A stretch of 64,000 nucleotides of DNA from Phycisphaerae bacterium. GTDB taxonomy: Bacteria > Planctomycetota > Phycisphaerae > UBA1845. The notes below the pieces were generated by a model. The model searched no databases and was not told the DNA's origin. It saw only the letters and a list, made by a program, of their open reading frames with translations. Position numbers and translations under genes: made by a program. Where the stretch lies: NCBI GenBank assembly GCA_024102815.1, contig JAGFJJ010000057.1, positions 1 through 64,000 on the forward strand, read 5' to 3'. Shown one piece after another: positions 1-64,000 of this stretch. Within the stretch, counting starts at the first letter, position 1; each line of letters starts with the position of its first letter.

Positions 1-119
1 GTTGCCGCGCGATTCTCGTCCGCTACAACAAAAAGGCGCACAACTACCTCGGCTTGATTCAACTGGCGTGCCTTCTGCTGTGGTATCGTCGATCATGGCG
101 ACTGGCTAATTTGAGATAG
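1..119 (+). CDS. IS5-family transposase, C-terminal fragment (runs off left edge)
   Basis: Reading frame 3 from base 3 to the TAG at 117-119 encodes about 38 residues, including ILVRYNKKAHNYLGLIQLA and then a WYRR motif. This pattern (RxLVRYxKKxxNYLxLxxLA, then W/F-R-R) is the usual C-terminal end of IS5-family DDE transposases. Only the tail is in the window, so the catalytic residues cannot be checked. The stop lies in TTTGAGATAGTTTCT, which could be part of the element's right terminal inverted repeat; that is inference, because the left end is not visible. The fragment abuts a possible truncated zinc-ribbon paralogue on the other strand. Confidence 0.7.
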   Translation, partial: CRAILVRYNKKAHNYLGLIQLACLLLWYRRSWRLANLR

Positions 120-321
120 TTTCTAAGAAGAAGCCGACCGGTGAGCCGCCGTTTTCAACGCAAAACGGGGCAAGTACAAATGCAGAGAGCAATGCTCCGC
201 TCATTAACGCCGACATCCAGGCAGCCAAGGATATGGCGTCATTCGGGCTGCAGCGACGCGCGACAATAGCTAATCGCCAGGGCTTCGTAATGAGCCCGAT
301 GGGCTCAGCGCTCTTGTGCAT
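106..321 (-). pseudogene. Possible truncated fifth member of the zinc-ribbon membrane protein cassette
   Basis: A 71-codon frame begins with ATG at 321, overlaps the end of the gene upstream by 17 bases, and stops inside the likely terminal repeat of the IS5-type element. It has a basic start, one hydrophobic segment (AAWMSALMSGALLSAFVLA) and then a short tail. That is the layout of the N-terminal part of the four paralogues upstream, but the zinc ribbon is missing. My reading is that the insertion sequence cut a fifth cassette gene after its membrane segment. It could equally be a chance ORF, since there is no alignable conserved motif in the surviving part. Confidence 0.35.
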
Positions 322-913
322 TCTTCACCTCCCTCCCGCACTCGGGGCAGCGGTTCGGTGTGGCGCGGAGGTCGTAGCCGCACTTGAGGCACAGGCCGAG
401 GCGGCGACGGCGCCGGGTGCGCAGTCTCCTCCACAGGGCGGCGAGCGGGTAAGGCGCGAGGACCGCAACGGGGAACCACGCGGGGCAGTAGACGTTCAGC
501 GTTCCCAGTTTCCTGCCCACCGTCGCCGAGCCGAACGCCAGGCCGTTTGAGATGCTTCGGCTCATGCGAAAGCCCCACATTCCGGTGCCGCGGTAGAGGT
601 CGGTCGTTGCGGACGGAACCACGTAGTGCAGGTGAAGCGAGACTCTTCCGTTACCGCTGACGAGCGCCACGCCCGGCTCGGGGCTGGGGCCGCGCCAATG
701 TACTGAAAATGTCGACAGTCCGAAGAAATTGCTTCGCTGATAGGTGAAGACGAATCGCGTAGTCACGCGTTCTTTTGGGTTCGGGTCGTTCATGACCTTC
801 TTGGCCCCGTGCGGCAGGTACGCAACAACGCACAGGATGGCTGCGACAAGGAGCGCCAGCGCCGTAAGCCCGGCTAACGTCATGTTGAGCCATCGCCCGA
901 CGTTACCCATCAT
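305..913 (-). CDS. Zinc-ribbon membrane protein, cassette member 4
   Basis: 202 residues. The N-terminal hydrophobic segment is at about residues 8-32 (LAGLTALALLVAAILCVVA). A polar extracytoplasmic domain of about 110 residues follows, then a second hydrophobic stretch near 150-165 (FPVAVLAPYPLAALW). An arginine-rich stretch leads to a C-terminal zinc ribbon with two CxxC pairs ([18 protein letters not shown]). The arginine/zinc-ribbon tail should be cytoplasmic by the positive-inside rule. Its ATG overlaps the stop of the preceding gene as ATGA at 910-913, so translation is probably coupled. This ending is common in planctomycete proteins of unknown function; I do not know a biochemical role. 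Confidence 0.75.
   Translation of the reverse strand: MMGNVGRWLNMTLAGLTALALLVAAILCVVAYLPHGAKKVMNDPNPKERVTTRFVFTYQRSNFFGLSTFSVHWRGPSPEPGVALVSGNGRVSLHLHYVVPSATTDLYRGTGMWGFRMSRSISNGLAFGSATVGRKLGTLNVYCPAWFPVAVLAPYPLAALWRRLRTRRRRRLGLCLKCGYDLRATPNRCPECGREVKNAQER
328..410. repeat. 83-bp near-identical direct repeat encoding the arginine/zinc-ribbon tail (copy 1 of 3)
   Basis: The stretch starting CCTCCCTCCCGCACTCGGGG at 328 recurs at 1364-1446 and 1990-2072 with only a few mismatches. A much more degenerate equivalent lies near 930-1000. All three copies encode the [29 protein letters not shown] tail in the same frame of successive genes. The nucleotide identity is much higher than in the rest of these genes. 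This fits recent duplication or continuing gene conversion of the tail. Confidence 0.8.
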
Positions 914-1347
914 GGCTCGGCTCCATCAACCTCCCGACCACACTCGGGACAGCGGCCGCTGACGTTGCCGGTGAGGTTGTAGCCGCATTTGCAGTGGCCG
1001 GGTTCGACTCCGCGCGGAAGCACGAGCATCAGAAGGCCAATGGCGAAGCCGATTGCCGCCATTGGCCAAAGGGGCAACCAAATCCCCGGGGGCAACCGAC
1101 GTGGGAGCAGCCCGAATTGCCAAGGCATGAAGGCTCGGGATGACGTCATTCCGTACCCGCCGTAGGGCAGTTTCTGCGTCAAACTCTGATCGAGGATGAC
1201 GATTCCCCCACCCACGAACTGAACCTGTGATGCCTGGGCGGTCACGTGCAACTCGCGATCGAACCCTGCTATGACCCACATGCCGATTGCCGCGAGGCAA
1301 AAGAGCCATGCGCCGCGCCGGATTCGTATTGTCTTTCTACGAGTCAC
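910..1347 (-). CDS. Zinc-ribbon membrane protein, cassette member 3 (shortest, divergent ribbon)
   Basis: A GTG start at 1347 is chosen because it overlaps the upstream stop as GTGA (1344-1347), matching the ATGA junctions on both sides. An open frame extends further upstream but only reads through the neighbour's zinc-ribbon DNA in another frame. The product is about 145 residues: a basic N-terminus, a membrane segment (WLFCLAAIGMWVIAGF), a short extracytoplasmic loop, a second membrane segment (PMAAIGFAIGLLMLVLP), and the ribbon CKCGYNLTGNVSGRCPEC. The ribbon lacks the RRRRRLGLC lead-in and differs in sequence from the other three. Function unknown. Confidence 0.7.
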   Translation of the reverse strand: MTRRKTIRIRRGAWLFCLAAIGMWVIAGFDRELHVTAQASQVQFVGGGIVILDQSLTQKLPYGGYGMTSSRAFMPWQFGLLPRRLPPGIWLPLWPMAAIGFAIGLLMLVLPRGVEPGHCKCGYNLTGNVSGRCPECGREVDGAEP

Positions 1348-1973
1348 GGCCTGGCTCCCTCGACCTCCCTCCCGCACTCGGGGCAGCGGTTCGGCGTAGC
1401 GCGGAGGTCGTACCCGCATTTGACGCACAGGCCGAGGCGGCGACGGCGGCGGGTGCGGCAGAGGCTGACCGGCACAGAACTGAGAGGCAGGAGCAGGACT
1501 GCCGAAATAATGAAACACATCCAGGCTGGGAATTCCAGCACCACCCTGGCCGACCATGATTGGTTCTGCGATATTTGCGCGATGGCCACGCGCCAGCTAC
1601 GGCTCGTGTAGTAATTTCGCGGCCTCACAGGTGCGACCGTCGGAGTTGTTACGCTGAACGCGACAGCGTGCGAGAAGCTGTCTATTCGAATAGACGCGCT
1701 TGCGCTTTCGATGGGTCTTTGTGAAGGCGCCGTACCGAGGCGGCGGGCCAACGACTCGCGAAATATCTGGTACTGCAGGGCATTTTGTGCTGCCGTCCAG
1801 GTCCGAGGGGCGTAGTACGTTACGACAAAGGCTGCGTTGGGGGTGCTCAAATACCACTCAAACGGCTCACCAGCCCCATAGCCCAGCGCTCCCACTCCGG
1901 CGACGAGCAACGCCCATAGCGTCGCTACGACGACCAGAATACGCCATGACCATCGTCTGAATGCGCGCATCAT
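1344..1973 (-). CDS. Zinc-ribbon membrane protein, cassette member 2
   Basis: The ATG at 1973 overlaps the upstream stop as ATGA (1970-1973); the open frame upstream of it is read-through of the neighbour's ribbon region. The product is about 209 residues. It has an N-terminal membrane segment ([24 protein letters not shown]), an extracytoplasmic domain of about 110 residues, a second hydrophobic segment ([18 protein letters not shown]), RRRRRLG and the ribbon [18 protein letters not shown]. It has the same architecture as members 1 and 4, but the middle domains are not obviously alignable by eye. This suggests a conserved anchor and tail around a fast-diverging sensor or ligand domain. Confidence 0.75.
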
Positions 1974-2635
1974 GGCCACGTCCTTTCGACCTCCCTCCCG
2001 CACTCGGGGCAGCGGTCCGGCGTGGCGCGGAGGTCGTAGCCGCACTTGAGGCACAGGCCGAGGCGGCGACGACGGCGGGAACGACGGGTTTTCCAGAAGA
2101 AGAATGCCGGGTAGGGTGCCAGAATCGCAAACGGGAACAATGCGGGACATGCCAAGTCGAGCCGCCATTTCCGCGCTCGGTCCCGTTTCTGCTTGTTGGG
2201 TGAAAGTGCACTGAAGCCGACGCCACAATGTACCGGCGGCGGATCGGCGATTCGCACGGCCGCGTGGAATCCCAGGAGGTCAAGGCTGCGCGAGTACGTT
2301 GGTGTCGTGTCTGCAACGATGCGCTCGCCAGAGACCCGCAGACGCCCACTGTCAACGGCAGCGGCGAACTGGCTCCAACCGCCTTGCTTGGGCAGCAATA
2401 GAAGTAACAGGCCGTTGCCACTAAAGGAACGGGCGCACAGGCCCAGAAGCGTTTCGCTGTTGTGCTGCCATCGAGGATCGGGCGTAAGCGACGCCGGCAG
2501 GTAGCTCAGCACGCCCAGGGTACCGGCGAGCAGGGCCGCCAGCGTTAGTGAATAAATCACTGTCCTCTGCAACCATCGTCCGACATGCAGCGACACTATT
2601 CGCCCCCGTGGATACGCAAGCCGCGTGAAATCCAC
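1970..2635 (-). CDS. Zinc-ribbon membrane protein, cassette member 1 (first gene)
   Basis: About 221 residues from the start at 2635; an internal start near the LHVGRWLQR segment is possible. There is a hydrophobic segment at about residues 25-47 ([20 protein letters not shown]), a polar middle domain, a second hydrophobic segment ([20 protein letters not shown]), an arginine cluster and the ribbon [18 protein letters not shown]. The pair [17 protein letters not shown] here and GRWLNMTLAGLTALALL in member 4 shows that these two are the closest paralogues. It is first in the transcription direction, so the promoter should lie between 2636 and the aldehyde dehydrogenase stop at 2697, unless the cassette reads through from upstream. 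Confidence 0.7.
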
Positions 2636-2696
2636 ACCATGGCAGCCACCTATTCTACCGTCGGAATTCGCCGATTGATGCGGGAATCGGCCGGAA

Positions 2697-4148
2697 TCAG
2701 CCCGCTTGCATCTTCACGCACACGTTTTTCGCCTCGGTGAAGAAGCGCAGGGCCTCGTCGCCGCCTTCCCGGCCGACGCCGCTCTGCTTCATTCCCCCGA
2801 AGGGCACGCGAAGGTCGCGCAGCAGCCAGCAGTTGACCCAGACCGTGCCGGACTGGATGCGGTCGGCCACGCGATGGGCCCGATTCAGGTCGCGGGTCCA
2901 GACCGTGGCGGAGAGGCCGTAGTCCGTGCCGTTGGCGCAGGCGATGACTTCGTCCTCGGTGTCGAACGGCGTGATGCTGACGACCGGGCCGAAGATTTCC
3001 TCGCGGTTGGTGCGACAGTCCACGGGCAGATCGACGATGACGGTGGGTTCGAGGAAGAAGCCGTCCTCGCAGCGACGGCTGAGCGTGGCGGGGCGGCCGC
3101 CGCCGCAGAGAATCGTGCCGCCTTCCTCGCGGGCGAGCTGCACGTAGGACGTGATCTTCTCGAGGTGGACGCGGGAGACGACGGCGCCCTGCCTGGTGTC
3201 CGGCTCGAGCGGATCGCCGACCTTGAGCTTGCGGGTCTCCTCGACGAAGCGCTCGACGAAACGATCGTAGATCGGGCGCTCAACGAACACGCGCGATCCA
3301 CACAGGCAGACCTGCCCCTGGTTCGTGAATGCCGCGCGCACGCTTTCCGCCACGGCCTCTTCCGGGGCGTCGGCGAAGACGATGTTGGGGTTCTTGCCGC
3401 CCATCTCCAAAGCGACCTTCTTGAACATGGGGTTGGCGACGCGGGCGATTTCCCGCCCCGTGACGGTCCCGCCGGTGAAGGAGAGCGTGGTCGTCGTGGG
3501 ATGTTTGACGATAGCCGCGCCGACCTTCGCGCCCAATCCGTGCACGACATTGAGCACGCCCGGCGGCAGGCCCGCCTCGATGCACAGCTTGGAAAACAGG
3601 TAGGCCGTCATGGGGGTGACTTCCGACGGCTTGGCCACGGCCGTGTTGCCCACGGAAATCGCCGGAGCGATTTTCCACGTAAACAGGTACAGCGGCAGGT
3701 TCCACGGGGAGATCAATCCGCAGACGCCGCGCGGTTTGCGGAGGGTGTAGTTCAGGGCGACCGAATCGGTGAGGTGGCACTCGGAGCGCGTGTGCAGAAT
3801 GGCCGTGGCAAAGAAGCGCATGTTGGCGGCGGCGCGGGGAATTTCCACGGCCCGTGAGAGCCACAGAGGCTTGCCGTTATCGATGGTCTCGGCGCGGGCG
3901 AGTTCTTCGAGGTTGGCGTCGATGAGATCGGCGATTTTCACGAGGATGCGCGATCGTTCCGCGGTGGACATGGTCGACCAAGCGGGGAACGCGTTCTCTG
4001 CGGCGGCGACGGCTTCTTCAACGTCGTGCTCGTCGCTGTCTGGCACCTGAGAATAGACTTGCCCGGTCGCCGGTTCGACGTTGTCGAGGTACGCGCCGCT
4101 TGCCGGTTCGATCAGCTCGCCGCCGATGTAGTTCAGAATGCGGTTCAT
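2697..4148 (-). CDS. Aldehyde dehydrogenase, ALDH8/2-aminomuconate-semialdehyde dehydrogenase-like
   Basis: NAD(P)-dependent oxidation of an aldehyde to the acid; soluble and cytoplasmic. The product is about 483 residues, the normal family length. The N-terminus [14 protein letters not shown] and the segment [20 protein letters not shown] resemble muconic-semialdehyde dehydrogenases. Catalytic features are present: SPWNLP (oxyanion Asn), the general-base Glu in LEMGGKNP, and the nucleophile in NQGQVC near residue 281. I chose the ATG at 4148; an in-frame TTG lies 9 bases upstream, right after the SDR stop. It follows the SDR with almost no gap, so the two are probably co-transcribed. The exact substrate is not certain. 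Confidence 0.88.
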
Positions 4149-4157
4149 GGTGCTCAA

Positions 4158-4946
4158 TCACCACTGCACGGCCGTGCGTCCGCCGTCCACCGGGAGATTG
4201 ACGCCGGTAACATACGACGCCGCGGGCGAAGCGAGAAACGCCACCACGGTTCCGAGTTCGTTTGGCGTTGCCAGGCGTCCCATGGGAATCGTACCGATGA
4301 CGGTTCGCTGCACGACGTCCGGCGTGCTCTCCTCTCGTTGGGCCTTCTTCTCGAACAAGGAGTGCAGGCGGGCGGTATCTACGTAGCCCGGCAGGACGTT
4401 GTTGACGGTGATGCCGAAGGGGGCGAGTTCACCGGCCATGGTGCGACCCCAGTTGGCCACGGCGCCGCGGGTGGTATTGGATACGCCCAGTCCGCGAATG
4501 GGCATGAGCACGGACGAGGAGATGATGTTGATGATCCGCCCGTAATTTTCGGCCTTCATGCCTGAGAGGAGCAGTTGTACGAGCATCTGGTTGCAGAGCA
4601 CGTGATTGGCGAACGCGGAGACGAAGGTCTGCTCTTCGGCATCGACGATCGGCCCCGATGGTGGACCACCCGTGTTGTTCACCAGGATGTGATACGTCCT
4701 CCCGCTTTGGAGAAGCCGCTCCACGCCGCGGCGAAGTGACGCCCGGTCGGCGAAGTCCACCGCCAGGAAATCGTGCTTCTGACCCGCGTCTCTCGGCAGT
4801 GATGTGACCGCCTCCTGCAAGGCGGACTCATTGCGCGCCAGGAGTGTGACGCTCGCACCGCAGCGAGCGAGTTCCTCTGCGCAGGCCCGCCCAATCCCTT
4901 GCGACGCGCCGCCGATCAACGCCCGTTTATCTTTCAAATCGAACAT
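4158..4946 (-). CDS. SDR-family protein with non-canonical catalytic site (BKR-like)
   Basis: 262 residues with a Rossmann nucleotide motif GGASQGIG near residue 13 and the structural NNTGG motif near residue 90, as in short-chain dehydrogenases. The usual Tyr-x3-Lys pair is replaced: the segment after the SSS motif reads GLGVSNTTRGAVANW, so Tyr is Asn (or Ser) and Lys is Arg. This matches a known SDR subgroup resembling FabG but without a perfect catalytic tetrad. The start at 4946 has AAGGA upstream. It lies between threonine dehydrogenase and aldehyde dehydrogenase genes on the same strand, so a role in the same carbon-degradation module is plausible. The reaction is unknown. Confidence 0.8.
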   Translation of the reverse strand: MFDLKDKRALIGGASQGIGRACAEELARCGASVTLLARNESALQEAVTSLPRDAGQKHDFLAVDFADRASLRRGVERLLQSGRTYHILVNNTGGPPSGPIVDAEEQTFVSAFANHVLCNQMLVQLLLSGMKAENYGRIINIISSSVLMPIRGLGVSNTTRGAVANWGRTMAGELAPFGITVNNVLPGYVDTARLHSLFEKKAQREESTPDVVQRTVIGTIPMGRLATPNELGTVVAFLASPAASYVTGVNLPVDGGRTAVQW

Positions 4947-5030
4947 GATATTGCCGTCCTTTCCTGCTCAGGACCATACAGCGCTGGGCAGGGAACGGCA
5001 ATTTCGCGGGAACACCGGGCAGCCGCGGTC

Positions 5031-6164
5031 TTAGCGGTGTACGGGCTCGGCGGTAATGTTGGGATCCGGCTCGCGGCGTCGCTGTTGAGCGGGGATGTCG
5101 GCCGGCCTCCCGCCGTTGGGCAGGAGCACGATCTTGCAGGCGTCGCCCCGGCTAAGGAGCTCCATCGAGTCGTTGATTTCCTCGAACGCGATGGTCTTCG
5201 TGATGAGCGGGCGGAGATCGACAAGCCCGTCTTCGAGCAGCCAGCGCGTCTTGTACCACGTGCCGAAGATCTGCCGCCCGTTGAGCGCCCGCACGGAGAG
5301 GTTCTTGAAGATCATGTTCTCGGCGACGTCAATTTCCACCGGCTTGGCGGGAATACCGAACAGGATCACCGTGCCACCGTTGCGGACGATGCGGAATGCG
5401 GTGGTGATGGCCGAGGGCGCCCCGCTCATTTCCAGAACGACGTCGACGCCGTAACCCCGGTTGGCCTTGACGATCTCACCGACGATGTTCTCGCCGAGCT
5501 TGCCGGCGTCGAACACGGCCGCGGCGCCCATCTGCGTTGCGAGATTCAACCGCATGGGGTGAACGTCGGACGCGAAGATGGCCTTGGCGCCGACGGCCTT
5601 CGCGATGCCCACGGTGAAGAGCCCGATCGGTCCGCAACCCAGCACGGCCACCGACTCGCCGGAAAGATCCTGGTTCATCGTGGAGAAGACGGCGTTACCG
5701 AATGGTTCCTGGAGCGTCGCGATTTCCGGCGGAAGCTTCTCGCGGTCCGTGCGCCAGATGACCTTCTCGGGAACCACGACATAGTGAGCAAATGCCCCGT
5801 CGCGATCCACGCCGAGAATCTGCGTATTCGGGCAGAGGTGCGGCTGGCCCGTGCGACACTGGTAACACATGCCGCAGGTGACGTGCGATTCCGCGGAAAC
5901 GAAGTCGCCGACCTCGGCATGCTGAACGCGTTCGCCCACGGCGACGATGGTCCCGCAGAATTCGTGCCCGGTGGTCAACGGCGTCTTGATCCGGCGGGCC
6001 GACCATTCGTCCCATTTCCAGATGTGCACGTCCGTTCCGCAGAAGCTTGCCGCCTCCACGTAGACCATGACGTCGTCCGGTCCCGGCGTGGGCACGGGCA
6101 CATCGACCACCTCGAGCCCCTTGGCGGGCTTCGTCTTGCGGATGGCACGCATCATCTTGCTCAT
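5031..6164 (-). CDS. tdh: L-threonine 3-dehydrogenase (zinc-dependent MDR family)
   Basis: It oxidises L-threonine to 2-amino-3-oxobutyrate with NAD+ in the cytoplasm. The product is 377 residues, about 30 longer than the usual 341-345; the excess is a polar C-terminal tail (PAQQRRREPDPN). Visible motifs are FCGTDVHIWKWDEW and GHEF for the catalytic zinc, four cysteines in CGMCYQCRTGQPHLC for the structural zinc, and GCGPIGLF for NAD binding. NGRQIFGTWYKT is typical of Tdh. The ATG at 6164 follows an AGGAAAG ribosome-binding site. The neighbouring SDR and aldehyde dehydrogenase downstream suggest an amino-acid or aldehyde catabolic cluster. Confidence 0.9.
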   Translation of the reverse strand: MSKMMRAIRKTKPAKGLEVVDVPVPTPGPDDVMVYVEAASFCGTDVHIWKWDEWSARRIKTPLTTGHEFCGTIVAVGERVQHAEVGDFVSAESHVTCGMCYQCRTGQPHLCPNTQILGVDRDGAFAHYVVVPEKVIWRTDREKLPPEIATLQEPFGNAVFSTMNQDLSGESVAVLGCGPIGLFTVGIAKAVGAKAIFASDVHPMRLNLATQMGAAAVFDAGKLGENIVGEIVKANRGYGVDVVLEMSGAPSAITTAFRIVRNGGTVILFGIPAKPVEIDVAENMIFKNLSVRALNGRQIFGTWYKTRWLLEDGLVDLRPLITKTIAFEEINDSMELLSRGDACKIVLLPNGGRPADIPAQQRRREPDPNITAEPVHR

Positions 6165-6331
6165 GGAAGATCTTTCCTGGCCATGTGGAACGGTATCGAT
6201 CCGTCCGCCGTGGAGCCCGGCGGCGTATTACTCCGATGGACGAATCGCTACACGTTCCGTTCCACTCCGGGACGCCCCGCGTCAGGCGGAGTACCTCCCG
6301 GAGGCCGACGGCGCCCGTCGGCGGCGAATTC

Positions 6332-7174
6332 CTATCGACCGCCGTCTGCGTTTTTGGGCCCACCGGCCGGTTCCAGCGGTTCGACCACGAGCTTGTACTT
6401 GCTCCACGCCTTGAGCGGCTCGAAGTCCTTCGCGGAGAGACCGACGTTGAGCGACGCGGGCGACAAATCGGGGAAGTCCGCCCGGCTGGTTTCGTAGCCC
6501 CCCTTATGGTTCGCCACGATCCGTACGGGAAGGTGAATGTCCCGGAGTACGAAAAAGTCGAGCCGATCGTACTCCCGGGAAAGGCGGCTCTCCTCGCGCG
6601 GCACGCACACAAGGTGGTCCGTGTTCGGCGGATCGCCCTTGGCCGGAACTTCCAATCGCACCTCGAAGTTCTTGAGGATCGCTTCCTTGCGTTGGCCGAA
6701 CGGCAAAGGGAACGGTGCCGTCTCGAGGTCGAAAAGGTCCAGTGTCTCCCCGGGTCGCGCATATTCCTGCTTTGTCACCTGTTCCAAACGCTCCACGGCC
6801 TGGTAGAGCCATCGACCGTCAAAAAGGTACCACTCCTGCTTCCCGGCAATTCCGTCCACCTCAGACTTCTCAAAGTGGACAAGGAACTTGGGATTGTCGT
6901 CGGTGAAAAGGAACTGCACGTTTCCTATCTTCTTTCGCACGGTCAAATTCACGCGGTCCTCTTCCTCGAAGCGGACCTGGCATCGGATGCTCCGGAGGTC
7001 GTCACTGGCCTTTTCCAGGGAAGTCAGTATGCGATCAACTTCCTTGTCCGACTGCGCTTCTGCATTGCTCGAATCCGATACCTGCGCATTCGCGATGGGA
7101 CCCGCTCCGGCCAACAGGACCATCAACGCGAGGCATCGCGAAAGACAAAACTGTTGCGGGTTGGAATTCATCAT
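6332..7174 (-). CDS. Secreted LolA-like / outer-membrane lipoprotein-sorting-type protein
   Basis: About 280 residues. The start was moved to the ATG at 7174 (MMNSNPQQ), which puts a normal signal peptide at the N-terminus: a hydrophobic core LALMVLLAGAGPIANA ending in a plausible signal-peptidase site. The mature part has the sequence style of the LolA/LppX half-barrel fold seen in many planctomycete proteins: alternating beta strands such as QEWYLFDGRWLYQAVERL and FFVLRDIHLPVRIVA. This is a fold-level guess. LolA itself carries lipoproteins across the periplasm, but I cannot say what this protein binds. It is upstream of tdh with a 167-bp gap, so not clearly in the same operon. Confidence 0.65.
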   Translation of the reverse strand: MMNSNPQQFCLSRCLALMVLLAGAGPIANAQVSDSSNAEAQSDKEVDRILTSLEKASDDLRSIRCQVRFEEEDRVNLTVRKKIGNVQFLFTDDNPKFLVHFEKSEVDGIAGKQEWYLFDGRWLYQAVERLEQVTKQEYARPGETLDLFDLETAPFPLPFGQRKEAILKNFEVRLEVPAKGDPPNTDHLVCVPREESRLSREYDRLDFFVLRDIHLPVRIVANHKGGYETSRADFPDLSPASLNVGLSAKDFEPLKAWSKYKLVVEPLEPAGGPKNADGGR

Positions 7175-7440
7175 GGATGGAGGTCTCGCGGTCAAAATGG
7201 TCAGGGCAAGTCGGAAAACACGCCCGCCTTGCCGATTTCCTGCGCCAGCTACCGCAAATGCTACGGCGGGAAGTGGGCATTCTCAAGCTCGTTGCGAATC
7301 GAACGGATGAGGGCTGGCGCCCCTTGATCCTGCAATGCTGAATCCGGTAGCATGGTTTCGGGGCCATCCAACAAAAGTGATACGGACAAGAGTTGCGACT
7401 GCCGGAATTCGAGTCGCCCCGGGGATCGGGAGGTCGGTCT

Positions 7441-8985
7441 ATGTCATCGTTATTCCGCCGGGCAATCCTCGGCTTGGCAATCGCGAGCCTGGCAAGCCCG
7501 CTTACTGCGACCGCCGCGACGACCATCTATGTGGATATCAACGCTGCCGGTCCCGTCCATGATGGCTCGACCTGGTGCTCGGCCTACATCGATCTCAACG
7601 AAGCTCTGATTGCCGCCAATCAGGTGGACACCACGATACTCGTAGCCGGTGGCGTCTACGTCCCCTCGCCCGCCGGTCTCGAAGTACCCCGGGCGGCGAC
7701 CTTCGCACTGCTGTCTCCGGTGACGATTCGTGGCGGCTACGCCGGCTGCGGCGCCCCTGATCCGGACGCATTCGATCCGTCCGCCCATCCCACAGTTCTC
7801 AGCGGCGATCTCGGCAACAACGATCATATCGGCTTGAGTGGCAAGCTGGACAACACCTGTCACGTTGTCACCGTGATGGACGATACCGGTGGCGGGCATC
7901 GCCTCGAGTACGTCACTATCAGCGGCGGAAACGCCAACGCGAACGATTGCGGGCAGCGATCCGCAGAAGGGGGCGGCATTCTCTGCGTGAACGCGGCGCC
8001 GACGTTCTTTCATGCGACATTCGTCGACAACCTCGCCTACTTCGGCGGCGCGATCTACCTTGATGGATGCCGGGCGACGTTCGGCAATTGCACGTTTGAG
8101 AAGAACAAAGCGATCCTCGGCGGCGCCGTGATGGATACCGGACTTGTCTCGGCCACGCGCCTCGAGGACTGCACCGTACTGGGTAACGAAGCCACGGGGG
8201 ACGGCGGAGCACTTTATCTCCTGGGCCGCGTTAATGACAATGTCAAGGCCCCCGGCATTTTCAACACCCTGCTGGCATCCAATCACGCCGCCGGGGAGGG
8301 GGGTGCCATCCACAGCGTTGCCCGCGATTTTGACCTTCAGTCCAGCACTGTCGTCGAAAACACGTCGTCCAATGCTGAAAGTGGCGGGATCTACACCTAC
8401 GAAGCGTCGGCCAGGCTCCTGAACTCCATTGCCTGGGCCAACGAAGGGATCCTCGGCCGGACCGAATTCGCCCAGGTCTTTCCCGACGCGTCGCGCCGCC
8501 CGACCGCCGCCGGGAGTGTGTTCGATCCCATCGTGGACTATTCCTGTGTCGAGGGGTGGTCCGGAACGTTCAGCGGCGTCGAGAGTTTCGGCGACGACCC
8601 GCGATTTCTGCCCGGCCCCGAAGGTTGCTATTACCTTGACCCTGGCGACATTGAGGTCATCCCGCCGAGCCCGTGCGTGAACGCGGGCAGCGACACGGCG
8701 CAGGTGCTGGGGCTTTCTGATCGAACGACGGCGCCAAATGAGGCGTCAGACGAATCGCAGGTTGATCTCGGGTATCACTATCCCATTGCCGGCCGCGGCA
8801 CCGTCCTCGCCGACTACAACCGAACCGGGCGGGTCGATCTCGCCGACGTTGCCGCATTTCAGAATTGCTACCTCGGGATTCCGCTGGAGGAAGCGCCGAT
8901 CTGCTGCCGCATTTTCGACGCCACTGCGGACGGGGAACTTGACCTCGTCGATTTCGGGGAACTCACGCTGGACGGTCCAAACTGA
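7441..8985 (+). CDS. Secreted right-handed beta-helix protein with C-terminal dockerin-like EF-hand pair
   Basis: About 514 residues. The ATG at 7441 follows GGGAGG at about 10 bases and gives a signal peptide (LGLAIASLASPLTATA). The mature start TIYVDINAAGPVHDGSTW, followed by RGGYAGCGAPDPDAFDP, is typical of planctomycete parallel beta-helix surface proteins. Repeated short strands with N and G ladders (GGGILCVNAAPTF, GGAIYLDGC, GGAVMDTGL) fill residues 140-330. The C-terminus contains ADYNRTGRVDLADV and then DATADGELDLVDF, two calcium-loop-like segments as in type I dockerins. Probably extracellular and involved in surface attachment or polysaccharide binding; substrate unknown. Confidence 0.75.
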   Translation: MSSLFRRAILGLAIASLASPLTATAATTIYVDINAAGPVHDGSTWCSAYIDLNEALIAANQVDTTILVAGGVYVPSPAGLEVPRAATFALLSPVTIRGGYAGCGAPDPDAFDPSAHPTVLSGDLGNNDHIGLSGKLDNTCHVVTVMDDTGGGHRLEYVTISGGNANANDCGQRSAEGGGILCVNAAPTFFHATFVDNLAYFGGAIYLDGCRATFGNCTFEKNKAILGGAVMDTGLVSATRLEDCTVLGNEATGDGGALYLLGRVNDNVKAPGIFNTLLASNHAAGEGGAIHSVARDFDLQSSTVVENTSSNAESGGIYTYEASARLLNSIAWANEGILGRTEFAQVFPDASRRPTAAGSVFDPIVDYSCVEGWSGTFSGVESFGDDPRFLPGPEGCYYLDPGDIEVIPPSPCVNAGSDTAQVLGLSDRTTAPNEASDESQVDLGYHYPIAGRGTVLADYNRTGRVDLADVAAFQNCYLGIPLEEAPICCRIFDATADGELDLVDFGELTLDGPN

Positions 8986-9105
8986 CGCCGTCGCCTGTTC
9001 ACTCGGCACTGAATTGAAGCACCGCCGTCTTGAATCTATACTCTTCTTTTGCCACGCATTCGGCTTTCCGCGGGCCGAGCATGTAACCCATTGGGGAGTC
9101 TCACG

Positions 9106-10293
9106 TTGCATCAACCCATCGCCGACCGCGTTCGAACGATTCGCCAATCGGACATCCGCCGTTTCTCGGCCATCTGTGCCGCTCGCAAAGGCGTGAACCT
9201 CTCGCAGGGTGTCTGTGACCAACCCGCCCCGGGCGCCGTAAAGCAAGCTGCTCATCACGCCATCGACGCCGACCATGCCGCCTATACCAATTTGCGGGGG
9301 ATCGCCGAACTCCGCCAGGTCATCGCCCGCAAGATGGCCTCGTTTAACGGGGTCTCCTGCGATCCCGAGTCGGAAGTGCTGGTCACGGTGGGATCGGCCG
9401 GGGCGTTCGCGTGCGCGGCTCTTTCGACGCTGAATCCCGGCGACGAATGTGTCGTGTTTTCACCGTACTACAGCTACCACGTCCACCTGCTGGAGCTTTT
9501 TGGCGTGAAGGTCCGCTACGTGGACCTGGCGCCGCCCGACTGGCGCTACGATTCCCGGCATCTCCGCGAGGCATTCAGCGACAAGACGCGCATGGTCGTC
9601 GTGACCACGCCCGGCAACCCCACCGGCAAGGTCTTTTCAGAAATGGAGCTCCTGGAAATCGCCGAGCTCGCCGGCCGACATAACGCCTGGATCGTCACGG
9701 ACGAGATTTACGAATACATCACCTATGACGTGGAGCACATCAGCGTCGCTCGCTACCCGCAGGCCCGACCGCGAACCATCACACTCAGCGGAGCTTCCAA
9801 GACCTATGCCGTCACCGGCTGGCGGGTAGGGTATGCCGTGGGACCTGCTGCGGTTATCGACCGCATGGCCGTGGTCAGCGATCTGCTTTACATCTGCACG
9901 CCGGCGCCGCTTCAGCACGGCATCGTGGCCGGCATGCAACTGGGCGAAGATTATTACACGCAGATGCGCGCGGATTACCTCGCCAAGCGTGAGCTGCTCG
10001 TGAACACCCTTCAGGGCATCGGCTTCTCGCCGTTTGTTCCGCAGGGCAGCTATTACATGCTCGCGGCGTTTGAGCCGGGGCGCTGGGCGGACGCCACCGC
10101 CGCGACGGAATCGATCCTGGAGGAAGTCGGCGTCGCTACCGTGCCGGGGCGCGCTTTCTATCGAAACCCGGCCGACGGTGAGAATCAGTTGCGTTTCTGT
10201 TATGCCAAGAAAATTGAAGAGTTGGAGGAAGCCTGTCGCCGCTTGAAGAAACTGGGCAGCGGGCGAACCGTCGGAGCCGGCGTGAACATCTAG
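9106..10293 (+). CDS. Pyridoxal-phosphate-dependent class I/II aminotransferase
   Basis: About 395 residues from a TTG at 9106, preceded by GGGGAG at 7-8 bases; another in-frame TTG at 9049 has no good ribosome site. The fold-type I motifs are clear: substrate region NLSQGVCDQPAP, TPGNPTGKVFS, the Asp pocket in TDEIYEYI, the PLP lysine in LSGASKTYAVTGWRVGY, and the C-terminal arginine in LRFCYAK. This places it with aspartate/aromatic-type aminotransferases (Aat I-gamma group). The amino donor and acceptor cannot be told from sequence alone. It is followed 30 bases later by a TlpA-like gene on the same strand. Confidence 0.88.
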   Translation: MHQPIADRVRTIRQSDIRRFSAICAARKGVNLSQGVCDQPAPGAVKQAAHHAIDADHAAYTNLRGIAELRQVIARKMASFNGVSCDPESEVLVTVGSAGAFACAALSTLNPGDECVVFSPYYSYHVHLLELFGVKVRYVDLAPPDWRYDSRHLREAFSDKTRMVVVTTPGNPTGKVFSEMELLEIAELAGRHNAWIVTDEIYEYITYDVEHISVARYPQARPRTITLSGASKTYAVTGWRVGYAVGPAAVIDRMAVVSDLLYICTPAPLQHGIVAGMQLGEDYYTQMRADYLAKRELLVNTLQGIGFSPFVPQGSYYMLAAFEPGRWADATAATESILEEVGVATVPGRAFYRNPADGENQLRFCYAKKIEELEEACRRLKKLGSGRTVGAGVNI

Positions 10294-10322
10294 GTCGCCG
10301 GCGTCCCCAAGAGAGAAAAACG

Positions 10323-11384
10323 ATGAGAAGTGTTCTTTCGATAGCCGTTTTGTCGGCCATGATTCTCCCTTCGGCTTCGGCGCAGGCTCTTGACGTGGGG
10401 AGCCAGGCGCCGGATCTCAAGATTGCCGAGTGGGTCAAGGGAGAAAAGGTCGACTTGAGTAAGGACGCCGACAAGCGCGTTCATGTCGTTGAGTTCTGGG
10501 CGACCTGGTGCCCGCCGTGCAAGATCAGCGTTCCGCTTCTCACCGATCTCCAGAAGAAGTACGGGAAAGACCTCGACATCATCGGCGTCACCAAGGTCGA
10601 TGAGCGCAATAGCAAGGGCGATATCCGCGAATTCGTCAAGCAACAGGGCGACGCGATGGGCTACACCGTCGCCATCGATGATAACGACAAGACCTACGCT
10701 GCCTACATGGATGCGGCCGGGGCCATCGGCATTCCCCATGCCTTCGTCGTGGGCAAGGACCGCCGCGTCTACTGGCAGGGCAGCCCGCTGGATCCTGAAC
10801 TCGATCGCGTCCTGGCTCAGGTCATCGCCGGGACGTACGACATTGACACCGCGCTGCGCCAGGCGCGCGTCGCCGAGGACGTCAATCGGCGCTTCCAGGA
10901 AGTGTACATGTATACCGAGTACGAGCAGTGGTCCCGTGTGTGGGATGCCCTCGTCGGAATACTCAAGCTCGATCCGGCCAACGTCGAAGCGCTGGACTGG
11001 ATGATGCAGGTCTACGTCAGCGGAAAACGCGACCGTGACGATTTCCGCCGATGGGTGAGAACGCACATCGACGACAATCGTGAGAACGCCTTGGCGATGC
11101 AGAACCTCGCGCGGGCGCTTTGTTCCGATCCCAACTTCGCAACGCGCCTGCCCGACCTGGCCCTGGAGGCCGGCAAAGCTGCCTACGACGCCACCGGAGG
11201 CAAGGACATTGTCGCCGCCTCCACGTACGCCCTCGCGTTGTACCAGATTGCCGACCTCGACAAGGCCATCGAGGTGCAAAAGGCAGCGCTGGAGACAGCG
11301 AACGGTCCATTTCGCGAACCGGCTGAACAGGCCCTCAACTTCTACATGCAGTGCGAGCAGTTACGGCAATCGGAAAAACCGTAG
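10323..11384 (+). CDS. Exported TlpA/thioredoxin-like protein with C-terminal helical-repeat region
   Basis: 353 residues. A signal peptide (MRSVLSIAVLSAMILPSASAQA) is followed by a TlpA-type redoxin domain at about residues 25-170 with ATWCPPCK near residues 61-68 and the cis-Pro region AIGIPHAFVV. The remaining 180 residues are helical with TPR-like spacing (WDALVGILKLDPANVEALDW, ALALYQIADLDKAIEVQK). The protein probably works in the periplasm as a thiol-disulfide reductant or heme/cytochrome maturation factor. The helical tail might bind a partner. A second periplasmic thiol system (DsbD-like, 16618-19038) is in the same window and could supply electrons, but that link is inference. Confidence 0.82.
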   Translation: MRSVLSIAVLSAMILPSASAQALDVGSQAPDLKIAEWVKGEKVDLSKDADKRVHVVEFWATWCPPCKISVPLLTDLQKKYGKDLDIIGVTKVDERNSKGDIREFVKQQGDAMGYTVAIDDNDKTYAAYMDAAGAIGIPHAFVVGKDRRVYWQGSPLDPELDRVLAQVIAGTYDIDTALRQARVAEDVNRRFQEVYMYTEYEQWSRVWDALVGILKLDPANVEALDWMMQVYVSGKRDRDDFRRWVRTHIDDNRENALAMQNLARALCSDPNFATRLPDLALEAGKAAYDATGGKDIVAASTYALALYQIADLDKAIEVQKAALETANGPFREPAEQALNFYMQCEQLRQSEKP

Positions 11385-11403
11385 AGCCGGCTTCACCAGC
11401 TTC

Positions 11404-11997
11404 TCAGCGCTGAACGGTGTTTCGTACGGTATTGAGAATGTCCTCTATCGTCCGGTCTGCGTAGTCGAGTTTTCCAGGTAGCGGCTTGCGGCCGATCCAC
11501 AGCGCCGACGCCGCCAGCAGTTGACGGCAAACGTCCATCCCGCCCAGTACATCGTCACCGCCGCCGTACTTCACCTCTCCCAGCCATCCTGAAACCTGAT
11601 GGGATGCCGACGCCGGATACACCACGGCCGTAACGTGCGGCGGCTCCCATTCATAGATCCGCCCGAGAATCCCCTCGGCCGGGCAGGGCAACGGGCGTTC
11701 TTCCGCTGCGCGGCAGAGCCGATCGTAATCCGCCCGCGCCGCAATACCGTCGCCGCGCAGAAAGCACATGGCCTCCCGCGCCGCCAGCCGCTCGTCCGTC
11801 ACGCCGCGAAGCTCAATCCGTCCGCATTCATCCACGCGATAGATCTGGTACGCGGTGCCCCCTCGGTGGGCTTCGCATTCCCGCAACAGGCGGATCTCCC
11901 CGGCCGTGTATCCCACCGAAACATGCGAACCGAAGTCGTAGACGAACAGGCCGATGTAGGCGTGGGGGTCGGAAAGTGGCGGGAGGGGAGTATTCAC
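11404..11997 (-). CDS. Hypothetical protein
   Basis: 197 residues from a GTG at 11997; no other in-frame start lies before residue 77. It is mixed alpha/beta without membrane segments or signal peptide. Segments such as AYIGLFVYDFGSHVSVGYTAGEI and TAYQIYRVDECGRIELRGV look like a folded cytoplasmic domain. Codon use resembles the neighbours and no overlapping frame looks better, so I believe it is real. I do not recognise the family. It converges with the TlpA-like gene with only 19 bases between the stops. Confidence 0.6.
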   Translation of the reverse strand: MNTPLPPLSDPHAYIGLFVYDFGSHVSVGYTAGEIRLLRECEAHRGGTAYQIYRVDECGRIELRGVTDERLAAREAMCFLRGDGIAARADYDRLCRAAEERPLPCPAEGILGRIYEWEPPHVTAVVYPASASHQVSGWLGEVKYGGGDDVLGGMDVCRQLLAASALWIGRKPLPGKLDYADRTIEDILNTVRNTVQR

Positions 11998-12072
11998 GAC
12001 GTTGACATATCAAGATTGGCGGATTACTCGGCGATTTCGCGGTCCTCGAACGATGTCACGGCGATGCATGTC

Positions 12073-13305
12073 TCACCCAGTTGGAACGATCCGCAACCGC
12101 ACGAATTTCCTCTTTCCGCGCTGAAGAATCGCTCCGTCGGGAATATCCACCGGCGTGTTCGCATCTTCGACGATGCTGCCATTCAGGCGATAGCCCCGCT
12201 CGGCTATGGTCCGCCGAGCTTCACTGCGGCTCTTTTCCAACTGACAATGCATGATCAGATCGACGGGATTTACACGTCCTTCAGCCAGCAGCGAAGCAGG
12301 TACGTTCACGTCGGGAATATCATCGGGCAGCCCGCCTCCTCCGCCGCCGCCATGCACCCGGCGGAATTCCTCCGCGGCGGCCTCCGCTGCCTCCACCGAG
12401 TGGTATTGGGCAATCAGCATCCGCGCCAGCACCTCCTTACTGTCGCGCGGATTGCACTGCGCCGGATCAACCAGACGGGCGATTTCCTCGGACGGCGCAT
12501 CCGTGAGTAGCTCCAAATAGTTCCGCATGAGCTCATCCGGCACGCGCATGATCTTCCCGAACATCTCGCCGGGCGGGTCCGTCACGCCCACGTAGTTGCC
12601 CAGCGATTTGCTCATCTTGTTCTTGCCGTCGATACCCACGAGCAGGGGCATGACCATGACGATCTGCGGCGGCTGCCCCGCGTTTCGCTGGAGATCGCGG
12701 CCGCACAGGTTGTTGAACGTCTGGTCCGTTCCGCCCAGTTCCACGTCCGATTCGATGGCCACGCTGTCTCGGCCCTGCATGAGCGGATAGAGCAGTTCGT
12801 GCAGGTAGATCTCTTTCGCTTCCGCCTGCCGCGTGGCGAACGTGTCCCGCTCCAGCATCCGCGCCACGGTCATCTGGCTCATCAGGCGAATCACGTCCGC
12901 GACGCGCATCGGCGCAAGCCACTCGCTGTTGTGTCGTACTTCGAGCCGGTCAGGCGAAAGATCGAGCACCTTGCCGGCCTGTTGCAGATAGGTCTGGGCG
13001 TTGGCCTCCGACTCCTCCGGTGTAAGCATGGGACGCGTCTTTGACCGGCCCGTGGGGTCGCCGATCATCGCCGTGTAATCCCCGATGATCAGGATCGCCT
13101 TGTGACCCGCGTCCTGGAATTGGCGGAGCTTGCGAAGCACGACCGTGTGCCCCAGCGTGAGGTCCGGCGCTGTCGGGTCCATGCCCAGCTTGACGCGCAG
13201 TTGCTTCCCGGTCTTCAGCCGCTCGCGAAGCTCCTCCACCGTGTAGGTGTGGTCCACGCCGCGCAGGAGCGCCTGCAATTGCTGCTCGTCGACGGCGTGG
13301 CTCAT
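12073..13305 (-). CDS. tyrS: Tyrosyl-tRNA synthetase
   Basis: It charges tRNA-Tyr with tyrosine in the cytoplasm. The start at 13305 overlaps the end of the YmdB-like gene as ATGA (13302-13305); upstream in-frame sequence only shadows that gene. The product is 410 residues, near the usual length. The class I nucleotide site appears as PTAPDLTLGHTVVLRK and the second signature as KNKMSKSLG. A C-terminal S4 RNA-binding domain follows (SRSEARRTIAERGYRLNG). A run of seven glycines lies just before the S4 domain (VHGGGGGGGLPDD), a probable flexible linker. It is the last gene of a likely operon after rny and ymdB. Confidence 0.93.
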   Translation of the reverse strand: MSHAVDEQQLQALLRGVDHTYTVEELRERLKTGKQLRVKLGMDPTAPDLTLGHTVVLRKLRQFQDAGHKAILIIGDYTAMIGDPTGRSKTRPMLTPEESEANAQTYLQQAGKVLDLSPDRLEVRHNSEWLAPMRVADVIRLMSQMTVARMLERDTFATRQAEAKEIYLHELLYPLMQGRDSVAIESDVELGGTDQTFNNLCGRDLQRNAGQPPQIVMVMPLLVGIDGKNKMSKSLGNYVGVTDPPGEMFGKIMRVPDELMRNYLELLTDAPSEEIARLVDPAQCNPRDSKEVLARMLIAQYHSVEAAEAAAEEFRRVHGGGGGGGLPDDIPDVNVPASLLAEGRVNPVDLIMHCQLEKSRSEARRTIAERGYRLNGSIVEDANTPVDIPDGAILQRGKRKFVRLRIVPTG

Positions 13306-14135
13306 TTGTCCGAATCCTCCGTATATCCGCTCGTGGACACGTCCGTCTGGTTGATCCGTACGCGCTCGATCGACGTGGCATGCTTCGTTGCCGGGTCGAC
13401 ATTGACGATCACGCCGCAGAGTCGTGCGTCGCCCTCGGCCACGTCGAACCGCTCGGGGACGCTCGTGATCATCGTGGACAAAATCGCTTCCTTCTTTCGC
13501 CCCAGGATCGAGTCGTAGGGCCCGCACATGCCCAGATCCGTAACATAGGCGGTGCCCTTGGGGAGAATCGTTTCATCGGCCGTGGGGATGTGCGTGTGCG
13601 TCCCGAACACCGCAGTAACCCGCCCGTCGAGATGCCACCCCAGCGCGACCTTCTCTCCCGTCGCCTCGGCGTGCACGTCGACCAGGATGGCGGCAAGCCC
13701 GTCCGGCAGCATCTCGAGCACGCGGTCCACCGCGGCGAATGGGCAATTGCCGATCAGCCGCATGAACAGCCGCCCCAGAAGCGAAATCACGGCGATCCGC
13801 TGTCCGTTGTTCGTTTCGTGAATCGCAAACATCTGCCCTGGGGCCGCCTCGGGAAGATTGGCCGGCCGTGCAATCCGGTCTGACTGCTCCAGCACCGGAA
13901 GCACATCCTTCCGCCGGAAGATGTGATCGCCGAGCGTGATCAAGTCAACGCCGTAGTTTACGAGTTTCTGATAAAGCGGGGCAGTCAGTCCGGAGCCTCC
14001 GGCGACGTTTTCCGCATTGACCACCACGCAGTCGATGCGTTGCCGGGATCGGATGAGCTTCAGTCCCTCGCGCAGAATGGATCGACCGGGCGCGCCGACC
14101 ACGTCCCCTACGCACAAGATGGAAAGTGACGCCAT
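13302..14135 (-). CDS. ymdB: YmdB-type metallophosphoesterase (TIGR00282 family, 2',3'-cyclic-nucleotide phosphodiesterase)
   Basis: About 277 residues from the ATG at 14135. Motifs of the dimetal phosphoesterase fold are in place: CVGDVVGAPGR at the start, NAENVAGGSGLT, TLGDHIFRRKD, DVHAEATGEK and GTHTHIPTADE. In Bacillus the orthologue hydrolyses 2',3'-cyclic nucleotides, lies next to rny and affects motility and biofilm choices. Here too it follows the RNase Y gene (46-base gap) and overlaps tyrS. The YmdB name is also used for an unrelated E. coli macro-domain protein; the macro protein of this window is at 22704-23219. Confidence 0.88.
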   Translation of the reverse strand: MASLSILCVGDVVGAPGRSILREGLKLIRSRQRIDCVVVNAENVAGGSGLTAPLYQKLVNYGVDLITLGDHIFRRKDVLPVLEQSDRIARPANLPEAAPGQMFAIHETNNGQRIAVISLLGRLFMRLIGNCPFAAVDRVLEMLPDGLAAILVDVHAEATGEKVALGWHLDGRVTAVFGTHTHIPTADETILPKGTAYVTDLGMCGPYDSILGRKKEAILSTMITSVPERFDVAEGDARLCGVIVNVDPATKHATSIERVRINQTDVSTSGYTEDSDK

Positions 14136-14181
14136 GGTCGTGCCGCCCGTCAATGCGCCTGCGGTGAGCAGGCGCTACCGG

Positions 14182-15777
14182 CTATCTCGCCGTGGAGACC
14201 GCGCGAACTTCGCGCAACACGGTGACCTTGATCTCGCCGGGATAGGTCATCTTCGCCTCGATTTCATGTGCCACGTCATGCGCAATCTTGGCCGCGACGG
14301 CGTCATCGACACGCTTTGCATCCACGATGACCCGTATCTCCCGCCCTGCCTGAATAGCGTACGCTTCCTTCACCCCGGGCGGAGCCTTGGCGATCTCCTC
14401 GAGCTGCTGCAACCGCTGGATATAACGCTCCAGCGACTCGCGCCGCCCGCCGGGTCGCGCCGCACTGATCGCGTCCGCGGCCATCACGATTACGGTGTAC
14501 GGACTGGTCGCGGGGATGTCCGCGTGGTGTGCTTCGATGGCGTTCAACACTTCCGGCCGCTCATTGAATTTGCGGCAGAAGTCGGCGCCCACCTTCGGAT
14601 GGCTGCCCTCCATGTCATGATCGATGGCTTTGCCGATGTCGTGGAGTAGCCCGCAGCGTCGTGCCAGCCGACCGTCAAGCCCCAATTCATCTGCGATGAC
14701 CTGGCAGAGGTATGCCACCTCGATGCTATGCTGGAGGACGTTCTGGCCGTAGCTCGTGCGATAGCGAAGGCGACCCAGTAGATCGAGCTGCTTGCGATGC
14801 AGCCCACCGACGTTTGACTCGATCGAGGCCTTCTTGCCGATCTCCAGGCACTCCTCCTCGACTTCCTTTTTCGTCTGCTCGACAAGTTCCTCGATGCGCC
14901 CGGGATGGATGCGCCCGTCCTGGATCAGGCGCTCCAGTGAACGCCGCGCGATCTCCCGGCGCACGGGATCGAACGCGCTGACCAGTACCAGCCCCGGTGT
15001 GTCGTCAACGATCACGTCCACGCCCGTCGATTTCTCAAACGCCCGGATGTTGCGGCCCTCACGCCCGATGACCCGGCCCTTCATGTCGTCCGAAGGAATC
15101 TCGACGCTCGACACCACGCTGTCGCAGGTGTGCTCGGCCGCGTAGCGCTGGATGGCGGTCAGCGTAATCTCCCGAGAGCGCGAAAACGCTTCGTCGCGGG
15201 CTGCCGACAGCGTACGGTCGATCAGCTCTGCCGCTTCCTGGTCGAGCTCGCGGCTCAGGTCCTCGAGAACCTGTCGTCTGGCTTCTTCCAACGACAGGCC
15301 CGAGACCTTCAGCAACTGCTCCCGCCGCTGGGCGATCAGGCTTGTAATCTCCTCCTCGCGTTTCTCCAGTTGGCCGGAGCGCTCCTCCAGGCGCGATTGG
15401 GCCTGTTCGAGGTTCTTTTCCTTGATCTCCAGTGTATCAAGTTTGGCTTCAAGATTGTCCTCGCGTTTCGCAAGGCGCTTTTCCGTTTCCTTGAACTCGG
15501 ACCGCATCTGGTCCGCCTCGTGCCGGAGTTGCTCCTGGCCTCGGAGCAACTCGGCCTTGGCTTCGACCTCGGCCGTGCGCTTGAGCACTTCGGCCTCGGT
15601 GGCGGCTTCGTTCAAGCGGCGCTCGACTTCGCGCTGGGCGTCCTCCAGCTTCGAACGGGACATCCAGCGGATGAAGAAGAAGCCCACCAGGACGCCGATC
15701 GCCGAGCCGGCAATAAGCCCCCCGGGATAGCTGGCGAGTTGATCGCGGATCGCAGCCAGAATGAGGGTATTGGTCAT
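14182..15777 (-). CDS. rny: Ribonuclease Y
   Basis: A membrane-anchored endoribonuclease that starts mRNA decay. The product is 531 residues from the ATG at 15777. An N-terminal membrane helix (LIAGSAIGVLVGFFFIRW) is followed by a long coiled coil at about residues 40-190, rich in Glu, Arg and Leu. A KH domain comes next (GREGRNIRAFEKSTGVDV), then the HD domain with CGLLHDIGKAIDHD. Length and order match the family. Transcription may begin at the consensus promoter near 16314-16341, which would give a leader of about 530 nt. It is followed by ymdB and tyrS. Confidence 0.93.
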   Translation of the reverse strand: MTNTLILAAIRDQLASYPGGLIAGSAIGVLVGFFFIRWMSRSKLEDAQREVERRLNEAATEAEVLKRTAEVEAKAELLRGQEQLRHEADQMRSEFKETEKRLAKREDNLEAKLDTLEIKEKNLEQAQSRLEERSGQLEKREEEITSLIAQRREQLLKVSGLSLEEARRQVLEDLSRELDQEAAELIDRTLSAARDEAFSRSREITLTAIQRYAAEHTCDSVVSSVEIPSDDMKGRVIGREGRNIRAFEKSTGVDVIVDDTPGLVLVSAFDPVRREIARRSLERLIQDGRIHPGRIEELVEQTKKEVEEECLEIGKKASIESNVGGLHRKQLDLLGRLRYRTSYGQNVLQHSIEVAYLCQVIADELGLDGRLARRCGLLHDIGKAIDHDMEGSHPKVGADFCRKFNERPEVLNAIEAHHADIPATSPYTVIVMAADAISAARPGGRRESLERYIQRLQQLEEIAKAPPGVKEAYAIQAGREIRVIVDAKRVDDAVAAKIAHDVAHEIEAKMTYPGEIKVTVLREVRAVSTAR

Positions 15778-16172
15778 GGAATGATCCCGCGAACCCAAGC
15801 GGCGTCCCAAGTCTGGCACGGTTCCTTCCGACCCGACCGGGACTGACTGTTGCTCAAATCGGTTGCGGGAACAGACAAGCAGCGCCCGATGAAGCCACGG
15901 AGTCGCCTCATTCGAGCTGCAGAGGATGGTCTAGGCCCATGCGAGCCGGGAGCCTACGGGCTGGGGCGGCGGATCGACTCCGCAAGAATGGCATGAGAAA
16001 CTACCGAGACTGAAAGCATGTCGTGGTTTCGCCAGCCATATTGTCTTTCAAATCTGGAAATCACACGCCCCGATCTAGCTTGCAAAGCGAATCGCCTCGG
16101 ATGCAGAACCGCCATCAGAAGTGACGCGCCCGAAAATGCCTCGCGGCCCGGGAGCCGATCATCCTTCGCGCT

Positions 16173-16190
16173 GCCTGCCCTGCGGCAGGC
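16173..16190. repeat. GC-rich hairpin GCCTGCC-CTGC-GGCAGGC
   Basis: A perfect 7-bp stem with a 4-base loop inside the rny/dsbD gap. No T-run follows on either strand, so it is not a standard intrinsic terminator. In the minus-strand transcript it would fall about 120 bases after the predicted start, where it could be a structural element of a leader or small RNA. Confidence 0.6.
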
Positions 16191-16313
16191 TCGTCCAATC
16201 CTGTCTCCTGCAACGGACTTGAACATCTATGTTAAAAGCCTGGCGCAACGAATACGCAGGCGCAGTCAATACATCCACGCTTTAATACAAAGCACGCACA
16301 AAAAGCTGTCGCG

Positions 16314-16341
16314 ATTATAAGGTCAGCTTAATACGTGTCAA
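16314..16341 (-). promoter_or_regulatory. Perfect-consensus sigma-70 promoter on the minus strand
   Basis: On the minus strand TTGACA (16341-16336) and TATAAT (16319-16314) are separated by 16 bases, so both hexamers match consensus exactly. It lies in the 840-bp gap between rny and the DsbD-like gene and points toward rny. The expected start is near 16307, about 530 bases before the rny ATG. Both hexamers sit in a locally AT-richer stretch (about 16205-16345), as expected for a real promoter. Confidence 0.65.
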
Positions 16342-16617
16342 TTGATGCTCCTCGGCTTTGCGGCCAATGCGCCCGAAAACGGACGATCGGTCCTTGGTCA
16401 TCTTCACGGCAGCGCAACTGTTCGAGACAGGGCGAGGCAACGCTTGCCATCCGCGCGTACACTCGAGCATCCACAGGCCGGGAACTTCTCGCCGCCTCAC
16501 AGCGTAAGCCTTGTGACGGCCGGGTTGTGTTACAATCGCCGAGCCGGGAGCATCAAAAAGCAAACAGAATGTGTCGAGGGGCCCAGCCCTCAACGGAACT
16601 CGAGAAGCGGAGGTTTC

Positions 16618-19038
16618 ATGGTCAGCGCGATGATCACGCGGTTTCTACGCCTTTGGGCGGTGCTTGCCGTTGTCCTGTACTCGGGCAGTCTGGTGCGGGC
16701 TCAGACGGATCAGGAAGACGAGCGCCACGCCCGGATCGACCTGTTGGCGTCGGTGGCGGAAGTCGTTCCGGGTGAGCCATTTGATCTGGGCCTCCGATTC
16801 GAGATCAACGATCATTGGCACATCTACTGGATCAACGCGGGCGACTCCGGACTGCCTCCACGGGTCGACTGGTCGATGCCGTCCGGTTTCTCGGTCGGCG
16901 AGTTGAGATTTCCGGTACCCAAGCGGCATGTGTCCGGCGGGGACATCGTTACCAACATCCTGGAAGGGACGCCTGTGCTGCTTGCCGGCGTGGTCCCGTC
17001 TTCCGATGTTCGCGCCGACTCGGTTCGAATCGCGGGCGATGTACGATACCTGATCTGCAATACATCCTGCCTCCGAGAGCAGGTCAGTGTTGAGCTGACG
17101 TTGCCCGTCGCGTCTGCGGGAGGTGAGCCGGTGCCGTCCCACGAGGATGTCTTCGCGTCGGCACGTCGTGCGCTCCCCAAGGAGACCAGCCGGTTCCTCG
17201 ATGTTTCTCTCGCGTTGTCAAAGGGCGGATTCAATCCCGGCGATGATTTTGATCTTCTGCTCAATATCGACATCAAGCCGCAGTTCCACATTCAGTCAAA
17301 CGCGCCGCTCAACCCGGCTTTCGTGGCGACCGAGGCGTTCATCGAGCCGGTTGCCGGAATCGGATTCGGCCAGCCTGAGTTCCCCCCGCACAAGACGCGG
17401 GAGTTGCCCGTAATCGGGAAAGTGGCCGAGTTTGCCGGGAAGCTGACCGTCCGCGTGCCGGCCAAGGTATACGAGGCGCCGACCGTCGAGCCGATTCGCT
17501 TCGGCGGCGTCCTCAAATACCAGGCGTGTAATGAGACCGGCAACTGCTTCCCTCCCGAAGCCGTCGAATTCTCGCACCCCTTCAGCCCGGATCATGCCGT
17601 GGTCGCCCACGGGGGCGATTCCGTTGCCCCCGCGGTACCCGATGGGAACGTCGTCGGCGCGCAAGGGCCGACGGGGGAGGCCGAGACGGCACAGGGGGCA
17701 CCCGCCGCAGGCGATTCCGAAACGGCGAGTCTGACCGACTGGCTGCGACGACTGGGACTTCCCGGACTGCTGTTCGGCTGTTTCCTTTACGGTTTGGCCA
17801 TCAACCTGACGCCATGCGTCCTGCCGCTGCTCTCGATCAAAGTGCTGGGGTTCGTGCAGCAGGCGCACGAATCGCGGGCGCGGACCGCTGTATTGGGTCT
17901 GTCGTTCGGTGCGGGTGCCGTGCTGTTCTTCGTGGTGCTGGGATTGCTTGCCGTTGCCGGAACCAACATCCTCCAGTATCCCGTGGCGGTGATTGCGCTC
18001 GGTGCCGTGGTGATGGCACTGGCTTTGAGTCTCCTCGGCGTGTGGACGCTCCAGCCGCCGTCCGCGGCCACTTCGCTCGACGCCCGTCTGCAGCAGGAGG
18101 GGATTGTCGCTTCATTCGGCAAGGGGATCCTGGCTCCCGTCCTGGGTTTCGCATGCACAGGGCCATTCATGGCCGCCGCCTACGGCTGGGCGGTGCTGCA
18201 ACCGCGCGGCATTGCCATGCTGGCGTTCCTGGTAATGGGGCTGGGCATGGCGGCGCCCTATGTGCTCCTGGGATTCAATCCGCGCTGGCTGAGCTTCCTG
18301 CCGAAACCCGGACAGTGGATGATCACCTTCGAGCGGATCATGGGCTTCCTGCTTCTGGCCATGGTTATCTGGCTGATCAACCCGCTGGTCACGCAGCTCG
18401 GTGCCGCGGGGAGCCAGTGGACCATCGTGTTTCTCATCGGCGTGGCCCTGGCCTGCTGGATCTGGGGCCAGGTCAACCTGACCATGTCGGAAGGTCGTCG
18501 CCTTTCCCTCCGGGCACTGGCTCTGCTGGTCGTCGTGCTGACCGGTGGAACGATCTACGGGTGGATCTACCCGATTGGCGAAGCGATGGCCCGCCAGCAG
18601 GCACAGCTCGAGGCGCGCTACGCCGCGGGGGAGGACTGGGCAGAGGGTGTTCCGTGGCGTCGGTGGTCAAGGGATGCCGTTCACGATGCGGTGTGCGCGG
18701 GCAAGACGGTCTTTGTCGATTTCACGGCAGCCTATTGCACGCAGTGCAAGGTCAACAAGAAGTTGGCTATCGAGACTTCCGAAGTGCGGAACAAGATGCG
18801 GACCCTGGACGTCATTCCGTTCCAGGCCGACTTCTCCTTCCAGGATCCTGATATCGCCGATGAGCTGCACCGTCACGGAGCGGCCGCGGTTCCGTTGAAC
18901 CTCATTTACGAGCCGGGCAAACCGGAGAATCCCACCGTCCTTCCGACGGCGCTGAGCAAGTCGGCCGTCATCCAGTCGCTGGAGAAGGCGGGGCCGTCGC
19001 GGGTTCTCCTGGCGTCAGCTCCTGATTGCGATACGTAA
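16618..19038 (+). CDS. DsbD/ScsB-like thiol:disulfide interchange protein
   Basis: About 806 residues from the ATG at 16618, preceded by a GGAGG-like site and giving a signal peptide (LWAVLAVVLYSGSLVRA). It passes electrons from cytoplasmic thioredoxin to periplasmic thiols. The exported part holds two DsbD alpha-like beta-sandwich halves with a Cys pair each (CNTSC near residue 147, CNETGNC near 303). A membrane domain at about 375-660 carries the two reactive cysteines in LTPCVLPLLSIKVLGF and GFACTGPFMAAAYGW. The C-terminal thioredoxin-like domain has FTAAYCTQCKVNKK near 703-716. All three redox modules are intact. A TACAAT hexamer at 16531 may be part of its promoter. Confidence 0.88.
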   Translation: MVSAMITRFLRLWAVLAVVLYSGSLVRAQTDQEDERHARIDLLASVAEVVPGEPFDLGLRFEINDHWHIYWINAGDSGLPPRVDWSMPSGFSVGELRFPVPKRHVSGGDIVTNILEGTPVLLAGVVPSSDVRADSVRIAGDVRYLICNTSCLREQVSVELTLPVASAGGEPVPSHEDVFASARRALPKETSRFLDVSLALSKGGFNPGDDFDLLLNIDIKPQFHIQSNAPLNPAFVATEAFIEPVAGIGFGQPEFPPHKTRELPVIGKVAEFAGKLTVRVPAKVYEAPTVEPIRFGGVLKYQACNETGNCFPPEAVEFSHPFSPDHAVVAHGGDSVAPAVPDGNVVGAQGPTGEAETAQGAPAAGDSETASLTDWLRRLGLPGLLFGCFLYGLAINLTPCVLPLLSIKVLGFVQQAHESRARTAVLGLSFGAGAVLFFVVLGLLAVAGTNILQYPVAVIALGAVVMALALSLLGVWTLQPPSAATSLDARLQQEGIVASFGKGILAPVLGFACTGPFMAAAYGWAVLQPRGIAMLAFLVMGLGMAAPYVLLGFNPRWLSFLPKPGQWMITFERIMGFLLLAMVIWLINPLVTQLGAAGSQWTIVFLIGVALACWIWGQVNLTMSEGRRLSLRALALLVVVLTGGTIYGWIYPIGEAMARQQAQLEARYAAGEDWAEGVPWRRWSRDAVHDAVCAGKTVFVDFTAAYCTQCKVNKKLAIETSEVRNKMRTLDVIPFQADFSFQDPDIADELHRHGAAAVPLNLIYEPGKPENPTVLPTALSKSAVIQSLEKAGPSRVLLASAPDCDT

Positions 19039-19104
19039 AAGGTGCGGTCCTGGCGGTCATTTGCGGAACAACACTGCTCGAACAATTCTTTCACGGCCAG
19101 ACGC

Positions 19105-19773
19105 ATGAAGTCCTACGAGTCCTATCGCACGCTGATTTCGGCCGAGCGCCAGCGCCGGGATAACTTTCGCACGCTTCTCTCCTGCGTGCTTCCGCGGCCG
19201 ATTGCGTTTGTCTCCACCGTCTCGGCTGACGGGATTCCCAATCTGGCCCCGTTCTCGTTCTTCAACGCCGTCGGTTCGAATCCGCCGGCGGTCATCTTCT
19301 CGCCCTGCACGAAGGCGGACGGAACGTCCAAGGATACGCTGATCAATCTTCGCGCGGTTCCGGAGTTCGTGGTCAACGTCGTGCCCCACGCGATCCGCGA
19401 GGCGATGAACCAGGCGTCGTTCGCCTATCCGCCGGAGGAGGACGAATTCGAGGCCGCGGGATTCACGCCGCTTCCATCGAAATACGTCCGACCGCCGCGC
19501 GCGGCCGAATCCCCGGTCCATCTCGAGTGTCGCCTGGTGCAGATCGTGCCGGTGGGGGACGGTCCGCTGTCCGCCAACATCTGCATCGGCGAAGTCCTGT
19601 GCTTTCACCTTGCAGAGGACGTAGCCCTTCCGGACGACACGGCGGACGCCGGACTGCTCGATCTTCTCGGCCGGCTCGGCGGCGACGACTACTGCACCAT
19701 CCGCGACCGCATCGCCATACCGAAGCCCACGGCCAATCACCGCTCGACGGTCGCCGAACGCCGCTTTGAATAG
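19105..19773 (+). CDS. Flavin reductase-like (FMN-binding) protein
   Basis: 222 residues from the ATG at 19105 (MKSYESYRTL); the frame upstream lacks a ribosome site. It belongs to the flavin reductase-like domain family: RPIAFVSTVSADGIPNLAPFSFFNAVGSNPP is the typical FMN-binding strand and loop, and NLRAVPEFVVNVV follows as expected. Members bind FMN as cytoplasmic homodimers and reduce flavin or other small substrates with NAD(P)H. It starts 66 bases after the DsbD-like gene on the same strand. A functional link is possible but not shown by sequence. Confidence 0.85.
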   Translation: MKSYESYRTLISAERQRRDNFRTLLSCVLPRPIAFVSTVSADGIPNLAPFSFFNAVGSNPPAVIFSPCTKADGTSKDTLINLRAVPEFVVNVVPHAIREAMNQASFAYPPEEDEFEAAGFTPLPSKYVRPPRAAESPVHLECRLVQIVPVGDGPLSANICIGEVLCFHLAEDVALPDDTADAGLLDLLGRLGGDDYCTIRDRIAIPKPTANHRSTVAERRFE

Positions 19774-19891
19774 GATTGATCGGCCTATTTGTCTCGCGTC
19801 GGGTGCGGCGCTATACTCGTCGCGCTTCCACGGGACGGGCATGTTCCTCCGACGTGGATCTACTTCCTGATCAGGGGCGCCGCTACCGGCC

Positions 19892-20086
19892 ATGTCGTCC
19901 ACGCTGATTCTTGCCCTCTTCGGACTGCGACAGGAACATATCCTGCTGCTCATCGCGATCGGCGTCATCGCCTTCCTGCTGAGCTCGCCGCGCCGCGGAG
20001 GTCGCAGGTGCCGTCGTTGCCAGGAGATCAATCCTTCCCACGCTCGCTACTGCTCGCAGTGCGGCCAGATTCTGAATCGCAAATGA
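19892..20086 (+). CDS. Small membrane protein with C-terminal zinc ribbon
   Basis: 64 residues: one membrane segment (ILLLIAIGVIAFLLSS), a basic stretch, and a zinc ribbon with CxxC at both ends (CRRCQEINPSHARYCSQC). Its stop overlaps the mutY start as ATGA (20083-20086), which makes a translated gene likely and suggests coupling to mutY. The ribbon differs from that of the cassette at 305-2635 (NPSHARYC instead of RATPNRC). Function unknown. Confidence 0.7.
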   Translation: MSSTLILALFGLRQEHILLLIAIGVIAFLLSSPRRGGRRCRRCQEINPSHARYCSQCGQILNRK

Positions 20087-21207
20087 CGGTTGGCGAGCGC
20101 CCGATTCGTACCAACGACACTCCAGTGCCGCATGACAGGCGGCAGATCCAGCGGATCCGCCGCCGCTTGCTGGCCTGGTACGATCGCGAGCGCCGCGATC
20201 TCCCCTGGCGACGCCGCGCGAAGGATGCCTACGCCCAGTGGGTCGCGGAAATCATGCTCCAGCAGACGCGCGTGGAAACGGTGATTCCCTACTACGAGCG
20301 TTTCATGGCACGTTTTCCCGACGCGGACAGGCTCGCCCGGGCCGGACATCAGACGGTGCTCAAGCACTGGGAGGGTCTCGGCTATTACCGGCGTGTCATG
20401 CACCTGCACGATGCCGTGCGCCAACTGCGAAGCGAGGGACGCGGCGTCCCGACGAGCGCAGCCGAGCTGCGTGAGCTGCCCGGCGTCGGAGAATATACTG
20501 CGGCGGCAATCAGCTCGATCGCATTTCATGAGCGGGCGGCGGCCGTGGATGGCAACGTCGCGAGGATCATCTGTCGGCTCTTCGCGCTGGAGGACGATCC
20601 TAAAGCACCTGCCGGGCGCGATGCCGTTCGTGCCATTTCGATGGCACTTCTCTCACCACGACGGCCGGGCGACTTCAACCAGGCGTGGATGGATCTGGGA
20701 AGTGCCGTCTGCAGGCCGCGCCGGCCGGATTGCCCCCGGTGCCCGCTTCGTTCGGCGTGCGTTGCCGCGACGGAGGGATCACCCGAGCAATGGCCTCGGC
20801 GGGCAAAGCGGAAAGCCGCTCCACACGTATCGGTATCCGTGGCGGCGATTCAGTCCGGGGGCCGGATGCTGGTCCGGCGCCGGCCCCGCGGCGGACTCTG
20901 GTCGGGATTGTGGGAGTTTCCATCCCGGGAGTGTCGGGAGGGAGGCACGGGTATCGATTCGCTGAGGGAGTTGTTGCACGCGCTGGGGATCGAGCCGAGT
21001 TTCATTCATTCCCCGCTTCACGTGCGGCATCAGCTCACGCACCGCGCGCTCGACTTCGAGGTATTTCGCTGCGACGTTTGCTCGGCGGCGCCGTCGGAAT
21101 CCGGCAACCGTATGACCCAATTTCGGTGGGTTTCGCCCGCACAATTTGAGCGCCTGCCCGTTTCCACCGCCCACCGGCGGATTCATGCGGCATTGTCTCG
21201 ATCGTGA
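20083..21207 (+). CDS. mutY: A/G-specific adenine DNA glycosylase
   Basis: It removes adenine mispaired with 8-oxoguanine. The product is 374 residues from the ATG at 20083, which overlaps the small zinc-ribbon gene. Motifs seen are the catalytic Glu in WVAEIMLQQTRVETV, the helix-hairpin-helix LPGVGEYTAAAI and the catalytic Asp in VDGNVARI. The [4Fe-4S] loop has exact spacing C-x6-C-x2-C-x5-C (CRPRRPDCPRCPLRSAC). The C-terminal Nudix-like 8-oxoG recognition domain (LVRRRPRGGLWSGLWEFP) is complete. Length and domain order are normal. Confidence 0.93.
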   Translation: MTVGERPIRTNDTPVPHDRRQIQRIRRRLLAWYDRERRDLPWRRRAKDAYAQWVAEIMLQQTRVETVIPYYERFMARFPDADRLARAGHQTVLKHWEGLGYYRRVMHLHDAVRQLRSEGRGVPTSAAELRELPGVGEYTAAAISSIAFHERAAAVDGNVARIICRLFALEDDPKAPAGRDAVRAISMALLSPRRPGDFNQAWMDLGSAVCRPRRPDCPRCPLRSACVAATEGSPEQWPRRAKRKAAPHVSVSVAAIQSGGRMLVRRRPRGGLWSGLWEFPSRECREGGTGIDSLRELLHALGIEPSFIHSPLHVRHQLTHRALDFEVFRCDVCSAAPSESGNRMTQFRWVSPAQFERLPVSTAHRRIHAALSRS

Positions 21208-21292
21208 CGCACGCTACTGGAGCAGCTGTCGAGGCTGCCTTACAATCCACACGTTCTCGCGATCTGGATGCGCTGGCTGCTGACGCTGCACG

Positions 21293-22717
21293 ATGAACGT
21301 TCGTTCCACTTCCGCCCCGACCGGCACCACTCGGATGAATACTCCGGCAAAGTCCGAAGTTCCTCGCTCGAAGTTGCGGAACACTGTTGAGGGAGATGCG
21401 CATATTCGATGGCATCTTGCTAAGCAAGCGGCCGGGTTCGCGTTGGATGATGTAGACTGGTTCGAACTCCCGTCTTGTGCGTTCGCAAAGTGTATCAAGA
21501 CCGGTGACGGACGGTCCACGTGGCGCGTGGATGTCCGGGGCCAGGTGCTCTACGCAAAGGCATTCGAGCGCGCCGGTCGATCGGGTTCGGCCCGCTTGAT
21601 GGCGAGCGTTCGTCGCCGGTGGGCGGCATGGGCCGGCCGGGAGGTCCCGAAAGTCGCCGCGCGCGAGTGGGCGGCGTTTGAGCGCGCTGCAGATCGCGGC
21701 ATCCCCACGATACGGCCCGTTGCGCTGGCGGTGCAGCAATCTTCGGGGCGCTCCATCTTGATCACGGAGGGCGTGCCCGACGCAAGTTCGCTTGCCGATT
21801 TCTGGATGACTCTAATTGCGGAGAATGCAACGCCGGCTGTACCTAACGTGACGACTCGGAAGTTGACTTCGGCATCGGCCGAGCTGCTTGCCCGAAGTCA
21901 CGACCGCGGATTCCTCCATCTGGACGGTCATGCTCGGAATATCCTTGTACGGGGCGTAGCGGGGGGTCCGGGCTGCCTCTACGCCGACGTCCATCCCGTT
22001 AGGTTCCTTGCACGCGCCGTTTCCGACCGGGAGGCGGTGCGAAGCCTGGCGCAACTCGACCAGTTTTTTCACCGGGTGGCGACGCGTTCGCAGCGCCTTC
22101 GATTCCTCAAAGAGTACCTTCGAATGCGAGGGGTTTCCGACGCCACGTGGAAGAGGAATGACGATTTAAAGCGATGGGCGGTTCAGATACAGCGCCTTCG
22201 ACTTCGAACCGCCCGCCGGCTTGCGACCCATCGCGATCGCCGTTTTTTCCGCGCCCACGGAAAGTATTTCGCGGGGATCGACCTGCCGGGCGGGTGGAGC
22301 GGCGTGGTCGCGTGCATGCTCGCTCGGCGTCATGTTTTTCCGGAGGCCGACGTGCCGGACCGTACGATCCAGGACTGGCGCCGGCTGCTGGACGGTTTTC
22401 GTGAGGCTGGAGCAGTTCAACGACCTCTGTATTCAGAAGGTGCGGCGTCCGGTGTCAGAGTCTCACTGTTGTCCGCCAAGACGATCGGGCAGCGGTTGGC
22501 GTGGTCGCTCCTGGGCTCGCCGGCGCGGCGCGCCTTTCGCCAGGCCCATCGGCAGCGCCATCGCGACTTGCCGGCCGGGCTGGTCCTGGGATACCTCGAG
22601 CACCGGCGGTTCGGATTAATTGACGGGGCCATGGTACTGCACGTCGATCGTTCCTGTGCTTTCTCTCCACGCCCGAATAACAGCGATCCCCGGGAGCCTG
22701 CGTATGAACCGCATTGA
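21293..22717 (+). CDS. Lipopolysaccharide kinase (Kdo/WaaP/InaA-like) family protein
   Basis: 474 residues with a kinase-like fold of the Kdo kinase/InaA group. The nucleotide-binding lysine is probably in GQVLYAKAFER. The catalytic loop is HLDGHARNIL (Asp and Asn present), and the DFG-like segment is YADVHPVRF. There are no membrane spans; the protein is basic and likely acts at the inner face of the membrane. Such enzymes phosphorylate the LPS inner core or Kdo. The real substrate here is unknown. Its end overlaps the macro-domain gene by 14 bases, so the two are probably co-translated. Confidence 0.78.
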   Translation: MNVRSTSAPTGTTRMNTPAKSEVPRSKLRNTVEGDAHIRWHLAKQAAGFALDDVDWFELPSCAFAKCIKTGDGRSTWRVDVRGQVLYAKAFERAGRSGSARLMASVRRRWAAWAGREVPKVAAREWAAFERAADRGIPTIRPVALAVQQSSGRSILITEGVPDASSLADFWMTLIAENATPAVPNVTTRKLTSASAELLARSHDRGFLHLDGHARNILVRGVAGGPGCLYADVHPVRFLARAVSDREAVRSLAQLDQFFHRVATRSQRLRFLKEYLRMRGVSDATWKRNDDLKRWAVQIQRLRLRTARRLATHRDRRFFRAHGKYFAGIDLPGGWSGVVACMLARRHVFPEADVPDRTIQDWRRLLDGFREAGAVQRPLYSEGAASGVRVSLLSAKTIGQRLAWSLLGSPARRAFRQAHRQRHRDLPAGLVLGYLEHRRFGLIDGAMVLHVDRSCAFSPRPNNSDPREPAYEPH

Positions 22718-23219
22718 GATTGTTCGTGGCGATATTACCCGCCAGGAGGTGGACGCAATCGTCAACGCCGCCAACGAGCGACTGGCCGGCGGCGGGGGTG
22801 TCGACGGTGCGATTCACCGCGCCGCTGGTCCGGAACTCCTCGTCGAGTGTCGGGGCATCGGCGGTTGTCCGACGGGTGAGGCTCGAATCACCAAGGCGTA
22901 CCGGCTTCCCGCGCGGTTCGTGATTCATACCGTCGGTCCCATCTGGCGGGGCGGAGGATCGGGCGAACGGGGTCTGCTCGCCGGATGTTATCGCTCGTCC
23001 CTGGCGCTGGCCCGTGAATACGGGTGCGCGACAGTGGCGTTCCCCGCAATCAGTTGCGGTGTTTACGGGTATCCGATGGCGGAGGCGGCCAAGGTCTCGC
23101 TTCGCGCGGTACTTGATGATCAGGCTCAATTCGACTCGCCCAAGCTGGTTCGCTGGGTCATGTTCGATGACCCCGCTTACGACGCCTGGACAGCCTCGAT
23201 CCGCGAAATCCAGACCTAG
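22704..23219 (+). CDS. Macro-domain protein (O-acetyl-ADP-ribose deacetylase-like)
   Basis: 171 residues from the ATG at 22704 (MNRIEIVRGDITRQ). It is a classic MacroD/YmdB-type macro domain: IVNAANERLAGGGGVDGAIHRAAG contains the Asn and Asp used in ADP-ribose hydrolysis, then CPTGEARIT, IHTVGP and FPAISCGVYGYP. Such proteins hydrolyse O-acetyl-ADP-ribose or remove ADP-ribose from proteins or nucleic acids in the cytoplasm. It overlaps the LPS-kinase-like gene by 14 bases, an unusual partner. Confidence 0.9.
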   Translation: MNRIEIVRGDITRQEVDAIVNAANERLAGGGGVDGAIHRAAGPELLVECRGIGGCPTGEARITKAYRLPARFVIHTVGPIWRGGGSGERGLLAGCYRSSLALAREYGCATVAFPAISCGVYGYPMAEAAKVSLRAVLDDQAQFDSPKLVRWVMFDDPAYDAWTASIREIQT

Positions 23220-23512
23220 GCGGCGTGCGCTGAAGCCGCGAAGCGGTCCGGGATCGCCGCTTGACAGGGCATTTCGATCCCCGAAGAATGCTCCGGTGAG
23301 GGCCGAGTTCGGCACTCGACCCTCGAAACCGGGCCAAGCCGCTCGGCATAGGTCCGGGACGTGCAGGTGAGCAGCCGCCGCGGCGGCCCTGACGGCGTTC
23401 CGCGGCGTCGCGTCCAGCCGGTGCGCTGCCCCGTCTGGCACACCCCGATTGAATCGCCCGGAAGTTCCGTGCCGGCCCGCGAGTCCGATTCCTGATGGTA
23501 GGTGAATGCAAC

Positions 23513-26500
23513 ATGCGACGGAAACACCCAGTATCCCGTTCAACACAATTCCTTTCACTCCTGACTGTTGCGCTGGTCGCCTTTGCGGCCCGGAGCGCGC
23601 TCGCTCAGGATCACTACATCGTCCAGCCCGACGGCAGCCGCACGCCGCTGGTCCGGTCGGAGACGGAGTTGGCCGTTATCGTTTCCGAAGGGAAGCCCGT
23701 CGCAGCGATGAGCCGCACGCTGGCAACGGAGGACATCGGCGTGATCGAGGACTTCGACCACGCCCCGTTCGCTCCCGTCAAGCGCTTACGCACCAACGGG
23801 CCGGCCAAGGCGCGGATGAGCGCCGCGAAGGCCCAACCGGGAATCATCGAGGTTCATCCGATATTTCGAACAATGCAGGGCGATCTTCCCCTGGTCTCTA
23901 CGGGTACCATCAACGTTCGTGTGGCCGCCGATCTCTCCGAAGAGGAGCGGAACAAGCTCTGGACCGATTATCGCCTGGCGGTCGTGCGCCCCGTCGAAGG
24001 TCTTAGCGATGTCTACGTCGTCAGCCCGATCGATCATGACGAGGATGAGGTGACTCGCGCGGCCGACATGGCGATTGATTCGCGGATTGTGTGGTCACAG
24101 CCGAATTTCCGTACACCCATACGGACCCATCAAATCGCCATTTCCGATCCGCTTTACAGTTTTCAGTGGCATCTGGACAACCGCGGTCAGCGGGGCGGGC
24201 TTGCTGGTGCCGACATCAACGCGCCCGAAGCTTGGAACACGTCCACCGGCCTGGACGTGCTCTTCGGCATATTCGACGATTCCTGTGACGTGGATCATCC
24301 CGATCTGCGCGGCGGATACATCGGCGTGGGGCAGGACCTGGCGCTGCCTTCGTCGGCGCCGGGATCCGACGATCCGCGTCCCAAGTCGATCGGTGACGAG
24401 CATGGAACGGCCGTAATGGGACTCGCCGCGGCCCGGGCCAATACGATCGGCGTTCGCGGCGTCGCTTATCTCTCACAGTTCACGGCTTCGCGGGGTTTGA
24501 ATGATTTCATCGACGATGCAGACATAGCCGGGGCGTACAATTTCGCGCGCCAGCAGAAAGTGGACGTCCATATCAACAGCTGGGGCTTCTTTCCCGGTTT
24601 TCCCGCTCCGGCGATCATCGTGGAAGCGATCGATCTGGCCTTCAGAGACGGTCGCGATCTGGATGAGGACGGCCCGAATCTGCCGAGGGGCATGGTGCTT
24701 GTCTTTGCGGCGGGCAATGACGGTATCGAACTGGACGCGAATGACGATCTGGCGTCACTCAACACGGTCATCGGTATCGGTGCGTCCAACATCTTCGACC
24801 AGATTACCAGCTACAGCAACTTCGGTCGCAATATCGATGTGCTGGCTCCGGGTGCGGATGACGACGGCCTGATCGCCACGACGGACAACAATGACAATGC
24901 CGGCTACGTTGACGACGGGTACAACGTCGGCGGCTTCGACCAATTCACCGGGGAACCGGAAATCGAGCCGACCGGATTGTACACCGGCAATTTCTCCGGC
25001 ACTTCCGCGGCATGTCCGATTGCCGCCGGTACGGCGGGCCTCATCCTGTCCGTCAATCCCGACCTCACCGCCACCGATGTCCGGCAGATCCTCGAGCATA
25101 CGTGTGATCGGGTCAGCCCGGAGGATGCCGGGTACGATCCCATCACCAAGCGCAGCCTGCGCTACGGCTTCGGCCGCATCAACGCCCAGCGCGCCGCCGA
25201 AGCGGCCCTGCAGGCCGCCTCCGGGAATGGTCTGACCTGGCCTTATCCTCCGGGCAACTTCCGGGTCGGGGCAGGTGAATTGCGGTTTACCCAGAACGGC
25301 AGTCAACTCGAATTTCGGTACCAGGAAGAGGATTTCGAACCGGATGATCCGGACGCACCCCCTCAGCCTCGGGCGTCGACCGAGGACTTTCTCGTGGTCG
25401 CCAGCGACAGTCCTTTCACTTTCGATGCGGATGAGTTTCCGGTCGACGGTGTCTGCTACGACGATCAACAGCTAGGTTGCAGCGGGGCTGTACTCCAGAC
25501 GCTTCCCACTGGCGTTTCCGTAATTGCCGTGGGCTGCGCGCTTTCCTGCGACGGTTCAGAATCGCTGTGCGAGGCGGGTGCGGATAAGTGCGTGGGCTTC
25601 CTCACGCCGGCCGGCACACGCTATTTCGGCATCTATGCACGCAACTCGCTTGGACGGTACTCCCACGGCGTCAAGGTGGATTCGGAAGGCAACATCCTCG
25701 ACCCGGGATTCATTCTTGGTGAGACCACGGGCGGTGGGGGCGGCGGCGGCGGTGTTCCCGTTTCTGCTCCGCGGGTGTCCATTGAAGCCACACCGCTTTC
25801 TGGAACGTCACCGCTTACGGTACGGTTCGCTGGGAATGCGACCAGCGCGGTGCCCATTGATTCGACCAAGACCGCCTGGGATTTCGACACGACGGATTCG
25901 GTGGCCATCGATTCAACATCTCGTAATACGTCCTACACCTACGTCGTACCGGCCGGGCAGACGAGAACGTTCATCGCCCGCCTGACCATGCAGGACACGG
26001 AGGGTCGAGCCGGCTTTGCCCAGGCGGCCATTCGCGTGGAGGGTTCGGGCGGCGGGGACGATTCCGGTCAGGCAGGGGAAGCCTCCATCATCATCAGCAT
26101 ACCCGGAACGGTCGGGTCCGACGTAGATTCCGGAACCTCTCCTTTCACCGTGCAATTGAGCGTGGATACCTCCGGGCTCGTCGGAACGTTGCAGTCCGTG
26201 CGCTGGGACCTTGGTGACGGAACCACGGCCAACAGCCTTTTCGTCAGCCACACGTACGTCAATGCCACAGATAACGCATTGCGGCTACCTGTCACGGCCA
26301 CGGTCAACACGGTTACAACCGGCGGTACCACGCTCACGACGAGTGTCTCGCGGACCATCACCATCCTGCCCGGCTCGGGCACCGGTCCGATCGAGCCTCC
26401 GCCGCTGGATGGAACGACTCCGGAAGGACCGGGCGGTTCGGTGAATCCGTGTGCGGCCATGGGAATGCTGCCGCTGTTCGTGATTTCGTTTACGCTGCTG

Positions 26501-26527
26501 GGCATGCGTCGTCGAAGGCGGCGCTAG
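23513..26527 (+). CDS. Secreted subtilisin-like serine protease (S8) with PKD-like domains and C-terminal sorting-type tail
   Basis: About 1004 residues from the ATG at 23513, behind GGTAGGTGA. A signal peptide (LSLLTVALVAFAARSALA) is followed by a propeptide-like region to about residue 210. The catalytic domain is at about 215-560 with the triad D255 (FGIFDDS), H297 (DEHGTAVMG) and S498 (SGTSAACP). A beta region, a Gly-rich linker (near 742-750) and two PKD-like segments (WDFDTTDSVA, RWDLGDGTT) follow. The last 25 residues are a hydrophobic helix ending in six arginines (LLGMRRRRRR), like CTERM-type sorting tails. Likely cell-surface or extracellular. Confidence 0.87.
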   Translation: MRRKHPVSRSTQFLSLLTVALVAFAARSALAQDHYIVQPDGSRTPLVRSETELAVIVSEGKPVAAMSRTLATEDIGVIEDFDHAPFAPVKRLRTNGPAKARMSAAKAQPGIIEVHPIFRTMQGDLPLVSTGTINVRVAADLSEEERNKLWTDYRLAVVRPVEGLSDVYVVSPIDHDEDEVTRAADMAIDSRIVWSQPNFRTPIRTHQIAISDPLYSFQWHLDNRGQRGGLAGADINAPEAWNTSTGLDVLFGIFDDSCDVDHPDLRGGYIGVGQDLALPSSAPGSDDPRPKSIGDEHGTAVMGLAAARANTIGVRGVAYLSQFTASRGLNDFIDDADIAGAYNFARQQKVDVHINSWGFFPGFPAPAIIVEAIDLAFRDGRDLDEDGPNLPRGMVLVFAAGNDGIELDANDDLASLNTVIGIGASNIFDQITSYSNFGRNIDVLAPGADDDGLIATTDNNDNAGYVDDGYNVGGFDQFTGEPEIEPTGLYTGNFSGTSAACPIAAGTAGLILSVNPDLTATDVRQILEHTCDRVSPEDAGYDPITKRSLRYGFGRINAQRAAEAALQAASGNGLTWPYPPGNFRVGAGELRFTQNGSQLEFRYQEEDFEPDDPDAPPQPRASTEDFLVVASDSPFTFDADEFPVDGVCYDDQQLGCSGAVLQTLPTGVSVIAVGCALSCDGSESLCEAGADKCVGFLTPAGTRYFGIYARNSLGRYSHGVKVDSEGNILDPGFILGETTGGGGGGGGVPVSAPRVSIEATPLSGTSPLTVRFAGNATSAVPIDSTKTAWDFDTTDSVAIDSTSRNTSYTYVVPAGQTRTFIARLTMQDTEGRAGFAQAAIRVEGSGGGDDSGQAGEASIIISIPGTVGSDVDSGTSPFTVQLSVDTSGLVGTLQSVRWDLGDGTTANSLFVSHTYVNATDNALRLPVTATVNTVTTGGTTLTTSVSRTITILPGSGTGPIEPPPLDGTTPEGPGGSVNPCAAMGMLPLFVISFTLLGMRRRRRR

Positions 26528-26752
26528 GGCCGGGCAGCGCTACCCGTTCTGCTGCAATTCCGTGTGCCTTTCCTAGGCGCGCGGATTGCGCGCATCCGAG
26601 CCGACCGCCCCCGCAAGGTTTGCCTGCCGGGCCGCGCGCCGTCATACTGCCATCCAGCGTGGGCAAGCCGCCGCGGGCACACGGTGCCTTTGCGGCGTGC
26701 CCGGCTTGCCGCGACCAACAACCGGACCCAATCGCGCAGGGATCATCTGCTT

Positions 26753-27217
26753 ATGCTTCCGAAATCCAGCCCGCGTATCGCTGAAGTTGTCCGCCTCGCC
26801 AACGTCATTGCCCGCGAGCACGAGCAGGAATACGTCGGCACCGAGCACGTGTTGCTGGCCATCTTTCGAGAAGGGCAGGGCGTCGGCGCCCGCGTGCTGG
26901 CGGGACGAGGCGCAACGGAAAAGGCGATCAAGCAACAGATCGACAAGCATGTGAAGAAGCAGATGGAGGACACCTGGGTGTTCGGCCGGCTTCCCGGCAC
27001 GCCGCACTTCAAGAACGTAGTGGCGACCGCCATCGAACAATGTCAGGAACTCGGTGCCAAGGAAGTCTGCACCGACCATCTCCTGCTGGCGTTGGCCAAG
27101 GAGGACGGCTGCACGGCGCAGAAAGTGCTTCACGCCCTTGGCTTGAAGTTCGCCGACTTGCGCAAGGACGTTCTTGCGCTGACCGGCCAGGCCCCCGCGT
27201 CGAAGAAGACAAAATGA
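26753..27217 (+). CDS. Stand-alone Clp N-terminal (Clp R) domain protein
   Basis: About 154 residues from the ATG at 26753, after an AGGGA site. Two Clp N repeats are visible: ANVIAREHEQEYVGTEHVLLAI and ATAIEQCQELGAKEVCTDHLLLAL, as in the substrate- and adaptor-binding N-domain of ClpA and ClpC. There is no ATPase module, since the frame stops after a basic tail. ClpS-like or regulator roles are known for isolated N-domains in other groups; here the role is inference. Its stop overlaps the next gene as ATGA (27214-27217). Confidence 0.85.
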   Translation: MLPKSSPRIAEVVRLANVIAREHEQEYVGTEHVLLAIFREGQGVGARVLAGRGATEKAIKQQIDKHVKKQMEDTWVFGRLPGTPHFKNVVATAIEQCQELGAKEVCTDHLLLALAKEDGCTAQKVLHALGLKFADLRKDVLALTGQAPASKKTK

Positions 27218-27714
27218 CCAGCCACGAGACACCACCGATCGGCGCCTCGTCGCCTTCTGCAGGCGAGTCCAGGTGGCCCATCGCGATCGTGGTTTTCCTT
27301 GCCGTGTTTCTCGTGTTTCTCGCTGTTTCCCGGGCCCAGACCCTCCAGGCTCGACTCGCCTGCCAGCAGCACATGCAGGCGCTGTGGGAGAAGCTGGTGA
27401 CGCAATGTCCCGATGGTCCTTCCGGAATTTGCTTCGAGGAATTCGTGCTCATGAAGCACTTGAGCCAGGCTGATGTCAGTTGCCCTTCATGCAAGGGCGC
27501 TCCGTGCCAGTACGTCGTTCCAGGCTTCTCGGTGTATCCGCCGCCGTGCGGCGACGTGTTGATTTACGAGCGCAAATCCAACCACGGCGGAACAGGGGGA
27601 AACGCATTGTTCCCGGACGGCCACGCGGAGTTTCTATCGGAGGCGGATTACGATCGCCTATTTGGGTGTATGCGCGTTCCGGAAGTGATCGGTCAATCCT
27701 TGGACGAAGAGTAG
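27214..27714 (+). CDS. Membrane-anchored prepilin-like (H-X-DG type) protein
   Basis: 166 residues. One membrane segment near residues 22-42 (WPIAIVVFLAVFLVFLAVSRA) is followed by a helical spacer and a compact Cys-containing domain (SCPSCKGAPC). The end GGNALFPDGHAEFLSEADY is the HX(9-10)DG motif of planctomycete pseudopilins, but the N-terminal prepilin cleavage motif is not evident. It may have lost type II secretion processing or act as a minor pseudopilin. ATGA overlap with the Clp-N gene suggests coupled translation. Confidence 0.65.
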   Translation: MTSHETPPIGASSPSAGESRWPIAIVVFLAVFLVFLAVSRAQTLQARLACQQHMQALWEKLVTQCPDGPSGICFEEFVLMKHLSQADVSCPSCKGAPCQYVVPGFSVYPPPCGDVLIYERKSNHGGTGGNALFPDGHAEFLSEADYDRLFGCMRVPEVIGQSLDEE

Positions 27715-27843
27715 CGAGATCGCAGATCCCCTCGCCGAAACCTCCGACCGGTACGACGCATCCAACAGCCTGGACGCAAGCGTGGGAAGCTGCGTGCGAG
27801 TAGTCCGGACGTCGGGCCGGCAGGATTTCTTGGAGGAATGAGA

Positions 27844-28383
27844 ATGTTGATGAACATCCGTACGAACACGATCCGATCGGCCGCGTTGGTGGCGGCGTTG
27901 ACGGTGTCAGTGGCAAGCGCCTGGGCTGGGAATCCCAAGGAGGAAGAGTCCCTCCGCAAGATGCAGTTCAATCTCGACAAGAACGGGCTGGCGATTGAGG
28001 GCTACGACCCCGTGGCCTATTTCCCGGAAGGCGGAGAAAAGCCCGCCAAGGGTTCGCCCGACTACCAGGCCACGCGGCTCGGCGTGACGTATTGGTTTGT
28101 CAACGATGAAAATCGCCAGCGATTCCTGGCCGATCCGGAGAAATACGAACCGGCCTACGGCGGGTGGTGCGCATACGCGATGGGGGCCAAGGGCGCCAAG
28201 GTGGAAGTGGACCCCAAGGCGTACGAGGTCCGCGATGGCCACCTGTTCCTCTTCTATCGAAGCATCCTCACGGATACGCGGAAGCCCTGGGGCAAGAATC
28301 GCGATACGCTGAAACCCGCCGCCGACAAGAACTGGGAGCAGGTCATTCACGACCCGGCCGACAAGGCGAAGAAGGGGAAGTAG
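27844..28383 (+). CDS. Exported YHS-domain protein
   Basis: About 179 residues. I use the ATG at 27844, because the site TGGAGGA ends at 27837, too close to the ATG at 27838. A signal peptide (LVAALTVSVASAWA) is followed by the YHS-type sequence AIEGYDPVAYFPEGG, then the motif VNDENRQRFLADPEKYEPAYGGWCAY. YHS proteins of this exported type often bind metal, but no ligand set has been proven here. A strong hairpin lies 50 bases downstream and separates it from the converging ahcY. Confidence 0.85.
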   Translation: MLMNIRTNTIRSAALVAALTVSVASAWAGNPKEEESLRKMQFNLDKNGLAIEGYDPVAYFPEGGEKPAKGSPDYQATRLGVTYWFVNDENRQRFLADPEKYEPAYGGWCAYAMGAKGAKVEVDPKAYEVRDGHLFLFYRSILTDTRKPWGKNRDTLKPAADKNWEQVIHDPADKAKKGK

Positions 28384-28435
28384 TCGCCCCACTGGTGCGG
28401 GGTTTCTGCAAATCCGAGTCAACCCCACAACGAAA

Positions 28436-28469
28436 AAGGGGCAGCACGCGATAGGGTGTGCTGCCCCTT
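28436..28469 (-). terminator. Intrinsic terminator of ahcY (possibly bidirectional)
   Basis: A perfect 12-bp inverted repeat, AAGGGGCAGCAC / GTGCTGCCCCTT, with a 10-base loop lies between the converging YHS and ahcY genes. On the minus strand the stem is followed by a T-run (CTTTTTCG), the standard form for terminating ahcY. On the plus strand only CTCC follows, so termination of the YHS gene there would be weaker. Confidence 0.85.
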
Positions 28470-28477
28470 CTCCACTG

Positions 28478-28505
28478 TTGCCTATTGCCCGTTGCCTGTT
28501 GCCTT
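28478..28505. repeat. Heptamer tandem repeat, four TTGCCNN units
   Basis: Units TTGCCTA, TTGCCCG, TTGCCTG and TTGCCTT stand head to tail just after the ahcY 3' end hairpin. It is a short tandem repeat in intergenic DNA with no visible coding role. The last units approach the ahcY stop at 28510. Confidence 0.6.
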
Positions 28506-28509
28506 CTTC

Positions 28510-29937
28510 CTAATACCGATACTGGTCCGGCTTGTATGGGCCGTCCACGCTGATGCCCAGGTAGCTCGCCTGTTTCGCCGTGAGCTTGGAGAGCTTTGCC
28601 CCGAGCTGGCCGAGGTGCAGACGGGCGACTTTCTCGTCCAGGTGCTTGGGCAGCGTGTAGACCTTCTTGTCGTAGTTCGCGGCGTTCTGGAAAAGTTCGA
28701 CCTGGGCGATGACCTGGTTCGTGAAGCTGTTGCTCATCACGAAACTCGGGTGACCCGTGGCGCAGCCGAGATTGACGAGTCGGCCTTCCGCTAGCACCAG
28801 GATGCAGCGGCCGTCGGGTTGTACCCACTTATCCACCTGCGGCTTGATGTTCACCTTCTTGACGCCGGGCAGCTTTTTGAGCCCGGCCATGTCGATCTCG
28901 TTGTCGAAGTGCCCGATGTTGCACACGATGGCCTGGTTTTTCATCTTGGCCATGTGCGAGGCGAGAATCACGTCACAGCAGCCCGTGGCGGTGACGAACA
29001 AGTCGGCCGTGGATACCACGTCTTCGAGCGTGACCACCTGGTAGCCCTCCATGCAGGCCTGGAGAGCGCAGATGGGATCGACCTCGGTGACAAGCACGCG
29101 GCACCCTTGCCCACGCAGGCTCTGGGCGCATCCCTTGCCCACGTCGCCGAAGCCCAGCACGACCGCGACCTTGCCCGCCAGCATGACATCCGTCGCCCGC
29201 ATGATGCCGTCGACGAGCGAGTGCCGACAGCCGTACAGGTTGTCGAACTTGCTCTTGGTCACGCTGTCGTTGACATTGATCGCCGGGAAGAGCAGCGTGC
29301 CTTTCTCCTGACGCTCGTAGAGCCGGTGCACGCCCGTCGTTGTCTCCTCGCTGACGCCGACGAGCATCTCGGCCATGCGGTGCCAGCGCTGCGGCTCGCG
29401 CTCCAGACCGTCGCGAATGACGCGAAGAATGACGGCCATCTCTTCGTTGTCGGTTGCGTCCGGATCGGGCAGGGTTCCGTCCTTCGCGTAGCGCTCCTCG
29501 GCCTCGTAGCCGAGGTGGATCAGCAGCGTGGCGTCGCCGCCGTCATCGACGATCAGCGTCGGTCCGCCTTCGGGGAAGGAGAGCGCCTGTTCCGTGCACC
29601 ACCAGTATTCTTCGAGGGTTTCGCCCTTCCAGGCGAAAACGGGCGTGCCGGCCTTGGCAATCGCCGCCGCGGCATGGTCCTGCGTGCTGAAAATGTTGCA
29701 ACTTGCCCAGCGGACCTCCGCCCCGAGCTCGACGAGGGTTTCGATCAGCACGGCCGTCTGAATAGTCATGTGCAGGGAGCCGGTGATGCGCGCGCCCTTG
29801 AGCGGCTTCCTGGTGCCGTATTCCCGTCTCGTGGCCATGAGTCCGGGCATTTCGTGTTCCGCCAGGACGATCTCCTTGCGCCCGAAATCCGCCAGCCCGA
29901 GGTCCGCCACCTTGAAATCCTGCACCGCCGTGGTCAT
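28510..29937 (-). CDS. ahcY: S-adenosyl-L-homocysteine hydrolase
   Basis: It splits S-adenosylhomocysteine into adenosine and homocysteine, using bound NAD+; cytoplasmic and tetrameric in the family. The product is 475 residues from the ATG at 29937, with GGAGAAGG just upstream. Motifs include [40 protein letters not shown] (catalytic Lys, Asp, Asn and Cys region), the NAD-binding [21 protein letters not shown] and the C-terminal KPDQYRY. Nothing in the upstream sequence is clearly an SAH riboswitch. Confidence 0.96.
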
Positions 29938-30357
29938 ATCCTTCTCCGTGGGTTGAATTCGAGTCGTACCGTACGTTGGTTTCATCGGGGAGTATCTTAG
30001 CGTAACTGGCGAATTCCGGCCCGCCACTGCGCCGGGTGCGTCCCACCGACTTTTTGGGGCGCAAATCCCCGAGCCGCAGCAATAGGCCGCCTGACGATGC
30101 TTGTCAAGTTGTACTGATCGACTTGACCGATTTCGGACGGAAAACGGGGTCGATTCGGCGCAGATGGGGAAATCCCGGGGGCGCATTCGACGGGAAAGGC
30201 CGATAACTAAGCTGGCGATGGCGTTGGGAGGGCGGGATCGAATACTTTCTTCATGGTGGCGGCGCGGAATCCGCGCTGTTCGGGAACCCGGCACGTGGTG
30301 AAGCGTCCAAAGTCTCAGCGAGGCGATGTGCTCGGCGGTGCCTCCCGTCCCGTGCCC
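29938..30357. other. Divergent intergenic region between ahcY and the ECF sigma factor
   Basis: About 420 bases, or 315 if the sigma factor begins at 30253. I see no RNA gene, no SAH-riboswitch core and no strong hairpin. Promoters for both divergent genes should be here, but no clear -35/-10 pair stands out. Confidence 0.4.
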
Positions 30358-30930
30358 ATGGAAGACCTGGAGCTTGCCGAACAGGTGCGGCAGGGTGATG
30401 TTGAGGCTTTTGCCAGGCTCGTGGAGAAGTATCAGGATCGCCTGTTTAACACGTGCTGGCGAATCTGCGGAAACCTGGAGGACGCCCGGGACCTGACCCA
30501 GGACGCCTTCTTGCGGGCATTCGAGAAGTTTGCGTCGTTCAGGCATCAGTCAAGCGTCTACACCTGGTTATTCCGAATCGCCGTGAACTTGGCGCTGAGC
30601 TATCGCCGGAAGCAGGCCGTCCGATCGGAGGTTACTTTTGATGCGGATGCGCACTTCGGCGCACAGGCACGGGGGCTCGTTCAGCCGGGAACAGCGGGCA
30701 GCGTTGAGGACGAGCCCGATGCGGCAGTGGCGGGTCGAGAGCAGCAGCGGAAAGTGACGGACGCGCTGCGGCGGATGGACGCCGAACAGCGGGCGGTGCT
30801 GGTGCTGCGGGACATCGAAGAGATGAATTACGAGGAAATCGGCATCGTGCTCGAGCTGCCCGTCGGCACCGTGAAATCGCGGCTGCACCGGGCGCGGATG
30901 ACGCTGCGTGATATGGTTTCGGGCGCCTAG
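30358..30930 (+). CDS. RNA polymerase sigma-70 family, ECF subfamily
   Basis: 190 residues from the ATG at 30358 ([14 protein letters not shown]), where similarity to ECF sigma factors begins; the frame is open back to 30253. Region 2 is at about residues 10-80 ([47 protein letters not shown]). A linker follows, then region 4 ([39 protein letters not shown]). It directs RNA polymerase to a regulon that often includes its own operon. An anti-sigma-like gene follows 90 bases later on the same strand. Confidence 0.9.
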
Positions 30931-31020
30931 CCGTCTGTCGGGGGCTGGAAGTGGATGAAACGGATTTCGTGAGTCCTGTAAGGAAACTCGCAACGGGAAG
31001 GATCGCGGCGGTCTGATTTG

Positions 31021-32733
31021 ATGAACGCGGATCGGTCAAACGACAGGGAAGTGTTACTTTCGGCGTACCTGGATGGTGCGTTGGCCGATGGCGACCGCGC
31101 CAAGGTCGAGGCGCTTCTTCGGCGTGACGCCGATTTGCAGCAGTTGCTTGAAGATCTTCGGGCGAATCGTGAAGCGCTCCTGTCGCTGCCGCGTCATTCT
31201 GCGCCCGCGACGCTGCTGAGCGATATCCGCGCACAATTGGAACGGCAGGAGTTGCTCTCGGAGGATATGACGCGTCCGGTGGCGGTCGGTGGCGGGCGCA
31301 GCGGGTGGTGGGCGTTTGCATCGGCGGCGGCCATGGTGGGGATTGTCGCCCTCGGCACCTACTGGGTAACGAGTGATCGAAACGGTACCTCACCGTTTAT
31401 TCCGGGCGCGCAGTTGGCGATGAAGAGCCCCGGCAAAGATGCGAAGGGGCCGGCGGGAGCGACCCCCGAGTCCTCTGTTGCTTCCGCTGAGCGAGCCGCA
31501 CGGCCGGATGCAGCCAAGGTGGACGAGGTTGAGCGCCACCGGTCTATGGAAAAAAGCAGCCCGGTTGATGCGGGACGCGACCGGGCCGACAAAGAAACAG
31601 CACGGACGAAGGTTGCGACCAGGTCGAGGGGAGCAGATGAGGCTCCCAGCGGATCGCCGATCGCCGCCACGTCGGAGGCGGTACGACTCGGCGCGAAGGA
31701 TTCCGCGAAATCTCCGCGGTTCCTCGGACAGCCCGATTCGCGCACGGATTCGGATGCCCCCAAGCTGGAAGGTCGGCTCCTGGCTCTGGCCGACGCAGAA
31801 CGGAAGATTGACGCCGGCATCGATCCGCGACAACTCGTCGAGCATCCGTTCGCGAATGAGTCACTTCGGCTGGCGGTAACGGCCGCATCGGATCGCCGGC
31901 GTGAAGCGATGGTCAAACGGCTGGTCGATGATCTTGCCTCGCTGGGCGCTGAAGATGTTGAATCGGTGTCCGATGACAGATCCCGGCTTCGCCAGTTCTA
32001 TGTTCAGGGAAAACCGGGAAAGAACTTTGCTTCACCCGGAAATGAGGTTGAACTTCTGGTACGCGTCCGCGCGGATGAACTGCCTTCGCTGGTCGACAGG
32101 GTTTGTGGGCGTGCCGCCGGATCGGAGACCGTGGCGCTGGAATCGGGGCCGGTGGTTATCGTCGGCCGGAGTGAGATTCGCGCCACACTGCAAAGGCGTG
32201 CGACATGGGACCGTACCATGCCGCTTGCGCCCGTGTTTCCGAACGATGGCTCAAAGGCCGTTGCCGGAAACGAGACGGAAGGGTCGTCCGCCAAGGCGAA
32301 GTCGGAAGCGAAAGAGACACCCCTCGCGGATTCCGAGTGGTTGCCGTGGGGCGGGTTGTTCCCGCTCGTGGGGATCGATCCGGCAGCGCTCCGCAGTACT
32401 GGGGATTCCGTGCCTGCTGAAACGACCGAGGATGCGAGTCCGGCGGTCGTAAAGGGCGATGATGGTGCCGTTGTGCCAGCCGCGGGATCGCAACCGGTTT
32501 CGGGTTCGGAATCAGCACAAGGGCCTTCGCTGGTCGAGCGACGAATGCAGGATCTTCGTCCCGAGCGCGCGGAACGGGGCCAGACGTCTGCCGGAGTTCC
32601 CATCGTGGATGATCGGTTTGTCACGCTGCTGATACGCTTCGATTCGCGCCCTACGGTTCCTTCAAAGGCACCGGCGGCGGCGACTCCCGGTTCCGAGGCC
32701 GACAGCGGCGACAAAGAGGGCATTCACAAGTAG
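31021..32733 (+). CDS. Transmembrane anti-sigma factor-like protein with large extracytoplasmic part
   Basis: 570 residues from the ATG at 31021. The N-terminal 80 residues (VLLSAYLDGALADGDRAKVEALLRRD) have the helical anti-sigma domain pattern, but without the zinc HxxxCxxC motif. A single membrane segment (WWAFASAAAMVGIVALGTYWV) follows at about 98-120. The long outer region is rich in Ser, Ala, Lys and Asp to about residue 260, then turns into a mixed domain (EVELLVRVRADELPSLVDRV). Following an ECF sigma gene, it probably holds the sigma factor at the membrane until a signal arrives. The stimulus is unknown. Confidence 0.75.
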   Translation: MNADRSNDREVLLSAYLDGALADGDRAKVEALLRRDADLQQLLEDLRANREALLSLPRHSAPATLLSDIRAQLERQELLSEDMTRPVAVGGGRSGWWAFASAAAMVGIVALGTYWVTSDRNGTSPFIPGAQLAMKSPGKDAKGPAGATPESSVASAERAARPDAAKVDEVERHRSMEKSSPVDAGRDRADKETARTKVATRSRGADEAPSGSPIAATSEAVRLGAKDSAKSPRFLGQPDSRTDSDAPKLEGRLLALADAERKIDAGIDPRQLVEHPFANESLRLAVTAASDRRREAMVKRLVDDLASLGAEDVESVSDDRSRLRQFYVQGKPGKNFASPGNEVELLVRVRADELPSLVDRVCGRAAGSETVALESGPVVIVGRSEIRATLQRRATWDRTMPLAPVFPNDGSKAVAGNETEGSSAKAKSEAKETPLADSEWLPWGGLFPLVGIDPAALRSTGDSVPAETTEDASPAVVKGDDGAVVPAAGSQPVSGSESAQGPSLVERRMQDLRPERAERGQTSAGVPIVDDRFVTLLIRFDSRPTVPSKAPAAATPGSEADSGDKEGIHK

Positions 32734-32876
32734 ACGCATTCTCGTCGTTGCCATCGCCAGGCTAAATCCCAACAGGGCGGTTGCTCAAAGGCCGTTCTTC
32801 ACAGAACATTAAGGCTTGCGCGTTCGGTCCGCCCGGGGGCGGCGCCACGGCATTGGGGCAACATCGGATCACCATC

Positions 32877-33719
32877 ATGCCGCGAATCCCCACCGATTCA
32901 GCAGCCTCCGCCGCGGGCAATGTCAATACCCGCGACGGGGCAAGCGCAACGAACAAGGAACGCAGCGCGTTGCGATCTACGCCGGAAATCGAGTCCGGTT
33001 CGCACGAAGGAAACGAGGCGGACCGGGCATCCGGACACACCGATCTGCCGGTTGCGCGGCGTGGCCGCCTTGGACGTTGGGTGGCAGCCGTGGTGATTGG
33101 AGCGGTGGTCGGCACGCCGCTGGCGTGGTTGCTGTCCCATGCCGCGTTCCTGCCGTTCTTTCTGGGGCTCTTCTTCTTCGCGCTATTCGGATTGGTGGTC
33201 GGCGCGCTGATGCATCGGATTGCGGCGGCCGGTCGACCTTACGCCGCCATGCCCATCGTGCTGGGGACCACGGTGGTGGTGCTCTGGATGTGGGGGTTTT
33301 CCATCTACAAGGAGAGCCGGGACTTTCCGGTGCAGCGCGCCGAGGAGACGATGGAGGACCGCCGGTTGGACCTGGGCGATCATACGCCGGCTTCGTATCG
33401 CGCGATGGTCCGGGAGAATGTGCAGTCCTATCTCCGTCAGGCGTACGCTCCCGGGGGATTCCTGGGTTACGTTCGGTTCGTCGTCCGAGACGGAGTTCTG
33501 CCCAAGGGTACCGTCGAGGGGATACCGCGAACGCAGCGGGCAGCGCACCGCGGGGGGGTCTGGCTGCTTCGCGCGGGCCTGTCGATCGGCCTCCTCGCAT
33601 TCGGGGTCGCTTCACAAACCAACCTGCTGCGCCTGAAACGCGATCCGGCGGTGCGAAAGATCGATGAGGCCAAGGCCGAGGCAGCGGCGGAGCGAGGCTC
33701 TTCGCCGGGAGAGACATGA
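32877..33719 (+). CDS. Membrane protein of unknown function
   Basis: 280 residues from the ATG at 32877. A polar N-terminal 60 residues is followed by hydrophobic segments at about 68-85 (WVAAVVIGAVVGTPLAWLL), 90-112 (FLPFFLGLFFFALFGLVVGAL) and 122-140 (MPIVLGTTVVVLWMWGF), and another near 245 (GVWLLRAGLSIGLLAFGVA). A soluble helical loop lies between spans 3 and 4 (ETMEDRRLDLGDH...). I do not recognise the family. It lies between the anti-sigma-like gene and the degenerate Nudix gene, with a 3-base gap to the latter. Confidence 0.65.
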   Translation: MPRIPTDSAASAAGNVNTRDGASATNKERSALRSTPEIESGSHEGNEADRASGHTDLPVARRGRLGRWVAAVVIGAVVGTPLAWLLSHAAFLPFFLGLFFFALFGLVVGALMHRIAAAGRPYAAMPIVLGTTVVVLWMWGFSIYKESRDFPVQRAEETMEDRRLDLGDHTPASYRAMVRENVQSYLRQAYAPGGFLGYVRFVVRDGVLPKGTVEGIPRTQRAAHRGGVWLLRAGLSIGLLAFGVASQTNLLRLKRDPAVRKIDEAKAEAAAERGSSPGET

Positions 33720-33722
33720 TAC

Positions 33723-34127
33723 GTGGCTGTGCGCCGCAAGAGAAAGCTGTACGTCGCGGGGATCATCGAGCGAAGCGACAACGTGATACTGATCCAGGTT
33801 TCACCGGAAACCGGGGACGGCGAGCGACGCTGGCAGTTTCCGCGAGGGGCGGCGCGGGAGGACGAGTCGCCGGAAGGGGCGATGCGTCGCGTGGGTCGAT
33901 CGGCTGCGGGAGCGCCTGTGGAAATCGTTGTCGGTCAGCCGCCGCTTCTGGCGCAGATCGATGGCGAAGAAGTCGAGCTCCGCTATTTTTTCTGCGGGGT
34001 GGCGTTGAGCGAGACGCGCGAGCTGGATGAGGCGAGATGGCGATGGATCCGCAAGGGGCATCTGCGCGAATACGATTTCGATGACCCCTCGAAAGAGGTT
34101 GCCGAATGGTTGTTGGAGCAGGGGTAG
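33723..34127 (+). CDS. Nudix-fold protein with degenerate Nudix box
   Basis: 134 residues from a GTG at 33723 with GGAGAG at about 9 bases. The fold markers of bis(5'-nucleosyl)-tetraphosphatase-like Nudix proteins are present: AAGIIERSDN-like start, RRWQFPRGAAREDESPEGAMRR, then a WRWIRK segment. The box should read Gx5Ex7REUxEExGU. Here the start is kept (GAAREDE...) but RE is RV and the EE pair is SA, so the metal-binding glutamates are missing. It is probably not a normal pyrophosphohydrolase; it could be a binding or regulatory domain. Confidence 0.75.
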   Translation: MAVRRKRKLYVAGIIERSDNVILIQVSPETGDGERRWQFPRGAAREDESPEGAMRRVGRSAAGAPVEIVVGQPPLLAQIDGEEVELRYFFCGVALSETRELDEARWRWIRKGHLREYDFDDPSKEVAEWLLEQG

Positions 34128-34186
34128 GTTCGTCGGGCGAGCGGCAAGGACGGCAGGGCACTGAATCCCTCCTCAATCGTGAGGTC

Positions 34187-35965
34187 ATGGCCGTGATCCG
34201 GGAGAATCGAATTCGAATGAACGGGTCGGATCAAACCAGGAACATCCAGTTCGTACTCCGCGGGATCATCCTGGGGAGCCTGCTTCTCGCGAGCGGCTGC
34301 GTCTGGGAGCGCGAACGAGCAGCGAAGCTGGACTGGGGCGTTGCGCCGCAAGCAGCGGGCAGTGGTTCGCCCGCCACGCGCGACACCATCGGATCGCTGA
34401 GCTACTACGACAACCTCGGTTCGCTGGAAGTCGGCGGATACGGGCTGGTCATCGGACTGGGCAACGCCGGCTCGAGCGATTGCCCGAAGGCGGTTTTCGA
34501 TCAACTGGTGGAGGAGCTCTACAAGGAATATGAGGCCTTTCATGGCGGCAGGCTGCCGCGCGGGCTCACGCCGGAGCGGCTGATCCGCGACCCCGACACG
34601 GCGGTGGTCGTCGTGCAGGGGCGAATTCCGCCGGCGGCGACGCCGGGGACGCGGTTCGAGGTGGCGGTCAAGGCCCTGCCGGGAACCCAGACGCGATCAC
34701 TCCGCGGCGGTCGCCTCATTCCTACGCCGCTCAAGATCCACCGGAGTACGGCGACAGGCCGCGTGCTGGCGGGAAAGACGCTGGCCAAGGCGCAAGGGCC
34801 GGTGTTCTTGAATCCCTTTGCCGGAACCGGTGCGGCAGTGAGCGAAACGCCGCTGGAGGGCGTCCTGCTGAGTGGCGGCGTAACGCTGGAACCTCGTCCC
34901 GTTCGCCTGGTGCTTTCCACTCCCTCTTACCTCGCGGCGCGCCGTGTGCAGGATCGCATCAACGCCCGTTTCACCGGCGGCGCCCGGATCGCCAATGCCA
35001 CATCGCCGTCCTACGTGGAGGTTCGAATTCCCGAGGAATTCCAGAGCGACGAAGGGCATTTTCTGGCACTCGTGCGAGCGCTGTACCTCTCGACCGATCC
35101 CGCCTTCACCGGGGCGAAAGCGCGGGAGCTCGGTCAGGAACTCCTGCGCCCGTCGGCTCCGCACGCGCGAATCGCGCTGGCATTCGAAGGCATGGGGCGC
35201 GAATCACTGCCGGTCCTTCGCGAGCTGTACGCGAACTCGCAGGACTACGTGAGTTTTTTCGCGGCCGCAGCGGGATTGCGCCTGGGGGACGATCTGGCGT
35301 GTGACGCGATGAGCCGCCATGCCGAGAGCGAGAGCAGTCCGTTTCGTCACCAGGCGATCCGTGCGCTGGGGGAAGCGCGGGGCATGGCTGCGGCGGGGAT
35401 TACCCTGCGACGCCTGCTCCATGCCGACGACGTGCGCGTGCAGATCTCCGCCTTTGAAGCGCTGTCCGCACGAAACGATCCGGTGGTGGATGCGGAGATG
35501 ATCGGCGGGGACAACCTGGCGCTGGCGCAGGTTCCGGAAAGCGCCTCGCGGTTTGTGTATGTCCGGCGGACGGGCGAGCGCGAAATCGTGCTCTTCGGAG
35601 ACGATCTGCGCGTCGTGCCGCCTTGCCTCTATCGATCTCCGGACGGCTCACTCACACTGCACGCCTCGGCAGGTGACGAGGAGGTGACACTGCTTCGTAC
35701 GGTCCCGTCCACCGGCTCTGCCTCGCCGCCGGTACAATCCAGCCCAAGATTGCACGATCTCGTAGAGATGATGGGAAGCGACGCGGAGGTCGATCTGCAC
35801 GGGAAGGTCCTCGGGCTGGGTGTCGACTATGCCGCCGTGGTTCGTGCCCTGTACCAGCTCAGTCGCGATCAGGCCATGAACGCAGAGTTCGTGCTCGAGC
35901 AGCCCAACCTGACGGATGTTCTCGGGCCCCTGCGCGAAGGCGGTCGGCCGGAATCGGAGCTGTAA
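34187..35965 (+). CDS. FlgI-like (flagellar P-ring related) lipoprotein with inserted HEAT-like repeats
   Basis: About 592 residues from the ATG at 34187 (another ATG at 34217). The lipobox LLLASGC puts the lipidated Cys near residue 38. The next part matches FlgI: GGYGLVIGLGNAGSS, SLRGGRLIPTPLK, and RVQDRINARFTGGA with SYVEVRIP. From about residue 320 to 450 there are helical pairs in HEAT style (ARIALAFEGMGRESLPVLRE, RHQAIRALGEARGMAAAG). The end, VDYAAVVRALYQL, resembles the FlgI C-terminus. FlgI forms the flagellar P ring in the periplasm and is not a lipoprotein. No other flagellar gene is in the window, so a different ring or envelope job is possible. Confidence 0.75.
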   Translation: MAVIRENRIRMNGSDQTRNIQFVLRGIILGSLLLASGCVWERERAAKLDWGVAPQAAGSGSPATRDTIGSLSYYDNLGSLEVGGYGLVIGLGNAGSSDCPKAVFDQLVEELYKEYEAFHGGRLPRGLTPERLIRDPDTAVVVVQGRIPPAATPGTRFEVAVKALPGTQTRSLRGGRLIPTPLKIHRSTATGRVLAGKTLAKAQGPVFLNPFAGTGAAVSETPLEGVLLSGGVTLEPRPVRLVLSTPSYLAARRVQDRINARFTGGARIANATSPSYVEVRIPEEFQSDEGHFLALVRALYLSTDPAFTGAKARELGQELLRPSAPHARIALAFEGMGRESLPVLRELYANSQDYVSFFAAAAGLRLGDDLACDAMSRHAESESSPFRHQAIRALGEARGMAAAGITLRRLLHADDVRVQISAFEALSARNDPVVDAEMIGGDNLALAQVPESASRFVYVRRTGEREIVLFGDDLRVVPPCLYRSPDGSLTLHASAGDEEVTLLRTVPSTGSASPPVQSSPRLHDLVEMMGSDAEVDLHGKVLGLGVDYAAVVRALYQLSRDQAMNAEFVLEQPNLTDVLGPLREGGRPESEL

Positions 35966-36011
35966 CCGGCGATGCCATAACGGTTGTCGTACGCGCCGTC
36001 GCCAGGGAATA

Positions 36012-36995
36012 TCAGCGCACGCTCAGTACGACCTTGCCCAGCGGTCCTTGGGCGAGCCGCTCAAAGGCGGGCACAAGCTGATCCATCGGAAACACCGTAT
36101 CGACGATCGGGCGGCGGTGGATGCGCTCCAGCGAAGCGACGATGTCGCCCCATGCCGTGTGTGCCTCGGTGGCGGAATAATCCGACACCGAGACGCCGCC
36201 GATTCGCAGCCGCTTGAAAAGCAGCTTGGCGGTATTGAACCGGGGTACCGGACCTGCAAGCATTCCCACGACGCTGATGCGTCCGTGGGGACCCATCGCA
36301 TCGCAAAGACGCGAGAAAATCTCACCCGCAACGTTATCCACCGCGAGATCCGCGCCCCGACCATTGGTGGCATCTTTGACTTGGCGAACGAAGTGCTCAT
36401 TCTCCGGATCGAGGACCAGATCGCAGCCCTCCTCGCGCAGTCGGTCGTATTTCGCCGGGCTCCGCGACAGGCCGATGACCCGATGACCGGCGGCCTTGGC
36501 CAGATGCACCGCGGCGAGTCCAACGCCGCCGGATACACCGCTGATGATGACGGCGCCCGCTTCGCCGGATCCCCATTGGAACAGAGCCTGATGGGCCGTG
36601 ACATAAACGAGTGCGGCCGCGGCCGCCTCCGGATCGCTCCATTCCGCCGGAGCGGGAACGACGACCTCCTTTGGGACGGTTACGTACTCCGCGAATGTTC
36701 CCGGACGTGACACGCCCGCTTCGCCGCGAAGCACGATCACGCGCGTTCCGGGTCGGGCGTCCGATACGCCCTCGCCAAGGGCCTCGATTGTGCCGACCCC
36801 GTCGCGTCCGAGGATGTGGGGCAGGCTCGGGCGAGCGGGGTAGAGATTCTCCGCCAGGAAGCGATCGGCCGGGTTGAGCGAAGCGTGGTGCAGTCGGACG
36901 AGCACCTCTCCGGGGCCCGGATGCGGCTGAGGATGATCCGCCACGAGTCTCAAGGCCGACAGGCCGGTGAATTCGTCCAGCAGCCATGCTTTCAT
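36012..36995 (-). CDS. Zinc-independent MDR oxidoreductase (quinone oxidoreductase-like)
   Basis: 327 residues from the ATG at 36995, with GGAGACGG upstream. The MDR fold is clear: HHASLNPADRFL, LGRDGVGTIEALGEGV, and the NADPH loop GVSGGVGLAAVHLAKAAG. It lacks the catalytic-zinc cysteines and the four-Cys structural zinc site, as in the QOR group. It likely reduces quinones or enones with NADPH in the cytoplasm; substrate unknown. It converges with the FlgI-like gene (46-base gap) and diverges from the M14 peptidase. Confidence 0.85.
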   Translation of the reverse strand: MKAWLLDEFTGLSALRLVADHPQPHPGPGEVLVRLHHASLNPADRFLAENLYPARPSLPHILGRDGVGTIEALGEGVSDARPGTRVIVLRGEAGVSRPGTFAEYVTVPKEVVVPAPAEWSDPEAAAAALVYVTAHQALFQWGSGEAGAVIISGVSGGVGLAAVHLAKAAGHRVIGLSRSPAKYDRLREEGCDLVLDPENEHFVRQVKDATNGRGADLAVDNVAGEIFSRLCDAMGPHGRISVVGMLAGPVPRFNTAKLLFKRLRIGGVSVSDYSATEAHTAWGDIVASLERIHRRPIVDTVFPMDQLVPAFERLAQGPLGKVVLSVR

Positions 36996-37216
36996 CGTCC
37001 GTCTCCTTCCGAGAAGTTCGCTGTCACCGGGCACCGTCTGCTGCAAAGAAATGGAGGGTAGGCCTCGGGCGACCATGTGACAAACGACGGATAGTCGACC
37101 CGCGAAACGATACATTTCAGGTTCGCTTCGGGCGTCCTAAATTGAATCAGGGAGGCAATTTAGGTATGCTGGAGAATCGGCATTTCTTGGTTCTTGTCGC
37201 GGAAGGAGCAGGTTGC

Positions 37217-40200
37217 ATGAATCGGGATGGGTGGGGAATCGGATTGTGCGGGCTCGCCGTCGTATCGTTGGCTCTCCTGGCGGCGCAGGCAAGCGCCGGG
37301 CCGAATGAGTCCAGCGTAACGCACCAGGCCATTGCGAAGTTCGATCTGGCAGGGCTGCGGGCTTCGCTCGCGGCACAGCCGGAGAGCATTGACTCGCGTG
37401 GTGCGGATGGCCAGACGCTTTTGCAGACGGCCGTGCGCATCGGGGCAGTCCGCGAAGCGGAGTTGCTCATCGAAAGCGGCGCGGACGTTCGTGCCGTGGA
37501 TGCGTGGGGCCGAAGTGCCTTGCATTACGCGGCAATGGAAAATCAATCCGCATTGATTACCAGGCTCGTCGCCGCAGGTGCGGATGTCGGCTCACGTGAC
37601 GTCTGGGGCGAAACGCCATTGCAAACGGCGGCGCGCCGGCTCCAGATCGAAGCGGCGGAATCGCTGCTCGAGGCCGGGGCGAATGTCAGCGCGGTAAACG
37701 ATGATGGTCGAACAGCTCTGCATCTTGCCGTCGATCAGGGTTCCTGCCGGTTTTCTGATGAAGATCGTATGGTTCGGTTCGTGAGTCTGCTGCTGGGCGC
37801 GGGTGCCGACGCGGCGGCCATTGATGCACATGGTTCAACGGCGCACGCCATCGCCGTCGCACGCGGTTACGGACGTACCGCGGCGTTCCTGGACACGCGC
37901 GGCGGGAAGATTGCGGGCGAGGTTCCGCCCGCTGAGGCCTCGCTGTCGGACGGGAATCCGACGCCGGAGGGCCTCCTGGCCGCCTACCGCACGTACGCCG
38001 AAATCGGGCCGCTCATGTTGGATATCGAGACGAATTATCCGACCATCGCAAAGCGGTACGATCTCGGGCTGAGCGTGCAGGGACGGCATCTTTGGGCCAT
38101 GCGTCTGAGCGACAACGTCACCGTCGAAGAGGACGAGCCGGAGATGTTCTACATTTCCACGATGCACGGAGACGAGATCGTGGGGATGGAGAATTGCCTG
38201 CAATTCATCGAGTACCTGACCGGTCAGAACGGCATCGACTCGCGGGCGACGGACCTGGTGAACAACCTCGATCTGTGGATCCTGCCGCTGATGAACCCCG
38301 ACGGATACGATCGTGTCTCCAAGATACGGTACAATGCCAACGGAGTTGATCTGAACCGCAACTTTCCCGATCCGTTCACGAGCCCCAACAACACCACGGC
38401 CGGACGCCAGGCGGAGACCGCGGTCGTCATGAACTGGGCCTTCGGGCGGTACTTTGTTCTCGGCGCGAACCTCCACGGCGGAGAGCTCGTCGTCAATTAC
38501 CCGTATGACAACAACCCCGGCGGTGATTCGGTCTTCACGCGGTCGCCGGACGAGGACTCCTACGTTCCCATCAGTGAGTCGTATTCGATCGAGAATCCGC
38601 CGATGTGGTCCAGTCCGTCTTTCTACCACGGGATTACCAATGGCGCGGCCTGGTATTCGACAATGGGTGGGCTGCAGGACTGGGGATATCGCTACATGAA
38701 CAGTCTCCAGACGGTAATTGAACTCAGCCTGAACAAGCAGCCGCCCTCCACGGACATCCCCCTGTACTGGAATAACAATCGTGATGCCATGTTCGCCTAT
38801 GCGGAATGGACCCTGGAGGGAATTCGCGGCATCGTGACCGACCGGGACAGCGGGCTACCGATTCAGGCGGCGGTTCGTGCGGATGGGCGGGCGGTCGACT
38901 CTCTTACGGATCCGAGCGTGGGCAATTACCACCGAATTCTCAATCCAGGTACCTACGGCATGACCGTCAGTGCGGCCGGGTACGACACGGTACGCGTCGA
39001 GGGGATCTCGGTGAACGCCGGCGGTGCCACACGCGTGGACGTGGCCATGGGCGGCCCCGCGGCGCAGGTGCAGGGCCCCGACGGCGGGGAATCGCTGGAG
39101 CTGAATACTCCGGTGATGATCCAGTGGACGGGCGACGCCTCCGCCCAGTTTCAGGTGCAGCACACCACCGACTACGGTGTGATCAATGTTGATACGGACG
39201 ATTTTGAAAGCGGTGTCCTGGGCCCGCAGTATGCGACCGGCGGCCAGTCCGCTTGGCTTGTAACCAGCAGTTCATCCCATGGCGGCGCGCAGTCGGTTCG
39301 AGCCGGGGCGATCGGCAACGATCAGAACACCTGGCTCTCACAGTGGGTGGAGGCGGACCAGGTGAGCTTCTGGTATCGGGTGAGCACCGAATCGGGCTAC
39401 GATTTCTTCCAGTTCTACGTGGACGGCGAATCGCGCGTGCGCGCCTCGGGCAACGTGAACTGGACCAGCTTCTCCACGGCGCTTTCGCCCGGACCGCATC
39501 TGCTGCTTTGGGAATACGCCAAAGACGGCAGTGCGACCGGTGGCAGTGATACCGTATGGGTCGATGACATTCAGATTCAGAAGGACGACACGGCGTGGCA
39601 GGATGTTGTCCCGCTGACAGGCGTGGGGGATTCCTCGACGTCCTGGACGCCCACGACGGAAACGACCACGGGGCGCGTTCGTGTCCGTGCCTTTTACGGT
39701 GATGGAGCCTACGGCCAGTGGGATGTCTCCGGCAGCGACTTCACAGTTGAAGACACGGGTGGTGTGAGCGCGCCGCTGGCAGCCGGTGCTCCACACGATG
39801 TGACCAAGGAGCGATACATCTCCTTTGTTCCCAACAACGCAAATCCGGTGGCGTTTGAAGTGGCCTTGGACAGCAGCGTATATTTTCCGGGCTCGGTTGG
39901 AACACTGGGCTGGGTGGATGTGCCGGATGTCAATGGCGTCTCGCGCATCAGCAACACACCGGTATTCCGGACTTGGTCGGAGCCAGTGCTGCATGTTGGT
40001 GATTGCCCGATCACCCCTGCGGCGGCGTATTCCCTTCGGGCCACGACCAACGGCACGACATTCTCCGCACCCCTCTTCGTGAACACGACGCCGGTACCCA
40101 GTCCGCGAGCGTGGGGCGATGTGGTCGGCGCACCCAGCGGTGGCGTCTGGCCGGCGCCGGACGGTACGGTCAGCGGATTTGACATATCGGCTGGCGTGCA

Positions 40201-40357
40201 GGCGTTTCAGCAATTATCAACAGCACCGCACTTCACGCGCGTGGATGTGAACCCCGCAGAACCGGATAGCGTGGTCAATGGCGCGGACATCCTCCAGGTA
40301 GTCCGCGCGTTTCAGTTGATGGCATATCCGTTCCCCGCGCCGGCGGATTGCCCGTAA
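37217..40357 (+). CDS. Secreted ankyrin-repeat / M14 zinc carboxypeptidase multidomain protein
   Basis: About 1046 residues. The ATG at 37217 follows GGAAGGAG at 8 bases and gives a signal peptide (LAVVSLALLAAQASA). Ankyrin repeats at about 35-232 (TLLQTAVRIGAVREAELLIE, GRSALHYAAMENQSALITRL) precede an M14 domain with H317/E320 (MHGDE), R381 (VDLNRNF), H420 (LHGGE) and E502 (IELS), the complete zinc and catalytic set. A carboxypeptidase-regulatory beta domain (GIVTDRDSGLPIQA) and a jelly-roll-like region follow. The last 180 residues (KERYISFVPNNA ... NGADILQVVRAFQ) are shared with the neighbouring protease. Probably extracellular. Confidence 0.85.
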   Translation: MNRDGWGIGLCGLAVVSLALLAAQASAGPNESSVTHQAIAKFDLAGLRASLAAQPESIDSRGADGQTLLQTAVRIGAVREAELLIESGADVRAVDAWGRSALHYAAMENQSALITRLVAAGADVGSRDVWGETPLQTAARRLQIEAAESLLEAGANVSAVNDDGRTALHLAVDQGSCRFSDEDRMVRFVSLLLGAGADAAAIDAHGSTAHAIAVARGYGRTAAFLDTRGGKIAGEVPPAEASLSDGNPTPEGLLAAYRTYAEIGPLMLDIETNYPTIAKRYDLGLSVQGRHLWAMRLSDNVTVEEDEPEMFYISTMHGDEIVGMENCLQFIEYLTGQNGIDSRATDLVNNLDLWILPLMNPDGYDRVSKIRYNANGVDLNRNFPDPFTSPNNTTAGRQAETAVVMNWAFGRYFVLGANLHGGELVVNYPYDNNPGGDSVFTRSPDEDSYVPISESYSIENPPMWSSPSFYHGITNGAAWYSTMGGLQDWGYRYMNSLQTVIELSLNKQPPSTDIPLYWNNNRDAMFAYAEWTLEGIRGIVTDRDSGLPIQAAVRADGRAVDSLTDPSVGNYHRILNPGTYGMTVSAAGYDTVRVEGISVNAGGATRVDVAMGGPAAQVQGPDGGESLELNTPVMIQWTGDASAQFQVQHTTDYGVINVDTDDFESGVLGPQYATGGQSAWLVTSSSSHGGAQSVRAGAIGNDQNTWLSQWVEADQVSFWYRVSTESGYDFFQFYVDGESRVRASGNVNWTSFSTALSPGPHLLLWEYAKDGSATGGSDTVWVDDIQIQKDDTAWQDVVPLTGVGDSSTSWTPTTETTTGRVRVRAFYGDGAYGQWDVSGSDFTVEDTGGVSAPLAAGAPHDVTKERYISFVPNNANPVAFEVALDSSVYFPGSVGTLGWVDVPDVNGVSRISNTPVFRTWSEPVLHVGDCPITPAAAYSLRATTNGTTFSAPLFVNTTPVPSPRAWGDVVGAPSGGVWPAPDGTVSGFDISAGVQAFQQLSTAPHFTRVDVNPAEPDSVVNGADILQVVRAFQLMAYPFPAPADCP

Positions 40358-40423
40358 GGGTTGCTGCGGTAGTCGTGCGACCCTTGTGGGTGCGACGCCG
40401 GGTAGTGTCGAACGACAAAAGAA

Positions 40424-40458
40424 AAGGTGCCTCATCCGTGATCCGGATGAGGCACCTT
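40424..40458 (-). terminator. Intrinsic terminator between converging protease genes
   Basis: A perfect 15-bp inverted repeat, AAGGTGCCTCATCCG / CGGATGAGGCACCTT, with a 5-base loop lies between the stops at 40357 and 40506. On the minus strand it is followed by TTTTCTTTTG, a good T-run for ending the lysyl-endopeptidase-like gene. On the plus strand GTTTG follows, so it may also end the M14 gene less efficiently. Confidence 0.88.
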
Positions 40459-40505
40459 GTTTGACACGACGTAACTACTCTCCGGTTTGGAGAGCGTCCG
40501 CTCGA

Positions 40506-43500
40506 CTACGGACAGTTGTCCGGCGTCACGAACGGATACGGCCCCTGGCTGAAGGCATTTACAACCTGGAGGACGTCGGTTCCGTTTGCAACCTTGTCCG
40601 GTATCTGCGGATTCACGTCGACCCATGTCATATGCGGCGCCGACGGGTCATTGGCGAACCGCTCCAGGACCGCCACGATATCGAATCCGTTCACCGTGCC
40701 GTTGGGCGGATTCCAGGTTTGTGTGCCCGAATCGAAGGACCCAACGGTGTCGCCCCACAGGCGGCCGTCCGATGGCTGCGGCGTCGTCGAGACACCGTAT
40801 TCGTCCGAGAAATTCGTGCCATCGAACGTGGCGCGGATGCCATACTGGGCACCGGGCACGATGGCGCAATCGCCGATGTGAATGACGGCCTCGGCCCACA
40901 GCGGTGCGGGTGTGATCGGCGTGCTCCGCAGGCGGGCAATGCCGTTCCCGTCCGGGACGTCCACCCAGCCGACCATACCCGGCGAGCCCGGTCCGGCCAG
41001 CATTTCCACCTGGAAATTGACCGGGTCAGCGCCGTTGTTGGGGCTGAAGGAGATGTAGCGGCTCTTGGTCATCGCCCACGTGCCGATCGGGGCGACCGGC
41101 GGCTGTGCTCCGCAATTTCCGCCCGCCGAAAGGTCCATCTCATTGTAATCGGGAGACAGGCCCAGGCCTTCCGACAGACCCGCGATGCCATCCACCGCAG
41201 CGATCTGCGTGTAGGCGAGATGGATCTCTCCGTCGAAGAGCATTTCGATCTGGAAGGTATTGCTGTTCAACGCATTGTATTCCGTCACGCCCAGCCACGT
41301 GACCACGACGCGATCGGCGAGCTGCTTCCAGCTCACCGCTCCGGCCTGGTTTGGAGAGAGGTCGTCGTACAGTGCCGAGATGCGCGGCCGGTTGAAGTGT
41401 TCCGCCAGCGTCTCGGTGTAATCGCTGTCGCCACTGTTGAAGGTGATGTAGCCGTTACTGCCCACGTAGAACGTGGTGTACGAAACACCATACAGCGATA
41501 CGCTTGCCCCGCCGGTCAGGGTGACGGTTGCGAAGGCGTCGTCCCCGAGAGAGAGACCTGTTCCACCGGTCGGGTCGGTCGGCAGCGCAGAGATGGGCTC
41601 CACGCAATACGAATAGAAGTCGATTGTGCCGTTCGGCGAGAACGTAATCAACTTGTTGTCCAGGTCATTGTCGCTGGCTCCGTACTCTTCCGTGAAGAAA
41701 TCGGGCACTTCCGGCGTGGTGAAGGTGTAGCAGGCACCTCCGTTGTTATCCGAGCCGGTGTTTTCGGCCTCGTCGGTCGCTTCAACGGCGTAGTAGTATG
41801 TCTGATTGTCCTGGAGGCCGCTCACCGTCACCTGCGGAGCGTTGGAATACGTCGTGTCTTCGGCGCTGCCATTCAGCACGCCGCAGGACAGGCCGTAACG
41901 AACGCGCCCCGAAGACAACTCGTCCGTGTCAAAGCTGATGGTCACGTCCCTCGGACCCAGATCGACGAGCTGGACGTTGGAAATTGCCGGGGGCGTGCAG
42001 TCGACGGGCGCCGTCTCGACGACCGCGATATTGGTGCCGCCCTGGCCGTCGTCGGCGTCGATATACGTGGCCGAGATGGTGTCACCGGCGGAGACCAGAA
42101 GAACGCCGGGGGCGTTTACCGCGCCGAGCGGCATGACGCCTTCGAACCGCCCGGAATCCAGGAACTTCTCCGTCAGGATCATCGTCTCGCCGGAAGGTTC
42201 CGAGTCGGAGGAGATGACCATCGTTGCAGTGTCCAGGGCTGTGGGACTCAGATTCAGACCACAATCGACCAGCTCGACCGTGACCATGCCCGAACAGCCG
42301 TACTTGCCCGCATCGAGCTTGACTTCCCCGGCGTCGGAGCAAAGCGTTGCCAGTGAGACGGTATCCACCGCCATCAACCCCGTGTTGCCCGTATCGAGCC
42401 AGTCGCTGAGCCTCGAGGACGACGAACCTCCGCCGGTCCACGAGACCGAGAACTTTCCGTACCAGTCGGAATCGTTGTTGCCGCAAGCGGCATACCCGCC
42501 GTGAAGCTGGCCGATGACGCGATGGTCCTGATTGAACACCGGCGATCCCGATGAGCCGGGTTCCGTCGTGCCCAAATCCCAGTCGATAATCCGCACGTGT
42601 GACCCGTTACCAGGAACGGTGGTGCCCAGGTAACTGGTCGTCTGCGTGGACTGATATTCGAAGCTGATACGCTTCTCGTCGGTATTCGGGTGGTGGATAC
42701 CAATGGCCGTTGTGGCCTCCGCCCCGCTGCGGTCCCATCCGGCAAAGGAAATGTTCCAGGCCGGGTTGGGGTCCTCATCAAGCTCGACCAGTGTGAAATC
42801 CGACGTCGAATAGGACGAGCGGAAGAACGAGCCAGACTGAAACTGATTCAGCAGACCGTCGCCCGGGCCGCCACTCGCGGGGCTTCCCGGCGTTCGGCAC
42901 GTCGAGTTCTCGTAGTTCCAATAGACCACGAGCGAGGCCGCGTTCCCGCTGCTGATTCCGCAGTGGTTGGCCGTCATGAAATAGGGTTTCAGGTCCTGCG
43001 CCGTGTTGTTGACCATGAAGCCGGTGCAGAACGTCGATCCACCCGTGGAGATGACGCCGATCGCCGGAATGTCCAGCCGCCAGTCGTCTCCCTCCGGGCA
43101 AATCACGTCCACGTTGCACGATCCCGACAGGGCCTCGGGAAGCTCCGGCACATCCCAGAACCCGCGATAGCCGTAATTGATGGATGTCAGCTCCAGTCCC
43201 AGTTCGCCGACCTTGTCGGCCGGGATTGTGACCTCGACCACCATCTCGCCGCCGGGGAGTGCCGGCGTCCAGAGCTCGCCGTGTGCCGCGTTATCGCGAG
43301 CGGTGAACGGCCGCACCGTCTGTTGATAGTCGGGCGTGTAGATCATCAACCGCCCGCCTTCCGGCATGGCGTACCGCGTGAACCCCAGGTTGACCGACGT
43401 TGCCTCCGGTGCAATCACGCGCAAACGCCAGAGCATCGTGCCGTCGGGCAGCTTCTCCCACGTGCCGGAGTTGTCCGGCGTGAAGAACACTTCGTTGGGA

Positions 43501-43751
43501 ATTGCGTAGCGCGGGGGCAAACCGGCCTCGTTACGCTGATCATCCTCCAATGCCACGGCATCGCGGTCCACCGCTTCCACTTCTGCGGACGTGACCGCAT
43601 TCAGGGGCAGCACGTCGAACTGCCGCGCCGTGGGCACCGTATCGAGAAGCGCCGGTCCCTTGTCCGCGCCCCACGCCGAGGTTCCCGTGGCCAGCAGGCC
43701 CGCAACCCCGAGGGTGCAAATACTTCGCCAAAAATCCAGTCGCTGTTTCAT
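40506..43751 (-). CDS. Secreted lysyl-endopeptidase-like (S1 trypsin-fold) protease with shared C-terminal module
   Basis: 1081 residues. The signal peptide is ICTLGVAGLLATGTSAWG. The propeptide-like part (FGFTRYAMPEGGRLMIY style) and catalytic domain resemble Achromobacter protease I. The triad is His in TANHCG (near 262), Asp in TSDFTLVELD (near 318) and Ser in EPGSSGSPVF (near 400). After about residue 480 come beta-rich modules, including a fibronectin III-like segment (ISFDTDELSSGRVRYGLSCG). The last 180 residues are homologous to the M14 protein next door (KSRYISFSPNNG ... NGTDVLQVVNAFS). It is exported and converges on that gene. Confidence 0.87.
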   Translation of the reverse strand: MKQRLDFWRSICTLGVAGLLATGTSAWGADKGPALLDTVPTARQFDVLPLNAVTSAEVEAVDRDAVALEDDQRNEAGLPPRYAIPNEVFFTPDNSGTWEKLPDGTMLWRLRVIAPEATSVNLGFTRYAMPEGGRLMIYTPDYQQTVRPFTARDNAAHGELWTPALPGGEMVVEVTIPADKVGELGLELTSINYGYRGFWDVPELPEALSGSCNVDVICPEGDDWRLDIPAIGVISTGGSTFCTGFMVNNTAQDLKPYFMTANHCGISSGNAASLVVYWNYENSTCRTPGSPASGGPGDGLLNQFQSGSFFRSSYSTSDFTLVELDEDPNPAWNISFAGWDRSGAEATTAIGIHHPNTDEKRISFEYQSTQTTSYLGTTVPGNGSHVRIIDWDLGTTEPGSSGSPVFNQDHRVIGQLHGGYAACGNNDSDWYGKFSVSWTGGGSSSSRLSDWLDTGNTGLMAVDTVSLATLCSDAGEVKLDAGKYGCSGMVTVELVDCGLNLSPTALDTATMVISSDSEPSGETMILTEKFLDSGRFEGVMPLGAVNAPGVLLVSAGDTISATYIDADDGQGGTNIAVVETAPVDCTPPAISNVQLVDLGPRDVTISFDTDELSSGRVRYGLSCGVLNGSAEDTTYSNAPQVTVSGLQDNQTYYYAVEATDEAENTGSDNNGGACYTFTTPEVPDFFTEEYGASDNDLDNKLITFSPNGTIDFYSYCVEPISALPTDPTGGTGLSLGDDAFATVTLTGGASVSLYGVSYTTFYVGSNGYITFNSGDSDYTETLAEHFNRPRISALYDDLSPNQAGAVSWKQLADRVVVTWLGVTEYNALNSNTFQIEMLFDGEIHLAYTQIAAVDGIAGLSEGLGLSPDYNEMDLSAGGNCGAQPPVAPIGTWAMTKSRYISFSPNNGADPVNFQVEMLAGPGSPGMVGWVDVPDGNGIARLRSTPITPAPLWAEAVIHIGDCAIVPGAQYGIRATFDGTNFSDEYGVSTTPQPSDGRLWGDTVGSFDSGTQTWNPPNGTVNGFDIVAVLERFANDPSAPHMTWVDVNPQIPDKVANGTDVLQVVNAFSQGPYPFVTPDNCP

Positions 43752-43834
43752 AAATCATCCCTTCCCATCAGCCCTTCACCACTTCGGACGACGTCCAGTG
43801 TCGTCCAATGGGGATCAGTGAACCATCAAAAAAA

Positions 43835-43868
43835 GACCCCACGAGCCGCAACACAGACTCGTGGGGTC
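43835..43868 (-). terminator. Intrinsic terminator of the large IPTL-CTERM-like gene
   Basis: A perfect 11-bp stem (GACCCCACGAG / CTCGTGGGGTC) with a 12-base loop is followed on the minus strand by eight T residues. It lies 105 bases after the stop of the 43973-48514 gene, and it separates that gene from the protease gene start at 43751. Confidence 0.88.
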
Positions 43869-43972
43869 AAAAGCATTAATCGTCACTCCGCGATCGCTTT
43901 GGCAAACTCCTTTGCCAGAGTGCAGACCAAGGGTGGCGGGCACGTGCCCGCCACCCCGGGATTCACAAACCC

Positions 43973-46900
43973 TTAGCTCAACGCGGCCTCACGACGACCG
44001 AAGTAGAGCTTGCCGCCGACCAGCAGCAGGAGTGCCAGAACCGCAAGACCCCACTCGGACGCGGCCGGAATCTGGCCGACGCAACCCGGAGCGAAGACCG
44101 CATCGTCAACGCCGATGCACTGATCGTTGCAGTTCAGGACGCCGTCGCCGTCGTCGTCGCCCAGTGCGCCTTCCGCACCGTCCGGCTTGTCCGGGCACTG
44201 GTCGCAACCGGTGCCGTTGCCCGGCACGCCGTCGCCGTCGGCATCGTCGTAATCGTCGAAGCCGGGGCAGAGATCGCAGGCGTTGCCGTTGCCGTCACCG
44301 TCGCTGTCGACTTGCGTCGGGTTGGCGGTGTTCGGGCAGTTGTCGCAGACATTGCCCACGCCGTCACCGTCGCCATCCGCCTGGTTCGTATTGGGGATGT
44401 TCGGGCAGTTGTCGCAGCCGTCGGCAACCGTATCGCCGTCCGCATCCGCGAAGTCGTCGAAGCCCGGGCAGGCATCGCAGCCGTCCGGAACCGTATCGCC
44501 GTCCGCATCCGCGAAGTCGTCGAAGCCCGGACAGATGTCGCACGGATCGCCGTTGCCGTCACCGTCCGCATCCTCCTGGCCCGCATTGGCATCATTCGGG
44601 CAGTTGTCGCAGAAGTTCGGCACTTCGTCGCCGTCGTCATCGTCCCACGGACCCTGGACCACCGGCGAGCTCGGACCCACCGTGATGGTGTAATCCTCGG
44701 TCTCGCCCCAGGTGAAGGTGCCGCAGGAAGTGGTCGAAGATTCCGAACCACTCTCGCGAACCACGACGCGCATCCGCGTATCACCCAGCGTGGCGCCCGC
44801 CGGCACGGTGAAGCTGCCGGAGAACGTCTGCGGGCAGGACGAGGAGGTCGCACCGGACGTGTAGACCTGCTCACCCGCATCGGTGAAGTCGAGGTCCTGG
44901 TTCCAGTCGATGAACACCTTGGCCCACTTGCCGTAGCAGCCGCCGCAGGTATCCACGGTCACATCGACGCTGTACATCGAACCCTGGTTCAGCGTCGTCA
45001 CCGACGCACCCGTGAAGTCGGAGTACGTTGCGCACGTGCCCGTCGTATCATTGACGTAGCCGTTCAGGGCGACCTTGCCGCACAGCGAGTCGGCGCTGCT
45101 CGTGGCACCCGACGCACAGTACGCGGGGCTGCAATTCGGTGGCGTGGAGCACGAAGCGCCCTCGGTAACGAGTAGTTCGACCGGGCCCGTTCCCGTGCTG
45201 CTCAGCCAACCGCCGACAGTGATGTAGTACGTCGTTCCGGCCTGCGAGCACCAGGTGAACTGGGAATCGTTCCCGCAGGTTCCGCCGCCCTGATCATTAC
45301 CGCCGACGCACGTAAGTTGAGCGCAGTTGTTGCAGAACACGCTCATCGTGGTATCCGGGTGGGTCGTCCCCGGATTGCAGAACGACGCGGTCATCTGATT
45401 GCCCGTGCCGACCACGGAGAACCAGATGTTCTTGAACGGACCGGAGCTCAGGCCGCAGGCCGTCGTGATGTCGTCTGTGGCACTCGTGTTCAGATATGTG
45501 GCAGGCGTTCCCGGCGTCACCGGGATAGCCAGATCGCACGTATCCGCACCCGGCTGCGGGCAATCGTTGGGCGTGCAGGAAGTGCCATCGCCGCTGTAGC
45601 TGCCGCCGGCGGTCAGGCAGTCACCCGCGTTGACTTCCGTGCAGCTTCCGTCGGCGATGCAGCAGGCGCCCGTGACAGTGAGCGGGGCACAGGTCACATC
45701 GATGGTCGTGAGACCGCCGCCTTCCGCCGTGCCCCAGTCACCGGCCTGGATCCAGTACTGCGTACCAGCCGTGGCACTAACGATAAGCGTGTACGGCTCG
45801 GGCTCGTCATCGCAGGTCAGCAACGACAGATTGTTGCAGTCCGGACCACTGTAGATCGCGCCGACGCCGTCGTAGGTCGTCGGGTCGATCGTTGCGCTCA
45901 GGAGGCAATCCACCGTCGGCGTGTAAGTCCACCACGTATCATTCTGCATGACCGTGGCGCTCGTGGAGTTGCAACCCGTCTGGGCTGCTGCCGGAGTGCC
46001 CGCCGCGGCCAGATCATTGTCAACGAGCGAGCTGAAGGGCACCGACGGGATCACCGTGGCCACATCACAAGTTTCCGCAACCGGAGCCGGGCACATAAAC
46101 GCCGGGCAGGCTTCACCCTGGAACCACTGACCACCCGCACCGTCGCAGGCCGCCTCACCGCTCGTGCTGTCGCACGTACCCATGACGCAGCAGGCACCGG
46201 TGCACGGAATCGCCGTGGAGCAGGCGCTGCCACCGTCGGTGACGTGCAGCTCGAAGTTGCCTCGCGCCGTGCTGAACCCACCGACGTGGATGTAATAGGT
46301 ATGGCCAGGCAGCGAGCACCACGAGAAGCTCGACTGGAGCGTGCCGCCCGAGTCGTCGTTGCCGCCGATGCAGCCCGCCGGACCGCAATCGCAGAAGACC
46401 TGTATCTTCGTGTCGAAGTCGGTACCCGCGAAGATCGTGCTGGCCGTCAGCGTGTTGCCGTTGCCCACCACGGTGTACCACAGGCCCGCACCCGGCGAGC
46501 TCGTGCCGCAGGTCGGGGCAGCGTCATCGCCGGCGTACTCGTTGTTGCCGAAGACCGGCGTGCCGAGCGTGACCGCCTCGGCCACGTCGCAACTGTCGTT
46601 GGCCGGGCAGGGGTTCGGCGAGCAGGTCGAGTCGTCGCCCAGATAAACGCCGCCGGTCAGATCGCACGTGCGGGACGATACGTCGCCGACGCAGGTGCCG
46701 TCACCCGGGCAGCAGCCGCCCGTTGGACACGGAGCGCAATCCAGCGACACCGTGTAATCGGAACCGCAGTCGATGCCGGTGAACACGCTCGGGAGAACGA
46801 GCAGCCAGTAGGTGCCCGGTCCGAGGCATTGCGTCAGGTCGACCTTCTCGCACTCGTCGCCCGTGGCACTGGCGATGACGGTCGCGCCGGCGCAACCGGC

Positions 46901-48514
46901 GGTCGTGTCAACGATGAATGCCGAAACCGGGAACTCGGCCTCGACCGACCAGGTGATCTGCTGTTCCGTGGTAATGGTCAGCTCGTACCAGTCGGTGTCA
47001 CGATAGTCGTCCACGCCGAACGTGAACGTGCCGGCCTCGCCGCAGATCGTGTCGCCGCAGGCGACCATCTGGAATACCTCGGGAACCGAGTTGCAGCCGC
47101 CGTTGTACGTGTCGTCATAATCTTCGCCGCACAGCGGCTCGCCTTCCGCAAGGGCACCCTGCGGGCAGGGGACGACACACGGGCAGATGCCCGCCGTCGC
47201 GCACGAGGTGAACTCGCCCTGGAAGATGAAGTCACCGCTGGCCGTGTCGCACTGCGAAGGCGGAACATCGGTGCAGCCGCCGACCACAATGTCGCAGCAG
47301 GCGCCGGTGATCTGACCGCACGGCGGGTCGATGTCTTCGCAACGCGTCTCGGCGAAGAAGAGGGAACCCGGATCACAGGTGCCCTGTACGCAGTCCTCGC
47401 AAACGCCGGTCAGGTTGTCGCAGCACGCACCGTACGGCGGCGGGCCGGAGCTACCCGACAGGCAGAACGCCAAGTTGTAGTCAGCGCCGAATACGGACAC
47501 ACCCGGATCCCAGTTCGGGGTGCTCGGGCCGTAGTCCAGATAAATCGGCGAACCGGGCTGCGGCTGGGGCAGTCCGTTGACCGTGTAGGTGGCAATGACG
47601 AGCCAGGCCTGACCGCCGACCGGAACGTCCTGCACGGCGCGGAAGCCGAACCACCAGGTGCCGGCCGTCAGATTGATGTTCAAACCGGTGATGGAATAGA
47701 ACTGGATCGGGTCGCCGAACAGCGGACCGTCAAGCGTATCAATCCGCGTGGCAGGAACGCCCGCCCCGGAATCAAACACGGAACCCGGGGCGCCGGCGGC
47801 ATCGTTGAGAACGATGTAGTCGGCCGTGCCGGTCCAGTTCATCGTGACGGGGTCGTTACCCCACCAGTGGATCCCGGTGATGTTCGTATCCGCCGCGAGC
47901 GTGGCATCATCAACGACGAAACGGGCGAGACTGCCATCCGTGCGGCGCTCCGCCGAAAGGGAGTTGATATCGGGATCGTTCGTGTCGTACGTGCCGTTCG
48001 AATAGGCAACGCTCGGCAGATTGGAGCAGTCATCTCCAATGGCCAGAGCGGCACCCGGCGCGCCGGCGACGGCGGCCTTGTTCGCCGGAACCTCGACCGG
48101 CGGAACGGTCTTGGCAGGCTCCAGCGTGTTGCGACCCGGCTTCAGGTCGGCAAGCTGGTCGACGTATTCGGCGCGAGCGCCTTCGTTCGTCCAGCGCACC
48201 AGAACCGAGACGTCGCGGGAAGGAAGATCGAGCTTCACTTCCGCACGGGCATCGCCCGGGATGCTGAGTTGAACGGTCGCCCCGTCGGCGGTCGTTCCCT
48301 TCACATTCCAGACGCCAGGGCTGGCTTCGGCGATGCGGCTGTTGTCCGCACCACCCGTAACCCAGTCCACGTGGACGTCGGGCATGAGATTGCCGGCCGC
48401 ATCAACGACCGCAATCTCCACATTTCGCGGCTGGCTTGCCTGCACCGTGCAGACCATCAGCCCTACCGCACAGACGCACAGCGCGCCTATCCGAGAAAAC
48501 TTGTACGTACCCAT
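43973..48514 (-). CDS. Giant secreted repeat protein: DVUA/PPC-like modules, GEVED, thrombospondin type 3 repeats, IPTL-CTERM-like tail
   Basis: About 1513 residues from the ATG at 48514, behind a strong GGGAGGG site. The signal peptide is CVCAVGLMVCTVQA. Cysteine-rich modules repeat through the middle (TGACCDIV, GGCCPGDGTC, TGACCVMGTC, TGACCIADGSC), each followed by a beta-sandwich with WYTVVGNGN or WFSVVGTGN and TYYIHVGG or TYYITVGG. A GEVED-type domain (WGETEDYTITVG) and at least seven calcium-loop thrombospondin-3 repeats (DADGDTVPDGCD) precede the end AASEWGLAVLALLLLVGG, then a basic tail. The ending resembles IPTL-CTERM sorting signals. Likely a surface protein. Confidence 0.82.
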   Translation of the reverse strand: MGTYKFSRIGALCVCAVGLMVCTVQASQPRNVEIAVVDAAGNLMPDVHVDWVTGGADNSRIAEASPGVWNVKGTTADGATVQLSIPGDARAEVKLDLPSRDVSVLVRWTNEGARAEYVDQLADLKPGRNTLEPAKTVPPVEVPANKAAVAGAPGAALAIGDDCSNLPSVAYSNGTYDTNDPDINSLSAERRTDGSLARFVVDDATLAADTNITGIHWWGNDPVTMNWTGTADYIVLNDAAGAPGSVFDSGAGVPATRIDTLDGPLFGDPIQFYSITGLNINLTAGTWWFGFRAVQDVPVGGQAWLVIATYTVNGLPQPQPGSPIYLDYGPSTPNWDPGVSVFGADYNLAFCLSGSSGPPPYGACCDNLTGVCEDCVQGTCDPGSLFFAETRCEDIDPPCGQITGACCDIVVGGCTDVPPSQCDTASGDFIFQGEFTSCATAGICPCVVPCPQGALAEGEPLCGEDYDDTYNGGCNSVPEVFQMVACGDTICGEAGTFTFGVDDYRDTDWYELTITTEQQITWSVEAEFPVSAFIVDTTAGCAGATVIASATGDECEKVDLTQCLGPGTYWLLVLPSVFTGIDCGSDYTVSLDCAPCPTGGCCPGDGTCVGDVSSRTCDLTGGVYLGDDSTCSPNPCPANDSCDVAEAVTLGTPVFGNNEYAGDDAAPTCGTSSPGAGLWYTVVGNGNTLTASTIFAGTDFDTKIQVFCDCGPAGCIGGNDDSGGTLQSSFSWCSLPGHTYYIHVGGFSTARGNFELHVTDGGSACSTAIPCTGACCVMGTCDSTSGEAACDGAGGQWFQGEACPAFMCPAPVAETCDVATVIPSVPFSSLVDNDLAAAGTPAAAQTGCNSTSATVMQNDTWWTYTPTVDCLLSATIDPTTYDGVGAIYSGPDCNNLSLLTCDDEPEPYTLIVSATAGTQYWIQAGDWGTAEGGGLTTIDVTCAPLTVTGACCIADGSCTEVNAGDCLTAGGSYSGDGTSCTPNDCPQPGADTCDLAIPVTPGTPATYLNTSATDDITTACGLSSGPFKNIWFSVVGTGNQMTASFCNPGTTHPDTTMSVFCNNCAQLTCVGGNDQGGGTCGNDSQFTWCSQAGTTYYITVGGWLSSTGTGPVELLVTEGASCSTPPNCSPAYCASGATSSADSLCGKVALNGYVNDTTGTCATYSDFTGASVTTLNQGSMYSVDVTVDTCGGCYGKWAKVFIDWNQDLDFTDAGEQVYTSGATSSSCPQTFSGSFTVPAGATLGDTRMRVVVRESGSESSTTSCGTFTWGETEDYTITVGPSSPVVQGPWDDDDGDEVPNFCDNCPNDANAGQEDADGDGNGDPCDICPGFDDFADADGDTVPDGCDACPGFDDFADADGDTVADGCDNCPNIPNTNQADGDGDGVGNVCDNCPNTANPTQVDSDGDGNGNACDLCPGFDDYDDADGDGVPGNGTGCDQCPDKPDGAEGALGDDDGDGVLNCNDQCIGVDDAVFAPGCVGQIPAASEWGLAVLALLLLVGGKLYFGRREAALS
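44412..44537. repeat. Two tandem 63-bp repeats encoding thrombospondin type 3 units
   Basis: Units 44412-44474 and 44475-44537 are nearly identical and each encode one 21-residue unit (CPGFDDFADADGDTV plus PDGCDA or ADGCDN). The high DNA identity points to recent duplication or slippage. Flanking units are more diverged. Confidence 0.8.
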
Positions 48515-48910
48515 GATCCCTCCCTTTCCAAGTTGCACAGCGCCGTTTCACTCGGCTCACCCGGAGAAAAACGACATCCCTACCTGTATTGATGTGACGG
48601 CCTCGTGACGCGGGAGCCCTGCGGGATATGCCCAATGAGGTGCTTCTACCGCCTCCGACAAGGTCGCAAGCTCCGATACTAAGTAGTTACGTCAAACGTT
48701 GCAAGAAAAAACATTGGGAAGTTTGCCCCCTTTAGCATTGCCGCTGGAGTGCGGGGGATTGGGCAGGACTAGGTCGAGAACGGGCGGGAAGGCCGGGTGA
48801 TCAAGCGTAAAGATTTTTTTAATATGGTCTTATAACTACAGGCTGGAGACAGGAGGTCGCCTGTGCTTCAATGAAAACATATTTTTTACGTTTTTATTGG
48901 AATCTGAGAA
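48515..48910. other. Intergenic region with AT-rich part, upstream of the giant protein and downstream of the chemoreceptor
   Basis: About 400 bases; both flanking genes read on the minus strand. It holds the candidate promoter at 48677-48705. The part 48800-48900 is markedly AT-rich (GATTTTTTTAATATGG, ATATTTTTTACGTTTTT) compared with the rest of the window. This could include the chemoreceptor's terminator region, but I see no perfect stem before a T-run. No coding sequence is evident. Confidence 0.4.
48677..48705 (-). promoter_or_regulatory. Candidate promoter of the giant repeat protein
   Basis: On the minus strand TTGCAA (48705-48700) and TAGTAT (48682-48677) are 17 bases apart. Transcription would start near 48670, about 155 bases before the ATG at 48514. 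A nearby TTGACG does not have suitable spacing to this -10. Confidence 0.4.
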
Positions 48911-50611
48911 TCAGAAATCACTCAGGGACGCTTCGCCGGAAAACGCGTGTTGCTCGAACGTCGCTCCAGTTCGTGCACTGCCGGTCTGGCGCGGAGCGGA
49001 ACCGTTCGGTCGGGCCCTTGTTGCATCCGTCATCGAAGCGCTCCCGGTTGATCGGCCCTCGGCCTTCGACGATTGCCTGCTACCGGATTCGCCGTTCACC
49101 ATGCCGGCCAGGTGATCCACCATGGACATCAAGCTGGCCGCCTGAGCGCTGAGCTCTTCAGAGGCCGCGGCCGATTCCTCGGCTCCCGCGGCATTCTGCT
49201 GGGTCACGCCGTTCATCTGCGAAACCGCTGTGTTGATCTGCTCCACGCCCGACGCCTGCTCCCGGGAACCGCGGTTGATTGCATCCAGCAGATCCGCGAT
49301 GCGCGCTACGTCCGAGCTGATCGTCGTGAGGGACTCTCCGACGGCGGAAGCCACGGCCGTTCCCTGCTTGGCATTCTGAACGGACGCGTCGATCAAGGTT
49401 GTCGTCTCGCGGGCCGCCTGTGCAGCCCGGAGAGCGAGATTCCGCACTTCGCCCGCCACGACGGCGAAACCCTTGCCGTGGTCGCCGGCGCGAGCCGCCT
49501 CGACCGCAGCGTTCAGCGCCAGCAAGTTGGTCTGGAATGCGATTTCCTCGATCACCTTGATGATCTTGCTGATCTGCGAGGACGAGCTGTCAATCCCGTC
49601 CATGGCCGTGGTCAACTGGGCCATGACCTGGTCGCTGTTTCGGGCGGCCTCACGGGCCTGATCGGCAATCCGGTTCGCTTGTTCCGACTTATCAGCGTTG
49701 TCGCGCGTCTTCGAGGAGAGTTCCTGAAGCGCGGCCGACGTCTCTTCCAGGGACGACGCTTGTTCCGTGGCGCCCTCCGCGACCTGTTGTGCGGCGGAAG
49801 AAACCTGCTGCGAAGCATCGTCGACCTGCTCGGCTCCCTCGCGCATGCTGCACACCACGGCATTCATGGGTCTGATCACCTTGCGCGTCAGGATGACGAA
49901 GAACAGCCCCGATCCGGCAATGATCAACACGGCGACCATCAAGCCGGCCTTTCGCATCGATGCGGCGATCTGTGCGTCGGCTTCATCCAATGACTGGACA
50001 ATCTCGAAAGCGCCGTGGATCTCACCGACCTTCCAGTTTTCCATCCGGGTGCCCGTGGGGTCGAGCCCCTGGTCGTTTCCCCAGTATTCCGCCGACATCT
50101 TGGGATCGCCGTGGCAAAGCATGCAGTCCTGCGTGAGCTTCACGGGGCGGAAGTAACGAATCGCGTTCCGCTCCTTGTCGATCTCGTAGTATTCGGCCAA
50201 CGATTGCTCATGCATCATGTTCAACACGCGAGCCTCGAACGCGTCCGGCTCGTTTTGCGGATTTCGGGCCTGAAACTTCGGTACACGGAATTCGAACCCA
50301 CCCTCCTTGGCTTTGGCCATGGCGGCTTGCCAGGCGGTGACCACCGGAACGGCGCTGAGAACCTTGCCCAGCTGTTTTTCATCCGCCCACTTCTTGAGTT
50401 CCGCAGCCGTGAAGATGCCCTGATCCCACTTCTTTCCCATTTCCTCACGGGTCGACTCGGCCGTCAGGATCACACTGCGGGCCTTCTCGACGTACTGTTG
50501 CGTGACCTTGTCCTTCGCCTCAAAGTAGTAGAAAACGAAGAGCACGACGGCAACCGCCACGAGCTGAAGGGCGGCGATGGACAAGACGCGGGTACGAAGG
50601 TCCAGACGCAT
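48911..50611 (-). CDS. Methyl-accepting chemotaxis protein with c-type heme (Tll0287-like/DUF3365) sensor domain
   Basis: 566 residues. The membrane span at 11-29 ([20 protein letters not shown]) precedes an outer sensor domain (30-220) with a heme c attachment motif CMLCH at C163, C166 and H167, in the context [16 protein letters not shown]. This layout fits Tll0287-like heme sensors. A second span at 222-241 leads, without an obvious HAMP, into the signalling coiled coil. The tip sequence [21 protein letters not shown] is typical. Likely senses a redox or gas cue across the membrane and signals through CheA/CheW, which are not in the window. Confidence 0.9.
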
Positions 50612-50946
50612 GCGATGAACTCCTGAGGGCGCGCCGATTCCGGTATCCCATTTAGGAACCGGTGGGCGCGTTGTTCGTTTCTGTCATTGGATAGAATCGG
50701 ATTTAAACGAATCCTGATTCATCATGCCGAGCGGCCTCAGGAACGCTCAACGCTGTGCGGCGTGCCGTCCCGAAATAGCGCGCGAACCGCGTCGGAACAA
50801 GGCGCATTCGACTACATGCGGGCGAGGCACGGTAATGCCGTCGGTCTCTTCCTTGCGGAAGACGGTTCTACATCTGCATTATTGCCCGCGAGAATCAATT
50901 GGCGAGGTCCATTTATTCAGGACAGCTTGGCGGAGAGGGATCTGGC
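50612..50946. other. Divergent intergenic region between chemoreceptor and yjbQ
   Basis: About 335 bases with the 5' ends of both genes. Short plus-strand frames reach 87 codons here, but they run into yjbQ and have no ribosome site or domain, so I do not call a gene. Promoter hexamers are not obvious. Confidence 0.4.
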
Positions 50947-51366
50947 ATGAAGTCTCACCGAAAAGAACTTGTCTTTAATACGCCCGGCCGCCGGGCGTTT
51001 ATCAACATCACGTCGCAGGTTCAGGCCGCAGTGGATGAAAGCGGTGTCCAGGAAGGTCTTTGCCTGGTCAACCCGATGCACATTACGGCCAGCGTGTTCA
51101 TCAACGATGACGAGCACGGTTTGCATCAGGACTACGAAGCGTGGCTGGAGCGACTCGCCCCGCACGCGCCCATCGAGCAGTATCAGCACAATCGCACCGG
51201 CGAGGACAATGCGGACGCCCATCTCAAACGTCAGGTCATGGGACGGGAAGTCGTCGTGGCGATCACGGGCGGCGCGCTGGATTTCGGGCGCTGGGAACAG
51301 ATCTTCTACGGCGAGTTCGACGGCAGGCGGCCCAAGCGCGTGCTGATCAAGATCATCGGAGCGTAG
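50947..51366 (+). CDS. yjbQ: UPF0047 / YjbQ family protein
   Basis: 139 residues from the ATG at 50947, with GGAGAGGG about 6-8 bases upstream. Family motifs: [34 protein letters not shown], and the ending [18 protein letters not shown]. Members are small cytoplasmic proteins with weak thiamine-phosphate synthase activity reported for E. coli YjbQ; the main role is unsettled. It begins a plus-strand pair with the isomerase-like gene 140 bases later. Confidence 0.9.
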
Positions 51367-51506
51367 CCGGGGGACGGTTCCAGGCACGGCAGAGTTTGCC
51401 GTCAGGACCGGAACGAAGAAAATGGCCAACTCGTCATTCCTGCGGAGTGTCGCCCCAGCGCGAATTCGCAGGCTTTGTCTCGCAAATGTTCCACGGGGAG
51501 TAGCCC

Positions 51507-52310
51507 ATGCGGGCGGATCGCGTCGGCGTTGATCTCGACGATCTTCGGTTGCCGCTCAAGACGGCGATGGCCGCGGCATCGGAGCTGGATCTGCGCTCCG
51601 TGGAGTTTGCCACCGTCCGCGGTGAGCTTGCCCCGCGAAATCTGTCGAGTTCCGGGCGCCGGCATCTGGCCAAGCTGGCCCGCGACGTGGGATTGTCCAT
51701 CGAAGCGCTGACCGCCGACCTGCCGGGGCTGCGATTTCACGATCCGGAGACCGTCGACGAGCGCATCACGCGCACCTGCGAGGTCATCGAGCTGGCCGCC
51801 GAAATGCGCGTGCCCGTGGTGACGGCGGTGGTAGGATCGCTTGGAAAAGGGGAAAGCCCGGGCGCGGAGGCGATGGTGCTCCAGGCGCTCCAGCAGGTGG
51901 GCGGCGTGGCCGATGCCCGCGGCGTGACCTTCGCGATTCGTCCGGCCCGCGACGGCGCGGACGAGGTCGCGACGCTCCTCAAGCGGCTGGGTTGTCCGTC
52001 CGTGCGCGTGGGACTCGACCCCGCTGCGCTGGTTATGCATGGCATGAACCCCTTGAAGATCATCGAGTGGGCGGCGCGGGACATTGCCCTGCTTCATGCG
52101 CGCGATGCGACGGCGGGGCGGGTGGACCGTCCCGGCCACGAATCGCCGCTGGGAGAAGGTGAGGTCGACTTGGCCGGCGTGATGGCCTGCCTGGCGGCGG
52201 CGGACTACGGTGGACCCATGATCATTCGGAGAACGCAGTCGGCCAACCCGAGAAACGACATCGCCCGGGCAAGCGCGATTGTTCGGGGACTCCTCCCGTC
52301 CGGTGCTTGA
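51507..52310 (+). CDS. Sugar phosphate isomerase/epimerase-like TIM-barrel protein
   Basis: 267 residues from the ATG at 51507, after GGGGAG. The AP-endonuclease-2/xylose isomerase-like TIM-barrel pattern is seen: LDLRSVEFATVRGELAPRN at the first strands, EVIELAAEMRVPVVTAVVG, GVTFAIRPARDGADEV, VRVGLDPAALVMHG and LLHARDATA. The usual metal residues (Glu/Asp/His) are only partly recognisable by eye; the E of the fourth strand is replaced by R in FAIRPAR. The substrate is unknown. Confidence 0.75.
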   Translation: MRADRVGVDLDDLRLPLKTAMAAASELDLRSVEFATVRGELAPRNLSSSGRRHLAKLARDVGLSIEALTADLPGLRFHDPETVDERITRTCEVIELAAEMRVPVVTAVVGSLGKGESPGAEAMVLQALQQVGGVADARGVTFAIRPARDGADEVATLLKRLGCPSVRVGLDPAALVMHGMNPLKIIEWAARDIALLHARDATAGRVDRPGHESPLGEGEVDLAGVMACLAAADYGGPMIIRRTQSANPRNDIARASAIVRGLLPSGA

Positions 52311-52427
52311 TTGACCTCCATTCAACTTCCGCAGCGACTCGAGCGCTTTGCCCTGTGAAATGGCAGGTCAGGAGAGGGGACCATACCGTTTCTGGCGCTG
52401 CCGCTGGCGGATGATCGCTTGCAGTGT

Positions 52428-53210
52428 TCAGAGTTCCCGCAGGTGCCAGCCGCCGTCGACGTGCAGCACGAGACCCGTACTGAAGGGAAACGACCCGCGA
52501 GCCACCGCCCCCACGGCCGCGGCGACTTCCTCCGGCTTGCCCCAGCGATTGATGGGGGCCATGCCGTCGGCGAGCTTGCTGTTGTAATAGGCACGGGTTG
52601 TATCTGACGACGTCATGTCTGTTTCGATGATCCCCGGGGCAACTTCGTAGACATTGATGCCAAACTCCGCCAGGCGGATGGCGAACAGCGTCGTCACCAT
52701 GCTCAGGCCGGCCTTGCTGATGCAGTACTCTCCATAGTTTCGGGCGGCGGTGTAGGAGCGGAGTGATGAGATGTTCACGATTGTACCGCCCTGGATCGAT
52801 CCGTCCTTGATGAGGTTGATCATCTCGTTGGCCACGCGCTGGGTCATGAAATACGGGGCGCGGAGGTTCACGTTGAGGATGCGGTCGTAGCTCTTCTCGT
52901 CCGTCTCCAGAATGTCCATGCGCACTTTGGGAGCGATACCCGCGTTGTTGACCAGCAGGTCGATGCGTCCGAAGCGCTCCATGGCGAACGCGACGATAAG
53001 GTCGCGGTGTGACTTGGCGGCAATGTCGCCCTGGCAGATGTCCACGGGCACGCCGGTGGCTTCGACCTGTTCGCGGGTACGCTCGGCCGCGCCGAGGTCG
53101 TTGTGGAAATTGATCACCACGGCATAGCCGGCGCGAGCGAGTTCGATGCATATCGCTCGCCCGATGCCTCGTGATCCGCCCGTAACCAGCGCGACTTTTT
53201 CTTTAATCAT
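52428..53210 (-). CDS. SDR-family 3-ketoacyl-ACP reductase-like oxidoreductase
   Basis: About 260 residues from the ATG at 53210 (an in-frame TTG lies 9 bases upstream). The full classical SDR set is present: TGGSRGIG, NNAG, Ser in NISSLRS, and Tyr-x3-Lys in YCISKAG, then PGIIETDMT. This contrasts with the altered SDR at 4158-4946. Cytoplasmic NAD(P)H-dependent reductase of the FabG type; substrate uncertain. Confidence 0.88.
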   Translation of the reverse strand: MIKEKVALVTGGSRGIGRAICIELARAGYAVVINFHNDLGAAERTREQVEATGVPVDICQGDIAAKSHRDLIVAFAMERFGRIDLLVNNAGIAPKVRMDILETDEKSYDRILNVNLRAPYFMTQRVANEMINLIKDGSIQGGTIVNISSLRSYTAARNYGEYCISKAGLSMVTTLFAIRLAEFGINVYEVAPGIIETDMTSSDTTRAYYNSKLADGMAPINRWGKPEEVAAAVGAVARGSFPFSTGLVLHVDGGWHLREL

Positions 53211-53443
53211 GGCCCGCAATCTCCGCGGTGGATGGTCTCGAGGAGGGCACTATAGCGAACGCCCGGTGCCGGGTCACTATCGGCGGCGGGGAAGAATGGT
53301 CGGCGATTGGCTGCGGGAATCCGAATCCCCTCGGATGAAGCCGTGTTCAAGCCATGGACTCGTGGCGTGTGCTGTGCGCACGGGAACTGACCGGACTTGA
53401 AACCGGCCGCGTGCTGCTCGGCAGGAGCGTGGAGAGTAGGGGC

Positions 53444-53635
53444 CTAGCGGGGAAGATCGTCGCGTTCGGCCTTGCGGGCCATCTTTCGCGATTGACGACG
53501 CTTCCGCTCGGAGGGCTTTTCGTAATAGCTGTGGCGCTTCATGTCGCGCGTGAGGCCTTCGCGCTGACAGAGGCGCTTGAAACGCTTGAGCATCTGCTGG
53601 ATCGACTCGTTGCCTCGGGGTCTGATCTTTACCAA
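53444..53635 (-). CDS. rpsU: 30S ribosomal protein S21
   Basis: 63 residues. The start codon is TTG at 53635 with a strong GAGGAGG site 5 bases before it; no ATG is available. S21 features: a basic helical protein with IRPRGNESIQQMLKRFKRLC and the tail RRQSRKMARKAERDDLPR. It belongs to the small subunit near the anti-Shine-Dalgarno end of 16S rRNA. It stands alone between the SDR and hslU. Confidence 0.9.
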   Translation of the reverse strand: MVKIRPRGNESIQQMLKRFKRLCQREGLTRDMKRHSYYEKPSERKRRQSRKMARKAERDDLPR

Positions 53636-53835
53636 GGGTCCTCCTCAATCTGAAATCGAATGCCGCTCGTTACCTCAAACCCGATCCCGTTCCCACGGGG
53701 GCGGGGCATTGTAAGGCGGATTGCAGCCGGCCGCCAGTGGTCAAGACGATCGCGTCAAGGACAACGAGCCTTGCTCTGCAAGGTCCGATAAATTATCCGA
53801 AATGCCCTTCCTGCCTATCTTACGGAATCTGCGCG

Positions 53836-55179
53836 TCACAGGATAAATCGGCTCAGGTCGGCGTCCTGGCTCACGTCCGCGAGGCGTTCGTTCACCTTGG
53901 CCGCGTCTATGACCACCGTTTCCCCGGCTCGGTCGGGGGCCTCGAAGCTGAGGTCTTCCATCAGCTTTTCCATGATGGTCATCAGCCGGCGGGCGCCGAT
54001 GTTCTCCGTCGACTGGTTTACCCGCTGGGCGATGTCGGCCAGGGCGACGATGGCGTCGTCCGTGAATTTGACCGTGACGCCTTCCGTGCCGAGCAGGGCG
54101 ATTTGCTGCCTGGTAAGGGCGTTTTCCGGCTCGCGGAGGATGCGGATGAAGTCGTCGCGGCTGAGCGCGTCGAGCTCGACGCGGATGGGTAACCGGCCCT
54201 GGAGCTCGGGCATGAGCTCACTGGGCTTGGTGGCATGGAACGCCCCCGCGGCAATAAAAAGAATATGGTCCGTCCGGACCGGCCCGTATCGCGTGGTGAC
54301 CGTGCAGCCCTCGATAATGGGCAGCAGGTCGCGCTGCACGCCCTGCCGGGAGACATCCGGCCCATGCTGCGAGCTCGGTCCGGCAAGTTTGTCGATCTCG
54401 TCAAGAAACACGAGCCCCGAGGTCTCCGTCCGCCGCAGGGCAATCTCCTGCACCTTCTCCCGATCGATGAGGCGGTCACATTGCTGCTGGAAGAGGATGC
54501 CCCGCGCCTCGCGAATGGGAATCGAGCGCAGCTTGGATTGCGTCGGCATCAGCTTCTCCATGAAGCTCTGAAAGTCGGGGTCGAGCTGATCCATCCCCAC
54601 CGTGGCCATGATGCCCGTCGGCGCCGCCCGCGTCTCCACTCGAATCTCGACCATGCGCTCCTCGAGGTCGCCCGCGCGGAGTTGGGCGCGAAGCTTTTCT
54701 CGATTCCGGCGGCGTCGCTCGGCGATGTCCCCGTCGCCTTCGGAGACGGACCGATCCGCCTCCGTGGCGGGAATCAATGCGTCGAGAAGTTGTTCTTCGG
54801 TCAGGCGATCGGCTTCGGCGCGGACCACTTCCGTCTGCTCCGTCCGGACCATGTGAATGGCCAGTTCCACGAGGTCGCGGATGAGGCTCTCCACGTCGCG
54901 CCCGTGGTAGCCGACTTCGGTGAACTTCGTCGCTTCCACCTTGATGAACGGCGCGTTGACCAGTCCCGCCAGTCGCCGGGCAATCTCCGTCTTCCCCACG
55001 CCGGTCGGGCCGATCAGGATCATGTTCGCGGGCATCACCTCGTTGGACAGCTCTTCGGGAAGCTGTTGCCTCCGCCAGCGGTTACGAATGGCAACGGCCG
55101 CGGCGCGTTTGGCCTTGTCCTGCCCGATGATGTAACGGTCGAGCGCGGCGACGATTTCCTTGGGTGTCAGTTCGCTCAT
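53836..55179 (-). CDS. hslU: ATP-dependent protease ATPase subunit HslU
   Basis: 447 residues, the normal length. It is the AAA+ unfoldase of the HslUV protease. Motifs: Walker A GPTGVGKT near residue 57, pore loop and GYHGRDVE, an acidic/basic I-domain at about 110-240, Walker B LVFLDEID, sensor RLPIRVEL and the C-terminal SRFIL, which docks into HslV. No hslV is directly adjacent; the upstream gene is alaS. The ATG at 55179 has GAAAGAG upstream. Confidence 0.95.
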   Translation of the reverse strand: MSELTPKEIVAALDRYIIGQDKAKRAAAVAIRNRWRRQQLPEELSNEVMPANMILIGPTGVGKTEIARRLAGLVNAPFIKVEATKFTEVGYHGRDVESLIRDLVELAIHMVRTEQTEVVRAEADRLTEEQLLDALIPATEADRSVSEGDGDIAERRRRNREKLRAQLRAGDLEERMVEIRVETRAAPTGIMATVGMDQLDPDFQSFMEKLMPTQSKLRSIPIREARGILFQQQCDRLIDREKVQEIALRRTETSGLVFLDEIDKLAGPSSQHGPDVSRQGVQRDLLPIIEGCTVTTRYGPVRTDHILFIAAGAFHATKPSELMPELQGRLPIRVELDALSRDDFIRILREPENALTRQQIALLGTEGVTVKFTDDAIVALADIAQRVNQSTENIGARRLMTIMEKLMEDLSFEAPDRAGETVVIDAAKVNERLADVSQDADLSRFIL

Positions 55180-55210
55180 GTTCTCTTTCGTGATTCGTCC
55201 TCGCGGACGC

Positions 55211-58198
55211 TCATGACATCTTGCCGGTGATGAATTCGCGGGCGCGATCGAGGGCCTTGCTCAGACCGGCCGGATCGGTTCCGCCCCCCTGGGCCATGTC
55301 GGGACGACCGCCGCCCTTGCCGCCCACCAGCGGGGCGATTTCCTTGATGACATCGCCGGCTTTGATCCCGCGTTCCACCACGGCCTTGCTCATCCCCGCC
55401 AGCAGGGTCACCTTGCCCTCGTCGGCGAATCCCAGCACGACGGCCGAGGCGGAGGTCTTCTGGCGGACCCAATCCACCGCGCCGCGAAGAGCATCGGCCT
55501 GGGCCGCTGGTACCTCACCGATCACGACCTTCACACCGCCCGTTTCGGTCGCGCCGCCGAGCAACTCCTCGACGCGATCCATCACGGCCGATCCGGCGTC
55601 CGCGGCTGCCGACTTCGCCTGCTGCTTGACGACCTTCTGCACGTCGGTGATGCGTTGCTGGATTGTATGTCGAACAAGAAGCGGTACGGGAAGTTCGCCG
55701 ATCTTCTGCTGGAGGGCGGCGACCCGTGTGGGCAGATCGGGCGCGCCCTGTCGCGCGACGTTGTCCAGCTCATCACAAATGGCGAGCAGCTCCTCGCCAT
55801 ATGCCACGGCTCTCTTCGCCGTCTCGCCGCTGACCGCGACGATGCGTCGCACGCCCTTGGCCACCGCTTCCTCCTCGGTGATGACAATGCGCTCGGCCTC
55901 GCGCGAGTTTTTCAGGTGCGTCCCGCCGCAGAACTCGACGGAGTATTGCATCCACTTGGGGTCCGTGGGGCTCTTCATGAGCCAGTCGGACGCGCCGGCC
56001 TGCTTCGCGTTTTCCTCGGAAATGGGGGCCCCGATGGACACCACGCGAACCACGTCGGGGTATTTCTCTCCGAACACGGCGCGGAGTGTATTAATCTTCA
56101 AGGCCGCTTTCTGTTCGACCTCGTCGGTGTACACCTTTTGATCTTCCGCCACCTGCTTGTTGCAAAGCTGCTCGATCTTCTCGATCTCCTCGGGCGTCAG
56201 GGCCTTGGGATGGGAGAAGTCGAATCGGGTCTTCTCGGGATCGACCAGCGATCCCTTCTGCTGCACGTGACTGCCCAGCACCTCGCGCAAGGCCCAGTTG
56301 AGGATGTGCGTGGACGTGTGGTTCTTTGTCGTGAACTCCCGAGTTTCCCCATCTACATACAAGTGAACTTCTGTCGCATCCTCGTCGTGAATGGTACCTG
56401 TTTTCACGCATCCAATATGAAAATGAACGTCGCCGACGCGAATCGTACTTCGTATACTCACTCTACCTTCCGGAAGGACAATCTCGCCGCGGTCACCAAC
56501 CTGCCCGCCAGATTCTGCATAAAAAGGCGACTCGGTCACCGCGATGGCCACCTGATCTCCTTCGTTGGCGACTTCTGGGAAGTAGCCGTTGCCCCGAGCC
56601 ACGAATATCTTTACAAACGAACTAGAAGCGACCTCTAACGACGAATAGCCAAGAAAGCGTGTGTAAGGAACAGTTCCTGATTTGACAATCTCCATTAGAG
56701 AGCATTGGTCCGGTCCGCCCTCGGACGCCGCTCCTCTTGCCCTCTCCCTCGCCCCTTCCATCAACCTCTCGTATTCCCCGATGTCGATCGTCAGCCCCCG
56801 CTCTTCGGCCATGAGCTCGGTCAGGTCGATGGGGAATCCGTAGGTGTCGTGAAGCTTGAAGGCGTCGTCGCCACGGATCTTGCCGTGGTGGTGACGCTCG
56901 GCGTGGTCGGCCGCTTCGGCGAACAGGCGCATGCCCCGATCGAGCGTCCGCAGAAACGACGCTTCTTCGTCACGTATCATCTCCGCGATGTACTTCGCAT
57001 TATCGCGTGGCGTCGCCGGCACCGGGCCGACGCGCAGCTCCGGGAAGAAGTCGCCCATGTGCGCAACGAGCGGCTCGACGAGATCGCACACGAACGGCTC
57101 GTGCATGTTCATGTACTGCCGGCCGTAGCGCACCGCCCGGCGGAGGATGCGCCGCAGGACGTACCCGCGACCCTCGTTCGAGGGGATGGCCCCGTCGGTC
57201 AGGGCGAAGGTAAGGCAGCGCACGTGATCCGCGATCACGCGATAACTCACGTCGACCATGATCTGGTCGATTTCAGATTTGGGACTTTGGAGGTCGGATC
57301 GGCCGATTTCTTCCCCTTCGTGGCTCCGTGGCTCCGTCGCTTCATGGCTTGGCAGTGTTCCCGCATACGGCGGCGCCCCCGTCCGCTTGCGGATCGCCTC
57401 GAAGATCGGCGTGAACACGTCCGTGTCGTAGTTGCTCACCTTGCCGAGCTTGTTTCGCTCCATGCCCTGGAGCACGGCGCAGAGTCGCTCGAAGCCCATG
57501 CCCGTGTCCACGTGGCGTGCGGGCAGGGGACTGAGCTTGCCGTCGGCCCCGCGGTTGAACTGGATGAACACCAGGTTCCAGATTTCCATTACGCGGGCGT
57601 CGCCCTTGTTGACCAAACCGGCCCCCGACTTGTCTGGAGTCAGGTCAATGTGAATCTCGCTGCACGGCCCGCACGGTCCGGTATCGCCCATCTCCCAGAA
57701 GTTGTCCTTCTTGTTGCCCGGGTGGATGTGCGACGGATCGATGTCCGTCACCGTACGCCATAGCGCGGCCGCCTCGCTGTCCGGTTCGAGGCCGTCGTGG
57801 GCGTCGCCTTCAAAGTAGGTCGCGTGCAAGCGTGACTTGTCGATGCCCCAGACTGCCGTGAGCAGCTCCCACGCCCACTCGATGGCCTCCTTCTTGAAGT
57901 AGTCACCGAAAGACCAGTTCCCCAACATTTCGAAGAAGGTGTGGTGATAGGTATCCTGTCCGACGTCGTCGAGGTCGTTGTGCTTGCCGCCGGCACGGAT
58001 GCACTTCTGGGTGTCGGCCGCGCGCCGGTAAGGGCGCGAACCGGTGCCGAGGAACACGTCCTTGAACTGGTTCATCCCCGCGTTGGTGAACATGAGCGTG
58101 GGGTCGTCGAAGGGCACGACCGGAGACGAATCCACGATCGCGTGGTCCTTGGAACGGAAGAAATCCAGGAACTGCTGTCGAATCTGTCGGGACTGCAT
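55211..58198 (-). CDS. alaS: Alanyl-tRNA synthetase with an in-frame low-complexity insertion
   Basis: 995 residues from the ATG at 58198 (MQSRQIRQQFLDFFRSKDH); upstream frame has no ribosome site. That is about 100 more than usual. Class II core motifs are present (TNAGMNQFKDVF, GNWSFGDYFKKEAI, DTGMGFERL), then the editing domain with zinc residues (NHTSTHILNWALR, EFCGGTHLKNS) and the C-terminal DHHA1-like end (VGGKGGGRPDMAQGGG). At about residues 280-310 an insertion reads SHEATEPRSHEGEE, encoded by repeat-like DNA at 57270-57360. It charges tRNA-Ala and clears mischarged Ser. Confidence 0.94.
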   Translation of the reverse strand: MQSRQIRQQFLDFFRSKDHAIVDSSPVVPFDDPTLMFTNAGMNQFKDVFLGTGSRPYRRAADTQKCIRAGGKHNDLDDVGQDTYHHTFFEMLGNWSFGDYFKKEAIEWAWELLTAVWGIDKSRLHATYFEGDAHDGLEPDSEAAALWRTVTDIDPSHIHPGNKKDNFWEMGDTGPCGPCSEIHIDLTPDKSGAGLVNKGDARVMEIWNLVFIQFNRGADGKLSPLPARHVDTGMGFERLCAVLQGMERNKLGKVSNYDTDVFTPIFEAIRKRTGAPPYAGTLPSHEATEPRSHEGEEIGRSDLQSPKSEIDQIMVDVSYRVIADHVRCLTFALTDGAIPSNEGRGYVLRRILRRAVRYGRQYMNMHEPFVCDLVEPLVAHMGDFFPELRVGPVPATPRDNAKYIAEMIRDEEASFLRTLDRGMRLFAEAADHAERHHHGKIRGDDAFKLHDTYGFPIDLTELMAEERGLTIDIGEYERLMEGARERARGAASEGGPDQCSLMEIVKSGTVPYTRFLGYSSLEVASSSFVKIFVARGNGYFPEVANEGDQVAIAVTESPFYAESGGQVGDRGEIVLPEGRVSIRSTIRVGDVHFHIGCVKTGTIHDEDATEVHLYVDGETREFTTKNHTSTHILNWALREVLGSHVQQKGSLVDPEKTRFDFSHPKALTPEEIEKIEQLCNKQVAEDQKVYTDEVEQKAALKINTLRAVFGEKYPDVVRVVSIGAPISEENAKQAGASDWLMKSPTDPKWMQYSVEFCGGTHLKNSREAERIVITEEEAVAKGVRRIVAVSGETAKRAVAYGEELLAICDELDNVARQGAPDLPTRVAALQQKIGELPVPLLVRHTIQQRITDVQKVVKQQAKSAAADAGSAVMDRVEELLGGATETGGVKVVIGEVPAAQADALRGAVDWVRQKTSASAVVLGFADEGKVTLLAGMSKAVVERGIKAGDVIKEIAPLVGGKGGGRPDMAQGGGTDPAGLSKALDRAREFITGKMS
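57270..57360. repeat. Repeat-like DNA inserted in frame in alaS
   Basis: The plus strand has GGCTCCGTGGCTCCG and CCTTCGTGGC blocks next to a low-complexity stretch GATTTCAGATTTGGGAC. These encode the extra alaS loop SHEATEPRSHEGEE and LQSPKSEIDQ in frame. Such blocks look like intergenic repetitive DNA rather than synthetase sequence. Confidence 0.6.
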
Positions 58199-58508
58199 AT
58201 TGATGGACCGTCTGTCGAGCGGAATCAAGTTCGGTGGCACCGGCAGGGACATCCGATCCCCGCTGCGGGCGATGGCACGCCGTTTTGAGCCCACCTGGGC
58301 CGAGCCTTCTCGATGCTCCAATTCCGGGGTGGAAGGTATACCCGATCGACGCGTTTGCCGCGAATCGCGCGGTCAGGACGGTCCTGAAATCTTGACACGC
58401 GTTGCCCTCGTCTTTAGCGTCCTAAACTCCCGGGCAGCCCCATCGAGCCCGGAGCGGCACCCACGGCGCGGTGGGTGGATTACGGCGTTCTTCGCAAGGG
58501 ACTGAGCC
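58199..58508. other. Divergent intergenic region between alaS and the lipoprotein gene
   Basis: About 310 bases. On the plus strand TTGACA at 58392 is a full -35 match, with a weak TAGCGT at 17 bases (58415). The motif GCGTCCTAAA (58417-58426) also occurs at 37132-37141, upstream of the M14 gene. No coding sequence is evident. Confidence 0.45.
58392..58420 (+). promoter_or_regulatory. Candidate promoter of the lipoprotein gene
   Basis: TTGACA (58392-58397), 17 bases, then TAGCGT (58415-58420); only three positions of the -10 match. The start would be near 58427, 82 bases before the ATG at 58509. Confidence 0.35.
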
Positions 58509-59087
58509 ATGCGCAGGGTCTACTGGGTCGGTGTTCTGCTGGTGGGTGCTTATCTACTTGGCGGCTGCGGCGCGAATCGCCATATCCGCTACACCATGGT
58601 GGACAATCCCACGACCCGGGCGGGGCGGGGGGAGCCGAGCACCGATGACGAGCGTCGCCCGGCCGCGTGGATTCTCGTCGATGGGAAAGAAGGGGAATTC
58701 CGCACCGACGAGCAGACCGGTATTCCGCAGATCCAGTGGTTCATCGAGAAACCGGTATCGAGCACGCCGACGTTCCGACTTGTGGTGATTCCCGAACTCC
58801 TGGGCGAGAACGTCAACGCCAACTTTGCCCTGCAGGGAGACAACCTGCCTTCTGGAGAATCCGTGTTCTACGGGTTGGCCGGTGTCGCCGGGACGTTTCA
58901 GCCGGGGACGGTGTACTCGCTGGCCGATCCGGGTCCGGCGTTCATTGTGACGAAGCAGCCTCAGAAGACGGAGGTCGAGTCCATTGGAGCGCTGCCTCCC
59001 GGTGATTATGTCTTGGCCGCTTCGGTGGAAGGCGACGCCGTGGACAAGAAGGTGCTGGCCGCGACGCGGTTCACGGTCGCGGAATGA
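58509..59087 (+). CDS. Predicted lipoprotein of unknown function
   Basis: 192 residues from the ATG at 58509, preceded by AGGGA. The lipobox VGAYLLGGCG places the lipidated Cys near residue 20. The mature part has short beta strands (FRLVVIPELLGENVNANFAL, DYVLAASVEGDA) compatible with a small envelope domain. I do not recognise the family. It converges with the acidic hypothetical gene with 7 bases between stops. Confidence 0.7.
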   Translation: MRRVYWVGVLLVGAYLLGGCGANRHIRYTMVDNPTTRAGRGEPSTDDERRPAAWILVDGKEGEFRTDEQTGIPQIQWFIEKPVSSTPTFRLVVIPELLGENVNANFALQGDNLPSGESVFYGLAGVAGTFQPGTVYSLADPGPAFIVTKQPQKTEVESIGALPPGDYVLAASVEGDAVDKKVLAATRFTVAE

Positions 59088-59094
59088 GTCGTTC

Positions 59095-59625
59095 TTATTC
59101 CTCCTCTTCTTCTTCCTCGTCGACCGTTTCGAATTCGTCCAAGGGTTCGAGCAGCGTTCCGAAAGCGATCAGATAGCCTTCGAGCATCCTCACCGCTCGG
59201 TCCCGGACTTCCGACGAATCGAGATCGGCAATCTCGTCCAGCGCGGCCGTGGTAAAAACGCAGAAGGCGCCATCCGGCGAGCGGCCGATTTCGATCGGCG
59301 GGTCGGGCCAATCGAGTCCCGCATCCGCAAAACTCTCCCCCAGCATCGCCGACGCACCACCCTCCATCTCTGATATGGCCTGCTTGATCTCCGCTTCGCG
59401 GTCGGCGTCGGTCGTGAGCAGACCGACCTGAACGGTCAGGGCCGTGGGTAACACCGCGACCTCGAACCAGCAATCGGACTCGGCATCGAATCGCGAGGAG
59501 AGCACGGAGCCGTCAGGGCTCTCCCAGCGCATGGCCGCTCCGTACCGCTCATCGGCGGCGACGGCGTCTTCGATGTATTCGCGAAACTCGTCGATGGACA
59601 TGCGGTCGTCGCCGGATAGGGCCAT
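59095..59625 (-). CDS. Acidic hypothetical protein
   Basis: 176 residues, strongly acidic, ending in seven glutamates. The body is mixed alpha/beta (FEVAVLPTALTVQVGLLTTDAD, GAFCVFTTAALDEIADLD) and soluble, with no membrane segment. Its ATG (59625) lies one base after the kinase-fold gene's stop, so they form an operon. Function unknown; the fold might resemble YbjN/CesT-like chaperones, but that is a guess. Confidence 0.6.
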   Translation of the reverse strand: MALSGDDRMSIDEFREYIEDAVAADERYGAAMRWESPDGSVLSSRFDAESDCWFEVAVLPTALTVQVGLLTTDADREAEIKQAISEMEGGASAMLGESFADAGLDWPDPPIEIGRSPDGAFCVFTTAALDEIADLDSSEVRDRAVRMLEGYLIAFGTLLEPLDEFETVDEEEEEEE

Positions 59626-59626
59626 A

Positions 59627-60436
59627 TCAAATCGTCCTTACAGTTTCGTTGTCCGAGACTCGTCCTCGCTCCCCCGGCCCGCGCCGAGGGTCCACACGTT
59701 CGAGGATGGTCCGTCGCAGCCAGGTGAACGGCCAGGTCAGCGCCCGATGCAGGCGAACGTACCACGGGCGGCGGTAGCTGTCAGCGAGTTCCTCGGCCGA
59801 TAGCTGGTCCGGCCGGGTACGTCGCTGAAGTTTCCGAAGGTGGTATAAGTCGCCGTGCTGGAAGAATCGCCGCAGGCTCGTGATCGGCCAGAGCTCGCCG
59901 CCCCAGCGACGCGGCCAATGCCAGGCGATCTGAAAGTCGATGAGATAAGGCCGGCCGTCGTCCCCGACGAGCACGTTCTCGCACTTCTCCAGGTCGACGT
60001 AGGCCATGCCGCGGCGGTGAACTTCGCCCACGATTTCGCGCAGCCGGGCGTGGAAATCATCGGCGACATGCTCTCCCTTGCGGAGGGCGTGCCCGGCGAT
60101 GTACTCGCGGACCAGGCCGGTGCGTTCGTAATGATCGACAAGCCGCGGTACGCCGTCGACTCTGTGCAGCTTACCCAACGCGCCGGCTTCCCGGTTAGCC
60201 AGCCACCGGCCCACCCACCGGAGCGGGAACCCGAAGAATCGTGCCCGACGGTTGATTTTCAGCACAACTTTGCCCGTATCTCCTTCGTACATGGCAGTAG
60301 CGGCGAAGAAATCGTGCTTGAAGACCTGTCGGAGACGGTAAGTTTTGCCGTCCGCGGAAATCGTCGGCGGCATCGGCTCTCGTCCCAGAGCGAGCAGCAC
60401 AGCGGGCACATTGCGTCGGCCTTGTTGATCTGCCAT
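59627..60436 (-). CDS. Protein-kinase-fold protein (RIO/LPS-kinase-like)
   Basis: 269 residues from the ATG at 60436; the frame upstream overlaps the divergent gene and is not used. Kinase-like features: Lys in GKVVLKINRRARF, then REYIAGHALRKGEH, the catalytic loop MAYVDLEKCENVLV (Asp and Asn present, His absent) and DFQ in place of DFG. A basic C-terminal helical part (HRALTWPFTWLRRTILERV) suggests membrane contact. Such proteins phosphorylate lipid A/core sugars or proteins; the substrate here is unknown. It is divergent from the O-antigen-ligase-like gene. Confidence 0.72.
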   Translation of the reverse strand: MADQQGRRNVPAVLLALGREPMPPTISADGKTYRLRQVFKHDFFAATAMYEGDTGKVVLKINRRARFFGFPLRWVGRWLANREAGALGKLHRVDGVPRLVDHYERTGLVREYIAGHALRKGEHVADDFHARLREIVGEVHRRGMAYVDLEKCENVLVGDDGRPYLIDFQIAWHWPRRWGGELWPITSLRRFFQHGDLYHLRKLQRRTRPDQLSAEELADSYRRPWYVRLHRALTWPFTWLRRTILERVDPRRGPGERGRVSDNETVRTI

Positions 60437-60576
60437 GTTCCGCCCCTGAACCCGCCGCGTGATGGATGCCTCGGCCCCTCTTGTGGTGAGAGGACTTGGC
60501 GCGATTGTATTTCCGACCCGCGGCGTTTCCAATGCCCGATCGGCAATCAGTGCGATTTCGAAAGTGACCCGAGTCG

Positions 60577-63024
60577 ATGCCACGTGCCCACGCTCAGACA
60601 ACCGCCGCTGGCTTGCGATTCCTTTCGCTGGTCGTGCTCGTGCTCGTCGTATCCCTTCGCCCGATGATCGCCGAGTCGTACGACACGGCGCGGAGCCCAT
60701 TCGGGTCAGCAATCTCACAGATTGCCGACCCGACGCCCGTGCGGACGCTCGTTCTCGACGTGAGCATTCTTCTTGCCGCCTGCGCCTCCCTCGTTGCCCA
60801 CCGAATGGAACGCAGCAGACGTCCTCGCTGGCCCGGCCTCGAGTGGGGCCTCGCGCTCTGCGCGTTCGCGGCGCTGATCTCGTGCGTATTCGCCGGCCAG
60901 AAGCGCCTCGCCATCAATGGGGCGATCGACTGGCTCTGCCTGCCGATTCTCGCCCTGACCCTGGCGGACCTCCTGCGCCGCGACGGCCAGCGTCGCCTGC
61001 TCCTCGCCGCGATCCTCGGTGCAGCCGCGACGCAGGTCGCCACCGGCGTCGAGCAATACCGCGGTTTCGAGGACACCTGGGCCCAATACCAGCAGCACAA
61101 GGCCGAGTTCTGGGCGGCTCAGGGAATCCAGCCCGGCGACGGGCGTATCGAGCTCTTCGAACGCCGGGCAAACTCCCGCGAGATTCAGGCGAGCTTCCCC
61201 CACAGCAACGTCGCCGCGTCGTACTTCCTGCTCTGCGTCTTTGCCGCGGCCGGTGCAGCACTGGACCGCTGGCGCGTGGCCGTCGCATCTCGCGCCGCGC
61301 CGCAGTTGCTGCTCGCCTTGGGCTCCACGGCGCTTGCCGCGGCACTGGTTGGCACACTCGCCTTTACGGGAAGCCTCGGCGCCATGCTCGCAGGTGTCGC
61401 GGGGCTGGCACTATGGATCGTCGTTATCGCGCTCCGATCATGGATCGCGCGTCACCGGCGACTCGCCCTGCGCATCGGCTGGGGCGTCGCGCTCGCGGCC
61501 GCGGTCGCGTTCATCTCCTGGGGGCTGATCCGCCAATCCTTCCCCAGCATGTCACTGACTTTTCGCTGGCAATACTGGACCGCCGCCGCCAGGATGATCG
61601 CCGACCATCCGTTGACCGGCGTGGGGCGGGAGAACTTCGGCCGGCACTACCTCCAGTACAAGTCCATCGCCAGTCCGGAAGAAGTGAGCAATCCACACAA
61701 TTTCCTGGTGCAGTTCGCCGCGGACTGGGGCCTTCTGGGCCTGGCCGGCGCGATCGTCCTTCTCGTCGCCGGCGTCAACGCCGTGACCCGACCACGAGCC
61801 AATCCGCCCCCGTCACCGGAAGCAAATGACGCCGACCCCAGGGATGTCCGAACCTCCGCAGGGGGGATCAGCAAGGATACTCCGCTCACCGCGCTCGATT
61901 CTCCCCGCCGAGCCGTCATCTGGATGTGCCTCCTGATTGCCTCGATCACGCTGCTCCGCCTTCCGTTGCTTGGCTCCGAAAATTTCGCGTTTCTCTACTA
62001 CAACTCCGTACTGGCGGCCCTGTCCTTCGCCATCGGATTCATCATGGTCGCGATGCCGAGAACGGCAGCCCCTGCGATCGCGCCGCCCTCAACCCGCATC
62101 GCGAACGACGGCGTCGCCCCGCGCGTCATTCAATTCGATCTCGCCATCGCCGTCGGGCTGTTCGCCTTTCTCGTGAGCGACCTGATCAACTTCTCCTTGT
62201 TCGTGCCCGGTTCCGCAACGACGTTCTTCGCCTTCCTCGGATTGGCGCTGTCCACACGTCGCACGAACGCCTCTTCTGAGCAGCAGGCTTTAGCCTGCGC
62301 GAACACTAGGCCGCCAAAACCTGGCACAGTGAGCTCCGCGATGGCCTACCTTCGTCGAACCTCGCCGCTGCCCTACGTAACCGGCGCCCTCGCGTTTGCC
62401 GCGATCTTTCTCGGTCTCATCCCCGTCGCATGCTCAGCGCACGCCTTGGCCGAGGCGCGACGACTGACGGCCGAACCCTATTCCGGCGAGCCCCTCTATC
62501 ATCCCGCCTATCCCGCGTTCCAACGTGCCGCCGACCTCGATCCCTTCGACTCCACGGCGTTGCGGGAATGTTCGCTCTGGCTCTTCTCCCTCGCGGAATC
62601 GATCCCGCCGGAGAATGACGCCGCCCGCCAATATGCCCTTCAGGCGCTACGAATGGCCCGCGTCACGCGCGATCCGTACGATCTGTCCTCCCGTCGTCGC
62701 CTGGCCCGCATCGACATGGCCCTGGGCAATCGCACCGGCGACGAGAAGGACTACCGCGCCGCCGTCGCCGCTGCGGAAGCCGCCCTGCGCCTCTACCCCG
62801 AAAGTCCCGAATCCCTGATCCTCCTGGCCGACATCGAGCGCGGGGCCGCGGATGGCATGAACGCGGCGGATCTTCGTGCCCGCGCCGTCGAGCACTACCG
62901 CGCCGCCCTGGACATGGACCGCTCCCGCCCGCCGTGGGCGGAGTTCAACCGCCTCCCGCAGCGCGAGGTCGAACGAGTCGAGAAGGCCATTGCGGAAATG
63001 ACAATGCCGGCCCGAGGCGAGTAG
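60577..63024 (+). CDS. O-antigen ligase/polymerase (Wzy/WaaL-like) membrane protein with C-terminal TPR-like region
   Basis: 815 residues. About ten to twelve membrane segments fill residues 10-620 (FLSLVVLVLVVSL, GLALCAFAALISCVF, LALGSTALAAALVGTLAF). The O-antigen ligase signature region is near 330-390 (FRWQYWTAAARMIADHPLTGVGRENF, HNFLVQFAADWG). Cytoplasmic-loop-like inserts lie near 400-430 and 555-585; the second includes a palindrome-bearing stretch. The C-terminal 170 residues are soluble with TPR-like helices (ALQALRMARVTRDPYDLSS). Likely joins or polymerises surface polysaccharide. Confidence 0.83.
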   Translation: MPRAHAQTTAAGLRFLSLVVLVLVVSLRPMIAESYDTARSPFGSAISQIADPTPVRTLVLDVSILLAACASLVAHRMERSRRPRWPGLEWGLALCAFAALISCVFAGQKRLAINGAIDWLCLPILALTLADLLRRDGQRRLLLAAILGAAATQVATGVEQYRGFEDTWAQYQQHKAEFWAAQGIQPGDGRIELFERRANSREIQASFPHSNVAASYFLLCVFAAAGAALDRWRVAVASRAAPQLLLALGSTALAAALVGTLAFTGSLGAMLAGVAGLALWIVVIALRSWIARHRRLALRIGWGVALAAAVAFISWGLIRQSFPSMSLTFRWQYWTAAARMIADHPLTGVGRENFGRHYLQYKSIASPEEVSNPHNFLVQFAADWGLLGLAGAIVLLVAGVNAVTRPRANPPPSPEANDADPRDVRTSAGGISKDTPLTALDSPRRAVIWMCLLIASITLLRLPLLGSENFAFLYYNSVLAALSFAIGFIMVAMPRTAAPAIAPPSTRIANDGVAPRVIQFDLAIAVGLFAFLVSDLINFSLFVPGSATTFFAFLGLALSTRRTNASSEQQALACANTRPPKPGTVSSAMAYLRRTSPLPYVTGALAFAAIFLGLIPVACSAHALAEARRLTAEPYSGEPLYHPAYPAFQRAADLDPFDSTALRECSLWLFSLAESIPPENDAARQYALQALRMARVTRDPYDLSSRRRLARIDMALGNRTGDEKDYRAAVAAAEAALRLYPESPESLILLADIERGAADGMNAADLRARAVEHYRAALDMDRSRPPWAEFNRLPQREVERVEKAIAEMTMPARGE
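62283..62298. repeat. Palindromic element GCAGGCT-TT-AGCCTGC inside the ligase gene
   Basis: A perfect 7-bp inverted repeat inside codons for the loop SSEQQALACANTRPPKPG. The loop lies between membrane segments, where insertions are tolerated. It looks like an inserted short palindromic repeat rather than ligase sequence; other copies were not found in this window. Confidence 0.55.
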
Positions 63025-63214
63025 CATTGAGCAGCCTACCCGGCCCGGTGTCGGAGCGATTCTCGGCAGGCGTGTGCTGGACCGCCGAATCGGCCGCAGC
63101 GAGCGTTCAGGCATCCGTCTTGCCGCATGGCTACGCGTCACGGGAGGCGCGATGATCGTTGGGATCGGTATACTGTTTCTCGTCGCAACCACGTAGATGT
63201 AAAGGAAGGACTGC

Positions 63215-64000
63215 ATGATTCGCACACTGACATCGCTCGCAGCACTCGCCACAGCCGCCTTGGGTGCAGTGGCGTCGGCACAGCACACTGAACCGCACCT
63301 GACGCTCTTCACCAACGTCCATGTCTTCGACGGCTTGAACGAGGCCCGGATTGAGAACGCGAACGTCCTGATCGAGGGCAACCTTATCAAGACCGTTTCG
63401 ACCAAGCCAATCACCGCGGACGGTGCGACAGTCATCGATGGCGGCGGACGGACGCTGATGCCCGGCTTGATCGACGCCCACTGGCACACGATGTTCTGCT
63501 TCTGGCCAATCAGCAAAATCATGAACGCTAACTTCGGATACCTCAGCATCGCGGCCGCCGAATCGTCGCGCGAGACGTTGTTGCGCGGCTTCACCACCGT
63601 GCGCGATGTTGGCGGCAATGTGTTTGGGGTCAAGAACGCTATTGAGGCGGGCCTAGCCAAAGGCCCGCGGATCTACCCCTCTGGGCCGTACATCGGCCAG
63701 ACCTCCGGGCACGGCGACTTCCGCGGCTTCAACGATGTGCCGGAGAATCCGGGGACTCCGCTCGACTATACGCAGAGAATCGGACACACCTTGATCGCCG
63801 ACGGGGTGCCGGAGGTGATCAAGCGCACCCGCGAGGCCTTGCGCATGGGTGCCAGCCAGATCAAGGCCCATGCCGGGGGCGGCGTGAGCTCCCTGTACGA
63901 CCCGCTCGATGTCACGGAGTACACCTTCGAAGAGGCGAAGGCGATATGTGACGTCGCCAAGACCTGGAATACCTATGTGGCCATCCATGCCAACACGGAT
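63215..64000 (+). CDS. Exported metal-dependent amidohydrolase, N-terminal part (runs off right edge)
   Basis: At least 262 residues from the ATG at 63215, with GGAAGG 7-8 bases upstream. The signal peptide is LTSLAALATAALGAVASA. The mature start (LFTNVHVFDGLNEARIENANVLIEGN) is the usual amidohydrolase beta sandwich. The metal motif HxH appears in GLIDAHWHTMF, followed by RGFTTVRDVGG and QIKAHAGGGVSS. The remaining metal ligands are beyond the window apart from IHANTD at the edge. Related exported planctomycete and Bacteroidetes enzymes act on imides, peptides or organophosphates; substrate unknown. Confidence 0.85.
   Translation, partial: MIRTLTSLAALATAALGAVASAQHTEPHLTLFTNVHVFDGLNEARIENANVLIEGNLIKTVSTKPITADGATVIDGGGRTLMPGLIDAHWHTMFCFWPISKIMNANFGYLSIAAAESSRETLLRGFTTVRDVGGNVFGVKNAIEAGLAKGPRIYPSGPYIGQTSGHGDFRGFNDVPENPGTPLDYTQRIGHTLIADGVPEVIKRTREALRMGASQIKAHAGGGVSSLYDPLDVTEYTFEEAKAICDVAKTWNTYVAIHANTD

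Follow-up and report, generated by a model that had tools for sequence, protein, structure and literature searches.

FlgI and related envelope proteins

The flagellar P-ring protein FlgI forms a 26-mer ring in the peptidoglycan, and the presence of a FlgI homologue in a genome is usually read as evidence for a flagellum. The FlgI fold is divided into an upper inner ring domain (IRU, residues 12-159), an outer ring domain (OR, residues 1-11 plus 160-230) and a lower inner ring domain (IRL, residues 231-346); residue 18 is placed at the FlgH-binding pockets, and the OR domain resembles OmpA-type peptidoglycan-binding folds (PMC8298488). In the literature on planctomycete FlgI, or on smc together with a lipoprotein, no description of a FlgI-HEAT lipoprotein was found, and neither smc nor any flagellar protein is mentioned in the main text of a paper on the essential genes of Planctopirus limnophila (PMC10632474).

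The gene described here is located in a window (i.e., the whole stretch of DNA that was analysed, 64,000 nucleotides) from a Phycisphaerae bacterium, and encodes a lipoprotein in which a HEAT-repeat domain interrupts the FlgI fold (Table 1).

Table 1. Positions in the window of the FlgI-HEAT lipoprotein gene and its features.
Feature	Position	Strand	Remarks and basis
FlgI-HEAT lipoprotein, whole gene	34187..35965	+	592 aa plus stop, which ends at 35965; alternative start codons at 34106 and 34220
Lipoprotein signal peptide, lipobox LASGC	34220..34300	+	Acylated Cys38 at 34298-34300; sequence, homologue alignment
Flexible linker, lipid anchor to FlgI core	34301..34375	+	Low confidence; pLDDT <50 over most of residues 36-57
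FlgI upper inner ring and outer ring (IRU + OR), residues 64-302	34376..35092	+	PF02119; Foldseek; VIA
Inserted HEAT-repeat domain, residues 303-432	35093..35482	+	PF13646; alphaRep/HEAT structural matches
FlgI lower inner ring-like C-terminal domain (IRL), residues 433-572	35483..35902	+	Structure and profile comparison
C-terminal tail, ends GRPESEL, clade-specific conserved end	35903..35962	+	Alignment, tail motif counts

Lipid anchor and domain architecture

A first-pass annotation of this DNA had described FlgI-type motifs following a lipobox, and the motifs SLRGGRLIPTPLK and RVQDRINARF as well as the lipobox LLASGC were all found in the protein. The lipobox cysteine is conserved in 81/81 aligned homologues, and with this invariant residue behind a signal peptide the protein is a bacterial lipoprotein, as the annotation had proposed. 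In E. coli, Asp at position +2 favours inner-membrane retention. Since Asp is found at this position in only 10 of the 81 homologues, an outer-membrane anchor is favoured, and would be the most likely location should the Lol +2 sorting rules also apply in Planctomycetota. Across the family, the spacer between the lipid anchor and the first glycine of the core is 41-66 residues long. The family alignment also showed that the C-terminal tail is conserved within clades in two forms, RPESE(L) and DTVPR.

Pfam searches assigned residues 80-304 to FlgI (PF02119; 81.6 bits vs. a curated cut-off of 25.3, E 6.7e-23) and residues 380-433 to HEAT_2 (PF13646; 29.0 bits vs. 27.7, E 1.4e-6), with FlgI found in 81/81 and HEAT_2 in 79/81 family members. 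Pfam profiles for OmpA/Pal did not match the protein at E values up to 0.1. Conservation is highest in the FlgI core, followed by the HEAT domain and then the lower-ring domain.

An AlphaFold2 model built with the 81 homologues (mean pLDDT 88.6, pTM 0.85) was compared with FlgI ring structures, as had been suggested in the first-pass annotation. The top Foldseek matches of the N-terminal part were the FlgI P-ring structures 8z5n and 7bgl (E 3e-14), and VIA aligned this part with FlgI at a Z score of about 11 across about 200 residues; the high rmsd to the FlgI structures (9 A) probably reflects a different domain orientation in the model. The helical part resembles alphaRep/HEAT structures, with Z scores of up to 13.3. 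Residues 432-583 were also folded alone (pLDDT 91.8), and this C-terminal domain had just two PDB matches with a Z score of at least 5, both to the C-terminal domain of FlgI (FlgI residues 248-365); by VIA re-alignment, 8z5n scored 6.1 and 7bgl 5.4, with the next match at 2.4. FlgI was not listed for this domain by Foldseek alone. Profile-profile alignment placed the C-terminus collinear with the C-terminal end of FlgI (E-values of 5e-5 to 3e-4 in pairwise comparison), and the FlgI profile directly detects this end in more distant homologues, the best being L192 (1.2e-6 for a single-sequence search space). The C-terminal match is consistent across methods and weak for a single sequence.

IRU, OR and IRL are all present, and the FlgI domain limits reported in PMC8298488 place the inserted HEAT domain at the OR/IRL boundary, where it splits the FlgI fold. 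Pfam, structure prediction and profile comparison therefore agree with the initial description of HEAT-like helical repeats between a FlgI core and a FlgI-like C-terminus.

Distribution and phylogeny

Homologues were found in 58 of the 60 closer relatives (none in G012 and G023, and in G014 and G029 only the C-terminal part, at a contig end), which, along with their wide occurrence in the phylum sample, puts the feature far beyond chance. A search of the genome contigs with the single sequence gave no match; a profile search did give matches, and its named records are mostly MAGs of Phycisphaerae and other Planctomycetota. The protein was found in every sampled Phycisphaerae genome outside the window's order. 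It also occurs in another block of families (f39, f80, f89, f106 and f107), which we infer to be Planctomycetia. In the rest of the phylum, the matches listed are mostly of canonical FlgI length. The FlgI-HEAT protein is near universal in these two planctomycete groups, usually as a single copy, and the family represents a part of the flagellar ring that has been reused elsewhere.

In a tree of the shared core, the 39 HEAT-bearing rows all grouped together (99/97) and were separate from the 21 canonical FlgIs, among them that of Salmonella (94/79); L192 and L225 are long branches. A candidate second tandem copy in L049 had no Pfam match and was dropped. Genus g132 has a third protein of FlgI type, whose N-terminal part carries a membrane segment (L243:3970-5742 on the minus strand; L244:3142-4956 and L245:3422-5398 on the plus strand). 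In L243, and weakly in L244, this protein also has a match to ChapFlgA (the P-ring chaperone FlgA) and appears to be a FlgA-FlgI fusion.

Retention in genomes without flagellar ring genes

The genome that contains the window also encodes a canonical flgI adjoining flgH (C31:157110-158150), as well as FlhA, and reading frames resembling flgA and flgJ were recognised by eye. The first-pass annotation had asked for such a second flgI with flgH, and the case that it had set against its own reading, a divergent P-ring protein that is the only FlgI of a normal motor, does not apply here.

Among 80 mostly near-complete genomes surveyed for flagellar genes, PF02119 was found in all 80 and FlgH in 64. 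The other 16 genomes have neither flgH nor a canonical full-length flgI, and the FlgI-HEAT protein is kept in every one of them; flhA is also missing in seven (G186, G279, G370, G390, G407, G423 and G435), and the other nine are G316, G325, G333, G354, G412, G419, G424, G428 and G436. Three of the genomes without flhA, G186, G370 and G390, are single-contig assemblies with 98-99% completeness. Although many of the surveyed genomes are MAGs, in which absence of a gene from one genome may be an assembly gap, gaps do not explain 16 joint losses of two flagellar genes with FlgI-HEAT retained.

The residues at the contact sites have also changed. The Salmonella rod-contact residue K63 is Lys in 2/81 FlgI-HEAT members vs. 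10/20 canonical planctomycete FlgIs, and K95 is Lys in 13/81 vs. 15/20, while the FlgH-pocket residue 18 (I18) is Arg in 80/81 FlgI-HEAT members, with a Gly in the window protein. Among the loci examined, no FlgI-HEAT gene was seen inside a flagellar cluster. It is thus strongly supported that the FlgI-HEAT lipoprotein is non-flagellar and is not a P-ring protein. The idea of a non-flagellar ring or scaffold, put forward in the first-pass annotation, accordingly holds in its first half, on the 16 genomes and the lost rod-contact lysines; its second half is carried forward below as a proposal. Automatic "P-ring" labels are misleading in these bacteria.

Linkage to smc

By far the most common conserved neighbour of the FlgI-HEAT gene is the gene that immediately follows it downstream in the same orientation (57 of 120 loci), which was identified by Pfam as smc (condensin), with matches to SMC_N and the SMC hinge. 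With tblastn, smc was found in 63 of the 120 loci, often after a short gap; in L189 the interval is about 2.7 kb. Using coordinates of profile matches in the systematic set, smc was located downstream of the FlgI-HEAT gene, on the same strand and at the expected interval, in 56 of 79 genomes, including f39 (17/17), f15 (9/9), f9 (8/9), f14 (6/6), f12 (4/6), f80 (4/5), f13 (3/3), f11 (2/3) and f2, f10 and f106 (1/1 each). Canonical flgI was found near smc in 0/20 cases. Adjacency was not found in f1, the family of the window (0/7), or in f4 (0/4) and f8 (0/3), all of which keep both genes, and it is also missing from most of the window's order. Since the window's family has lost the adjacency, the smc neighbour cannot be seen in the window, and smc is found on another contig of the same genome (C6:207409-210960). 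The conserved order was initially missed because the first loci came mostly from the window's own order, and the wider set showed smc.

The window itself encodes, on the plus strand, an ECF sigma factor and, after it, a probable anti-sigma factor whose N-terminus is zinc-finger-like (30253-32733), as well as a 1123-residue protein with ankyrin repeats, an M14 zinc carboxypeptidase domain, a carboxypeptidase regulatory-like domain and, by eye, a dockerin-like C-terminus (36986-40357). On the minus strand, a 1081-residue protein combines a trypsin-like domain with beta-sandwich domains, and has a C-terminus with a weak GC-type dockerin-like match (40506-43751).

Outside the FlgI-HEAT groups, FlgI-like proteins with lipobox-like starts are encoded upstream of smc in G060, G092, G081 and G106 (E-values of 1e-14 to 8e-8 when about 100 sequences were searched with the FlgI profile), and G090 carries a contig-truncated FlgI-HEAT relative upstream of smc (family profile 1e-23); as for the distant homologues, these E-values come from very small search spaces. 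In other lineages, unrelated genes are found upstream of smc. HEAT is missing from the otherwise FlgI-like architecture of the G060 and G092 proteins, and the earlier arrangement may therefore have been a HEAT-less lipoprotein next to smc, with the HEAT domain perhaps inserted later. In deep planctomycete families, strongly diverged FlgI-like lipoproteins were observed immediately before smc (L225, L242, L223 and L224), and at least two of them, L225 and L242, have no HEAT domain.

Since SMC is cytosolic, any link with a periplasmic lipoprotein would be indirect, i.e., through co-expression or a common role in the cell cycle. The chances are about even that the adjacency is functionally meaningless, representing an ancestral gene order that chance or a common promoter has preserved. 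The two proteins cannot touch, and three families have lost the adjacency and retained both genes, which fits this explanation; however, many families have kept the order although protein identity falls to about 30%, as have deep lineages whose lipoprotein the family profile barely recognises. This explanation concerns the linkage alone, and is compatible with a role of the protein as an envelope scaffold.

FtsZ was found above the curated cut-off in 0 of 392 genomes of the phylum, which makes an envelope protein encoded together with smc an attractive, albeit unproven, candidate for division or segregation. In a more specific scenario, which we consider unlikely, the protein would be an envelope component of the FtsZ-less planctomycete cell-cycle machinery; produced along with SMC, it would act as a scaffold or ring in the periplasm and link the segregation of chromosomes to constriction of the envelope, to budding or to outer-membrane attachment. 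The position beside smc in a phylum without FtsZ above the cut-off nevertheless provides a concrete gene for studies of Planctomycetota division and envelope biology. Weak FtsZ-like matches were seen in 10 of the 392 genomes, including three of family f14 (same class). Loss of FtsZ as the cause of the FlgI-HEAT distribution was considered and dropped, since FtsZ is absent phylum-wide, also where the family was not found.

Proposed function and alternatives

On balance, the FlgI-HEAT protein is probably an ancient non-flagellar paralogue of FlgI that serves as a constitutive, lipid-anchored periplasmic scaffold or collar of the envelope, with HEAT as a docking arm and an ancestral link to smc. 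Once exported, the protein would be anchored by its lipid, with the outer membrane as the most likely site, and would reach into the periplasm. Based on this anchor and the OmpA-type likeness of the FlgI OR domain (PMC8298488), a scaffold at the level of the peptidoglycan is proposed, in which the FlgI-derived domains would act as a scaffold or collar, possibly forming a ring, and the HEAT domain between OR and IRL would dock a partner. Retention without flagellar ring genes and the usual smc neighbour suggest that the protein probably has a housekeeping role in the cell envelope, as a constitutive component and not as a motility part. Ancestral co-encoding with SMC could indicate that it is probably produced together with the cell-cycle machinery.

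A possible but rather unlikely alternative is a monomeric tether between outer membrane and peptidoglycan that functions like Pal on a FlgI outer-ring fold and forms no ring. The lipid anchor with its 41-66 residue spacer, the OmpA-like similarity of FlgI-OR (PMC8298488) and the near universal, usually single-copy occurrence are all consistent with a tether, but the protein has kept all three domains of FlgI, among them the inner-ring domains that make subunit contacts, which suggests that assembly matters, and no OmpA/Pal profile match was found. A role as collar in a different machine that spans the envelope, such as the secretin channel of a type II secretion system or type IV pilus, is quite improbable. 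The flagellar P-ring is itself a bushing around a rod, FlgI-OR has a fold similar to secretin N3 domains (PMC8298488), and the lost rod-contact residues would fit a different cargo; however, no secretion or pilus genes stood out among the conserved neighbours of the FlgI-HEAT gene. Finally, a divergent P-ring component still acting in the planctomycete flagellum, e.g., as an extra collar with HEAT as a stator or disc scaffold, has FlgI homology and the co-occurrence with flgH and flgI in 64 of 80 FlgI-HEAT genomes in its favour, but is very improbable and largely refuted, as is the planctomycete-specific P-ring variant suggested in the first-pass annotation, by the 16 genomes that keep the gene without flgH or canonical flgI (seven also without flhA), by the changed rod-contact lysines and FlgH-pocket residue, and by linkage to smc instead of a flagellar cluster.

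Comparison with known systems

Pal and other OmpA-like lipoproteins share with the FlgI-HEAT protein a possible link between outer membrane and peptidoglycan, along with the OR resemblance reported for FlgI (PMC8298488), but the FlgI-HEAT protein does not match their profile. FlgH, the L-ring lipoprotein (PF02107), is likewise a lipid-anchored component of an envelope ring; this likeness is by analogy only, since FlgH has a different fold and no sequence match to the FlgI-HEAT protein. HEAT repeats of the HEAT_2/alphaRep type (PF13646) correspond to the inserted domain, but form stand-alone repeat proteins there and an insertion inside the FlgI fold here. FlgI (PF02119; 7bgl, 7clr and 8z5n) has IRU, OR and IRL in the same order and the motifs G.GLV.GL and SL.GG in common with the FlgI-HEAT protein. 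In FlgI, however, OR and IRL are continuous in a mature protein of about 345 residues, whereas the FlgI-HEAT protein carries an insertion of about 130 residues. FlgI is also soluble in the periplasm without a lipid anchor, has rod-contact lysines that are lost in the FlgI-HEAT family, and is tied to flgH and the flagellum, while the FlgI-HEAT protein is a lipoprotein that also occurs without flagella and is linked to smc.
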